This document shows, one piece after another, positions 1 to 44,218 of a stretch of DNA of 44,218 nucleotides (positions are counted from its first letter, which is position 1; the number at the start of each line of letters is the position of its first letter). Under the pieces are notes generated by a model. It had not been told where the DNA came from and did not search any database. It saw only the letters and a list, made by a program, of their open reading frames with translations. Source of the stretch: a virus; the IMG/VR virus record IMGVR_UViG_3300009550_000024, positions 1 to 44,218 of that record; one strand, written 5' to 3'. The translations under genes and the position numbers were made by a program.

Positions 1-14
1 AAAAAAGAAATAAA

Positions 15-110
15 ATGAAAGAAAAAATAGAAGATTTAATATGGGAGTGGGAGAACGCAACAATTTCCCCATACGATTTAGTAAAAAAATTAAAAGAGCT
101 AATAGAATGA
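15..110 (+). CDS. Tiny hypothetical protein (31 aa)
   Basis: ATG at 15 opens a 31-codon frame (MKEKIEDLIWEWENATISP...) that ends in TGA overlapping the next ATG (ATGA at 107-110). This is the same coupling used by many genes of this arm. The peptide is amphipathic and rich in Lys/Glu, predicted helical, with no recognised domain. It may be the tail of a longer operon that begins left of the window. The call rests on the coupling and codon use; the function is unknown. Confidence 0.5.
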   Translation: MKEKIEDLIWEWENATISPYDLVKKLKELIE

Positions 111-271
111 CAGAATCAGAATGTTGTGGTGCACCTATCAAATGGACAGATATATGCACCCAGTGTGGAGAACACACAGAAGTTAGAACGTTAGATGCTT
201 GGGGGCCAAGTGCTGACAAAATACTACAATGGAAAAAAGAAAATAAAAATTTATTAAAATGGGAGAAATAA
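107..271 (+). CDS. Small Cys-rich (zinc-ribbon-like) protein
   Basis: The protein is 54 aa and starts MTESECCGAPIKW. The ATG at 107 is preferred over a longer frame from 41 because it forms an ATGA overlap with the preceding stop and places the Cys cluster at the N-terminus. Residues CCGA...ICTQCGEH give a CC-x9-C-x2-C arrangement, which looks like a small zinc knuckle. Similar short 'CCGA...C..C' proteins recur in phages of Bacteroidota. No enzymatic motif is present. It could bind nucleic acid or a host protein, but that is inference. Confidence 0.7.
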   Translation: MTESECCGAPIKWTDICTQCGEHTEVRTLDAWGPSADKILQWKKENKNLLKWEK

Positions 272-516
272 TCAAAATAAATAAATTAGAATTAGCATCC
301 GAATTAGCTGAGAATCAATTAAAAAAAGATTGGAGTATACCATCATTTTGTCGTATGATTGGTGTTAAAGATGATAAATATAACCCGTATCATAATCACC
401 CCTTAATGTATCACGAAGATGAAGATGGGACAATAAGATATACAGAACAAGCACAAGATGTATTCAATGAATACTACGATGAGTACTTAACATTAATAGA
501 GTCATTAAATATATAA
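259..516 (+). CDS. Hypothetical acidic protein (85 aa)
   Basis: The frame begins at ATG 259 inside the end of the previous gene (13-nt overlap) and ends at 516. The protein is acidic, with a His-rich patch (YNPYHNHPLMYHEDEDG) in the middle and a C-terminal helix rich in Glu and Tyr. No transmembrane segment or known domain is seen. Gene order suggests an early-expressed accessory protein. The function is not recognised. Confidence 0.65.
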   Translation: MGEIIKINKLELASELAENQLKKDWSIPSFCRMIGVKDDKYNPYHNHPLMYHEDEDGTIRYTEQAQDVFNEYYDEYLTLIESLNI

Positions 517-535
517 ACAACTAAAATTTATTATT

Positions 536-841
536 ATGAGAAAAATAATAGCAGATTATGTGGAGCTTACTGATGAATGGGTAGGAACTCCAGACGTAGT
601 AATGTATAGTTCAGAGACAGCTGATGGTTATGATATATATATATTAGGTTGGACAGATAAAAGTGGTCACGTAAAAAATATGAACAATGAAGAAAATGTT
701 TTTATGTGTAAAGAGAATTTAATTGAAATATTGGTAGATGATTTTATAGCTGGACAGGAATTCATTGAGGTATATGTAAGTGATGACTTCTTTGAAGACG
801 AAGATTTAATAAACGAACTAGAAGAAAGATTAACAATATGA
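536..841 (+). CDS. Hypothetical acidic protein (101 aa)
   Basis: A 101-aa acidic protein (MRKIIADYVELTDEWVG...) with alternating beta-like stretches (YDIYILGWTD) and a strongly acidic C-terminus (DDFFEDEDLINELEERL). It follows a 19-nt AT-rich gap without a Shine-Dalgarno sequence, as expected for Bacteroidota. The stop TGA overlaps the next ATG (ATGA). No homologous family is recognised. The charge would fit a small DNA-mimic or host-protein-binding role, but nothing in the sequence proves it. Confidence 0.65.
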   Translation: MRKIIADYVELTDEWVGTPDVVMYSSETADGYDIYILGWTDKSGHVKNMNNEENVFMCKENLIEILVDDFIAGQEFIEVYVSDDFFEDEDLINELEERLTI

Positions 842-1017
842 AAGAAATAATAGAACAAATAACAGATGTTCAAGTTGAATTTATTTTTGATTCAGTATCT
901 GAAGAAATTAATTTAAAATATGGAGATATAACGCCAGGACAAAACTATAGGCTAGAACAAATAAAAGAAGATTTAAATGATTTAGTTTTAGAATGGGTAC
1001 AAAATAATAAAGAATGA
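838..1017 (+). CDS. Hypothetical acidic helical protein (59 aa)
   Basis: A 59-aa frame (MKEIIEQITDVQVEF...) fills the gap between the preceding gene and the methyltransferase, and is joined to both by ATGA overlaps (838-841 and 1014-1017). It is acidic and predicted mostly helical, ending LEWVQNNKE. Double coupling in a chain of tightly packed genes is good evidence that it is translated. The function is unknown. Confidence 0.65.
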   Translation: MKEIIEQITDVQVEFIFDSVSEEINLKYGDITPGQNYRLEQIKEDLNDLVLEWVQNNKE

Positions 1018-1694
1018 AAGTATTAGAATTATTTGCAGGATCACGTAGCGTAGGTAAGGCTTGTGAAGAGTTAGGTTATGAAGTTTATTCTTCCGACATA
1101 AATTCTTTCCCAGATATAGACTATGTTGCAGATATAAGGAATTTTGACATAGATAAAGTTCCTTTTGTTCCTGATATTCTATGGGCAAGTCCGCCCTGTA
1201 CAGGATTCTCAGTAGCTTGTATAGGTAGAAATTGGGTGCAAGGTGAAGTATTTACTCCTAAAACTCCCTCTGCACAACTAGGAATAGAATTATTAGAAGC
1301 AACTTTATATATAATAAATGTATTTAAAAGTATCACCCCTAATTTGATATGGTATATAGAGAATCCAAGAGGAAAGATGAGAAAAGCTCCTCATTGGGAT
1401 GAAATAAAACACATAAGACACACAGTAAGTTACTGTAAATATGGAGATGACAGGATGAAACCAACGGATATATGGACTAACAACCTAAATTGGCAACCTA
1501 AACCAATGTGTAAACCTTTCAAGTATGACTACAGCTCTAACCCTGAAGGAGAGGTTATAGATAGACATTGCCATCACGATGCCTCACCTAGAGGAACTCA
1601 AACTGGAGGTACACAAAAATTAAAAGGAAACCACGAAAGAAGTAAAATTCCTCACCAATTATGTATAGAAATATTAAAACAATGGAGTTTATGA
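1014..1694 (+). CDS. DNA (cytosine-5) methyltransferase, compact
   Basis: The enzyme would transfer a methyl group from S-adenosylmethionine to C5 of cytosine in DNA. Visible motifs are motif I LELFAGSRSVGKA (residues 4-16, AdoMet binding), an acidic residue after strand 2 (SSDIN, D28), motif IV WASPPCTGFS with catalytic Cys62, and motif VI IENPRG (E116). At 226 aa it is much shorter than typical C5 enzymes of about 300-450 aa, and no clear target-recognition domain is visible. The C-terminal RSKIPHQLC resembles the end of other compact phage methyltransferases. It probably protects phage DNA from host restriction. ATGA couples it to both neighbours. Confidence 0.88.
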   Translation: MKVLELFAGSRSVGKACEELGYEVYSSDINSFPDIDYVADIRNFDIDKVPFVPDILWASPPCTGFSVACIGRNWVQGEVFTPKTPSAQLGIELLEATLYIINVFKSITPNLIWYIENPRGKMRKAPHWDEIKHIRHTVSYCKYGDDRMKPTDIWTNNLNWQPKPMCKPFKYDYSSNPEGEVIDRHCHHDASPRGTQTGGTQKLKGNHERSKIPHQLCIEILKQWSL

Positions 1695-1831
1695 AAATAG
1701 ATGTAAGATCAAAAAACAGTATATTTATTGAAATGAATGGATATACTTATTATATAGACGATTCAACTAATGAACAAATTATAGAAAAATGGAATACTAC
1801 AGTACTACAACAATTAAGGGAGGTAAAGTAA
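1691..1831 (+). CDS. Tiny hypothetical protein (46 aa)
   Basis: A 46-aa frame starts at ATG 1691 in an ATGA overlap with the methyltransferase stop: MKIDVRSKNSIFIEMNGYTYY, then a helical tail ending QLREVK. An in-frame upstream ATG at 1682 would add only three residues. The N-terminal half has beta-hairpin-like alternation. No family is recognised. It overlaps the next small frame by 43 nt, so one of the two may be spurious. Confidence 0.5.
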   Translation: MKIDVRSKNSIFIEMNGYTYYIDDSTNEQIIEKWNTTVLQQLREVK

Positions 1832-1932
1832 ATTGGGTAACTGACCTAATTTTAAAAGAAAAATTAAAAACACGACCTAACCAACAGGAAATCAGAAGAT
1901 TACAAATATTTTTAGATAAAATATCTGACTAA
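1789..1932 (+). CDS. Tiny hypothetical basic protein (47 aa)
   Basis: The frame MEYYSTTTIKGGKVNWVTDLI... ends QIFLDKISD. It is basic, with a short beta-like N-terminus and a helical C-terminus. It starts inside the preceding 46-aa frame. Its coherent hydrophobic pattern and normal codon use support it, but the 43-nt overlap lowers certainty. The function is unknown. Confidence 0.5.
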   Translation: MEYYSTTTIKGGKVNWVTDLILKEKLKTRPNQQEIRRLQIFLDKISD

Positions 1933-1937
1933 ATTTG
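1930..1937 (+). promoter_or_regulatory. Possible Bacteroidota -7 promoter box (TAAATTTG)
   Basis: TAAATTTG fits TAnnTTTG and lies 37 nt ahead of the ATG at 1975 in one of the few gaps of this arm. It overlaps a stop codon, and there is no convincing TTG around -33. In DNA this AT-rich a chance match is quite possible. Confidence 0.3.
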
Positions 1938-1974
1938 GATATTTCATTGACAAATATTATATTAGCGAACTAAA

Positions 1975-2145
1975 ATGGGACAAAGTAAAAGAAATTACGA
2001 AAATTTAATTACAATGAATAGTCAGTCTTTTTATGACTATGAGTACTACAATTTAATACAATCAAATGACGAAAGAAGAAGCACTCCAAAAAATAGAAAA
2101 GGTAGTAGTAGAAAAGCTACAAGTACCAGCCGAGAGTCTATTTAA
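1975..2145 (+). CDS. Possible small Ser/Arg-rich protein (56 aa)
   Basis: The frame MGQSKRNYENLITMNSQSFY... continues into a Ser/Arg/Lys-rich tail (RKGSSRKATSTSRES). It fills the 1933-2065 gap but overlaps the start of the next gene by 80 nt. The low-complexity tail lies exactly in that overlap and may be only a shadow of the next gene. The N-terminal part has no competing gene. It is offered as possible only. Confidence 0.35.
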   Translation: MGQSKRNYENLITMNSQSFYDYEYYNLIQSNDERRSTPKNRKGSSRKATSTSRESI

Positions 2146-2368
2146 TAAATCCAAAAAGAGAAATCATATTGATGCAAGACAAATTTATTTCTATCTGTGT
2201 AAGGATAGAAATATAAGACCTTGTTACATCCAAGATTACATTTTTAGTGAGCACAATCATAAAATGGCTCATTCCAATATATTATATGGACAAGAGAAAA
2301 TTAAGAATGAAATGCGAGTAGATAGTGACTTAAGGAATCTTGTAAAAGAATTAAAATGTTCAGTATAG
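2066..2368 (+). CDS. Stand-alone DnaA domain IV-like DNA-binding protein
   Basis: Residues 20-97 follow the pattern of the C-terminal DnaA domain (domain IV, helix-turn-helix that binds DnaA boxes). ESLFNKSKKRNHIDARQIYFYL matches the 'R...v.aRqiamyL' helix region in two parts, and residues 62-79, starting EHNHKMAHS, occupy the place of the DnaA signature (DHxTVxxAxxKI). There is no AAA+ ATPase domain, since the protein is only 100 aa. It could recognise origin repeats or modulate host DnaA. It lies about 2.2 kb upstream of an iteron-like array and the primase-helicase. Assignment is by eye; the signature is degenerate (EH for DH). Confidence 0.62.
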   Translation: MTKEEALQKIEKVVVEKLQVPAESLFNKSKKRNHIDARQIYFYLCKDRNIRPCYIQDYIFSEHNHKMAHSNILYGQEKIKNEMRVDSDLRNLVKELKCSV

Positions 2369-2760
2369 AAGATCTCTGGAATCAAGCTAAAAACATTCGA
2401 TCTGCCATATATATGGATAATAGTAAGATTAATCAAGCTATTATGCATAAAGGTGTGAAGATAGATAGATTAAAAGATAAATACTACATTGTTAGATGTC
2501 ATCGAGAAAATTATCAAGAGATAACTAATGAAGAGTATCAAATATTTTATAATGAAGGCTGGGTGGTAGGTAGATTAAACGTACTAATGAATGACTTGGA
2601 ATATAAATTAGATAAACTATTTATAAGAACAAGAAATGCATATCAAGATGGTAATACCAGACAAGTTAGGAATTATAAAAACCAAAAAGAGAATGTACTA
2701 AGTAAGTACAGTAAATTAAACAAACAATTAAATCAAATCAAAAATGAAAAACACATTTGA
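2356..2760 (+). CDS. Hypothetical helical protein (134 aa)
   Basis: It overlaps the DnaA-IV-like gene by 13 nt and the annealing-protein gene by 17 nt, so it sits inside the recombination cluster. The protein is basic. The C-terminal half (about residues 75-134) is a Lys/Gln/Asn-rich predicted coiled coil (KENVLSKYSKLNKQLNQIKN). The N-terminal half has mixed structure with a YYIVRCHRENY segment. No domain is recognised. Position suggests a replication or recombination accessory factor. Confidence 0.65.
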   Translation: MFSIEDLWNQAKNIRSAIYMDNSKINQAIMHKGVKIDRLKDKYYIVRCHRENYQEITNEEYQIFYNEGWVVGRLNVLMNDLEYKLDKLFIRTRNAYQDGNTRQVRNYKNQKENVLSKYSKLNKQLNQIKNEKHI

Positions 2761-3337
2761 AAAATTATCATCCATCAACGTAAATGAACACGTTGAGAAT
2801 AAAAATGGCTTGACCTATCTATCGTGGGCCTGGGCTTGGAGCGAAACTAAAAAGACGTGTCCTGATGCTACTTATACTATTTATGAGAATACAGATGGAT
2901 TATGTTACCATCACGATGGTAAAACGGCTTGGGTTAAAACAGGTGTTACGATTGGAGACATAGAGCTTATTGAATATCTTCCTGTTATGGATTATAGAAA
3001 CAAGTCAATTACAATAGATAAAATTACTTCCTTTGATGTTAATAAAAGTATTCAAAGAAGTTTAACTAAAGCTATAGCAAGACACGGATTAGGTCTTTAT
3101 ATATATGCAGGTGAAGATTTACCAGAGTCAGAGTCAAAGGCCTTAGTTCCTAGTAAAAAATCTACCAAGAAGGCTACTCAAAAAGCTAGTTTAGATCTTG
3201 GAGATGATAAGTGGGAAGATTGCCTAAAGTATGTAGTAGACAATAAACATCTAGGTTTTGATGGTGTAGTAAAAAGATTAAAGCAAAAGTATCAGTTAAC
3301 ATCAGAAGCTCTTAAAACAATCAAGACTTATGTTTAG
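2744..3337 (+). CDS. Single-strand annealing protein, Sak/DUF1071 family (Rad52 superfamily)
   Basis: The N-terminal 125 residues carry the DUF1071/Sak pattern: LTYLSWAWAW (23-32), EYLPVMDYRNKSI (77-89), and the core DVNKSIQRSLTKAIARHGLG (98-117), then LYIYAGEDLP. Such proteins coat ssDNA and anneal complementary strands in phage homologous recombination. A Lys-rich linker (about 135-150) leads to a C-terminal helical tail (about 155-197). The next gene is a RecE/Cas4-like nuclease, giving the usual exonuclease plus annealase pair. The stop overlaps the nuclease start by 8 nt. The family call is strong; the biochemical role is inferred from the family. Confidence 0.88.
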   Translation: MKNTFEKLSSINVNEHVENKNGLTYLSWAWAWSETKKTCPDATYTIYENTDGLCYHHDGKTAWVKTGVTIGDIELIEYLPVMDYRNKSITIDKITSFDVNKSIQRSLTKAIARHGLGLYIYAGEDLPESESKALVPSKKSTKKATQKASLDLGDDKWEDCLKYVVDNKHLGFDGVVKRLKQKYQLTSEALKTIKTYV

Positions 3338-4073
3338 TAAAGAAGAAACTTTATACAAATTACAAGAAGATAAAGAATACTATGGAGATTTTGGTAAACA
3401 GTTTTTATCTAACTCTGATATATACAGTTTATTAAATGATCCACGCTCTTTTAGAAAAGCTAAAGGAGAAACCAAACCTATGATAGAGGGTAGATACTTT
3501 CACGTATCTATGATAGAGCCACATAAAAAAGATGATTTTGTTATTATAGATTCAACATCAAGAAATACAAAAAACTATAAGAATCAAATACAAGAACACG
3601 GATTATCTATTGCTTTACTAAAGTCAGAAGCAGAACACATAGATAGTTTGGTTTCTGTTATGAAAAGTAATTTTAATTTTTATGAGTTTATATACAGTAA
3701 GTTTAATATGTATGAGGTTCCTGGGATTAAAACCATAAAAGGTGCTAATTGGAAAGGTAAAGCAGATATATTAGCATCAGATTATATTATTGATCTTAAA
3801 ACAACTTCTGACATATCTAAATTTAAGTACTCTGCCAAAAAGTATAATTATGATAGTCAGTCTTATATATACCAACAAATATTTGGTGTTCCAGTAGTTT
3901 TTTATGTAATAGACAAGAACACAAAGATGTTAGGTGTCTATGAGCCTACTGATTCTTTTATTCAAAGCGGAGAAGAAAAGGTAGAGAGAGCATTAGAGAT
4001 TTATAATAAATTCTTTAGTAAAGATGCGACGGAGAACATAGATGAGTTTTTCATCAAAGAAGAGCTTACCTAG
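3330..4073 (+). CDS. PD-(D/E)XK exonuclease (RecE/DUF3799-like)
   Basis: A recombination exonuclease expected to resect dsDNA ends and feed ssDNA to the neighbouring annealing protein. Visible features are the N-terminal SNSDIYSLLNDPRSFRK (27-43) and GRYFHVSMIEP (54-64), typical of RecE-like nucleases. The metal site is GKADILASDYIIDLKTT (143-159, with D146, D155 and K157), followed by QSYIY (177-181), the QxxxY motif of the Cas4/AddB/RecE group. Length (247 aa) is normal for phage members. It overlaps the annealase by 8 nt, so the two are probably co-translated. Confidence 0.85.
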   Translation: MFSKEETLYKLQEDKEYYGDFGKQFLSNSDIYSLLNDPRSFRKAKGETKPMIEGRYFHVSMIEPHKKDDFVIIDSTSRNTKNYKNQIQEHGLSIALLKSEAEHIDSLVSVMKSNFNFYEFIYSKFNMYEVPGIKTIKGANWKGKADILASDYIIDLKTTSDISKFKYSAKKYNYDSQSYIYQQIFGVPVVFYVIDKNTKMLGVYEPTDSFIQSGEEKVERALEIYNKFFSKDATENIDEFFIKEELT

Positions 4074-4121
4074 AAGTCTACACTAGGTTATATTGTAGAC
4101 ATAATTTAAATATATATAGTT

Positions 4122-4364
4122 ATGAGCAAAGAGAAAGTTTTTGCTGATGGGTTTTTATTTAAAACTCGTGAAAATCAACCTGACTGGGTTGTTGGTTCAA
4201 TGGCAGTTAAAGTTGAGGATGCAGTAGTATTCTTAAAAGAAAACGCAAAAAATGGTTGGGTTAATTTAAATATTAACACATCTAAGTCTGGTAAACAATA
4301 TGTGGAGCTAGACACTTTTGAGCCTACTAAAAAGAAAGAAACAAAAGAAGAAGTTCCTTTCTAA
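4122..4364 (+). CDS. Putative small single-stranded DNA-binding protein
   Basis: An 80-aa protein with a beta-rich core (VFADGFLFKTRENQPDWVVG, ...GWVNLNINTSKSGKQYVELD) and a charged tail ending KEEVPF. Bacterial SSBs end in an acidic tip such as DDIPF that recruits partner proteins, and EEVPF closely resembles it. The gene lies between the exonuclease and the primase-helicase, exactly where phages keep an SSB. It is shorter than classical SSBs (over 110 aa), so it would be a minimal OB-fold or an analogue. The call rests on tail and context, not on a confirmed OB fold. Confidence 0.6.
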   Translation: MSKEKVFADGFLFKTRENQPDWVVGSMAVKVEDAVVFLKENAKNGWVNLNINTSKSGKQYVELDTFEPTKKKETKEEVPF

Positions 4365-4549
4365 ATTTATAAATGTGACGGAAATGACGATTTTTTTAAA
4401 ATATTTTGTAATAAACTTCATAGGGTATACTATACTATTCTTTTTATTATTTTTTCTTATTAAAATCGTCAAAACCGTCATAAATATATATAAATAACTA
4501 TATATCAATAAGTTAGATAAAATTAAATCGTCACAAAATCGTCACAAAT
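4365..4549 (+). other. AT-rich intergenic region, candidate replication origin
   Basis: This is the longest gap of the left arm, about 185 nt before the primase-helicase. It holds inverted copies of the repeat core (TGACG at 4376-4380, TGACGA at 4385-4390), a very AT-rich stretch (4391-4465) containing TATACTATAC, two direct cores (TCGTCA 4466-4471, CCGTCA 4475-4480) and then the tandem array at 4525-4568. AT-rich DNA beside iterated repeats and next to the replicative helicase-primase gene is the classical look of an origin. No TAnnTTTG promoter box is seen. Confidence 0.5.
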
Positions 4550-4568
4550 ATGTCACAAAACGTCATAA
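4525..4568 (+). repeat. Tandem 11-bp iteron-like array
   Basis: Two perfect units AAATCGTCACA (4525-4535 and 4536-4546) are followed by AATATGTCACA (4547-4557) and a degenerate AAACGTCATA (from 4558). The period is 11, 11, then 10 bp, about one helical turn, so bound proteins would sit on one face. The array covers the start codon of the primase-helicase (ATG at 4550). Looser copies in both orientations occur upstream to 4376. It may be an initiator-binding site or an operator controlling the downstream gene. Confidence 0.7.
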
Positions 4569-6955
4569 CAATATTTAAAAACATAAAGGACACCACCCAG
4601 CCTTTTCATTTGCCAGTAAATGACATTATAGATAGAATAAGAGATGGTCGTTCTCAGGACTTGATAAAAAAGATCAGAACCGAGAAAGATAAGAAAAAAA
4701 TAAACGAATTAAAACAACAACTACCTGCTATTTGTTTTAGTGGTAAGTTTAATAAAAGGAATGATGATTCGATTTTAGAGCATAGTGGTTTGATATGTTT
4801 GGACTTTGATAAGTATGACAATCAAAAGAAACTACATCAGCATAGAGAAAAATTAATTAAGGATGAGTATGTTTATTGTGTTTTCATCTCTCCATCAGGA
4901 AAGGGGCTCAAGGTTTTAATCAGGGTCCCTTCTGATATTGATTTACACGTAAAATATTTTTTATCCCTGCAACAATACTTTGACTCACCTTTTTTTGATA
5001 GTACTTCTAAAAACATCTCAAGAGTATGTTATGAGAGTTATGATCCTATTGTTTACGTTAATGAAGAATCTTTATTGTGGGATAAAATAATAGATACACC
5101 TACCGCAATAGACAAAAAAGAAATTACCATACCGATTACCGATCAAACCAAGATTGTGGATATACTAGTTAAGTGGTGGGAGAAAAAGTATCCAATGAAT
5201 GAGGGACAAAGAAATCAAAATGCTTTTATATTAGCTTCATCATTTAATGACTTTGGTATTGAAAAGTCACTTGCAGAGTATGTACTAAATGGATTTCAGT
5301 CTCAAGATTTTAATTTAAATGAGATAAAAAGGACTATTGACTCTGCGTATGCCAATATATCTAATTTTGGAACAAGAGTTTATGAAGACTCAGACACATT
5401 GAATGCTATTAAATCAAATGTATTAAAAGGTAAGTCTAAGACAGATATCAAAAAATACTTTGAGGATATAGATGAGGAAGTTTTAGATAACGTCATTGAT
5501 AAAATCCAGGAGGAAGGTTTTGATAATAAGTTTTGGACCAAGAACAAAAAGGGTGTTATAAAAATATTTCATTTAAAATTTAAAATGTTTTTAGAAGATA
5601 ATGGTTTTTATAAATACAATCCAGAGGGTAGTAAAAACTATGTCTTTGTAAAGGTCACTAATAATTTAATAGATCACGCATCTGAAAAGCAGATTAAAGA
5701 TTTTATATTAAGGCATTTACTCACTGTTGATGATATAGAGGTGTATAATTATTTTGCTGAACACACTAAATATTTTAGAGAAGAATTTTTAACCTTATTA
5801 GATTCTATAGATGTATTCTTTATTGAAGACACCAAGAACGAGTCTTACATATATTATAAAAACTGTGCAGTTAAAATAACCAACGATACCGTAACACCAA
5901 TAGACTATATTGATTTAGGTGGTTACGTTTGGAAAGACCACGTTATTGATAGAGATTACACAGACTGCGAGTCTATTGAGTGTGATTACAAAAAATTTGT
6001 ATCTAATATATGTGCTAAAGATGACAAAAGAATAGAGTCTACTGAAAGTACTATAGGTTATTTAATGCACGGTTATAAGAATTTATCTTACTGCCCAGCA
6101 GTGATTTTAAATGATGAGGTAATTAGTGATAATCCAGAAGGAGGAACGGGTAAGGGTTTATTTATGAATGCTTTACAACATATGAAAAAATTAGTAGTTA
6201 TTGATGGAAAAGGATTCAACTTTGAAAAATCTTTTGCTTATCAATTAGTATCAGCAGATACTCAAATACTTTGTTTTGATGATGTTAGAAAACACTTTGA
6301 CTTTGAGAGATTGTTTAGTGTGATTACTGAAGGATTAACCTTAGAGAAGAAAAATAAAGATGCTATTAAGATACCTTTTAAAAAGTCACCAAAGGTAGCT
6401 ATCACTACTAACTATGCAATAAAAGGAAAGGGTAACTCTTTTGAAAGAAGGAAGTGGGAGTTAGAATTAAATCAATATTATAATAAGTCATTCACTCCAT
6501 ATGATGAGTTTGGTAAGTTGATGTTTGGTGACTGGAGTGCTGATGAGTGGTGTAGGTTTGATAACTATATGATATATTGCCTACAGTTTTATATGAATAA
6601 AGGATTAGTTAAAAGCTCTTTTGTTAATCTTAAGATACGTCAGTTATCTGCTGAAACTTGTCACGAATTTATTGAATGGTGTGGTTTATTAGACGGGAAG
6701 AGTCCTAATGAAGATTTTGACAATGGTCATAAAATATATAAACAAGAATTATATATGGATTTTATTTCTGAGAATCCAGACTTTGCTCCAAAAGCCAAAA
6801 TGACTGTTTCTAGAACTAAGTTTTATCAATGGCTAAACTCTTACGCAGTATTTAAAACAGGAGTTAGTCCTGATGAGGGTAAGGATATGAAAGGAAAGTG
6901 GATAAGAATAAGAAGTAAACACGAAGCAGAATATAATAGTAAATTAGATATATGA
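4550..6955 (+). CDS. Primase-helicase: BT4734-like/AEP N-terminus plus SF3 helicase
   Basis: An 801-aa replication protein. The N-terminus (about 1-180) matches BT4734-like/AEP primase domains: DFD at 85-87, SPSGKGLK at 114-121, and ISRVCYESYDP near 156-166. Residues about 195-275 (GQRNQNAFILASSFND...) look like a PriCT-type domain. The C-terminal part is a superfamily 3 helicase of the D5/DUF5906 type: Walker A NPEGGTGKG (about 528-536), Walker B ILCFDDVR (about 574-581), sensor-1 KVAITTNY and an arginine-finger segment SFERRKW (about 629-636). It should prime and unwind DNA at the phage origin. The stop forms an ATGA overlap with the next gene. Confidence 0.88.
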   Translation: MSQNVITIFKNIKDTTQPFHLPVNDIIDRIRDGRSQDLIKKIRTEKDKKKINELKQQLPAICFSGKFNKRNDDSILEHSGLICLDFDKYDNQKKLHQHREKLIKDEYVYCVFISPSGKGLKVLIRVPSDIDLHVKYFLSLQQYFDSPFFDSTSKNISRVCYESYDPIVYVNEESLLWDKIIDTPTAIDKKEITIPITDQTKIVDILVKWWEKKYPMNEGQRNQNAFILASSFNDFGIEKSLAEYVLNGFQSQDFNLNEIKRTIDSAYANISNFGTRVYEDSDTLNAIKSNVLKGKSKTDIKKYFEDIDEEVLDNVIDKIQEEGFDNKFWTKNKKGVIKIFHLKFKMFLEDNGFYKYNPEGSKNYVFVKVTNNLIDHASEKQIKDFILRHLLTVDDIEVYNYFAEHTKYFREEFLTLLDSIDVFFIEDTKNESYIYYKNCAVKITNDTVTPIDYIDLGGYVWKDHVIDRDYTDCESIECDYKKFVSNICAKDDKRIESTESTIGYLMHGYKNLSYCPAVILNDEVISDNPEGGTGKGLFMNALQHMKKLVVIDGKGFNFEKSFAYQLVSADTQILCFDDVRKHFDFERLFSVITEGLTLEKKNKDAIKIPFKKSPKVAITTNYAIKGKGNSFERRKWELELNQYYNKSFTPYDEFGKLMFGDWSADEWCRFDNYMIYCLQFYMNKGLVKSSFVNLKIRQLSAETCHEFIEWCGLLDGKSPNEDFDNGHKIYKQELYMDFISENPDFAPKAKMTVSRTKFYQWLNSYAVFKTGVSPDEGKDMKGKWIRIRSKHEAEYNSKLDI

Positions 6956-7197
6956 AAAGATTAACTGATCCAGATAGAATTCACCAAGCATTTATAAATA
7001 GTTATAAAATAATAGTAGAAGGAATGACTGTTGAAGATATTATAGATGAAATTGAATTTGATGTAGTTAATCTAGATATATTGTTTGCTCACGATCCAGA
7101 GTATCCTGATAATAAATATGTGATAGAGATGATGTTTGATTACTTTATGGACTTGGAAGATTATGAAAAGTGTTCTAAAATTCAAAAATTATTATGA
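6952..7197 (+). CDS. Hypothetical acidic protein (81 aa) between two helicases
   Basis: It is coupled by ATGA to both the primase-helicase (6952-6955) and the SF2 helicase (7194-7197). It is highly acidic (DDIIDEIEFDVVNLD, FDYFMDLEDYEKC) and predicted helical, with no enzymatic motif. Constant co-translation suggests it works with, or regulates, one of the two helicases. The specific role is unknown. Confidence 0.7.
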   Translation: MKRLTDPDRIHQAFINSYKIIVEGMTVEDIIDEIEFDVVNLDILFAHDPEYPDNKYVIEMMFDYFMDLEDYEKCSKIQKLL

Positions 7198-8441
7198 AGT
7201 TTAGAGATTATCAGATAAATATTATTAATAAAGGTTTAGATATATTAAATAGATATAAACTATTGTATCTATCTATGGAGGTTAGAACAGGAAAAACTTT
7301 AACTTCTTTAGGAATATGTAAGGAGCTTGACATTAATAATGTGTTATTCATAACTAAGAAAAAAGCCATTAGTAGTATTGAATCAGATTATAGTATGTTG
7401 AATCCTGGTTTCAATCTTCAAGTTATTAACTATGAAAGCTTACATAAAATAGGAACTTACGATTGGGATGTTATTATTTGTGATGAAGCACATTCTATTG
7501 CTGCTTTTCCTAAGCCTAGCAAAAGAGCTAAGAATGTCAAGGAGCTAGTTCAATCACACAATCCTTATTTAATATTAATGTCAGGGACACCTACTCCAGA
7601 GAGTTATTCTCAAATGTATCATCAAGTTTATGGAGCTAAATCCAATCCTTTTTACGATTGTAAAAACTTTTATAAGTTTGCTCACAGATATGTCAACGTA
7701 ACTAAAAAGAAAATAAATGGTTATGACATCAATGATTACAGTAAGGGCAAGCAAGAGATTATAGATTTGATGAAGCCATATACTTTGTCTTATACTCAGC
7801 AACAAGCAGGGTTTAAATCAAAAGTAGACGAAGAGGTTTTATTAGTAAAAATTGACGAAAAAGTTCAAGAAATTACAAAAATCTTACAAAAAGACAAGGT
7901 TTTTGAGATAAATGGAGAATTTATACTTGGCGATACACCAGTAAAATTAATGAGTAAAATTCATCAGTTATGTAGTGGTACAGTTAAGTTTGAGAGTGGC
8001 ACCTCAACGGTTTTAGATTTAAGTAAAGCTAAGTTTATAAAAGAAAAATTTAAAGGAATAAAGATTGGTATTTTTTATAAGTTTCAAGCAGAGTTAAAAG
8101 CATTGAAAGAAGTGTTTGGAGAAAATTTATGTACTACTTTAGATGAGTTTGACAGTACAGATAAAAACATTGCATTACAAATTGTAAGTGGTCGAGAAGG
8201 AATATCACTAAGAAATGCCAAGTATTTAGTATATTACAATATTGACTTTAGTGCTACTAGTTATTGGCAGAGCCGTGATCGTATGACTACTAAAGATAGG
8301 TTGTATAATAAAATATATTGGGTTTTTTCTGAGAAAGGTATTGAGAAGATGATATACAAAGCAGTAAATAATAAAAAAGATTATACGTTAAGACATTTTA
8401 AAAGAGATTATGAATCAATTCAATCTAGTATACCATTTTAA
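7194..8441 (+). CDS. SF2 DEAD/SNF2-like DNA helicase
   Basis: A 415-aa ATP-dependent helicase or translocase. Motifs visible are the Q-like N-terminus FRDYQINII (3-11), Walker A MEVRTGKTL (28-36, K34), Walker B/DEAH IICDEAHS (94-101), motif III LMSGTP (128-133), and C-terminal motifs SGREGISL and YWQSRDR (about 363-370, motif VI Arg). The spacing is typical of phage SNF2/DEAD helicases. In phages these act in replication restart, branch migration or origin opening. It follows the SF3 primase-helicase in one coupled operon. Confidence 0.88.
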   Translation: MKFRDYQINIINKGLDILNRYKLLYLSMEVRTGKTLTSLGICKELDINNVLFITKKKAISSIESDYSMLNPGFNLQVINYESLHKIGTYDWDVIICDEAHSIAAFPKPSKRAKNVKELVQSHNPYLILMSGTPTPESYSQMYHQVYGAKSNPFYDCKNFYKFAHRYVNVTKKKINGYDINDYSKGKQEIIDLMKPYTLSYTQQQAGFKSKVDEEVLLVKIDEKVQEITKILQKDKVFEINGEFILGDTPVKLMSKIHQLCSGTVKFESGTSTVLDLSKAKFIKEKFKGIKIGIFYKFQAELKALKEVFGENLCTTLDEFDSTDKNIALQIVSGREGISLRNAKYLVYYNIDFSATSYWQSRDRMTTKDRLYNKIYWVFSEKGIEKMIYKAVNNKKDYTLRHFKRDYESIQSSIPF

Positions 8442-8574
8442 TCCATATACTAATAACTGGTATTGTATTCCTAGAGAAGAGTATATCAACTATTTTAAAG
8501 GCGATTGTACTAAATGTGGATCTGGATTTAGTATTGAAAGAGCTTATTTAAGTTATAAAAACAAAATAAAATGA
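8410..8574 (+). CDS. Small Cys-pair protein (54 aa)
   Basis: ATG 8410 opens a 54-aa frame, MNQFNLVYHFNPYTNNWYCI..., overlapping the helicase end by 32 nt and joined to the next gene by ATGA (8571-8574). It is rich in Tyr, Phe and Asn and contains GDCTKCGSG, a CxxC zinc-binding-like turn; a third Cys lies in the NWYCIPREEY segment. The WYCIPRE motif seems familiar from small proteins of flavobacterial phages, but no function is known. Confidence 0.7.
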   Translation: MNQFNLVYHFNPYTNNWYCIPREEYINYFKGDCTKCGSGFSIERAYLSYKNKIK

Positions 8575-8903
8575 CAGAGATAGAAATATTTGAAAAACAA
8601 TATCCTGAGTTATCTAAAGAGTTCAAGGAGATACAGCAGGAGATGTATAAATTATTTGCAAGAAAGCAAATGGATTATGGATTAAATAATATCGCATTGG
8701 GCGGTGATTTAAAGAAGCCTGAAGACAAAAAGTTTGCTTTGACAGGTTTGTCGATTAGATTAACTGACAAGATAAGCAGGTTAAAGAATTTAATTAAGAA
8801 TGGAAAAAATTATGTTCCTGGTGAAAGTCAAGAAGACACGTTTATTGATATAGCTAACTATGCAATTATTGGAATGTTGGTGGGTAGAAACCAGTGGAAA
8901 TGA
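8571..8903 (+). CDS. DUF1599 family protein (nucleotide modification associated domain 1)
   Basis: A 110-aa protein matching the DUF1599/Nmad1 pattern. ARKQMDYGLNNIALGGD (about 31-47) is followed by GLSIRLTDKISRLKNLI and then EDTFIDIANYAIIGMLV near the C-terminus. The helical fold with conserved D/E residues resembles MazG-like nucleotide-binding bundles. Family members are linked to phage base modification or nucleotide pool handling, although no modification pathway is visible here beyond the methyltransferase. It is coupled to both neighbours by ATGA. Confidence 0.82.
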   Translation: MTEIEIFEKQYPELSKEFKEIQQEMYKLFARKQMDYGLNNIALGGDLKKPEDKKFALTGLSIRLTDKISRLKNLIKNGKNYVPGESQEDTFIDIANYAIIGMLVGRNQWK

Positions 8904-9301
8904 AAAAGAAAGAACTTGAATTAATTAAAGATTTAAACGTTAAATACAATAGCGATTTAAAACCTACTGAAAATGACTATAAAGTATTTGATGCGCAGAC
9001 TGATAAATCTGTTATTGAAATTAAAATAAGAGACGCTGTTTATGAGACTCACTATATACAAGTAGATAAATTTTATAATTTACTAATGGTAGGCGAAGCT
9101 CTTGGTAAGAATGCTTTTTATTTAGTTAAAGATCCATCTGGAATTTATCTATATAATTTAAATGAGTTAAAAGAAGAAATTATTACTTCAGAAATTGTAC
9201 CTAAGTTTGCTCCATATAGAACAGAGTTTAATAACAATAAAAAAATTACCAAATACTTTTACGAACTACATAAATATAATTCCGTAAATTTACTGAAATG
9301 A
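8900..9301 (+). CDS. Hypothetical protein, possible PD-(D/E)XK-type fold
   Basis: The ATG at 8900 (MKKKELELIKD) is chosen because it forms an ATGA overlap; a GTG six bases upstream is less likely. The 133-aa protein has ENDYKVFDAQTDKSVIEIKIR (in two parts around D and IEIK), which resembles the D...(D/E)xK core of restriction-like nucleases, and then FYNLLMVGEALGKNAFYLVKD. The geometry is suggestive only; an expected catalytic acid is not certain. It lies between DUF1599 and VRR-NUC genes. Alternatively it is a non-catalytic member of that fold. Confidence 0.6.
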   Translation: MKKKELELIKDLNVKYNSDLKPTENDYKVFDAQTDKSVIEIKIRDAVYETHYIQVDKFYNLLMVGEALGKNAFYLVKDPSGIYLYNLNELKEEIITSEIVPKFAPYRTEFNNNKKITKYFYELHKYNSVNLLK

Positions 9302-9429
9302 AAGACTGCTTGAAGTTATTAAAAGACTTTATTAAAAAGTATCCTAATGACTACGAATTAGGAAGCAGTTTACGTAAATTATATTTTGAAAGAAAGTCAA
9401 ATACAAAACAAGAAAATAAAACAACTTGA
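9298..9429 (+). CDS. Tiny hypothetical protein (43 aa)
   Basis: The frame MKDCLKLLKDFIKKYPNDYE... starts at an ATGA overlap (9298-9301) and ends at 9429. It is helical and basic, with a KKYPND(Y)ELG segment that seems familiar from small flavophage proteins. It overlaps the nuclease gene that follows by 44 nt. The function is unknown. Confidence 0.6.
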   Translation: MKDCLKLLKDFIKKYPNDYELGSSLRKLYFERKSNTKQENKTT

Positions 9430-9622
9430 AGAAGAGGGTTATTTTGTTGTGAAATTAATTTTAACTAATAAGAATGGAATACCTGACTTATTAGCTTTAA
9501 AAGATGGAAAGGTATTATTTTTGGAGGTTAAAAGACCACATACTAAATTAACTAAACTACAAGAGTATAGAATACAAGAACTTAAAAAACAAGGATTTGA
9601 CACAGAAGTCTACAAAGGGTAA
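9386..9622 (+). CDS. VRR-NUC domain nuclease
   Basis: A 78-aa single-domain nuclease. The core GIPDLLALKDGKVLFLEVKR (31-50) contains the PD...ExK metal site (D34, E47, K49), preceded by an ESQIQNKKIKQLEEEGY helix and followed by KLTKLQEYRIQELKKQG. Stand-alone VRR-NUC proteins are frequent in phages and are thought to cut branched or structured DNA, such as recombination intermediates. There is no in-frame ATG upstream before a stop at 9359. Translation must begin at TTG 9386 or another rare codon, within the preceding small gene. Confidence 0.85.
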   Translation: MKESQIQNKKIKQLEEEGYFVVKLILTNKNGIPDLLALKDGKVLFLEVKRPHTKLTKLQEYRIQELKKQGFDTEVYKG

Positions 9623-9905
9623 TTTATATGAAGTCCAGGATAATTTTATTATTAAGCTCCAGGATGAATTCCCTATGACAAAATCTTTAAAAATAGCCAA
9701 GCTAATTAATAAAAATCTAAAAACTTTAACTCCCAAACATAGTTGCACTTATGGTGGGGTTGTACACACCCCAGATCCTACATTTTTTTCTGTAGACTGT
9801 ATAAAACTATCTAATAAAGTTTATTCTTTTACAGACATTAGGGAAATAGATTGTGATGATTACTTAGATTTAATAAACGAAAAATTAATTTTAAATGAAA
9901 TCTGA
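9597..9905 (+). CDS. Hypothetical protein (about 102 aa)
   Basis: The frame runs to 9905. The first in-frame ATG is at 9675, but the upstream part (LYEVQDNFIIKLQDEF) looks like real protein, so a TTG start at 9597 is given. That would be the second consecutive TTG start in the arm. The protein has a helical N-terminus, two Cys and a VHTPDPTFFSVDC segment, then an acidic C-terminus (IREIDCDDYLDLINEK). No family is recognised. Confidence 0.6.
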   Translation: MTQKSTKGNLYEVQDNFIIKLQDEFPMTKSLKIAKLINKNLKTLTPKHSCTYGGVVHTPDPTFFSVDCIKLSNKVYSFTDIREIDCDDYLDLINEKLILNEI

Positions 9906-10215
9906 TTATAAATTAAAACACCATACTTCAGAAACAGATATTAAAAACATAAAACACTCTTTAGTAAAAGGTGTAAGCATAGAAAAAGTAGCTAATAGAT
10001 ATGGTTTTTCAGTTTCTTTTATTAAAAGAAATTTTTATATTTATGCTGTTAATACAGCTCATTGTAGATGTTCTTTGGGAAGTAAGAATGAACCTTATCA
10101 CCTAAATGAAATGGATTATGGTTTTATTCCTGAATATAAAGAAGAAGATTTAAATAAAGCAGAAATAGCAGCGTATAACAAATATAAACTTAAATCAATT
10201 TTAAATGAGATATAA
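9895..10215 (+). CDS. Helix-turn-helix-like protein with CRC motif
   Basis: A 106-aa basic protein. Residues about 28-50 (VSIEKVANRYGFSVSFIKRN) form a plausible helix-turn-helix. Further on, HCRCSLGSKNEPYHLNEMD carries a Cys pair and an LGSKxEPY motif that I believe recurs in Bacteroidota phage proteins. It might be a transcriptional regulator acting near the switch between the two arms. It overlaps the previous gene by 11 nt and the next one by 11 nt. The regulatory role is inference. Confidence 0.65.
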   Translation: MKSDYKLKHHTSETDIKNIKHSLVKGVSIEKVANRYGFSVSFIKRNFYIYAVNTAHCRCSLGSKNEPYHLNEMDYGFIPEYKEEDLNKAEIAAYNKYKLKSILNEI

Positions 10216-10444
10216 ATTTGAGGACATTGAAAAAATATTAGAGTTCAAAACTTGGACCGATAAAGATAAGATAGACAAGTTGTTAGAGATTGATTGTAGT
10301 TTATATGCTCATTTAGGTTCTGATTCAAAGCAATATGAAAAAGATGAGGTGAGAAAAAAAAGCATTGATATTTATAGAACAATAAAAACAATAGATAGAA
10401 AATTAGGGGATGAGTTTTTACTAACAATGGACCTCAAGCAGTGA
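10205..10444 (+). CDS. Hypothetical helical protein (79 aa)
   Basis: The frame MRYKFEDIEKILEFKTWTDK... starts within the previous gene and ends at 10444, where the next gene begins with a GTGA overlap. It is predicted all-helical, rich in Lys, Asp and Ile, with no membrane segment and no recognised family. The junction sequence at its start closely copies that of the preceding gene pair. Confidence 0.65.
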   Translation: MRYKFEDIEKILEFKTWTDKDKIDKLLEIDCSLYAHLGSDSKQYEKDEVRKKSIDIYRTIKTIDRKLGDEFLLTMDLKQ

Positions 10445-10602
10445 GACATCACGTCACATATGTCAACTTTATAACTAAAATGATTAATGACACTACTGAT
10501 GACATATATGAAAATTTAATGGACCAAAACCAAGACAACGTCAATAAATCTTGCAAAAATTTAATTAAAATACTAAATGAACTAATTGATCAGGAAGAAT
10601 AA
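10441..10602 (+). CDS. Hypothetical helical protein (53 aa), last gene of the plus arm
   Basis: GTG 10441 overlaps the preceding stop (GTGA) and opens a 53-aa frame, MRHHVTYVNFITKMINDTTD..., ending LNELIDQEE. It is helical and acidic toward the C-terminus, with a DDIYENLMDQN segment. The last 13 nt overlap the end of the convergent HNH gene. The pattern is consistent with small 'ITKMINDTTDDIYENL' proteins of related phages as I recall them; no function is known. Confidence 0.6.
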   Translation: MRHHVTYVNFITKMINDTTDDIYENLMDQNQDNVNKSCKNLIKILNELIDQEE

Positions 10603-10970
10603 TGTTCTTCTACGTGACATCTAGAGCAAAGAACTTTACATTTGTCTATTTCTTCTTGAAGTTTTTTAATAGACATTCCTCTGTGCACGCCATTACTAAC
10701 TTCAAATGATTTATTATTCTCAAAGTGGTGAAACTCAAGAGCTTGAGTGCAGAATTTAGGGTGTGTATCTTTAGAATACCCACAAGATTCACAAGACATT
10801 GTTTCTTTTAATTCTCTAAGCCACCTTTGGTTAACATACCTACGATGTCTTTTTTTTATCCCATAACATTTAGAGCATTGCTTACGTCTGTATCTCTTAC
10901 CGTTTTTAACTCCAGCAGATGGAAAATAATTATCGGGAAAGGATTGATTGCAGATATTGCAAGTGGTCAT
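10590..10970 (-). CDS. HNH endonuclease (homing-type)
   Basis: A 126-aa zinc-binding HNH nuclease. The N-terminus has CNIC (4-7) and CSKC (32-35), and the nuclease part has CESC (60-63), EFHH (79-82), N86 and the closing CSRCHVEEH (115-123), the usual HNH with its structural zinc. It cuts dsDNA and is commonly a free-standing homing endonuclease in phages. It is the last gene of the minus arm and runs into the plus arm (13-nt overlap). It may be a mobile insertion at the arm boundary. No intron is visible. Confidence 0.85.
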   Translation of the reverse strand: MTTCNICNQSFPDNYFPSAGVKNGKRYRRKQCSKCYGIKKRHRRYVNQRWLRELKETMSCESCGYSKDTHPKFCTQALEFHHFENNKSFEVSNGVHRGMSIKKLQEEIDKCKVLCSRCHVEEHYSS

Positions 10971-11039
10971 CCCTTAATTTAGTTATAATACTACTTTGTG
11001 ATACCTATGACTAAGGTTTGTTAAAAAAAGTTAAACAGA

Positions 11040-14000
11040 TTAAAAGGCAGTAACTCTAGACTTTCTTTTTGTAGCTTTTTTATTTGGGTTTTTAGGTAAA
11101 GTAGGAAGATTTCCATAAACTATTTCTCTAATTTTAGTTTTACTAACCCCTCTGTTAGTCATTGTGTTGACTAACTTTTTAGGTTTTACCCCAAAAATAT
11201 CTCTAGCAGATATATAGTCTAAATAAAACTCATTATATCTTTCATCATATTCTTTTTTATATTTTTCATATAGTTGGTTTAACTCTTCCTGTGATGCATT
11301 TTTTTCAATAGCTTTATTATATGCTTTTTTGTAAGCAGATTTAGTTTTAGAAGGTCCATCGTATTTAAATGAAGAAGCTTTAAAACCAAACTGTTTATTA
11401 ATGTCTAAGTTATATTTTTTTAAACCAACAGCCATTTGACCTGCTGTGCTTAGTTTTTCGTCAGACTCTATAATTTTATCGTATTGTCTAAAAAAACTAG
11501 GCTTAACTTGTTTCATTATGTATTTCACTTGTTTTTCATACTTTACATCATCTGGATCACCATTATCATATATTTGTCCTCCTTTACTTTTCTTATTGCT
11601 AAGAACTTCTGCTAGTAAAATAGCTGTCATTTCTCCACCTAAAAATGGTTTTATTGTCGATTCTGTAAATCCTATTATAGCCGCATCTCCAAGAGATTTA
11701 GCGTCTGTCATTCCATTAATAGTTTTGTTTATAGCTCCGTGTGGGTCTGATCCCGATATGTCAATAAAAGAAAATTTACCATCCTTTATGTCTAAAGGAA
11801 GTATATCAGATTCTTTTTGCCATTCAAATAAATACCTTTTCATTAATCTCTTTTTTTCTTTTTCATCATCTTCAGCTTTTAAAGAACCTACTATTCCAGC
11901 TATACCTATTCCTGCAGCTTTGCCAAAATAACCTAATAGTGCGTTTCTAGCTGCAACATATGTTATTGAGCCCCCAACTCTTTTTGCTCCAGCTGATCTT
12001 AGTTTTGGATCCTTCAATTCAGACATACCTAATTTTATAGTATTTAATGCCGTCCTATAAGATTCATATTGAAAAGAAACGAATGAACCAACTATAGGAT
12101 AACTTCTTAATTTTTTTATACCAGCTGGTATTTGATCATAAGAGGGTAAAACTTTTTTAACATTTTCTGCTGCTATTTTTTCTACCTTAGAAAGTTCTGA
12201 TTCAGTTAACTCACTTGGTTTTTTATTATAGAGAGAATTAGAATATCTTATTTTTTCATTTTCAAAAGCATATATTTTCCAAAAATCATCTTCAGATTGA
12301 TAAGGATTTTCAGCAAATTTTTTAAATCCTTTTTTAAGATTTGAAGTTATTTTACTTAATACATTATTTCCTTTTTTATCTATATTTCTAAGAACTGCAC
12401 TTTCAAAAGTTTCATTATTAAATAATTCTCTAGCTTCAGAAAGACCTACACTTTTATCTATTAAACCAAGTCTAATGTATTTATTATATAATTCTTTATT
12501 AAATTTTTTACCTCTTGTTAAGTTTCTAAAAGCTTCATATGCTTTTGAAAGCTCTTGTACATTTCCATAACCGTTAACAAAAGCAAATCCTACGTTACTA
12601 AAAAAGTTAACAGCGTGTGTTTGGGGAGATAATATTGTTTTTCCGTATTTATTAAGTGACACAATCCTGTACCAAAGAGCAAGTCCTGGAGGAACAGGTT
12701 TTTGCTCAGTCATTTCATTAAATTGATCAGCTATTTCTTTAGTGGTATAAAGACCTGCTATTTCTTCAAAAGCTTTACTTCCGTCTCCTTTTATTTGATA
12801 GTTAAATTCAGGTGTTCTTTGGTCTTTTGTTTTTAATATTCCAGTCTGTAAACCAACCGCAGTTAAATCTCTTAACATTTGACTTGTGTTTGTTAAGGAA
12901 GATAAATTAATAATTGTTTTTGCGAAAGCTTGAGCTACATCAGTGTATTCACCCATCAACATTCTTATTTGAAGAGGAATTTGTTTTTTTTGAGTTAATA
13001 TTTTAAGATTTTTTCCTTGAACTTCAGTTCCAAACAACCATTTAGAACCTTCTTTTCCTCTTAATATTTCTTGTACTGCTAGCTCTACATCCTTTTCTAC
13101 TTGAGCTTCTGAATATCCAGGATTTTCTCTTTTTATTTGACCCCTTAAGTAATCTTTAGCAGAGTTGAGTATGTCATCTTGAAGACCCATTTCTACTTGT
13201 CCTCTCCAGTTATTATTATCGTATATCTTATAAGCTCTAGTAAGATAAGTTCCTAAATTAGATTTTATAATTTCCTTATTTTCTTTACTTATTGTTGGGT
13301 CATTTAATAGTTTTCTTGAAAAAGAATCTATCATTTCTCTCATTTGAGTTATAATATCTCTAACCTCTTCATTTATTTCTACTTCTTCTCCAACTAATAA
13401 TTTTTGTGCAGCTTCTTCAGTAGCTTGTCTTTCGTTTTTATCTTTTATTTTATTAATAGCTTTATTGTAATCCCTATTTAAGTTAGAAAATTCATCAACA
13501 TCTCCTTGAACTTGAGCTGTTTTATTTTGAATGATGTCATACCAAGCCTTAGGTAAAAACCTACGAGCTGTTAAAAAAGTTTTTTTAAACCTTGTAATAT
13601 CATCTTTAAATTTATTTCCCGTTGGAAGAACTATGTCTGCTTCTACAGGTTTAATCTCCCCTTTTGCCTTATCATCTACTACCTCTTCAACTACTTCTTC
13701 TTCAACCACTTCAGTAGTAGGAGTTTCTTCAACGGTAGTTTCACTTTCTAATTGTTCTGCTAACTTTTTAAATGTTTCACTACCATACTTGTTAAACTTA
13801 GGGTTGTTTACGTCACTTAATGGTCCAGTTGGTATAAATGTTTTTCCTGTTTCAGGATTGAATGCACCTTTAATAAAATACCCATCTTTAGCAAAACCTG
13901 GAAGTGGAACCCATTTACCTTTAGAAGCCGCACCTGTTCCAGTTCCTTTAGACTTATACATTAAAAACTTTTCTCCATTACTTGCTGTAACTTCTAGTAT

Positions 14001-16616
14001 TTGTCTTCCATCAACAATACCCAGATCTCTAGTGACTTCAACAGTAACCCCTTGCTCGTCTAATCTTTGACCTAAATCAATAATATTTTGAACTTCTACT
14101 GGTATATTAGCTAAGTCTTTTCCAGACTCTACATTTTTAGTAAACTCCCCAAACACTTCTAAGTCGTCATTTATATTATCATAAACCTTAACCTCCTCAT
14201 TTATGCCTAATTCTTGTTTAACCACTTCAGCAGTAGGAGTTTCTTCAATAGTAGTTTCACTCTCTAATTGTTCTGATTTTTGAGTAGTTTCATACACAGG
14301 TAAATCAATAATAATATTTTTCTTTGTTACTCTTGGTTTACTACCAGGAGGTGGAGGAGGAATTTTAGGTCCTTTTCTTTCAACTTCCTCGACTCTTACA
14401 TTTATTTCAGGATTAGCTTTTTTAATTTTAATTATTTCAGCATCTATTTCTTTTTGATTACTTGATTCAAATGGATTATATGCTGCTTTTCCTTTTTCTG
14501 CAACAGACTCTTTTGTAGCACTACTATATTTAGTAGGGTTAGTTACAACGTTGCCATCACTATCTAATTTTGGTTTTAAAATTTTAGATTTTTCGTAAGC
14601 ATTAATTCCTCCTAAAGATATGGATGTAGTTTCAACAACCTCACTTCCTGGAGGGAGTGTAGACTCAGCACTGGTAATCATATTTTTAAAAGCATCACCA
14701 GTAGACTCCATTTTTGCTGTAAACTTATTAGTAGGCTTACCTCCTTCGTAAACTCTTGTAAATCCAACAAAGTTTGTACTCGTACCGCTACTACTTATTA
14801 TTACATCTAATGTTCCTGTATTAGGATTATTATACTGAGCTGTTTGAACACCTTTATTGTCAGGTGGTGTTATATCATATATTTCAGCTTTTCCATAGGG
14901 TAGTTTTGAATCTGTATGAAAGTCTCCGAATATTTCAGGTTTTGAATCAATACGAGATTTTCGATTACTAACTTTTTCAACTACTTCTTCTTCCGTTTCG
15001 ATAGAAGGCTCCCGTACTTCTTCTTCCACTTCTTGTACACTTTCGGTTGGTTCAGCATCAAATATATCTCCTGTTTCTTGCTCTTGAATGGCATCTTGTT
15101 GTAAGTTTTTAATTTGGTTATCTATTTCTATTACTCTATTCTTTGCAGATTGAGTTGTATTGTTTTCTAAACTTTTTCTTTCTTTTTCTAACTCAACTAA
15201 CTTAGTCCTTGTTTCAGGATTAGCAATATTATCAGGTATTTGAGTTTCTAAAGAAATTTCATCTAATTTATCTTGTAGCAGTGTAGATGTTTCTGGGTCA
15301 TTTTTAATATTTATTTTTGCTACCGTTTCTTTAATATTTTCTTTATTTAAAGAATTAATTAAATCTATAACATTTTGCTTTGAAGCTCTTCCTCCATTTA
15401 TTGTATATGTAGGTTGTTGTTTTTGAGCTTTAGACAATACATCTGAAACATTTATCAAACCTTTAGATTCAGCAATAGTTTCAAGACCTATCTCTGTAGC
15501 ACTTAATTCTTGACCAGCAGCTAATCTACCTCCTGTTTCTCCAAGGCCCCCTCCTGCCATTTCAAGAGGAGTGATTCTGGCAGCTATTTTAGGGGCGTCT
15601 AATCCTTTTTTTGCTAAATTAGTCGCTATACCTCTAGATAATCCTGCAGTAGCAGCTTCAATTGATCCAATAGTAATTCCTCTACGAACTGCATCTTGTT
15701 TCATTTTATTAAACAGTTCTTCATCTTCTAGTATGTCTCTAATGTTTTCTTCATTAAATTCTTTATCTCCTAACTCTTCTTTTAAGAACTCTGTTAAAAC
15801 TAATCCAGTTTCCATTGTTCCTGTTAAACCGCCAATAAAACCAGATATAGTGCCAGCAATTGCTCCACCTGCAGTTGTTAAAACACCTAAAGGCCCAAGG
15901 CTAAAACCAGTAGATCCAATAGCGGCTCCAGTTGCAGCTCCAGCGCCAGCTGACAAAAGAGCTGTTCCAGCAACTTCTTCTGAATCAACCAAAGATCTAC
16001 CCATTGTTACCATAGACTGAGCAATGACTTGAGGGATAACAGCACTACCAGTTTGAGATATTCCCTTTACAAAACCCCAAACACCTCCTCCTGCTTCATC
16101 ACTTATCTTTATAAATTCTTGCATATCTCTACTTGGAGGAATGCTTGATATTTTATCAGCAGCTTTAATATACTCTTGTAAGTCTTCACCAGATATATCC
16201 TTACCTTCTTTGTAAACGTCAAAGGCTTCATCAACACTACTTCCTGCATACCAACCACCAACAGCTGAATTTTTTATTTCTTCTAAATAATTGTAATCAT
16301 CAGTTCCAGTGGATATTTTTTCTTCTGGAGTCATCTCCCTAAAGACTTCAGAATCAAATGATTTTTTAGGGTCTTCTAACTCTACTTCAATAACTCTTTC
16401 TGAGGATTCCGAGGAAGTAGGTGTTGTTTGAGTTTCTGTAATAGACTCCGTAACTTCCTCCTGAACAGGAAAATCTAAATCTTTTTTTTTTACAACCTCT
16501 TCTGCTTCTAAAGTAAAAGTACCATTACTTACGAGTTCGTCAAAACGAGAACCATACTTTTCTCTAAGAATAGATTCTTCTACAATTTTGCCGTTAGGTG
16601 TTTTATAACTTGCCAT
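11040..16616 (-). CDS. Giant internal virion / DNA ejection protein (1858 aa)
   Basis: A very long protein beginning MASYKTPNGKIVEE. It shows an acidic disordered N-terminus, then a Gly/Ala-rich hydrophobic segment (about residues 200-275, TALLSAGAGAATGAAIGS) that could cross membranes. Next are long charged or disordered linkers with PPPPPG and Glu-rich repeats, and a large helical C-terminal half with GYFGKAAGIGIAGIVG. It follows two smaller internal-virion-like genes, in the same order as T7 gp14-gp15-gp16, and no tape measure is visible. The C-terminal half resembles helical domains of phage polyvalent proteins. No lysozyme or RNA polymerase motif was seen. The ejection role is inferred from order and composition. 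Confidence 0.65.
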   Translation of the reverse strand: MASYKTPNGKIVEESILREKYGSRFDELVSNGTFTLEAEEVVKKKDLDFPVQEEVTESITETQTTPTSSESSERVIEVELEDPKKSFDSEVFREMTPEEKISTGTDDYNYLEEIKNSAVGGWYAGSSVDEAFDVYKEGKDISGEDLQEYIKAADKISSIPPSRDMQEFIKISDEAGGGVWGFVKGISQTGSAVIPQVIAQSMVTMGRSLVDSEEVAGTALLSAGAGAATGAAIGSTGFSLGPLGVLTTAGGAIAGTISGFIGGLTGTMETGLVLTEFLKEELGDKEFNEENIRDILEDEELFNKMKQDAVRRGITIGSIEAATAGLSRGIATNLAKKGLDAPKIAARITPLEMAGGGLGETGGRLAAGQELSATEIGLETIAESKGLINVSDVLSKAQKQQPTYTINGGRASKQNVIDLINSLNKENIKETVAKINIKNDPETSTLLQDKLDEISLETQIPDNIANPETRTKLVELEKERKSLENNTTQSAKNRVIEIDNQIKNLQQDAIQEQETGDIFDAEPTESVQEVEEEVREPSIETEEEVVEKVSNRKSRIDSKPEIFGDFHTDSKLPYGKAEIYDITPPDNKGVQTAQYNNPNTGTLDVIISSSGTSTNFVGFTRVYEGGKPTNKFTAKMESTGDAFKNMITSAESTLPPGSEVVETTSISLGGINAYEKSKILKPKLDSDGNVVTNPTKYSSATKESVAEKGKAAYNPFESSNQKEIDAEIIKIKKANPEINVRVEEVERKGPKIPPPPPGSKPRVTKKNIIIDLPVYETTQKSEQLESETTIEETPTAEVVKQELGINEEVKVYDNINDDLEVFGEFTKNVESGKDLANIPVEVQNIIDLGQRLDEQGVTVEVTRDLGIVDGRQILEVTASNGEKFLMYKSKGTGTGAASKGKWVPLPGFAKDGYFIKGAFNPETGKTFIPTGPLSDVNNPKFNKYGSETFKKLAEQLESETTVEETPTTEVVEEEVVEEVVDDKAKGEIKPVEADIVLPTGNKFKDDITRFKKTFLTARRFLPKAWYDIIQNKTAQVQGDVDEFSNLNRDYNKAINKIKDKNERQATEEAAQKLLVGEEVEINEEVRDIITQMREMIDSFSRKLLNDPTISKENKEIIKSNLGTYLTRAYKIYDNNNWRGQVEMGLQDDILNSAKDYLRGQIKRENPGYSEAQVEKDVELAVQEILRGKEGSKWLFGTEVQGKNLKILTQKKQIPLQIRMLMGEYTDVAQAFAKTIINLSSLTNTSQMLRDLTAVGLQTGILKTKDQRTPEFNYQIKGDGSKAFEEIAGLYTTKEIADQFNEMTEQKPVPPGLALWYRIVSLNKYGKTILSPQTHAVNFFSNVGFAFVNGYGNVQELSKAYEAFRNLTRGKKFNKELYNKYIRLGLIDKSVGLSEARELFNNETFESAVLRNIDKKGNNVLSKITSNLKKGFKKFAENPYQSEDDFWKIYAFENEKIRYSNSLYNKKPSELTESELSKVEKIAAENVKKVLPSYDQIPAGIKKLRSYPIVGSFVSFQYESYRTALNTIKLGMSELKDPKLRSAGAKRVGGSITYVAARNALLGYFGKAAGIGIAGIVGSLKAEDDEKEKKRLMKRYLFEWQKESDILPLDIKDGKFSFIDISGSDPHGAINKTINGMTDAKSLGDAAIIGFTESTIKPFLGGEMTAILLAEVLSNKKSKGGQIYDNGDPDDVKYEKQVKYIMKQVKPSFFRQYDKIIESDEKLSTAGQMAVGLKKYNLDINKQFGFKASSFKYDGPSKTKSAYKKAYNKAIEKNASQEELNQLYEKYKKEYDERYNEFYLDYISARDIFGVKPKKLVNTMTNRGVSKTKIREIVYGNLPTLPKNPNKKATKRKSRVTAF
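13705..13759. repeat. Copy A of a 55-bp direct repeat inside the giant virion gene
   Basis: This segment matches 14221-14275 with 4 differences in 55 bp. It encodes QLESETTVEETPTTEVV on the minus strand. The two copies bracket about 460 bp coding for a compact domain, so the region looks like a duplicated linker around an inserted or duplicated module. Confidence 0.8.
14221..14275. repeat. Copy B of the 55-bp direct repeat
   Basis: This is the partner of 13705-13759, encoding QLESETTIEETPTAEVV. Both copies are in the same orientation and reading frame, so recombination between them would delete an in-frame domain of about 172 residues. Confidence 0.8.
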
Positions 16617-16619
16617 ATT

Positions 16620-17993
16620 TTATGGTATTGGAACTCCAAATTCATCAAATTCTTTATCATATCTAGCTTCAAATGCAGACATCTCTTTGTTTTCTATTCC
16701 AGCCTCTTTATTCATATAATTTAACAGCTTGTTAAAACTATCAATTTGAACAGGAACAAATCTTCCTTGTTTATCTCTTTCAAAAAACATTGCTTCAGGT
16801 TTATCTTTAATATAATCAGCAAAAGATATTTTTTCTTCAATAACAACTCCACTTACAGGGTCAGGTTTTTCTACTGCTACTTTAAGGTTGTCTCTTATAC
16901 CCTGAGACTTACTAACATATTTTGTAGGATTAAATTTAGATAAATAATCTAAAACTCCTCTTAAATTTTCTTCAGTTGGTTGATCTTGATATTCTTTTAA
17001 TTGCTTCTTATTTTCTAAGAAAACATCATATTGTTTACCACCTTCTTGTTGTTTATAAGTAGTATCTAAACCAGCTATTATATCCTTCTTTAAGCCATCT
17101 TGAGCTAGCTTTTTAACCGCAGCAACATCTGTTGCTATTGGTAAACCGCTGCTTTTATCAATTCTTACTTGTATTTGATTATCTTTAGTAGGTGCTTCTA
17201 AAGTTAACTCATAATTTCTTGCTCCTAAATACTCTAATGCTTGTATTCCATTAGCATCACTAGTAAGTCCTGACACGTAATTTTGTAAAGCTTCTTGAAA
17301 TTCTTTACTTTTATAATTAGCAGAGTAAGTTACATTGCCTTCTACATCTACAGTTTCAAAAACCTTTTTAGCAAAAGAGTTATCAGCATTGGTAATAGCT
17401 TTCTGATCAAACTTTTTATTTTCATAACTCATCATTGCTAAGTCATTAGTTACTGGTGTGGTAATTGTTTGTCCATTTACCACATAAGTAGACTCAAGCA
17501 TTTGAGTTTCAGGATTCCAGTTAACTGACTTATTCATACCAGCCATAGTATCTACAGTAGTGGCAAAAAGATTAGTGACTAATCCAGAGTTTTCATCCAA
17601 TACTTTTTCTTTGTATTTAGTATAAGCATCTTGATAAGATATAGCGTTATTTTTAAATATTTGATACTGTGTGTTAAGAGAGTTAACAGCTATTTTATAC
17701 TGAGTAGCACTAATGTCACCGTTCTCATACTGCTCTTTTATTTTTTGATTAGCATCGCCAATATTTTGAATAGCGGATGCATAGTATTTACTTTGATCTG
17801 GTGTTGCTCCTTTAGGCAGGTTTTGTATTTCACCAGCCATTTTTTGGTCTGTCAACTCAACCTCGGCTCTTTGTTTTTGTGCTGCTGTAAAAGCCTCACC
17901 TAAAGCACCTGTAATACTAGAGCTTACTGCACTCCAGTCTATAGTAGTTTTATCTACATCTCTTTTTACGTAACCTATTCCTGGTGCTGACAT
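16620..17993 (-). CDS. Internal virion protein, gp15-like position (457 aa)
   Basis: A soluble, mostly helical protein starting MSAPGIGYVKRDVDKTTIDW. It is rich in Gln, Lys, Asn and Ala, with long predicted helices (about residues 25-150) and a mixed central part. It has no membrane segment and no enzyme motif. It lies 3 nt upstream of the giant protein and directly downstream of a gp14-like gene, forming a three-gene cassette. By analogy with T7 it may be part of the ejection tube; that role is inference from order and composition. Confidence 0.6.
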   Translation of the reverse strand: MSAPGIGYVKRDVDKTTIDWSAVSSSITGALGEAFTAAQKQRAEVELTDQKMAGEIQNLPKGATPDQSKYYASAIQNIGDANQKIKEQYENGDISATQYKIAVNSLNTQYQIFKNNAISYQDAYTKYKEKVLDENSGLVTNLFATTVDTMAGMNKSVNWNPETQMLESTYVVNGQTITTPVTNDLAMMSYENKKFDQKAITNADNSFAKKVFETVDVEGNVTYSANYKSKEFQEALQNYVSGLTSDANGIQALEYLGARNYELTLEAPTKDNQIQVRIDKSSGLPIATDVAAVKKLAQDGLKKDIIAGLDTTYKQQEGGKQYDVFLENKKQLKEYQDQPTEENLRGVLDYLSKFNPTKYVSKSQGIRDNLKVAVEKPDPVSGVVIEEKISFADYIKDKPEAMFFERDKQGRFVPVQIDSFNKLLNYMNKEAGIENKEMSAFEARYDKEFDEFGVPIP

Positions 17994-17996
17994 AAT

Positions 17997-18968
17997 TTAA
18001 AGTAGTTTTAACCCTTGCATTCCAGGCATTAAAGGTTGTTGTCCTGACAAAGAAACTCCAAACATATTCATTGGCGGCTGATAATTAGGGTCTAAAAACT
18101 GACTACCAGAACCTAAAGTTGTAGGCTGCATTGTTGTTTGTGGGCCACTTAATGATAAATCAAAAATATTTACATCAGGTTGTTGCGTATTATTTAATAA
18201 CTGACTTTGAGCTCCTATTGGCGGAGTAAAAGGAGTTACGCCAAACTGTGACGGTACAGCTGCAGCTTGTTGAGCTCCTCCACCAAAACTAGTTTGAAAA
18301 CCTTTTTGAATTTGTTGTGGTGATACTCCTGCTGCTATTAATCCAGTATAATCATCTATAATAGACACAGCAGAACCTATAGCTTGTTGCTGACCAGCCA
18401 CTCTTCTTTCTTGAGCATCTGCTGCTTGCTGTTGAAACCCTCTAGCTTGTGCTAAATCTAAATTAGCTAATCTTTGCAGTCTATTTTCTTCACCCGTAGC
18501 TATATCAGACTCTAATGCTTGAATATCTTTTCTTTTTTGTAACTCTAAATTTTGTCTTTCTCTTGCTGATTGCTGGGCTAATTTACTACCCATTGCTGCT
18601 TGTAATCTAGGGTCATCTCCAGCAGTAATCTCTAAAGCAGTAGATAAGTCTTGACTTATTCTTTCACCTGCTGTTTCATATAACATAGGATCAATAGTTC
18701 TCATTTCTTGAGGATTAACCCCAGCTCTTTGATAGGCTTTTTTAACAGCTTTAGAAGCTTGTTTTTCTGCTTTCATCATATCTTTTTTAGCTCTTGACGC
18801 TTGTGCTAAACTAAAACCAGAACTAGCTAACTTAGTAACACCACTTATAATAAGCGATGCGGTTAATGGATCAACAACAGCTAAGTATGCCCCCTCTAAA
18901 GGAATAATTAAACCAAATACGTATTGAAGGATAAAGATGTTAAGGATTGCGAGTATTATCTTAATCAT
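17997..18968 (-). CDS. Internal virion protein, gp14-like position (323 aa)
   Basis: ATG 18968 is chosen; a TTG two codons upstream is less likely. The N-terminus has hydrophobic stretches (KIILAILNIFILQYVFGLII and then LTASLIISGVTKLASSG) followed by long Gln/Ala/Arg-rich helices (about 55-190) with RERQNLELQKRKDI. The C-terminal third is Gln/Pro/Gly-rich and looks disordered. This composition matches small internal core proteins of podoviruses such as T7 gp14. A TATATTTG sequence lies immediately before the ATG, too close to serve this start. The first 33 residues may be an unusual extension. Confidence 0.6.
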   Translation of the reverse strand: MIKIILAILNIFILQYVFGLIIPLEGAYLAVVDPLTASLIISGVTKLASSGFSLAQASRAKKDMMKAEKQASKAVKKAYQRAGVNPQEMRTIDPMLYETAGERISQDLSTALEITAGDDPRLQAAMGSKLAQQSARERQNLELQKRKDIQALESDIATGEENRLQRLANLDLAQARGFQQQAADAQERRVAGQQQAIGSAVSIIDDYTGLIAAGVSPQQIQKGFQTSFGGGAQQAAAVPSQFGVTPFTPPIGAQSQLLNNTQQPDVNIFDLSLSGPQTTMQPTTLGSGSQFLDPNYQPPMNMFGVSLSGQQPLMPGMQGLKLL

Positions 18969-18984
18969 ATGCAAATATACTAAT

Positions 18985-19737
18985 TTAAGGGAAACTTTTC
19001 ATTGTTTCAGAACTTACTGAAAATAATTCTACTTTTGATGTAGAGGTGTTAGTGAGCTCATACTCACAATAATGACCTAATACACCGTGTGACTCTGCTA
19101 CTGTGTTTTTGACATATAATATAAAGTCACCATTACTAGGAGCACTACCTCCACTTACAGTGGTGTCAATTGTTACAACTTGACCAGATATTGCTGTTAC
19201 TTGACCACCTAGACTAGGAGTAGACCCATAATACACCATATCTCCTATACTAATAATACTACCTATATCTACAGAAGAACCAAAAGTAAGAGTAGTAGCA
19301 GATGGAGTAGTGGCATCAACTGTGCCTACATTAGCTATACCATTAGCATATCTCATTAATAAATTAATATCTGTTTCTAAAAATCTAATAAAAGCAAAGT
19401 AATTACCTTCTTTCTTTTCAAAAAAGGTAGAGCTAATACTTCCTGTTTGAGGTAAGTCAGTGGCTAAAGTAGCAGACCAAGGTGAGTCTGATTCTAAAGT
19501 TATTGTTTTAAATAATTTAGTATCTAATGGCCCTTTATTAAATACACTTTTAATAGTAGTATTATGCTGAACACCATAAAAATTATTTCTCAAACTATTA
19601 GTATTGTGCCTGTATAATTGACCATTTTTAAAAGTATATAAATAGTTGTTCATACCTTGAATATAATCTGGTATAAATGAATAAAAGGAAGGCCATCCTT
19701 TTACTCCTGGGCTATATGATAAGGTTACTTCTGCCAT
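18985..19737 (-). CDS. Tail nozzle accessory / structural protein (250 aa)
   Basis: A beta-rich protein, MAEVTLSYSPGVKGWPSFYSF..., with FKNGQLYRHN and later WSATLATDLPQTG, which look like beta-propeller or nozzle segments. Residues about 135-210 form a small insert domain (SSVDIGSIISIGDMVYYG...VVTIDTTVSGG) similar to the inserts of the capsid and connector proteins here. It follows the 1693-aa nozzle-like gene by 3 nt. It probably completes the tail nozzle, or attaches to it; this is a context-based call. Confidence 0.55.
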   Translation of the reverse strand: MAEVTLSYSPGVKGWPSFYSFIPDYIQGMNNYLYTFKNGQLYRHNTNSLRNNFYGVQHNTTIKSVFNKGPLDTKLFKTITLESDSPWSATLATDLPQTGSISSTFFEKKEGNYFAFIRFLETDINLLMRYANGIANVGTVDATTPSATTLTFGSSVDIGSIISIGDMVYYGSTPSLGGQVTAISGQVVTIDTTVSGGSAPSNGDFILYVKNTVAESHGVLGHYCEYELTNTSTSKVELFSVSSETMKSFP

Positions 19738-19740
19738 AAT

Positions 19741-22700
19741 TTAACTTGAACATTCACTTACTTGAACAATTACTCCGTTTGCGTCTTGTCTTAACCAATA
19801 AGTGTCAGCTACTGTTGGATTAGGGTTTACATATAAATAATATCCTGCAGCAGCTGGAACTGTCATAGCAGCATCGTTGTAAACAGCAGTTGCTTCAGAT
19901 GGTACAGCTGCGTCTAGGTAATAGGTTCCAGAGCTACCGCTTCCACCACAAACTATACTTTCAGTAGATCCGAAAGATAAACTAACTGATGTTGATGTTC
20001 TGTAGTCATATATTAAATATAAATTAGAAACGGGAATAGTACCAGTATTCGTATAGGTTAAAGAACCTTCAAAAACTCCTGTAGATGTGTTAGATATAGT
20101 TAAGTTATTACTTGCAGCTGCAGTTAATAAATTATTAATACCTGTTTGTGTATTGGCGTAAGTAGTGCTACTTAATAGATGCAATAATCTATTTCCATTA
20201 TTAGTATTAAAATCAAATGTATCTGAGCCTGTTTTAGCAGACTTAACAGTTATTATAGCATTAGGTGTTGGAGTAGTTCCTACCGCTACTTGAGAAGAAT
20301 ATACCTGATACTGAGCAACTCTCTGTGTTCCACTACCTGTTCCTGTAGCAACATTTGTAAAAGTCACAGGTTGGTTGATAAGTGGACTAGATACAGTTGG
20401 TGTTAAACTAGTTGAAACCCATTCATATTGATTATGAATACTAGGAGCTAAACCAGTAAACTCACTATTAATACATATTTGATATACATTAATTACATTA
20501 GCATCTGGACAATCCACAGTAATAGAATAATTAGCAGATGTTCCTATAATAGAAACAGTTATGCTAGCAGTGTCAACAGTTGGTTTGTTTTTACTAAACT
20601 GAAAAGTCCCAAGTCCAGTAACACTTCCAGACGTAGCACTATTTCCATCGTAAGTAACAGATATATCAATATTACCTGAAGTAACATTATAGTCTATATC
20701 AGTTGTTCCCATTGAATTACCTAAATTAACTGTATAAGTAAAGCTTGATGTTTGATTATTGAATTCTAGTTCTGATCCACAAGCTACTACTTGAGTGTCA
20801 ACTGGTAAAGTTTTGTTATTACTACTTAAAACATACTCATTCATATAAGGGTCGTATCCTCCTATTTTTTGAGTATTAAAATCTGCTATAAATAAATCTC
20901 TAAAATACGACCTCATTCCTGCTTGGGATATAACTTCTAGTGATTCATTAGAATAAGAACTACCGCTTAACTTAATCACTGCACCACGCTTGGCATCTGT
21001 AAAGTATTTATCATATCCAAACTCAGCATAACTTTCTGGATTATGACTAATCCCATATTCTTCTAATCGAGTGATTTGTTTACCTAATACTGTTGGTGTA
21101 GAGGTAACATCAGATTGACCAGCAGCAGTAGTAAGTAAGTTTTTGTTTACCAAAACATAAGATACTTTATCCTCTTGTAGCACTAATAAGTCATTTTGTC
21201 TTGCTTTAAGAAGTTCAATATTTCCAAAGTCTTCATTTAAATCTTTGAAGTTAAGTATACCTAAATTAAATTCATTAAGTCTATTTAGTTTGGTTTCATC
21301 ATTATATACGCCACTATAAGTAATAGATGCGTTTCTTCGTTTTTGTTTAAATTCTGAAAGTGCTAAAGTGTAAGTTCTTTCTCCAATGTTTACAGCATCT
21401 TCTTTAAAAGAATCTTGTATTTTACAACTTTCCATACCATTTCCCCAAGCATAACAGTTAAAGAAATTAGTAACAATAATAGCGTCTGCATTAACTGTAC
21501 CTCCCTCAACTGGAGTTGCTGAACCAAAAGCAACACTTAATACAATAGTTTTAGCATCTGGTTTTTCTAATACAGTATGAAGTCCATTGTACTGAGGATT
21601 GGTTGGAGATAAGTTAGTTTGTTGTACGTTTACTGTATCACCCACTTCAAATGGTGCGTTATCAGCAGTTCCTCCTGTACTAGTTAGAGCTAAGTTTCCA
21701 CCATAAAACTGAGAAGCAGGTAATGCTTGTGAAGACCTGTAAGCGGCATTTTGAGCATTATCATAAAAAGTCCAAGTATTTTGGTTTTGAACACTACCAG
21801 TATGTAAATCGTTAGTTATTTCAAAAACTTGATTTCCTTCATAATATATTTCATCAGCAGCATCTTCACCGTCTGTCTCTAATACAAAAAGACCATCAGG
21901 TATATTACTTATTTTTACTTGTATAGACACTTTTGAAGTTCCATTAGTTATGTAATTTACCCTACATTCAAACCCTGACCTTACTCCAATTCCTTGAACA
22001 GTAGAACCACCGCTGGATTTGGTATCAAAACTAACTATATGAACACCATAATCACTTGTATCTTGATTCGGTATCGCTGGAGTATTATCATTAGTAATTG
22101 TAATGGTATCTAATTTATATCTAAATTTTTCACCATCATTACCACCATAACTTATATCATCGTTTGAGAAAAACCCACTGGCGTTTGTGAACTGATCTAT
22201 CACCATTTGGTTTAAATTAGCCTGAAGTGTTCCTGCTGAATAATCTTTATCAGCTCTTCTTGTAGCTATTAAATTACTGAATTTGTTTTTGTTTTCTTTA
22301 TTATTAAAACCAGTTTGTAAATTTTGAACTAAAGCAGCATTACTCAAAACAGCTCCAGGCTGATCATCTGCTCTTTCACATTTTATTTTTATAGTAACAT
22401 CAGTTCCTGTTGATATAGTAGTATTTGAAAATGGATTATTTGTTCCTGTAGCTAAGCTAGTAACAGCATCAATACCTCTTGTTGGTATTAAAGCATTTTT
22501 TTCTTTATTAATACTTTTTTCATTAATTAAATCAGGATTGTTTATTCTGTATTCATTTCCAGGAGAAAACTTAGCATAAGGGCCTGGGCCTGGATAAGAG
22601 GGAGAGGCAGTATCAATATTAGGATTAGTGGTTTTCTCTAAACAAGTAGCTTCTACATATGATGATTTAGGACCATCAATATCTGCTTTTACTGTATATA

Positions 22701-24822
22701 TTTCTCCATCTGATACTTTTTGAGCAGTTTCTCCTTCTAATAAACAGAAAAATTCAGTAGAGTCATTTTTATCAGGCTCAGCTCTAATAAAAAATAAAGT
22801 ATCATAATTTAATTTAGATGGCTTGATAGCAAACTTATAATACTTTGCCCAAGATGGTGGTTTTTGAGAAACTGGAATATTTACTTGGGCTTTATTAATT
22901 AATACAGAATTAGAAGCAGGTACATTAATACTACTATCTAAACTAACTAATGCAGTACTAGACCTAGCATAATCATCCATATAAACTATTGCTACATCAT
23001 AATCTCTATTACTGTGCAAACTTTCTTTACCTCTATTTGAACTAATAGTAAAGAAACTAGGATTAGTTTCAGGATCTGCAAATTCAAATCCTTCAAATGA
23101 CGTATTCCCAGTCTGCTCATAAACAGCCATTAAAGCTTGTAAACTTACTTCTGTTGGGCTGGTCATTGTAAACGCCTCTACAAATCCCGTTTGTCCTGTT
23201 GGATAAGAAGGAGCTGCAGGTGAAGCTGTAGCAACAGCAGCATTTGGAACGGCTGAATTAACTGCAGTTACACTTACACTAACTCCTCCTGCGGTGTTAA
23301 TAGCACTATTATTTAATAAATTACTATTAAATTGGTCTGTTGCTGTAACACCTGTAGCAGCACTAGTAAAAGTTTTAAAAGCAGGAGAGGGGTCAGTGCC
23401 TAATCCTGTTCCAATTAAATTTTTAAAATCATTACTACCTACAAATGAAGCCACATCAGCATAAGTATCTGTCAATTGAATAGTAGAAGTAATGGTAAAT
23501 GAAAAATCAGAAGACCTTGTTAAGTTTAATATTCCAGAGTTTCGATTATACATATTAGCACCACTAGATAAACTTGTAAAAGTAGCTGTAAAAGAAACAA
23601 AAGCTCCTTGGTTAAATTGTGTTAAACCAAAGTCATAAACTGCTTTTGATTTATCTACACTTATGGTACTAGCACTTGAACTACCATTAAGAACCTGATA
23701 GTCTGAAGATAGTAATTTACCTTGAATTTGATTAGGTATATTAACTAAACTAGTTACATAATCTAATTTAACATCTAACCCACTACTATCTTTCATATCA
23801 TATCCATCTACATAATTACCTAACATTAATCTGTTTCCAGATTGTGTCAAAGCCTTCGCTTTTAATGGAATGGCATCATAAAGTCTTGAAGATTCATTTG
23901 CTGAAAGAACACTAAATACTTCTTTATTTCTAAAAAATATAGATTGAGTAGTATTATCTGCCCATCCTAAATCTGATTTACTATATCTATCTATTACTTT
24001 AATTACTAAACTTGAACTTTCTTTATAACAAACTTCTATTTCTTTTACTAAAGAAGAACCTGTATTAAAAAAAACAGTGGCTGCATTATATGCATTAACC
24101 ATTGATTCATTTTTAATAGTATTAAAATCTATTTCTACAGGAATCTCATTTTTAGGCTCAAAAGCAGGTGAGCTAAATGGAGATAAAGCAGAGTACTCTC
24201 CATCTTCATATCTAAACCTGTATGCAAAAGAAATAAATTTATCTGTTAAAAAGCTTTGATCATCGTTATCAGCACTAGATAAAGTAAAGGTTGGTGGATT
24301 TATAGGTGGTTTTACTATTAATTTAATCTCATCTGCTGTTATTTGGTCTACACCACCAATAGGAAATGCGTAAGACCTATCTACATTTATTTTTCTAGGT
24401 GGATTTAAATTATCCGTAAATATTAAAAATCTATCTATTAATTCAACTCCTGTTATTAAATAACTAGGATTAAAATTAAGAATAGTAGTAGATATAATAT
24501 GATATATCGTAACAGAAGTTTTTACATTGAACGAAACAATTAAATCAACTACTCCAGGATCAGTAATAAACCAATAAATAGTTTCATCAGAATCATCTGC
24601 ATAAGAACCAATACAAAGTGCATTAGCACTCAATGCCACTCCTTGATTAGTAATATTGGTTAATAAAGTATTCCCTTTGGTATTCTCTAAAGTTCCAATC
24701 TCAGAATCTTCTGTGGAACCTAATCTAGCATTTAATGCATCTACATATTCTCCAGGAGGTAGTATCCTTTCGTCAGTAGACTTATTCATTACGCCTTTAA
24801 AGAATAAACTATTTAATTGCAT
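19741..24822 (-). CDS. Tail nozzle-like beta-propeller protein with long C-terminal extension (1693 aa)
   Basis: The N-terminus (MQLNSLFFKGVMNKSTDERILPP in two parts, then YVDALNARLGSTEDSEIG) and blade-like repeats (ETIYWFITDP, DRFLIFTDNLNPPRKINVD) resemble nozzle or stabilisation proteins of podoviruses. A second propeller-like stretch lies around NDLLVLQEDKVSYVLVN and YDKYFTDAKRGAVIKLSG (about residues 1215-1300). Beyond about 1350 the chain consists of Thr/Ser-rich beta-sandwiches and ends with a domain starting GSSGTYYLDAAVPSEATAVY. It is about twice the T7 nozzle length (gp12, about 794 aa), with inserted and appended adhesion-like domains. The nozzle role is inferred from fold pattern and position after the connectors. 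Confidence 0.65.
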   Translation of the reverse strand: MQLNSLFFKGVMNKSTDERILPPGEYVDALNARLGSTEDSEIGTLENTKGNTLLTNITNQGVALSANALCIGSYADDSDETIYWFITDPGVVDLIVSFNVKTSVTIYHIISTTILNFNPSYLITGVELIDRFLIFTDNLNPPRKINVDRSYAFPIGGVDQITADEIKLIVKPPINPPTFTLSSADNDDQSFLTDKFISFAYRFRYEDGEYSALSPFSSPAFEPKNEIPVEIDFNTIKNESMVNAYNAATVFFNTGSSLVKEIEVCYKESSSLVIKVIDRYSKSDLGWADNTTQSIFFRNKEVFSVLSANESSRLYDAIPLKAKALTQSGNRLMLGNYVDGYDMKDSSGLDVKLDYVTSLVNIPNQIQGKLLSSDYQVLNGSSSASTISVDKSKAVYDFGLTQFNQGAFVSFTATFTSLSSGANMYNRNSGILNLTRSSDFSFTITSTIQLTDTYADVASFVGSNDFKNLIGTGLGTDPSPAFKTFTSAATGVTATDQFNSNLLNNSAINTAGGVSVSVTAVNSAVPNAAVATASPAAPSYPTGQTGFVEAFTMTSPTEVSLQALMAVYEQTGNTSFEGFEFADPETNPSFFTISSNRGKESLHSNRDYDVAIVYMDDYARSSTALVSLDSSINVPASNSVLINKAQVNIPVSQKPPSWAKYYKFAIKPSKLNYDTLFFIRAEPDKNDSTEFFCLLEGETAQKVSDGEIYTVKADIDGPKSSYVEATCLEKTTNPNIDTASPSYPGPGPYAKFSPGNEYRINNPDLINEKSINKEKNALIPTRGIDAVTSLATGTNNPFSNTTISTGTDVTIKIKCERADDQPGAVLSNAALVQNLQTGFNNKENKNKFSNLIATRRADKDYSAGTLQANLNQMVIDQFTNASGFFSNDDISYGGNDGEKFRYKLDTITITNDNTPAIPNQDTSDYGVHIVSFDTKSSGGSTVQGIGVRSGFECRVNYITNGTSKVSIQVKISNIPDGLFVLETDGEDAADEIYYEGNQVFEITNDLHTGSVQNQNTWTFYDNAQNAAYRSSQALPASQFYGGNLALTSTGGTADNAPFEVGDTVNVQQTNLSPTNPQYNGLHTVLEKPDAKTIVLSVAFGSATPVEGGTVNADAIIVTNFFNCYAWGNGMESCKIQDSFKEDAVNIGERTYTLALSEFKQKRRNASITYSGVYNDETKLNRLNEFNLGILNFKDLNEDFGNIELLKARQNDLLVLQEDKVSYVLVNKNLLTTAAGQSDVTSTPTVLGKQITRLEEYGISHNPESYAEFGYDKYFTDAKRGAVIKLSGSSYSNESLEVISQAGMRSYFRDLFIADFNTQKIGGYDPYMNEYVLSSNNKTLPVDTQVVACGSELEFNNQTSSFTYTVNLGNSMGTTDIDYNVTSGNIDISVTYDGNSATSGSVTGLGTFQFSKNKPTVDTASITVSIIGTSANYSITVDCPDANVINVYQICINSEFTGLAPSIHNQYEWVSTSLTPTVSSPLINQPVTFTNVATGTGSGTQRVAQYQVYSSQVAVGTTPTPNAIITVKSAKTGSDTFDFNTNNGNRLLHLLSSTTYANTQTGINNLLTAAASNNLTISNTSTGVFEGSLTYTNTGTIPVSNLYLIYDYRTSTSVSLSFGSTESIVCGGSGSSGTYYLDAAVPSEATAVYNDAAMTVPAAAGYYLYVNPNPTVADTYWLRQDANGVIVQVSECSS

Positions 24823-24823
24823 A

Positions 24824-25747
24824 TTACTTTATAATCTTATCCTGGCCTCTTAAATTCATAAGTAGTCTTCCAGGGTGAATGTTACTCATTCTTATTTTGG
24901 CATTTCTTAATAGTGCTGACTTGCTTTTTCTGTATCGGTTTATAATGTATTCTGGTTCGTTTAGTTTAGTATTTAATATAGAATAACTTATATAAGAGTA
25001 TAAAAACTCTTCAAACATTTTATTTACAGTAACTAAAGAGTCATTACCATTTTCCATACCATCTGAAACATATTCTAATATAACAGATCTATTAGCTGCT
25101 CCTGAACTAAAATTAATAACGCCACCCTTACTATCTATTTTAAATGTAGGTAGTGCGTTAGCAGTCTCAGTATTTAAACCAAACCTTTTTCCTACAGCAT
25201 AATCAAAGTACCAGCATCCATCTATGCACCACCCTTCCATATTGTCGTAAGGGCTATTTTTATTTAAATAAATACTTTTTTTAGTATTATTAATTCTTTC
25301 TAAATCAATAGTAGAGTTTTCTGGTTTTAATACATTACCATCTTGATCAAATAAAATCTTATTATTATTGTCTTGAAGATAAGCCTCTGCGTAATTAGTT
25401 TGAATATTTTCTGTTAAAGGAAATAAATAACCGTTATGATATATAGATACTCTTACCCAGTTTATGTAATCTGATGGTAATATATATCTTAGATTATCTC
25501 CTACATCTAACTGTAATATTTTTATTTCTTTGAATGCATCGTAGTTTAATTCTTGTATTGCTCTTTTAGCGTGAAATAAAATTTGATATCTATCTACATT
25601 GTTAATTAATTTGTTGTTGCCAACGTACATTAACATATAGTTATTTACGATATCCTGTAAAGAAACATATTGGTAAGAACCCCAGTTAGCATTCTCAGGA
25701 ACATTACCATTGTTTTCATAATATTGATATTGTGATATATAAGCCAT
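24824..25747 (-). CDS. Head-tail connector / tail tubular protein, gp4/gp11-like (307 aa)
   Basis: The chain begins MAYISQYQYYENNGN and has a helical segment DRYQILFHAKRAIQELNYDA, followed by beta-rich parts (LRYILPSDYINWVRVSIYHN). The C-terminus is helical (EEFLYSYISYSILNTKL, then RYRKSKSALLRNAKIR). This order (helical ring domain, then beta domain with LPxDY) is usual for adaptor proteins joining the portal to the nozzle, such as P22 gp4 or T7 gp11, and is also seen in crAss-like phages. Its ATG shares one base with the preceding stop. Function is inferred from pattern and neighbourhood. Confidence 0.65.
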   Translation of the reverse strand: MAYISQYQYYENNGNVPENANWGSYQYVSLQDIVNNYMLMYVGNNKLINNVDRYQILFHAKRAIQELNYDAFKEIKILQLDVGDNLRYILPSDYINWVRVSIYHNGYLFPLTENIQTNYAEAYLQDNNNKILFDQDGNVLKPENSTIDLERINNTKKSIYLNKNSPYDNMEGWCIDGCWYFDYAVGKRFGLNTETANALPTFKIDSKGGVINFSSGAANRSVILEYVSDGMENGNDSLVTVNKMFEEFLYSYISYSILNTKLNEPEYIINRYRKSKSALLRNAKIRMSNIHPGRLLMNLRGQDKIIK

Positions 25748-26676
25748 TAACTATTTTCTTGTACCATTTCCATTTTTTGCTGTGCATCAGCTACTTGAAC
25801 TACTTCAGATTCTCTAATAGATAAACCAGCATATTTTAAAATACTTATTACTAAATCCGTTTCGTCTGACAGCGGTAGCTCAAAGTCTTGATAATCTGCT
25901 TGAGATTGATCAAAAAGAGGTTGACCACCACTAAGAGAAGTAAAAGTCCATTTAGGGTCTTTTGGATATCTAACATATTGAGTTTGTAAATCAGCTGGTC
26001 CAGATATAGTAGTTGGATAAGCAGTAACGTTGTTGCCTTCTAAAACATAAGCTGGATATTGTGTAGTAGGAGCTGTTAAGTTAGAGTTAGTTAAATAAAA
26101 TATTTTATTTTGATGCACTCTTTCTACTTCACTAATATTATCATTATTATAAATTACATAATTTTCTCCGCTTACTATTATGTCACTACTTAAAGTAAGT
26201 GATGTATTAGCAACTGCTGTTACAAAAGCAGATGTGGAGTCAGTGGTATTTACTACTATGTCACCTATATTTACTACTCCTAAAAAGTTAGCATCCACAT
26301 CATCTAATTTACCTACAGTAGTTCCCGTAGTAGTTCCTGAAGCTAACTGAGTAGAGTAATAGAATATTTTATTAATTAAATAATAATCAGTAGGAAGCGA
26401 ATAAATATTGGCATTAACTCTAGTTAAGAATGACGTAACTGAAAAACTATCTATTACTTCTTCTATTCCTTTGGTAATGTCAGCATATCCCGTTCCAGAT
26501 AGTCTAGTAAGTCTGTTGTTCTCTTTATTTATTTGATTATTATACTGGTAAAAATAATCTTCAAATATATCTAATTGTGCTTGTTTTGCGAAAAGGTTAA
26601 AGTCACTGGGAGATATGTATCCGTAATTATTTTTATTCAGTATAGAAAGAACAGTATTTCTAACAGAATTTATCAT
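25747..26676 (-). CDS. Second head-tail connector-like protein (309 aa)
   Basis: Beginning MINSVRNTVLSILNKNNYGY, it has SPSDFNLFAKQAQLDIFEDY (about 22-41), typical of phage adaptor or ring proteins, then a YSLPTDYYLI segment like the LPSDY of the next gene. Residues about 110-170 hold a small beta insert (VGKLDDVDANFLGVVNIGD...). The C-terminal helix contains LVISILKYAGLSIRE. It has its own promoter-like box (26693-26700) just after a strong terminator, so it starts the tail transcription unit. The two connector genes are likely diverged relatives. Confidence 0.6.
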   Translation of the reverse strand: MINSVRNTVLSILNKNNYGYISPSDFNLFAKQAQLDIFEDYFYQYNNQINKENNRLTRLSGTGYADITKGIEEVIDSFSVTSFLTRVNANIYSLPTDYYLINKIFYYSTQLASGTTTGTTVGKLDDVDANFLGVVNIGDIVVNTTDSTSAFVTAVANTSLTLSSDIIVSGENYVIYNNDNISEVERVHQNKIFYLTNSNLTAPTTQYPAYVLEGNNVTAYPTTISGPADLQTQYVRYPKDPKWTFTSLSGGQPLFDQSQADYQDFELPLSDETDLVISILKYAGLSIRESEVVQVADAQQKMEMVQENS

Positions 26677-26692
26677 CTAAAATCTTTTGATA

Positions 26693-26700
26693 CAAAGATA
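26693..26700 (-). promoter_or_regulatory. Bacteroidota -7 promoter box TATCTTTG
   Basis: On the minus strand TATCTTTG fits TAnnTTTG and lies 16 nt upstream of the ATG at 26676, just past the T-run of the terminator. No TTG is seen at -33. It would restart transcription for connectors, nozzle and internal virion genes. Confidence 0.6.
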
Positions 26701-26703
26701 AGC

Positions 26704-26738
26704 AAAAAAAAAGAGGTCCTAATGTTTTTTAGAACCTC
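26704..26738 (-). terminator. Intrinsic terminator after the 101-aa gene
   Basis: On the minus strand GAGGTTCT (26738-26731) pairs with AGGACCTC (26720-26713), an 8-bp stem with one G-U pair and a 10-nt loop, followed by nine Ts (26712-26704). This is a textbook rho-independent terminator, placed 27 nt after the stop codon of the 101-aa gene. Confidence 0.88.
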
Positions 26739-26764
26739 CCTTGTATTTTAAAAATTATCAATAA

Positions 26765-27070
26765 TTAACCGAATGTTAAACCAGAAATTTCTGGTACTCC
26801 ACCAGCAGCATCTGCAATTCCAGCTAAACTTAATTGAAAAGATGGTTTTGTCCAAGCTAATTGTAAAGCTTTTAACATAGCATCTTCAATAGCATCTCTA
26901 ACATCTTCATTGTTAGCGGCCATTGTGTCGTGAGCTACCTCTACGTGTTTTCCTGATGTATAATGAATTTTAACTGATGTAGTACTTTCTTGCTCTACAA
27001 TAGCTACATCATTTATAAGCACTAATTGGTTTTGCTCATTTTTGACGGGTATACTTAAGTATTTTTGCAT
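26765..27070 (-). CDS. Small virion protein, monocistronic (101 aa)
   Basis: The frame MQKYLSIPVKNEQNQLVLIN... is beta-rich in its first half (VKIHYTSGKHVEVAH), then helical (DVRDAIEDAMLKALQLAW), and ends in a Gly-rich tail (AAGGVPEISGLTFG). Similar short 'KYLxIPV' proteins occur beside capsid genes of marine phages as I recall. It has its own promoter-like box, operator-like palindrome and intrinsic terminator, so it is probably expressed alone and abundantly. A capsid decoration or cement protein is a reasonable inference, not a demonstrated function. Confidence 0.7.
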   Translation of the reverse strand: MQKYLSIPVKNEQNQLVLINDVAIVEQESTTSVKIHYTSGKHVEVAHDTMAANNEDVRDAIEDAMLKALQLAWTKPSFQLSLAGIADAAGGVPEISGLTFG

Positions 27071-27099
27071 AATAAAAAAATTTATGTGTTAATAAAAAG

Positions 27100-27107
27100 C
27101 AAAGATA
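27100..27107 (-). promoter_or_regulatory. Bacteroidota -7 promoter box TATCTTTG
   Basis: TATCTTTG lies on the minus strand 29 nt upstream of the ATG at 27070. It belongs to a 91-nt gap that also holds a palindrome at the position expected for the -33 element. It would drive the 101-aa gene. Confidence 0.65.
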
Positions 27108-27123
27108 GTCTATTTTTTTTTAC

Positions 27124-27154
27124 TGTGTTAGTGTGTTAACACACTGTGTTAACA
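27124..27154. promoter_or_regulatory. Palindromic operator-like cluster of TGTGTTA repeats
   Basis: A perfect 16-bp palindrome AGTGTGTTAACACACT (27130-27145) lies within three direct TGTGTTA copies (from 27124, 27132 and 27145), two of which extend to TGTGTTAACA. It covers the region about 17-45 bp upstream of the TATCTTTG box, where -33 contacts would be. There is no T-tract on the minus strand after it, so it is not a normal terminator. A regulator-binding site is the favoured reading. Confidence 0.6.
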
Positions 27155-27161
27155 TACCTTA

Positions 27162-27905
27162 CTAACTCTTTAACATATCTTGAAATGCTTTGTATATCTC
27201 AACACCTTCATCTCTTTGAAAAAACCCAGCTACTGTTTGTATGTGGTCTTCACCAAAAGGAACCATTAATAGTTTAGTCTTTTTACTTTTAAGATTGTAG
27301 TAAACATCCTTACCATTGTTTCTTAAACTTAATAATCCTTTATCAAATATTTTAACTACAGTATCTTGTAATTCCAACATTGGATCATTAATGGCATCTA
27401 AAAAGTCAACAGGATTATTTTTAGCAAATAATATGACATCTCTTTTTAACTCAGATGTAGTAAGTATTCTAGTGTCTAAATCTAAATATACTCTAGCTAA
27501 TGTTTCCATTTGATCTATAGTTAATTCAGACGCTTGTTTGAATGCTTTAGATTCTATTTCTAAATACTCTACTTCTTTTTGAGCATCTGCTTCTTTATCT
27601 ATTTCTTCAAACATTACACCATTGTCTGGATGGTAATGTAAAAATTCCTGTAACACAGGATTATTTTTAGCAACAAACAACATTCCATCTTCAAATATAA
27701 CAGGTTCTAAAACAGCGTTGCTGTCCTGCTCATCCTCAAAAGGACTTTTTTGATTAGAAGCGTAACGTAAAGGTCTATTGTGAGTGCCATCAAAATGTAA
27801 TAATGGCTTTCTTCTTGTGTTTCTAGAATTAAGTGTGAAACTTAATGGTTGTTTATCATTTTTTAATTTATAAACACGGTCTTTTAATTCTTTCTTTTTT
27901 TTCAT
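27162..27905 (-). CDS. Conserved phage protein of unknown function (247 aa)
   Basis: A charged, mostly helical protein starting MKKKKELKDRVYKLKNDKQP. It has RNTRRKPLLHFDGTHNRPLRY (in two parts) and KSPFEDEQD near the N-terminus, and helical ELTIDQMETLARVYLDLD and NPVDFLDAINDPMLELQ segments later. It lies directly after the capsid gene and its terminator, with a TTAAATCAAATG start leader but no obvious -7 box. I recall similar proteins near capsid genes of Bacteroidota phages without known function. A virion or morphogenesis role is inferred from position. Confidence 0.65.
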   Translation of the reverse strand: MKKKKELKDRVYKLKNDKQPLSFTLNSRNTRRKPLLHFDGTHNRPLRYASNQKSPFEDEQDSNAVLEPVIFEDGMLFVAKNNPVLQEFLHYHPDNGVMFEEIDKEADAQKEVEYLEIESKAFKQASELTIDQMETLARVYLDLDTRILTTSELKRDVILFAKNNPVDFLDAINDPMLELQDTVVKIFDKGLLSLRNNGKDVYYNLKSKKTKLLMVPFGEDHIQTVAGFFQRDEGVEIYKAFQDMLKS

Positions 27906-27924
27906 TTGATTTAATTTAAAGTTT

Positions 27925-27952
27925 AAAAAATAGGAGGGGATTGCTCCCCTCC
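27925..27952 (-). terminator. Intrinsic terminator after the major capsid gene
   Basis: On the minus strand GGAGGGGA (27952-27945) pairs with TCCCCTCC (27940-27933) around a 4-nt loop, followed by TATTTTTT (27932-27925). The GC-rich 8-bp stem in an AT-rich genome is striking. It lies 13 nt after the capsid stop codon. Confidence 0.9.
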
Positions 27953-27965
27953 ATAAATTATGTTA

Positions 27966-29390
27966 TTATTTAAACAATACGAAATTGTTTGCACCCATAA
28001 CACATAGTGCTCTTTCTGATAAGAAATGAACTTCCATCACGTCTTTTCCAGTCGTTCTTGCACCACCAGCAGAACCAGTAACCCAAGTTTTATAACGTCT
28101 GTCTTCCATTTCTGAAGCTCTATATCTTACGTGTAAGAATGGTCTCTTAGCGTTTCTTCCTAATACTTGGTCGTAAACATTAGTTGAACCAGCTGGTACT
28201 AATACACCATCAATAGCTCCACCAACTAAACCACCTCTCATAGTAGGATCGTTAAGATATTTCCAATCTGACTTATAGAAATCATATGCTCTTCTGAATC
28301 CAGTAAATCCTAGGTTTAATGCCATCTCTTCGTCATTATCAAATAATCCGTAAGATGAACCACCAGCACCATAAGAGTTCTGAGCAGCTAACATATCATC
28401 AATCTCAAAAGATGTTTGTCTGTTTAAGAAAAGAACATTTTCTTCAATAGCTCCTTGCTTATCTAACCTTTCAATAATAGCATCAAAATCAGATAAAGCA
28501 GTAATAGCTCCTGTGAAAATATTACCTCTTGATTCAATAGCAGAAAACAATCCTTCAGACCCTTTGACATCAGCAATAGCTCCTGATCCAGCTTCAGCTT
28601 TAACAGCTTCCACCATTGCAGTTTCTAAATAGTCTTCAAACCTCATTCTTGTTTCGTGCTCTGCTTTTAAATACCATAAGTATCCATCAGCTCCATCTTC
28701 AGTAGATACTTCTACCCACCCGATTTGAGCCATATCAGAACCGTTAACAGCATATTTATCTTTTATGATAATAGGGCTGTTTTCTAAAATAGTATCAAAT
28801 GGCTCTAATGAACCTTCCATTGCGTCAGTTCCTTTGTTAAATTCAGAACCATAAATGAAAACACTTACTCTTTCAGTTAAAGTTACGCCAGTACCAACAC
28901 CAGTATATCCACCAGCTTCAAAAAGTTTTACTGTAAACTTATTATTTGGTAAATCAAGACTTGTGACAATACCTTTATTAGAAATACTAGCAAAACCAGC
29001 GTTTCCAGATATCATAACTGTTTGTCCTACTCTAATAGCTATTTGAGATGCTGTAGCTGGAGCCATAACTTGATTAGCAGGGATTAACACATCATCTACT
29101 TCAAATACAACAGTATCAGCAGCAGCTGCATTAGCAGTTTTTACGTCTGTATATTTAATGTGCAATCTACCTTGTTCTGCCCATTTAATAAGGTCAGAGT
29201 TAGAAGGCATCTCAGCACCCACCATTCTAAGGAATGAAGAAATAGTTCTATTACCATATCTTTCAAACTCCTTTTCATAGGTGTCTGGCAAGTATTGATT
29301 CAAAAAATCAAAACTTGTCATATAGTTTGTTGCGGTTGGCACTCTAGTAGCACTTGGCTGTAGAGCGAAACCTGGTATATTTAAACTCAT
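27966..29390 (-). CDS. Major capsid protein (HK97-fold type)
   Basis: The 474-aa product (MSLNIPGFALQPSATRVPTA...) sits just after the scaffold-like gene and two genes after the portal, has a strong terminator behind it, and is the right length for a capsid subunit. Helical TSFDFLNQYLPDTYEKEFE near the N-terminus, beta insert segments (about 95-165), VFIYGSEFNKGTDAMEG and a C-terminal VMEVHFLSERALCVMGA fit HK97-type capsids of Bacteroidota podoviruses. The predicted scaffold gene lies 24 nt upstream. Assignment is by context plus pattern; no structure can be verified here. Confidence 0.82.
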   Translation of the reverse strand: MSLNIPGFALQPSATRVPTATNYMTSFDFLNQYLPDTYEKEFERYGNRTISSFLRMVGAEMPSNSDLIKWAEQGRLHIKYTDVKTANAAAADTVVFEVDDVLIPANQVMAPATASQIAIRVGQTVMISGNAGFASISNKGIVTSLDLPNNKFTVKLFEAGGYTGVGTGVTLTERVSVFIYGSEFNKGTDAMEGSLEPFDTILENSPIIIKDKYAVNGSDMAQIGWVEVSTEDGADGYLWYLKAEHETRMRFEDYLETAMVEAVKAEAGSGAIADVKGSEGLFSAIESRGNIFTGAITALSDFDAIIERLDKQGAIEENVLFLNRQTSFEIDDMLAAQNSYGAGGSSYGLFDNDEEMALNLGFTGFRRAYDFYKSDWKYLNDPTMRGGLVGGAIDGVLVPAGSTNVYDQVLGRNAKRPFLHVRYRASEMEDRRYKTWVTGSAGGARTTGKDVMEVHFLSERALCVMGANNFVLFK

Positions 29391-29414
29391 TGTTTTTTAT
29401 TTTTAATGTTTAAC

Positions 29415-30557
29415 TTATTTATTTTTTGGTGACCTAATTGTCAATCCTCGCCTAGACGAGGGAGTCGTAGCTTTAACACTAAATCCTTGTTTTGATGTCA
29501 CTTGCGGAGTTTGCCTCATATCTAAATTTATATTTTTAGATTTTTTAGCAGACTCATTAACCGCTGATGCCACCCCTTGCTCGTAAAAATACTTTGCGAA
29601 CTTTTCAGGATTCATTGCCATTGACAACGACTTGTGATATCCAACTACATCAGATATCTCTCCTTGATCATTAGTAAACTTTGATATAAAGTTCATAATG
29701 TCAGATTGAGATTTCTTCAGTTCGTTGAAATCGCCAGGAGAATAAACATATTCTTTATCACTGATGTTAAACTTAAAACCTTTAAATTCTTCAGTAAACA
29801 ATTTATTGGTGTTCTCCTGAAAACTTTCAGACCGCTTTCGCATTAATCCTTCAGTTTCCTTGGATTTCTCCACTTGTTCTTGATAAGCTTTAAACCTCTG
29901 TTGGTCTTCATCAGAAAACGTAGTGCCCATTGACTCAACAGGAACTTTATATTTTTCTTTTTGACTTTCAAAGTGTTTTAAAGCCTTCGCAAGCTCTTTT
30001 TTCTTATCTATGCTTTTCTTTTTTATTTCATCTTCCGAATCAACTTCAGGGTCAGTTCCGAATCTAGAATTAAGTAAATAATCTATTTCTTCCTTGTCTA
30101 AGCCTTCTTCAATTTCTGAATAATACATAGATAATACTTGATCAGGATTTTCTTTACTATAATCTTTATTGATTTTAGCAAAGTCTTCAAATCCACGACC
30201 AGTCTCTTTTTTATACTGTAAGTAAGTTGCTACATCTGCAGGCAACTCTTCTTGCTCTCTTTTAGCAAGCAGGTCATCAATAGAATTAACTTCCTTACTG
30301 TATTTCTCTCTAATAAATGAAAGAACTTCTTGTTCACCCATTTGTGGTTTTTCTTCCACTATAGGCTCTTCTTTAATTGGTTCTTCAGCTTTAATAGGTT
30401 CTTCTGTTTTAGATTCACCTATATTAACTGCTTCTACCTTAGTTTCTTCTGCAGTTTCACCGCTTACTTCGGCTTCGTGCTTTTGTAATAATTCTTCTTC
30501 TACTTGTGCCTTAGACTTTTGCGGTCCAGCATCATACTCTTTTACTTTAATTTCCAT
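29415..30557 (-). CDS. Capsid scaffolding protein (380 aa)
   Basis: Acidic and almost entirely helical. The first 90 residues are a disordered Glu/Lys/Pro repeat region (TEEPIKAEEPIKEEPIVEEK), then long charged helices, ending in a basic tail (TPSSRRGLTIRSPKNK). This composition with a basic C-terminus that can bind the capsid subunit is characteristic of scaffolds, and the gene is between portal and capsid. It is preceded by its own promoter-like box and an AAATCAAATG leader. No protease domain is visible. Confidence 0.75.
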   Translation of the reverse strand: MEIKVKEYDAGPQKSKAQVEEELLQKHEAEVSGETAEETKVEAVNIGESKTEEPIKAEEPIKEEPIVEEKPQMGEQEVLSFIREKYSKEVNSIDDLLAKREQEELPADVATYLQYKKETGRGFEDFAKINKDYSKENPDQVLSMYYSEIEEGLDKEEIDYLLNSRFGTDPEVDSEDEIKKKSIDKKKELAKALKHFESQKEKYKVPVESMGTTFSDEDQQRFKAYQEQVEKSKETEGLMRKRSESFQENTNKLFTEEFKGFKFNISDKEYVYSPGDFNELKKSQSDIMNFISKFTNDQGEISDVVGYHKSLSMAMNPEKFAKYFYEQGVASAVNESAKKSKNINLDMRQTPQVTSKQGFSVKATTPSSRRGLTIRSPKNK

Positions 30558-30576
30558 TTGATTTGATTTTATTATG

Positions 30577-30584
30577 CAAAGTTA
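30577..30584 (-). promoter_or_regulatory. Bacteroidota -7 promoter box TAACTTTG
   Basis: TAACTTTG on the minus strand lies 19 nt upstream of the scaffold ATG, in the 45-nt gap after the portal gene. It would give a scaffold-capsid transcript that ends at the terminator behind the capsid gene. No -33 TTG is evident. Confidence 0.6.
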
Positions 30585-30602
30585 CTAATTATTTTATTTA
30601 TT

Positions 30603-33038
30603 TTATCTAGGTTCAAACTCTGCTAAATCAAACCCATCTAAACTATCTTCTTTGGACTCAAAATTAATTGGAGGTAAATCTTTTTTTCTCTGATTAATTA
30701 ATTGAGACTGCTCCGTATTTTGTTGACTTATTCTATCAGACTTTGCTTTTTCTCTACCTTCTTCCCTTTTGTTTATTTGACTTTCTTCAATACCTTTTAG
30801 TTGCATATTAAGTTGGAACTCATAAGTCATTAACTGTTGCTTAAGAGCTGCTTCATTTTTCAACTTCTCTATCTCAAAAGCAACCTCTGCTTGTTTCTCT
30901 CTCATTTTCATTTCACCCTCTAACTGTATTTTTTGTTGTGCTGCTTGAGCGGATATTTGCTGAGACTGGAACTGTGTTTGTGCAGTCATCTGTTGTTTTA
31001 ATGCTTCTGCTTCTCTATCAGCATCTTGCTTTCTTTTTCTTTTAAGTTTTAATAACTGATTAGCCATTTTAAGATTTCTTACTTCTCTAATATCAATAGC
31101 ATCTTCTAAATTAATATCGTTTTTAGATAATGCCATTTGAATATTTTGCTCTAGCATTGCTTTTTCCTCCTCATCTGGAGCTACTTCAATAAATATTCCA
31201 AAGTCATATAAATACAAGTCTTTAATATCTTCTATTCTATCTACATTGTACTTTCCTATTTGATTAGCAAACTCTTCCTTAAATGGAGCAAACTCTAGTA
31301 AGTCAGCTATCCTTAGTGATAACCCTTCAGCAATAGTTCTACTTATATATAAACTTCCTTCTAGTATATGTCTTGTAGCTGTATTAGAGTTTAGTGCTGC
31401 TAATTTTTGAACACCTACCAATGCATTTGGATCAGGAGTAGAACCATCTCTAGCTTCATTTAATCCAGTTACTGCTCTAATCATTCCTAGATAATGATTG
31501 TAGTTTCCAATGAGTGCAGCCATTTTAGACTGACCACTACTAGTATTAAGTTGCTGTATAGGAACTCTAGCATTGTTAAACTCACCATCTTGAGTATAAC
31601 TTCTACCTACTACACTACCTGTTTGGAAATAAAGCCTTAGAGCGTCTTCAGGATTATAGGCTTGACCAGTACCTAAGTCTACTTCATTTAATCCGTCAGC
31701 GTCTATAAATACACCATCTGGAACCATTTTAGCTACTACCTGTTGTAGTTTTAAGTGTGTAATTTGTATTTGGTCTGCAAAAGGAATCATTCTTCTTACT
31801 AACGATTCTATGTTTCCTTTATACATTCTTGGAGCACAAGCCACATAATTAGGCATTGCGTGTTGAGATGCTGACTTAGGTCGAACCATATTCTTAGCCA
31901 TCTCCCACTTTAACATAATATTAGAGCCAGCTACCATAATACCTTCATACCAAACTTCAATAGTTTTTTCTACTCTCTCAAACTTACCCTCCTTCATCAT
32001 TTCTTCTGGTGGATTGAAACTATCGTCTTTTTCAATCATTCTTTCTCCACCACCTTCTAACATCTTTTTCTTATATACAAACTTTTTAGTGGTTTTGTAA
32101 TTAAAATATAATAATGTAGCAGTGTCTTTATAAAACAAACTGTTTTCATAAAACCTATTAATATTATAATAATCATACCAACCTTGACTATATTGAGATA
32201 TCTTTTTTAAGTCTTCATTAGTTAAATCAGGGTCAATCTTAATAAGCTCTGCAATTGGCATTGTTTTAATCTCACCCCAATAAAAACAATCTTTAAAATT
32301 TGGGTCCTCTGTATAACTATACACTACGTTGGCTGGATCAACATAATCTACCTCAATACCACTCCCTGGTAAAAACTGATGTTTAGCCATACCCACACCC
32401 AAAACAGTCATATCATAATCTACTCTTCTTTTTACATCTAAGTAGTGATTTTCATCTAGTATTGTATTAATAGCTTCTTCTTCAGCTACCTCAATAGATG
32501 GTTTATATTTTAGTTGCATATGTAATTGAAGTTCTTCATCATTTTCTGGAAGATCTTCTACATCTGTCATAAATGGGTTGATACCAAAAGATTCTTGGAA
32601 GTCACTAAAGATATCTTTATTAAGCATATCTCTTTCAACTAACTTCTGGTATTTGTTTCTATGTTCACTTGATAAAGCATCTTGAGCATATGCTTTTACG
32701 TGGAATAATCTGTTAGACATTCCATTGACAACAATGTCTACAAACTTAGGAAGGATGGGAACTGGAGTCCAATCCAAATTTAAATAAGATAAATCACCAT
32801 CAATAGCTAATTCATTTTTGTATTTAGCTACTGATTGCTCACCTCTTGCATATCTTCTTAATTGATTAAAAGATTGGAGCTGACTATAGTATCTACAGCT
32901 ACCTCCACCTTTTCTAAACCACTCATATTGAATGGCCTGACCTACCTGTAATCCATACTCCATTGTTGCTTTTTCAGCATCAGTGGCAAATTGATTTGGA
33001 AAACCTGTGGGGTTTAGTAATATCTCAACGTCTTTCAT
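30603..33038 (-). CDS. Portal protein with Gln-rich coiled-coil tail (811 aa)
   Basis: A large portal that would form the dodecameric DNA channel at the capsid vertex. A portal-like core occupies about residues 30-640, with FVDIVVNGMSNRLFHVKAYA, KRRVDYDMTVLGVGMAKHQF, VDYVDPANVVYSYTEDPNFK, and the helix region LVRRMIPFADQIQITHLKLQ. The last 170 residues are a Gln/Lys/Glu-rich coiled coil (QQMTAQTQFQSQQISAQAAQ) that may extend the barrel into the capsid. The stop of the terminase gene abuts the start. The length fits portals of crAss-like and other large podoviruses. Confidence 0.82.
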   Translation of the reverse strand: MKDVEILLNPTGFPNQFATDAEKATMEYGLQVGQAIQYEWFRKGGGSCRYYSQLQSFNQLRRYARGEQSVAKYKNELAIDGDLSYLNLDWTPVPILPKFVDIVVNGMSNRLFHVKAYAQDALSSEHRNKYQKLVERDMLNKDIFSDFQESFGINPFMTDVEDLPENDEELQLHMQLKYKPSIEVAEEEAINTILDENHYLDVKRRVDYDMTVLGVGMAKHQFLPGSGIEVDYVDPANVVYSYTEDPNFKDCFYWGEIKTMPIAELIKIDPDLTNEDLKKISQYSQGWYDYYNINRFYENSLFYKDTATLLYFNYKTTKKFVYKKKMLEGGGERMIEKDDSFNPPEEMMKEGKFERVEKTIEVWYEGIMVAGSNIMLKWEMAKNMVRPKSASQHAMPNYVACAPRMYKGNIESLVRRMIPFADQIQITHLKLQQVVAKMVPDGVFIDADGLNEVDLGTGQAYNPEDALRLYFQTGSVVGRSYTQDGEFNNARVPIQQLNTSSGQSKMAALIGNYNHYLGMIRAVTGLNEARDGSTPDPNALVGVQKLAALNSNTATRHILEGSLYISRTIAEGLSLRIADLLEFAPFKEEFANQIGKYNVDRIEDIKDLYLYDFGIFIEVAPDEEEKAMLEQNIQMALSKNDINLEDAIDIREVRNLKMANQLLKLKRKRKQDADREAEALKQQMTAQTQFQSQQISAQAAQQKIQLEGEMKMREKQAEVAFEIEKLKNEAALKQQLMTYEFQLNMQLKGIEESQINKREEGREKAKSDRISQQNTEQSQLINQRKKDLPPINFESKEDSLDGFDLAEFEPR

Positions 33039-35273
33039 TTATTTTAGTAATTCGCTTAAATTCCCCTTATTAGCATATCTTGCAAAGTTAATGCTTATTT
33101 TTGACTCTTTTTTGACAGGAGTATATAAATGTTTTTGATTGGCCATAATAGCTAGTCCTGAGCTAATTGTAGCATCAAATTTAGTTCTTTTATTAATATC
33201 AAAACGAGCCCAATCTTCTAGAGTTCTTGTAAAGTACATCGAGCCCATTTCATCCATTGGTCTAAACTGTTCTGATAAATCTAAACCAACATATTTTTCT
33301 ATATAAGATTCAATAGCTGAAGCGTGAGATTGTTTTACATCTTCTGAAGTATTAGGAATACCGCCCAGCTCTTTTTCTGTTTTAGACAGTTTATTAAATT
33401 GTTTGTCAGGTCTGTTCATACAATACCCCCGATAACCTCTATTTTTAAAATGGTATAATAGTCTAGGTTTGTTATTTTCACAAAGTATAGGCATACCGTA
33501 AAATATACAAGCCATCAATACTTCTTCAAAAAATATCTCTGCTGTTTGTGGTCTGGCTACATATTCCAGAAAAAACTCATTGGTTGGAGCATCATCCATA
33601 TGAAACTTAGTCATTCCGTGTAAAGCTCCATTAGATCCTTTTCCTCCTACTGTTCCAGAGATGTCATAACTATCACAACCAAAAGAACCAAGGTGTTCAT
33701 TACCAGGATAATACCTTCCGTTTCTTTGTTCTTTCCTGTTTTGTAATTGTTGTTTAGGAAGCCAACTAACTAAAAATCTTCCATTTTTATTGGGACTCCA
33801 TATTACTCTAGAATCTTGAACACCATTTTCCCAAAAGAAACTACCTCGTGTTAAATACCTAGCCTTAATTAAACCATCATTATAATCTATTTGTTGGTAT
33901 AATTTAGTTAAGTTAAATAACGATTGTTTACTTTCATCTCTAAATGCGTGAGACTCTGTTCTAGGAAACTGACGATAAAACTCATTAAGTGCATCAGCAT
34001 CATTTTTTAAAGAGTCTACCTCATTCTCCCAATAATTAATAGATCCTGTAGTAATATACTCTCCATCGTTTCCTTGGACAGCTCTTTCTGGAGTATTTAA
34101 AACAGGCATACCATATTTATCTAAATAGCCTTCAAAATTCCATTCCATAGGAATAAATAAAGAATATAAACCAGATTTAGTTTGACCATTAGCATTTCTG
34201 TTTTTTACATCAGAATCATAGTATAGTTTTTTAAAATTATTACCTCCTTTATCTAATGCATTTGATGTGGAGCCCATCATACATTTGCCAATAATTCTAC
34301 TACCTAATCTCAAACAAGTTTTTGTTACACGCCAGTTATTTAGTATGTTTTCAGGCTTTTCCCACTTACCACTTTCATCGTGTATAAGTAGTTGTAGTTT
34401 CTCACCATCATAAGAGTTGTCAGAAGTATTACGCCAATCAATAGTGGTATCTAAACCTTCAAGTTCTTGATTATCAGTAAGATACATATTTCTTTTAGTA
34501 ATCTTACTAGCAGGAACACGATACGATAATTCTGTCTTTGGTTTATCCATTCCATCTTGAATAGGTTTAAAAAAGAACGGATAATTATTGGATATAGGAA
34601 CTATTTTATCTGTAAACATTTTCTTGGCATCAGTACCTGTTTTAGATAACACACCTACTCTAGCATCTTTAGATATAGTAGCTGTATTAACTGTTTCTGC
34701 TGAACCCATAAATGAAAAACCAGAACGTCTTATTTTTAAATAACACATTCCAAAACTTCTTTTATCTGCTTTACAAGCCTCCCAAAATAAAAAGAATATT
34801 CTGTTGGCTTCTCTAAATTCAGGATGACCTACGTCAATTTTAGTCCATTGTAAGTAACAATAATGAGTGCCTGTAATATAAGTAGGTATATTATTATTAT
34901 CAAACCAAAAACCTTCTTCTCTTTTATCAAACTCTTGCTCTATGTAACTTACCCAAGCATCTTTAAATGAAGACGGCATTTCATTCCATTGAAATATAGA
35001 CTTTATTTTAGATAGTGCTTTAGGATACTCAAACGGTTGCCAACATTTTTCTTTATTAGAATAACACTTAGATGGTGTTTTAGGTAGCCCTATTTTTAGT
35101 CCTTGAATCTCATAGATGTCACCTAGCGTTCCGTCTTTAGAAATAACTATAATATCATACTTTTCATTATAGCCATACTCCCAGTTTTTGGCTTTATTTT
35201 TTTTAGCCATAGCTGTTTTTGGCACAATATCTTGAACAACTTTATATAATCTATTTCGATCTTCTTTCTGCAA
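33039..35273 (-). CDS. Terminase large subunit (744 aa)
   Basis: The packaging motor ATPase and nuclease. There is a deviant Walker A YLKIRRSGFSF (178-188), Walker B LQLLIHDE (293-300), coupling motif KCMMGSTSN (330-338), FPRTESHAF (436-444) and a nuclease acidic site FGCDSYDIS (531-539, D534). The lack of a canonical GxGKT is known in some terminases. It starts 23 nt inside the preceding small gene and abuts the portal gene. Length exceeds the common 450-600 aa, as in some large podoviruses. Confidence 0.85.
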   Translation of the reverse strand: MQKEDRNRLYKVVQDIVPKTAMAKKNKAKNWEYGYNEKYDIIVISKDGTLGDIYEIQGLKIGLPKTPSKCYSNKEKCWQPFEYPKALSKIKSIFQWNEMPSSFKDAWVSYIEQEFDKREEGFWFDNNNIPTYITGTHYCYLQWTKIDVGHPEFREANRIFFLFWEACKADKRSFGMCYLKIRRSGFSFMGSAETVNTATISKDARVGVLSKTGTDAKKMFTDKIVPISNNYPFFFKPIQDGMDKPKTELSYRVPASKITKRNMYLTDNQELEGLDTTIDWRNTSDNSYDGEKLQLLIHDESGKWEKPENILNNWRVTKTCLRLGSRIIGKCMMGSTSNALDKGGNNFKKLYYDSDVKNRNANGQTKSGLYSLFIPMEWNFEGYLDKYGMPVLNTPERAVQGNDGEYITTGSINYWENEVDSLKNDADALNEFYRQFPRTESHAFRDESKQSLFNLTKLYQQIDYNDGLIKARYLTRGSFFWENGVQDSRVIWSPNKNGRFLVSWLPKQQLQNRKEQRNGRYYPGNEHLGSFGCDSYDISGTVGGKGSNGALHGMTKFHMDDAPTNEFFLEYVARPQTAEIFFEEVLMACIFYGMPILCENNKPRLLYHFKNRGYRGYCMNRPDKQFNKLSKTEKELGGIPNTSEDVKQSHASAIESYIEKYVGLDLSEQFRPMDEMGSMYFTRTLEDWARFDINKRTKFDATISSGLAIMANQKHLYTPVKKESKISINFARYANKGNLSELLK

Positions 35274-35517
35274 ATCCTTGATTAGTACTAGTTTTATTTA
35301 CACTGTTTAAAGCCTCTTCTTCTGAATCAATACGATTTAATATTTCAAAAGCATCAAAGATGGCTAGTTTTTTTGTGGCTGCTGCATTTTTTAGTCTGTC
35401 TGCTGCCAGCTCATCATCTGGATCAGGTTTAATAATTTTTTCTTCAGCTACTTTAATTAGTTGGTCTACTGCTTTCCTACCTGCTTGAATTATTTTTAAT
35501 TTAATTTCTTTACTCAT
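35251..35517 (-). CDS. Putative small terminase subunit (88 aa)
   Basis: A short all-helical protein, MSKEIKLKIIQAGRKAVDQL..., with conserved-looking DPDDELAADRLKNAAATKKL and IFDAFEIL. It lies directly before, and overlaps, the large terminase, where the small subunit is normally found. It has no clear helix-turn-helix, and at 88 aa it is short for a TerS (usually 100-180 aa). Alternatively it is an unrelated packaging accessory. It overlaps the upstream gene by 4 nt. Confidence 0.45.
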   Translation of the reverse strand: MSKEIKLKIIQAGRKAVDQLIKVAEEKIIKPDPDDELAADRLKNAAATKKLAIFDAFEILNRIDSEEEALNSVNKTSTNQGFAERRSK

Positions 35518-36077
35518 AACCTCATTGTTATATTCTTAGATTTCATTCTATATAATGTTTGATCATCTATTTTAAACTCATATTCTGACTCAGGTTTAAA
35601 ACAAACTTTATCTCCTTTTTTAACACCTAATTCAGTAAGTATCTCATTAGTAACTTCAATAGTTCCTGTCAGTGGTTGATAAGTATCGTTATTAAATATA
35701 ACAGATTTTTCTTTAGAAAATGGTTTTACAAAACAATAATCCAGGTGTGACTTCCATTGACCATTTTGCTTATACATAAAAAACTGAGTAGGCTCTACTA
35801 TAAATAGGTTGTCTTTTAAAAAACTTCTACCACTTCTTTCTCTGCCTTTCATATCATTATAATACTTAAATACATTATGATGAACTACTAATACGTCACC
35901 TACTTTTATGTCACCATTATAATTTATTGGAGTAGATATTACATTAGCAAAACGATTAGATACAGTGTGATCTTCTTTAGAAGAACTAGTAATAAAGTCA
36001 ACATCTCCTATTTTTTTTACATTATCGTACCTAGTATTTTTTACTGGTGTTACGATAAAACCAAAAGGTGACTTCAT
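35514..36077 (-). CDS. GroES-like co-chaperonin with two tandem domains
   Basis: A 187-aa protein that reads as two Cpn10-like barrels. Domain 1 (about 4-105) has FGFIVTPVKN, a flexible stretch around residues 28-42, GDIKVGDVLVVHHNVF (55-70) and LFIVEP. Domain 2 (about 112-187) has DYCFVKPF, PLTGTIEV, LGVKKGDKVCFKP (150-162) and the closing EYEFKIDDQTLYRMKSKNIT, close to the GroES end (evkidgeeylilresdI). Phage co-chaperonins such as T4 gp31 fold capsid protein with host GroEL. Its place among head genes agrees. Sequence similarity is weak, so this is a pattern-based call. Confidence 0.6.
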   Translation of the reverse strand: MKSPFGFIVTPVKNTRYDNVKKIGDVDFITSSSKEDHTVSNRFANVISTPINYNGDIKVGDVLVVHHNVFKYYNDMKGRERSGRSFLKDNLFIVEPTQFFMYKQNGQWKSHLDYCFVKPFSKEKSVIFNNDTYQPLTGTIEVTNEILTELGVKKGDKVCFKPESEYEFKIDDQTLYRMKSKNITMRL

Positions 36078-36078
36078 A

Positions 36079-36297
36079 CTAAAAGTTAATATTATATTCT
36101 ATAGATACGGGAATAGTTGCATTAAAACTTTTCCAAAGAACAATCTCATTATCTCTAATAATCCAAATCTTAAAACAATTTTTTTCTTGTCTTATATGGT
36201 GTATGGTATAATTACCTCCTAGAACATCTTGTCCAATAAGGTAGTGCATAGCCCCAGACTTATAGTCAGGACCAATTGATATTTTCCTAATTTCCAT
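36079..36297 (-). CDS. Hypothetical protein (72 aa)
   Basis: A small beta-rich protein starting MEIRKISIGPDYKSGAMHYL, with GGNYTIHHIRQE and FKIWIIRDNEIVLWKSF. It lies 1 nt before the GroES-like gene. An AAATCAAATG leader is found 5 nt before the start codon used here, but the ATG in that leader is in another frame. I recall similar 'DYK..AMHY..GQ' small proteins in marine phages. The function is unknown. Confidence 0.6.
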   Translation of the reverse strand: MEIRKISIGPDYKSGAMHYLIGQDVLGGNYTIHHIRQEKNCFKIWIIRDNEIVLWKSFNATIPVSIEYNINF

Positions 36298-36308
36298 TTC
36301 ATTTGATT

Positions 36309-37466
36309 TTATGCTTGCTCGTATAAAGCCATATAATACTTAGTTGAGCCTATTTGCACTTCTATAAAGTTAGCTGGAGCTTGTCCAGTTCCTAATCCAT
36401 TTACATTTCCAGAGTCTGTAGTAGATAATAATGGATATGTAGCACTACCCAACGCTAGGTTTGCTACAGTATTAGTAGCTCCTCTTCCTAAAGCAATACC
36501 ACCTCCAGTTGCTGATGCGGAATCACCAATAGCAACTGAACTAGTGCTAGCAACAGTGTTTTTTCCTATTGCAACAGCTGCATTAACATTATTAGCGCTA
36601 GAATCAGCACCTGCACCTAATATGACATTACCAGCTCCTGTGGTTAAAGTATCTCCAGAATCTGTACCTATTAAAGTATTAGTGCCTCCTGTTGTTACAC
36701 CTAATCCTGCATTAGTACCTATTAAAGTATTGCTTGATCCTGAAGTAGTGCCATTACCTGCGCCTTCACCTACAGCTGTATTTTTAGTAGGAGTTCCAAT
36801 TAATCCACTAGGAACTCCATTTCCAATATACATTGATGCATCGTTAGTAGATGCTGGAAAAGATACATTAGATAAATCTCCTATACCAGATGAACCAGTA
36901 ATTGCACCTGTCCCATTTCCTTTTAATACACCTGTAAGAGTAGTAGCACCTGTTCCTCCATCTGCAACCCCTAGGGTTCCTGTTATTGATGAAGCTCCTA
37001 AATCTACTGCTAATTCTGTTGATTCTATAACTAAACCACCATTAGCCTTTAAGTCAGTACTAAATTCAGAACCTGTTAAGTCTAAACCATCTCCTGCTGT
37101 ATAGGTGGTTCCTGATCCTCCAGCACCCCATTCTAATCCAGTTGCACCTGAATTAACTTTCAACACTTGACCTGCTGTTCCAATAGATGTTAAGCCAGTT
37201 CCTCCATTTGTAGTGGCTAAAGTTCCTGCCAAAGTAATTGTTCCACTACTTGTAACTGGAGAACCCGTTACTGTTAATCCTGTGGTTCCGCCACTTAAAG
37301 CAACACTAGTAACCGTTCCTGATCCACTTCCACTATAAAGATTAGCTATACTTTGTAAAGTAAAAGTTTTAGTTTCTTTAGATGATGCATCAGTACCTAT
37401 TACATAATCTGTACCTGCAGGGCTTCCTTTAGTTGGGTAGCTAGTGGTGTTACTTATTTTAGACAT
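36309..37466 (-). CDS. Tail fibre / adhesin with YadA-head-like repeats (385 aa)
   Basis: A Gly/Thr/Ser-rich fibrous protein. After an N-terminal part (MSKISNTTSYPTKGSPAG) there are phage-fibre repeats such as SGTITLAGTLATTNGGTGLT. Residues about 228-340 carry the left-handed beta-roll repeats of trimeric autotransporter heads: NTLIGTNAG, NTLIGTDSG, AVAIGKNTV, VAIGDSASA and IALGRGA. Such folds are trimeric and bind surfaces. It probably is a receptor-binding or capsid-attached fibre. It overlaps the coiled-coil gene by 8 nt. Long antisense frames here are shadows of the repetitive sequence. Confidence 0.75.
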   Translation of the reverse strand: MSKISNTTSYPTKGSPAGTDYVIGTDASSKETKTFTLQSIANLYSGSGSGTVTSVALSGGTTGLTVTGSPVTSSGTITLAGTLATTNGGTGLTSIGTAGQVLKVNSGATGLEWGAGGSGTTYTAGDGLDLTGSEFSTDLKANGGLVIESTELAVDLGASSITGTLGVADGGTGATTLTGVLKGNGTGAITGSSGIGDLSNVSFPASTNDASMYIGNGVPSGLIGTPTKNTAVGEGAGNGTTSGSSNTLIGTNAGLGVTTGGTNTLIGTDSGDTLTTGAGNVILGAGADSSANNVNAAVAIGKNTVASTSSVAIGDSASATGGGIALGRGATNTVANLALGSATYPLLSTTDSGNVNGLGTGQAPANFIEVQIGSTKYYMALYEQA

Positions 37467-37689
37467 TTTCTTTTTGTGTTACTGTTCCGTGTTCTAAGTT
37501 AATTACAGAGTTTTCTCCGTACTTTTTTATTAATTCGTTTTCAAGTGATTCAAATTCAACTCTTATTGAATCGACTCTTTTAAGAACTGAATTTTTTTGT
37601 ATTGCTAGTTCTCCTAATTGTACTTTAAGTGATTGAAACTCCGAGTTTAAATCTCTCAAAGATTTTAATTCTTTTTCTTCTAATTTCAT
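37459..37689 (-). CDS. Small coiled-coil protein (76 aa)
   Basis: The ATG at 37689 (MKLEEKELKSLRDLNSEFQS...) is preferred over an in-frame start at 37746, because a TATCTTTG box and a TTAAATCAAATG leader lie just before it and the upstream extension overlaps the holin gene. The product is a Leu/Glu/Lys heptad-patterned coiled coil ending KYGENSVINLEHGTVTQK. The gene leads into the fibre, GroES-like and terminase genes. I recall similar coiled-coil proteins in marine phages; function unknown, possibly a fibre chaperone or trimerisation aid. Confidence 0.7.
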   Translation of the reverse strand: MKLEEKELKSLRDLNSEFQSLKVQLGELAIQKNSVLKRVDSIRVEFESLENELIKKYGENSVINLEHGTVTQKENV

Positions 37690-37708
37690 TTGATTTAATT
37701 TATCTTTA

Positions 37709-37716
37709 CAAAGATA
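37709..37716 (-). promoter_or_regulatory. Bacteroidota -7 promoter box TATCTTTG
   Basis: TATCTTTG on the minus strand lies immediately after the holin stop codon and 19 nt before ATG 37689. It is followed by GTAAAGATAAATTAAATCAA. It would start the unit running from the coiled-coil gene to the terminase and portal. Confidence 0.65.
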
Positions 37717-37717
37717 A

Positions 37718-38167
37718 TCATTTTCTTCTTGATGCTGACGAACCATAAAAATAACCGAAAATACTCAACACGATTCCCTCTGTTACCCCGATTAAATGAA
37801 TCCAAATTTCTTTGTTATGCTCAGGAACCTGTAAGTAAACAATTGCATAAACTAAGAAAGAAAAACAAGTCAACCCAACCAAACCTGTTAAATTAAACAT
37901 TAGGTCAAACTTTCCTGATTTGGCTAATTCTACTTCTCGTTCTCTAGCTGAATCTCTATCATCCACCTCTAACTTGTAAAGCTCTACTACTTGCTGATGA
38001 ATTTGGTCTTTTTCTTCTGCAGTTAAATCAGGATCTTTAGAGATAATATTTTTAACAATTCCCAAGGTTCCAGACGAAGGCAAAACGTCCCCAACAATGT
38101 CTAATACTTTTGGTGCTTTATCTTTTAAAAATTGACCTAATTTAGTGTCTTTTAGTTTTTTTTTCAT
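37718..38167 (-). CDS. Holin, 3TM/GTA-holin-like family
   Basis: ATG 38167 (MKKKLKDTKLGQFLKDKAPK...) is used since the codon at 38176 is TTG and since the ATG forms an ATGA overlap with the small gene before it. The soluble N-terminal half has EKDQIHQQVVELYKLEVDD, the hallmark of the 'holin of 3TMs, for gene-transfer release' family. Two hydrophobic helices follow (LTGLVGLTCFSFLVYAIVYL and IGVTEGIVLSIFGYFYG), then a basic end SASRRK. It should form membrane lesions that release the endolysin. It sits in a lysis cassette with the M15 peptidase. Confidence 0.82.
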   Translation of the reverse strand: MKKKLKDTKLGQFLKDKAPKVLDIVGDVLPSSGTLGIVKNIISKDPDLTAEEKDQIHQQVVELYKLEVDDRDSAREREVELAKSGKFDLMFNLTGLVGLTCFSFLVYAIVYLQVPEHNKEIWIHLIGVTEGIVLSIFGYFYGSSASRRK

Positions 38168-38277
38168 CCTGAACAACTTTCACAAGTTTCATCGTGTATG
38201 TCACACGTTCTTTCTGGAACTGGTTTGTTTTCCAGTTTTTCTAGCATTTTTTGAAATTCTGTTTTTTCTTCTATCAT
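38164..38277 (-). CDS. Tiny Cys-containing protein in the lysis cassette (37 aa)
   Basis: A 37-codon frame, MIEEKTEFQKMLEKLENKPV..., ends with CDIHDETCESCSG. It fills the gap between the XhlA-like and holin genes exactly and is joined to both by ATGA overlaps (38274-38277 and 38164-38167). Three Cys in the last 13 residues suggest metal or disulfide chemistry. The precise coupling makes a chance frame unlikely. The function is unknown; a lysis regulator is one option. Confidence 0.7.
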   Translation of the reverse strand: MIEEKTEFQKMLEKLENKPVPERTCDIHDETCESCSG

Positions 38278-38462
38278 TTGTGTAAAAATAAACCTTCTAT
38301 AAATGTTCCTATTCCTGTTAAAAGCACTGCTATGGATGTCCAGAACTTCTTTTCTAAACTTCTAATTCTTTTTTCGTGGTCGTTTTTTTGCTTGCTAATT
38401 TCTTTTAGTTGATTTTGCATTACGGCCTGACCTTGTAAAAGCTGATTAATTTTCTCTTCCAT
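38274..38462 (-). CDS. XhlA-like coiled-coil plus membrane-anchor protein (62 aa)
   Basis: The N-terminal 40 residues are a Gln/Glu/Lys coiled coil (QLLQGQAVMQNQLKEISKQK) and the C-terminus is one hydrophobic helix (WTSIAVLLTGIGTFIEGLFL). This layout matches haemolysin XhlA and other small phage lysis proteins that associate with the membrane. It overlaps the M15 peptidase gene by 17 nt. It probably assists or regulates holin action; the exact role is inferred. Confidence 0.7.
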   Translation of the reverse strand: MEEKINQLLQGQAVMQNQLKEISKQKNDHEKRIRSLEKKFWTSIAVLLTGIGTFIEGLFLHK

Positions 38463-38949
38463 AGACTTTGTATTTGGTTCTGTTATTATCGTCTTTATAA
38501 GCCACTAGTATTTGGCCTCTTTGCTTTCCATCTACGTTGTAACTTACGTGAACCCAAGAAGGATTTTCTTCTGTTCCAAACTCCCAAATTAATTGATCAA
38601 AGTCTAAATTATCTTTTATGTAATGAAACACCTCAGCATTGTTAGGGTCTGTAGTGTGGTCTCTATCTAAATCTACAGCTTCTCCTTTACAATGTTGTGA
38701 GGTAGCTACATACTCACCATCTATATACTTGTGAGCGCCTCCTATGGCTTTATTAAGGTTTTCTGAGCGATAACCACTACTAATATTAAAAGGAACTCCA
38801 AAATGGTCTCTAATCGGCTGAAATATCTTCTCAGCAAATACTTTCATATTCTCAATGTGTTCTTCGGTTGGACTATTGTCTATACCTCTTCTGCTAGCAG
38901 TGCCACTTTTAAGCATTTCAGCAAGAGACAAGTTTTTAGATAGTTTCAT
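38446..38949 (-). CDS. M15 peptidase endolysin (peptidoglycan L,D/D,D-endopeptidase type)
   Basis: A 167-aa zinc peptidase of the M15A group. The zinc ligands are visible as SQHCKGEAVDLD (84-95; H86, D93) and WVHVSY (132-137; H134), with E123 in IWEFG nearby and SSGYRSENLNKAIGG (57-71) as the conserved Arg loop. It would cut peptide cross-links in peptidoglycan at lysis. No signal peptide is seen, so it depends on the holin nearby. It overlaps its neighbours by 4 and 17 nt. It could instead act as a virion peptidase, but the cassette supports lysis. Confidence 0.88.
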   Translation of the reverse strand: MKLSKNLSLAEMLKSGTASRRGIDNSPTEEHIENMKVFAEKIFQPIRDHFGVPFNISSGYRSENLNKAIGGAHKYIDGEYVATSQHCKGEAVDLDRDHTTDPNNAEVFHYIKDNLDFDQLIWEFGTEENPSWVHVSYNVDGKQRGQILVAYKDDNNRTKYKVYGREN

Positions 38950-39194
38950 TTTTTTACTCTATTTTTAGCTGTTAATAATATTCTTTCTTCCATCTTAGCC
39001 ACCTTTACTTTAAGGTTGAGGTTTTCTTGAATGAGTTCATCTATCTTTACTTCTAGGCTGCTAATTTTTTCCGTAAGTCTACCTATTTGATCATCCTCTT
39101 TTTTAGCGTTGATATCAATCTTCTTCTTAATTATATTCCATATCTCCTTGACTCCAAGCGCTGAAATCAAAGCTATTAAGATAGTTTCCTCCAT
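38946..39194 (-). CDS. Small membrane-associated coiled-coil protein (82 aa)
   Basis: ATG 39194 (MEETILIALISALGVKEIWN) is preferred to an in-frame ATG at 39251, since the extension overlaps a separate 35-aa gene. The first 18 residues are a short hydrophobic helix, followed by a Lys/Glu/Leu coiled coil (SSLEVKIDELIQENLNLKVK). Coil plus N-terminal hydrophobic anchor, next to an endolysin, suggests a spanin-like or lysis accessory role, but no lipobox is present. It is coupled to the M15 gene by a 4-nt overlap. Confidence 0.65.
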   Translation of the reverse strand: MEETILIALISALGVKEIWNIIKKKIDINAKKEDDQIGRLTEKISSLEVKIDELIQENLNLKVKVAKMEERILLTAKNRVKK

Positions 39195-39195
39195 A

Positions 39196-39303
39196 TTATC
39201 TGCCTTGACCACGGTATTTTGGTTTGTATGCCGTTTGTCCTTTGGACGCATTCTTAGAATGTACCCCAGGTCTTTTTGTTGTTATTTTTTTTCTATACTT
39301 CAC
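39196..39303 (-). CDS. Tiny highly basic protein (35 aa)
   Basis: A GTG at 39303, in a GTGA overlap with the preceding stop, opens a frame for a Lys/Arg/Gly-rich peptide beginning MKYRKKITTKRPGVHSKNAS and ending YKPKYRGQGR. The stop lies 1 nt from the next ATG (39194). I recall near-identical small proteins (TKRPGVHAK...YRGQGR) in marine flavophages, which supports it being real. It may bind nucleic acid or be a virion component; that is unproved. Confidence 0.7.
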   Translation of the reverse strand: MKYRKKITTKRPGVHSKNASKGQTAYKPKYRGQGR

Positions 39304-39545
39304 TCTCCAGGTTCAGCTGGTGTCCATTCTGGAGTAGCTAATAAAACTAGTATCTCTTCGTGAGTATAAGTCCCTACTGGAACTAATGACCCGTTAGTGA
39401 TAAAAGAAGGCTCTACCTGAAACGATAAAACGCCTTGCGTATTTGCTACATTTCTTCTCATTGTTTGAGCAGAAGATTGGTTCACCTGGCTGAATAAAAC
39501 TGAGTTCGTATCAGATAGGTTCATTACTACATAAGTTGTTGCCAT
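39300..39545 (-). CDS. Hypothetical protein (81 aa)
   Basis: The product MATTYVVMNLSDTNSVLFSQ... is Ser/Thr/Asn-rich with beta-strand character and ends WTPAEPGE. It lies downstream of the LamG-domain genes and has its own TAACTTTG box 14 nt before the ATG. It looks like a small structural protein or fibre accessory, but no family is recognised. Confidence 0.65.
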   Translation of the reverse strand: MATTYVVMNLSDTNSVLFSQVNQSSAQTMRRNVANTQGVLSFQVEPSFITNGSLVPVGTYTHEEILVLLATPEWTPAEPGE

Positions 39546-39559
39546 TTTTTTATTTTTTA

Positions 39560-39567
39560 CAAAGTTA
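39560..39567 (-). promoter_or_regulatory. Bacteroidota -7 promoter box TAACTTTG
   Basis: TAACTTTG on the minus strand lies 14 nt upstream of ATG 39545, in the 29-nt gap after the LamG gene. It is the tightest spacing among the five boxes. It would drive the small structural and lysis genes. Confidence 0.6.
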
Positions 39568-39574
39568 ATATTTT

Positions 39575-42500
39575 TTACGGAGTGTTAAGACCTGAAACTG
39601 TTATTGTAGCATTGCCATTTCCACCTGATACCGTGAGAACATCTCCTATTAGATAATCATTACCACCACTATTTATAGTTATTGCAGTTATAGCTCCTCC
39701 AGAAACAGTAGTTATATTAATTGTACAATTTGTACCACTACCACCCGTTGTTGCAATATTAGTCCCAGTAGAATACCCAGTTCCTCCAGTTGTTATTGTA
39801 GCATCACTAACTCCAGAAACTCTTGACACAACACTCATCCCACTTGATACTGCATTTGCCGTACTATATGGCGCATTACCTACTAAAGCTCCAACTGACA
39901 TTCCAGTTGACACTCCATTAGCTGTTGTACCTACACCGTTTGTTAAAGCTGTTTCAGCCAACCCATATCCAGTTCCATTATTACCAGCAGGCATTTCGTC
40001 TGCAAAAACCCATCCACTTACATAAGAGCTATTCTCACCTAACTGCCACCAAGATACAGGAGCTGTTCCAGAAAAATTATGTAAATTGCTAGGAAGACCT
40101 TCATTATAAATTTCTCTTATTTCAGAAGATGTTAAAGCATAAGTCCAAAGAGATACATTTGAAATAGAACCATTAAATTTATTTCCTCCAGCTTGAGAGC
40201 CACCAATCCAAAAATTTGCAGTTCCATTATACGGAGATGAAACACCATTAGAACTTGAGTTGTCTAAACTTCCATTTATATAAATTTTTAAATTTGTGCC
40301 ATCATTAATTAAAACAATATTATTCCAATTTCCATCATTTGTAACAGTGTCAGCGGTTATTTCATTTGAAGAATTATAACTACCTGAACTTGTAACCCAA
40401 AACCTGATTTTACCATCTGAGAGTTGATACATACCAAAAGTAGCTTGGCTTGAATTGTTTTGTGTTATTATATTAACTGTGGATGTCGTCGTGTATTTAG
40501 TCCAAAAACTTAAAGAAAAGGCACTTGTTAAGTTTATATGACCACAATCTATATAATCCGTTCCATCAAAGCTCATAGCATATTTACTATAAGGTGCAAC
40601 TGTTTGTAAGTCACTTTGAACAAGGTTTGTTTGAGACATTCCTGAGCTATCGCCAGCTAGTGCATTTACAAAGCCAGCGTAATCAGTAGCGCTGTTAGTA
40701 ATAGTAGCATTATTACTATTAGAACTTGAGTCTGTTAACCCTGAGGATAAATTATTAAGTTTCCACCATCCTTGAAGAGAAGTAAACGAGCTCATATCAG
40801 TTAAAGGAGTTCCATTATTATATAAAGTTTGTACTTCTGTTGGTGATAATACACTGTTGAATAATTTAAAATTAGAAACTTTAGCATCTAAATAATTAAG
40901 AGAGTTATTTGCAAAAGTTCCTATATCCCAGCCTTGATTTGGAAAAGTAAATGTTTTTATATGAGTTAAAGTAGCTGCTTGTTCACCATTTACGTAAGCT
41001 ATTCTTTCGCCAGTAGTTCGGTTTAACGTTATTGTTATTTGTTGCCAAATATTATCTCCTTGCGAAGCAAATGTCAAATAATTACTGTATTCGGAAACAT
41101 AAAATTCAAAATTAGCACCTCCTCTTTTCCATAAAGTTACGCCATTACTATTAGCTTGAGAAGTTTTATTAAAAATTCCCATATTATTATTAGATGTAGT
41201 AAGATTCACCCATATTGACATAGTAAAATCTCCTGTAAAATCAAGCTCAGATCCATTAGCAATATCAATTTTCTGTGAAGAAGCTCTAACTAAATTTATA
41301 GATGTATCATAAGTAGAAGTATTAGCATTATTATCTACACTCCACTCTGTACTTGAACTATTATAAATCTCACTTGCATCTAGTTTATACCAAGCTTTTA
41401 GATTAGAGTTTTGAGGTATACTAGCTAAAGTTCTTATTGGTGAGCCGTAATTGTAGATAGTAGTTACTTCTGATTGGCTTAACCCTTTAGTCCAAATCAT
41501 ACAATTTGATAATTCACCAGGCCAATTATAAAAATCATATATTCCTGCGCCTAAAATAAAATTATCAGAAACGCCTGTAATATTTCCTGATGTAGATTTA
41601 TAATCGTGTAAAATTCCGTTTATGTACAAACTTTGAGTTGTGCCATCATAAGTTCCAACTAAATTATACCATTTATTATCTTCAATAGTTATTGATACTT
41701 CGTTACCAGTATTAGATTGACCACCCACAGCTTGAACGCTGCCATTGTTTATTTTAAAAGCTGTATTTATTCCTTGTGTAGCGTATTGGTCACGCTTCCA
41801 AAATAACCCAAATGAAGTTGGGTTATTTGCCCCCACCTTGCTAAGTATTGCGTAATCACTTGTCCTATTTCCACCTGTTTTTTTAAACCATATAGAAACA
41901 GATAATTCAGCCATATTTGAATTTAAATCTGCAATTGTGCCTGCATTAATTAACCATATTGGTAATTGTGGATAATTACCTATTTCAAAAACATAATCTC
42001 CAATAGCATTATTTTCTGCTAAAAAGTTTCCGTTCCAAGCAGATGTACCTAAAGGATAATAAGCGATAGGTGGATTTGGTAAAGCCATTGGGTTTGAGAC
42101 GGATGTTCCACCGCCCCAAAGAGTTGTTATTTGGCTTTCTGAAAGTGCATAGTCAAAATAACACAACTCATTTAACTCTCCATTAAAAGAAGAACTTCCG
42201 TTAGGATAAACACCTATAGTTAAAGACTGGTTAGAAATCGCTGCTGAAGATGGAGTATCACTAGCATCTAAAGATCCATTAACGTAGATTTTTCTTGTAG
42301 TTCCATCGTAAGTTACAACGCCATAATACCAAACGTTTTGATTTATTGTAGTTGTACCAGCTAAATCGCTAGTGTAATTAGATCTAAAAACATTATTGTG
42401 AATTCTTATTCCATTTCTTTGAGATTGACCATACCCTGCAATTTCACCTTGACTGTTACTACTATTTCTTGATTTAAACCATACAGACCAAGAAAAAGGC

Positions 42501-42670
42501 AAATTGTTATCAGACGATCTTGTACCATTATTAACGTTACTAAGTGCTGTACTAAATCCTGATACGTTTATAATATCAGTAGGTATAAAATCTAAACTGT
42601 AATTAGAACTTTTACTCTGATTAGCATTTCTTGGCATTCGCCAGCCTGGACTTAAAAACTTTGTACTCAT
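39575..42670 (-). CDS. Multi-LamG-domain receptor-binding / tail-fibre protein (1031 aa)
   Basis: It starts MSTKFLSPGWRMPRNANQSK. It contains about four concanavalin/LamG jelly-roll modules (roughly residues 25-200, 215-420, 450-640, 690-880), each with a strand pattern such as WYNLVGTYDGTTQSLYING and WNNIVLINDGTNLKIYINGS, and linkers with LSQSEVTTIYNYG. Linkers between later modules contain NGVSTGMSVG repeats. The C-terminus (about 955-1031) is a Gly-rich beta repeat (GGTGYSTGTNIATTGGSGTN, then INSGGNDYLIGDVLTVSGG) frequent in phage fibres. It probably binds host surface glycans. Confidence 0.78.
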   Translation of the reverse strand: MSTKFLSPGWRMPRNANQSKSSNYSLDFIPTDIINVSGFSTALSNVNNGTRSSDNNLPFSWSVWFKSRNSSNSQGEIAGYGQSQRNGIRIHNNVFRSNYTSDLAGTTTINQNVWYYGVVTYDGTTRKIYVNGSLDASDTPSSAAISNQSLTIGVYPNGSSSFNGELNELCYFDYALSESQITTLWGGGTSVSNPMALPNPPIAYYPLGTSAWNGNFLAENNAIGDYVFEIGNYPQLPIWLINAGTIADLNSNMAELSVSIWFKKTGGNRTSDYAILSKVGANNPTSFGLFWKRDQYATQGINTAFKINNGSVQAVGGQSNTGNEVSITIEDNKWYNLVGTYDGTTQSLYINGILHDYKSTSGNITGVSDNFILGAGIYDFYNWPGELSNCMIWTKGLSQSEVTTIYNYGSPIRTLASIPQNSNLKAWYKLDASEIYNSSSTEWSVDNNANTSTYDTSINLVRASSQKIDIANGSELDFTGDFTMSIWVNLTTSNNNMGIFNKTSQANSNGVTLWKRGGANFEFYVSEYSNYLTFASQGDNIWQQITITLNRTTGERIAYVNGEQAATLTHIKTFTFPNQGWDIGTFANNSLNYLDAKVSNFKLFNSVLSPTEVQTLYNNGTPLTDMSSFTSLQGWWKLNNLSSGLTDSSSNSNNATITNSATDYAGFVNALAGDSSGMSQTNLVQSDLQTVAPYSKYAMSFDGTDYIDCGHINLTSAFSLSFWTKYTTTSTVNIITQNNSSQATFGMYQLSDGKIRFWVTSSGSYNSSNEITADTVTNDGNWNNIVLINDGTNLKIYINGSLDNSSSNGVSSPYNGTANFWIGGSQAGGNKFNGSISNVSLWTYALTSSEIREIYNEGLPSNLHNFSGTAPVSWWQLGENSSYVSGWVFADEMPAGNNGTGYGLAETALTNGVGTTANGVSTGMSVGALVGNAPYSTANAVSSGMSVVSRVSGVSDATITTGGTGYSTGTNIATTGGSGTNCTINITTVSGGAITAITINSGGNDYLIGDVLTVSGGNGNATITVSGLNTP

Positions 42671-42671
42671 A

Positions 42672-44218
42672 TTAATCTCCCATTCTGTACCAAGCCGCTG
42701 GCGTTGGTAGGTTAGTATTATTTTCTATATCTGCTGTTTTATTGCTACTTAAAGGTAATGAAGGCTCATATAGATCAAACTTAATTTGGTCAGCTGTTAA
42801 TGCTTTATCGAATATTGCTACTTCGTCTATTTTTCCATCCCAATAATTATAATCACCTCCAATGCTTAAAGGAGTAGAATTAGAAGGATATGCAACTTGA
42901 ACACTTGTTTGAGTATGTTTTAAAGTTCCATTTACGTAAACTTTTATTTGACTATTGTCATATTCATTTACTAATACTATATGATTCCAATTATTATTAA
43001 CTAAACCAAGCGAAGACAATGCTACATCTATTCTTTTGCTATTAACAGCACCATTTAGGTATAATTGAAAATTACCATTATCTTTATACCTTATTATAAA
43101 AACATAAGATGACACCCAGTTTTGTAAAAAAGACCTATCAGAACCACCTACTGTTCCATCTGCTTTAACCCAAGCTGATAAAGTAAAATTTGTAGCTCCA
43201 TCTTTTAAAGGGTCGTCGGTAATTTCCATATAATCATCATTACCATCAAAACTCATACTAAAATTATTAGCTATTTGATCTCCAACATATCCAGGTACAT
43301 AAGGTATTTTATCATCTGGAATCATATTATAACTCTGTGAGTTAGCGGTTGATACAGGTGCATCTCCTACACGATCTATAATATCTAAATTTGTTCCTAC
43401 ACCATTTGCGTAAGTTCCAGGTGCATCAGCTGATAGCATTGAAGTAGCAGTTCCAGAGCTAACACCATTAGGTGCTCCAGTAATTGAGTTAGGTAATGTA
43501 ATATCGTTGTTTACAAAATAAGCATTTTCACCAAGTCTCCACCAATTAGTAGGAGATAAAGTACTTATATCACCTGGCTTACCATTGTTATATATAGAAA
43601 GTATTTCAGCTTCTGTTAGTTTTTTATTAAAAATAGCAAACTCATCTAACAGTGAATTAGTTAAATAACCACCACTTGCCGTATTGCCAGAAAAACCTAA
43701 AGCATAATCTCTATTGGCTGATATACCTGTGACTATATTGGCATTAGAGTATGTATTTTCTAAACTTGCATCTATGTATAATTTAATTTCTCCACTAATT
43801 ATGGTTATAGCGATATGGTGCCAATTGCCATCTAAAAGTAAAGTGCTTACGTTTAAATCCGTTGTTTGATAAAGCGTAGTACCATTACCTGTTAAAAAAC
43901 GTAAATTAACACTTCCATTGAAGCGAACACAACCTAACATATCAGCGGAGCTACCACCTTGAGGCCAATTACTAATTAAATATTGATCTGCTGAGCCTAT
44001 TGCAGCTGTTTGTTTATACCATATTGAATAACTATAGCTCGTGTAAGATGCTGGTAAAGTAAAATTAGTGTCTACTCGTTGTGTAGTTGAAAACTTTAAA
44101 CTATAGTTACTATAAGGTGAATCAAATTGTAAATCACTTTGTTGTAAAGCTGTACTTGGTAAAGTTGTACTTACTCCATTTACTGGGATGTTAAAAGTAG
44201 AGGTTGTTACATCTCCAG
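42672..44218 (-). CDS. LamG-domain fibre protein, 5' end beyond the window
   Basis: The reading frame stays open from the stop at 42672 to the end of the window (514 residues visible), so the ATG at 43940 is internal and not the start. The part past 43940 encodes SDLQFDSPYSNYSLKFSTTQ and YSIWYKQTAAIGSADQYLIS, an ordinary LamG strand pattern. Two LamG modules are visible, with NWHHIAITIISGEIKLYIDA and NWNHIVLVNEYDNSQIKVYV. The protein ends abruptly after PAAWYRMGD, where module linkers normally continue. It is a paralogue of the next gene, 1 nt downstream. Confidence 0.78.
   Translation of the reverse strand, partial: GDVTTSTFNIPVNGVSTTLPSTALQQSDLQFDSPYSNYSLKFSTTQRVDTNFTLPASYTSYSYSIWYKQTAAIGSADQYLISNWPQGGSSADMLGCVRFNGSVNLRFLTGNGTTLYQTTDLNVSTLLLDGNWHHIAITIISGEIKLYIDASLENTYSNANIVTGISANRDYALGFSGNTASGGYLTNSLLDEFAIFNKKLTEAEILSIYNNGKPGDISTLSPTNWWRLGENAYFVNNDITLPNSITGAPNGVSSGTATSMLSADAPGTYANGVGTNLDIIDRVGDAPVSTANSQSYNMIPDDKIPYVPGYVGDQIANNFSMSFDGNDDYMEITDDPLKDGATNFTLSAWVKADGTVGGSDRSFLQNWVSSYVFIIRYKDNGNFQLYLNGAVNSKRIDVALSSLGLVNNNWNHIVLVNEYDNSQIKVYVNGTLKHTQTSVQVAYPSNSTPLSIGGDYNYWDGKIDEVAIFDKALTADQIKFDLYEPSLPLSSNKTADIENNTNLPTPAAWYRMGD

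Follow-up and report, generated by a model that had tools for sequence, protein, structure and literature searches.

What does a phage do with a protein that corresponds to the origin-binding domain of DnaA and to nothing else? The question is raised by a 100-aa product encoded at positions 2066 to 2368 (+ strand) of the viral record IMGVR_UViG_3300009550_000024, which was analyzed over its whole length of 44,218 nucleotides and is referred to below as the window. A sequence-only reading of the window had described the product as a DnaA domain IV protein without ATPase, and had suggested that it recruits replication to a nearby repeat array, competes with host DnaA or represses.

A DnaA domain IV without the AAA+ part

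The product (hereafter the DnaA-IV protein) matches the Bac_DnaA_C profile (PF08299) with 35.4 bits and an E value of 1.1e-8, above the Pfam gathering cut-off of 31.5 bits. Of the 69 profile positions, 2-41 are matched. The second half escapes the profile on account of five extra residues in the turn of the helix-turn-helix (four in most relatives): I55 and H69 are 14 residues apart, compared with nine between I425 and H434 in Escherichia coli DnaA. Other comparisons cover the remainder of the domain. Residues 4-97 align with DnaA 345-434 of 437 in NCBIfam TIGR00362, and a family profile built from 37 members finds only DnaA in the PDB, with alignments that span the entire domain of five DnaA structures and have a gap of four residues directly before the recognition helix. 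Moreover, all 37 relatives match Bac_DnaA_C at E ≤ 1.

The AF2 model (pLDDT 95.8, pTM 0.90) has helices at residues 3-18, 32-47, 52-63, 69-85, and 87-99. Foldseek ranks 1-7 in the PDB are all DnaA, and the Z scores against DnaA chains range from 10.4 to 14.8 in VIA, where the best unrelated fold reaches 5.8. The model superimposes over its full length on the DNA-binding domains of E. coli (1J1V; Z 14.8, 91 residues) and Mycobacterium tuberculosis DnaA (3PVP), with Z scores of 14.5-14.8 and an rmsd of 1.4 Å. Profile and fold thus agree with the sequence-only reading, and the product consists of DnaA domain IV alone. The gene is a coding gene under strong purifying selection: relative to six relatives, dN/dS is 0.02-0.04 (about 0.03), with substitutions mainly in third codon positions.

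For the AAA+ part of DnaA (PF00308), neither the window nor any of 25 related contigs (many of them 55-66 kb long) gives a match, while the same profile matches 13 of the 14 genomes used as controls. The window itself is a fragment of 44 kb, but its closest long relatives, of 59,161 and 58,833 bases, likewise have no PF00308 match and carry a single DnaA_C gene each. Since the ATPase was looked for and is absent, the product is not a DnaA initiator. Many other relatives encode a second DnaA_C protein, which the window and its near relatives (59 kb) lack. One such gene is at 24024-24593 of locus L012 (60107-60676 of the phage record MW202828), where the MW202828 protein is of the classical type with a DHSTI recognition helix, and second DnaA_C-like genes are found approximately 5-6 kb downstream of the PrimPol gene (see below) in L073, L080, L100, L108, L121, and L143-L146.

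The residues with which DnaA reads DNA are largely kept. R407 of E. coli DnaA, which we take to be a base-contact residue, corresponds to R38 in the window protein and is nearly invariant (R in 110 of 111 locus copies). The other base-contact positions follow published work (PMC5742627 and PMC5043019): R399 reads the 5′ TTA of the DnaA box, while the helix formed by residues 434-451 reads its 3′ part, TnCACA (PMC5742627). K30 is the equivalent of R399, and H69-S70-N71..Y74 of H434-T435-T436..H439. Among the 111 copies, 109 have K or R at 399, 101 have H at 434, 95 have S or T at 435, and 97 have H or Y at 439. The first residue of the DHTT..H signature, D433, is mostly lost (D in 9/111 copies). 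In the DnaA-IV relatives of L064-L066 the H-S-S recognition motif is lost (DQANISRSVES), and no array is present upstream of PrimPol.

With most of these residues retained and the ATPase absent, the protein could be dominant-negative, occupying DnaA boxes of the chromosome (TTATCCACA) in competition with host DnaA and thereby blocking or redirecting host initiation. The turn that is longer by 4-5 residues and the loss of D433 argue against such a role, and so do the fixed place of the gene inside a replication operon of the phage, away from the variable genes of host takeover, and the type of box in the phage arrays. Taken together, we regard this role as very improbable.

A conserved replication and recombination operon

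The DnaA-IV gene heads a compact module on the + strand. It overlaps the gene for a helper-like 134-aa protein with no assigned function (2356-2760), the model of which has a small β-sheet and two long helices. This gene adjoins the DnaA-IV gene in most loci, and its product could be a partner of the DnaA-IV protein; as a DNA binder in its own right it was set aside, since the model shows no obvious helix-turn-helix and lacks a convincing match in the PDB. Next are a Sak-type single-strand annealing protein (PF06378; 2744-3337) and a PD-(D/E)XK exonuclease-like protein (DUF3799; 3330-4073), both identified with Pfam, followed by a conserved 80-aa protein (4122-4364) that has an acidic C-terminal tail and no match in Pfam and is tentatively called SSB-like here. 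An 801-aa PrimPol-helicase-type replication protein (4550-6955; BT4734-like_N/VirE_N, PriCT_1, and DUF5906) and a SNF2/ResIII-type superfamily 2 helicase (7194-8441; Pfam) complete the module. The PrimPol part, which is related to the CRISPR-associated primase-polymerase type B, is combined with PriCT_1 and a helicase-like DUF5906 domain, and the gene lies at the array described below. Upstream of the module, a putative DNA cytosine methyltransferase gene (1014-1694) is shared with some relatives only.

A search of IMG/VR with the DnaA-IV gene gave 54 loci. In every locus with enough sequence, the genes run from DnaA-IV through the helper, the Sak annealing protein, the exonuclease, and the SSB-like protein to the PrimPol-helicase (VirE-like) and the helicase; the helper, Sak, and SSB-like genes are usually present, as is the helicase gene where the contig is long enough. 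The array, where present, lies between the SSB-like and PrimPol genes. As these loci had been found through the DnaA-IV gene, a reverse search was run from the PrimPol protein. Upstream sequence of more than 3.6 kb was available at 56 loci, and in 55 of these a DnaA-IV gene lies 1.8-3.8 kb upstream of PrimPol.

The family members are approximately 100 aa long throughout, and 34 of 37 match PHROG 16091, which is listed with unknown function. One public phage record, MW202828.1 (Podoviridae sp. ctfjg026), labels its own copy "dnaA" (51033-51335). This copy is 35% identical to the window protein and has the same length and gene order, with a VirE-like gene downstream; neither this entry nor PHROG 16091 describes a function or an origin. 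Among 84,980 species genomes, scanned with one short peptide pattern and hence with limited sensitivity, only three relatives were found, all in metagenome-assembled contigs. A prophage or cellular origin was rejected on this near-absence and on the absence of a tyrosine integrase from 15 records, a combination that fits lytic phages. The best partial PrimPol matches among cultured phages are from Flavobacterium-infecting phages (Elemovirus), in which an annotated 312-aa "replication initiation protein" adjoins the primase; two Elemovirus proteins tested gave no DnaA_C match.

The repeat array at the PrimPol start

The sequence-only reading had placed a repeat array at 4525-4568. The array is real, and its extent is larger than claimed, from 4376 to 4565. 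It begins with an inverted pair of CGTCA boxes on the − strand (4376-4389; sites 4376 and 4385, 9 bp apart), followed by an AT-rich stretch at 4390-4466 that is a candidate DNA-unwinding element. A direct pair of CGTCA boxes, again 9 bp apart, is on the + strand at 4467-4480 (sites 4467 and 4476). The direct repeats CGTCACAAA/TGTCACAAA/CGTCATAAC, 10-11 bp apart, cover 4529-4565 (CGTCA at 4529, 4540, and 4561; TGTCA at 4551) and overlap the start of the PrimPol gene. Between these two direct-repeat groups lies an IHF-like site, TATCAATAAGTTA (WATCARNNNNTTR), at 4503-4515 (+ strand). Seven of the 31 CGTCA/TGACG sites in the window fall within 190 bp at the array, compared with a maximum of three per 215 bp in simulated sequences (n = 60).

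Most relatives share this layout, with boxes that differ by lineage: CGACATAA, TCAACACAAA, GAGCACAAA, and, in one clade, perhaps TGGAATAA. In 89 nonredundant loci the repeat score of the array is 242, relative to 53.8 ± 9.4 in shuffles. Counted from the PrimPol start, the boxes across loci are at −190 to −160 on the − strand and at −90 to −70 and −30 to +10 on the + strand. The mean A+T content is 79% at −150 to −100 (87 loci), the most A+T-rich 60 bp mostly beginning at −160 to −120, and an IHF-like sequence separates the two + strand groups in 37 of the 89 loci (3.4 ± 1.8 expected). The common motif of the arrays is T-Y-G-W-C-A-Y-A-A-A, with 5.4 expected sites per locus. The relaxed core of the box is not unique to the array region in most loci, and whole-locus scans with loose pair rules or with the relaxed core were discarded as unspecific, clusters in coding sequence being matched too. 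In the clade of L096, L111, and L125 the recognition helix reads HNTIM and the repeats upstream of PrimPol are TTGGAATAA, not CGACATAA, which is possibly a joint change of protein and box. In L102 and L106, a tRNA-like sequence (judged by eye) lies between the SSB-like and PrimPol genes at the usual place of the array, and no array is found there.

Ordered repeat clusters, an AT-rich region, and a site for a bending protein are features of iteron and DnaA-box origins, and judged by its sequence the array is the best candidate for the phage origin. GC skew was dropped as an origin sign: it shows no step across the array, and the AT skew, which does differ, is confounded with gene content. A second, loose cluster of TGTCA/TGACA sites at 10452-10620 was put down to chance; most of it falls within coding sequence, close to where the early block ends, and its sites are only partly kept in relatives. 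Consensus DnaA boxes, including TTATNCACA, are absent from the window's array at zero or one mismatch, and TTWTNCACA occurs once in the array regions of all 89 loci. The earlier proposal that the protein competes with host DnaA finds no support in these counts.

Candidate readers of the array and a model for origin recognition

Which protein reads the array? The phages retain the DnaA recognition helix together with the CAYA part of the box; their candidate boxes are YGWCAYAA, unlike the classical TTATNCACA. Because both the contact residues and the CA(C/T)A half of the box are kept, the DnaA-IV protein is the best candidate. Covariation between box type (GACA, GTCA, or AACA) and protein columns, with PrimPol as control, gave a mean of 0.060 for the DnaA-IV helix-turn-helix and up to 0.356 for the best PrimPol columns. 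Since the DnaA-IV helix-turn-helix is not favored over the PrimPol protein, this comparison does not name a binder.

The strongest associations with box type thus fall on PrimPol columns, several around alignment columns 302-316, and one locus (L113) has the array and PrimPol without a DnaA-IV gene of the window type. These data would be expected if the PrimPol-helicase itself bound the array, as in iteron-type self-recognition, with the DnaA-IV protein binding something else. However, L058, L102, L106, L123, and L145 keep PrimPol with no array upstream (they carry the DnaA-IV gene, as do L064-L066, where the array is also missing), and Pfam recognizes no sequence-specific double-strand DNA-binding domain in PrimPol. 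We consider self-recognition improbable, slightly more so than the regulatory role discussed next.

The boxes overlap the PrimPol start codon, which makes repression by the DnaA-IV protein, as the sequence-only reading had suggested, possible. Many relatives also have a hairpin resembling an intrinsic terminator just ahead of the array, where transcription thus probably begins anew. In a stronger form of this reading, the main role of the protein at the array would be transcriptional regulation of the PrimPol-helicase operon, in autoregulation or in a switch from early expression to replication, and the origin would lie elsewhere. Yet the AT-rich center, the divergent groups of boxes, and the IHF-like site are typical of origins and exceed the needs of an operator, and the flanking genes are those of replication and recombination. 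A mainly regulatory role thus appears unlikely.

The account that we favor, and to which we give somewhat better than even chances, is that the DnaA-IV protein is a trans-acting origin-recognition factor for phage replication, reduced to DnaA domain IV. Its targets would be the short boxes, direct and inverted, of 4376-4565, which would represent a DnaA-derived site with the CA(C/T)A half of the classical box kept and the TTAT half lost. Several copies may assemble beside the AT-rich stretch, aided by an IHF- or HU-type bend between two groups of boxes. The resulting nucleoprotein complex would mark the origin and recruit the PrimPol-helicase, the natural motor encoded right at the array, which could provide the motor and primase functions otherwise supplied by the AAA+ part of DnaA and the host loader. 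Occupancy of the boxes probably also controls PrimPol expression, since they cover its start codon. Against the model stand the association values, which do not favor the DnaA-IV protein over PrimPol, locus L113 with its array but no such gene, the loci with the gene but no array upstream of PrimPol, the loss of D433, the unchanged GC skew, and the occurrence of the relaxed box core outside the array region in most loci. Of the earlier suggestion that replication is recruited to the array, the context stands (synteny and a conserved array with its AT-rich stretch and IHF-like site beside PrimPol), while the binding itself is something we infer.

The phage gene is a real, conserved, and well-defined variant, and the origin model is likely on the features of the locus. 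On a broader view, a widespread group of uncultured phages may use a two-part initiator, a free DnaA origin-reading domain and a PrimPol-helicase motor, in which recognition is uncoupled from the AAA+ ATPase and directed to a retargeted box, with the array conserved over divergent lineages; we hold this wider proposal to be plausible, at slightly less than even odds. If it is true, the origin-reading domain of DnaA works alone and in trans with a motor of another class, and the phages offer a small, testable system for separating origin recognition from duplex opening. Approximately 100 natural protein–array pairs would then be available for learning how changes in the DnaA fold alter the sequence that it targets, and PHROG 16091 would gain a likely function.

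No description of a stand-alone DnaA domain IV in phages was found in the open-licence papers searched. Automatic annotation of such genes is already known, as is the fusion of this domain to HuH nucleases. The layout resembles E. coli oriC, with its DnaA boxes, IHF site, and duplex-unwinding element (PMC5742627), in that groups of boxes flank an IHF-like site by an AT-rich stretch. Unlike at oriC, the boxes would be read by an ATPase-free protein without DnaA domains I-III, and the helicase would be the phage PrimPol-helicase instead of DnaB. In the subgroup 2.1.2 HuH endonucleases/transposases, a Bac_DnaA_C domain is fused to the HuH nuclease (PMC6006769). There, as in the phages, DnaA domain IV is reused in a mobile element, perhaps on a nonclassical target; the phage DnaA-IV protein differs in that it is not fused to another domain and is encoded in a replication operon.
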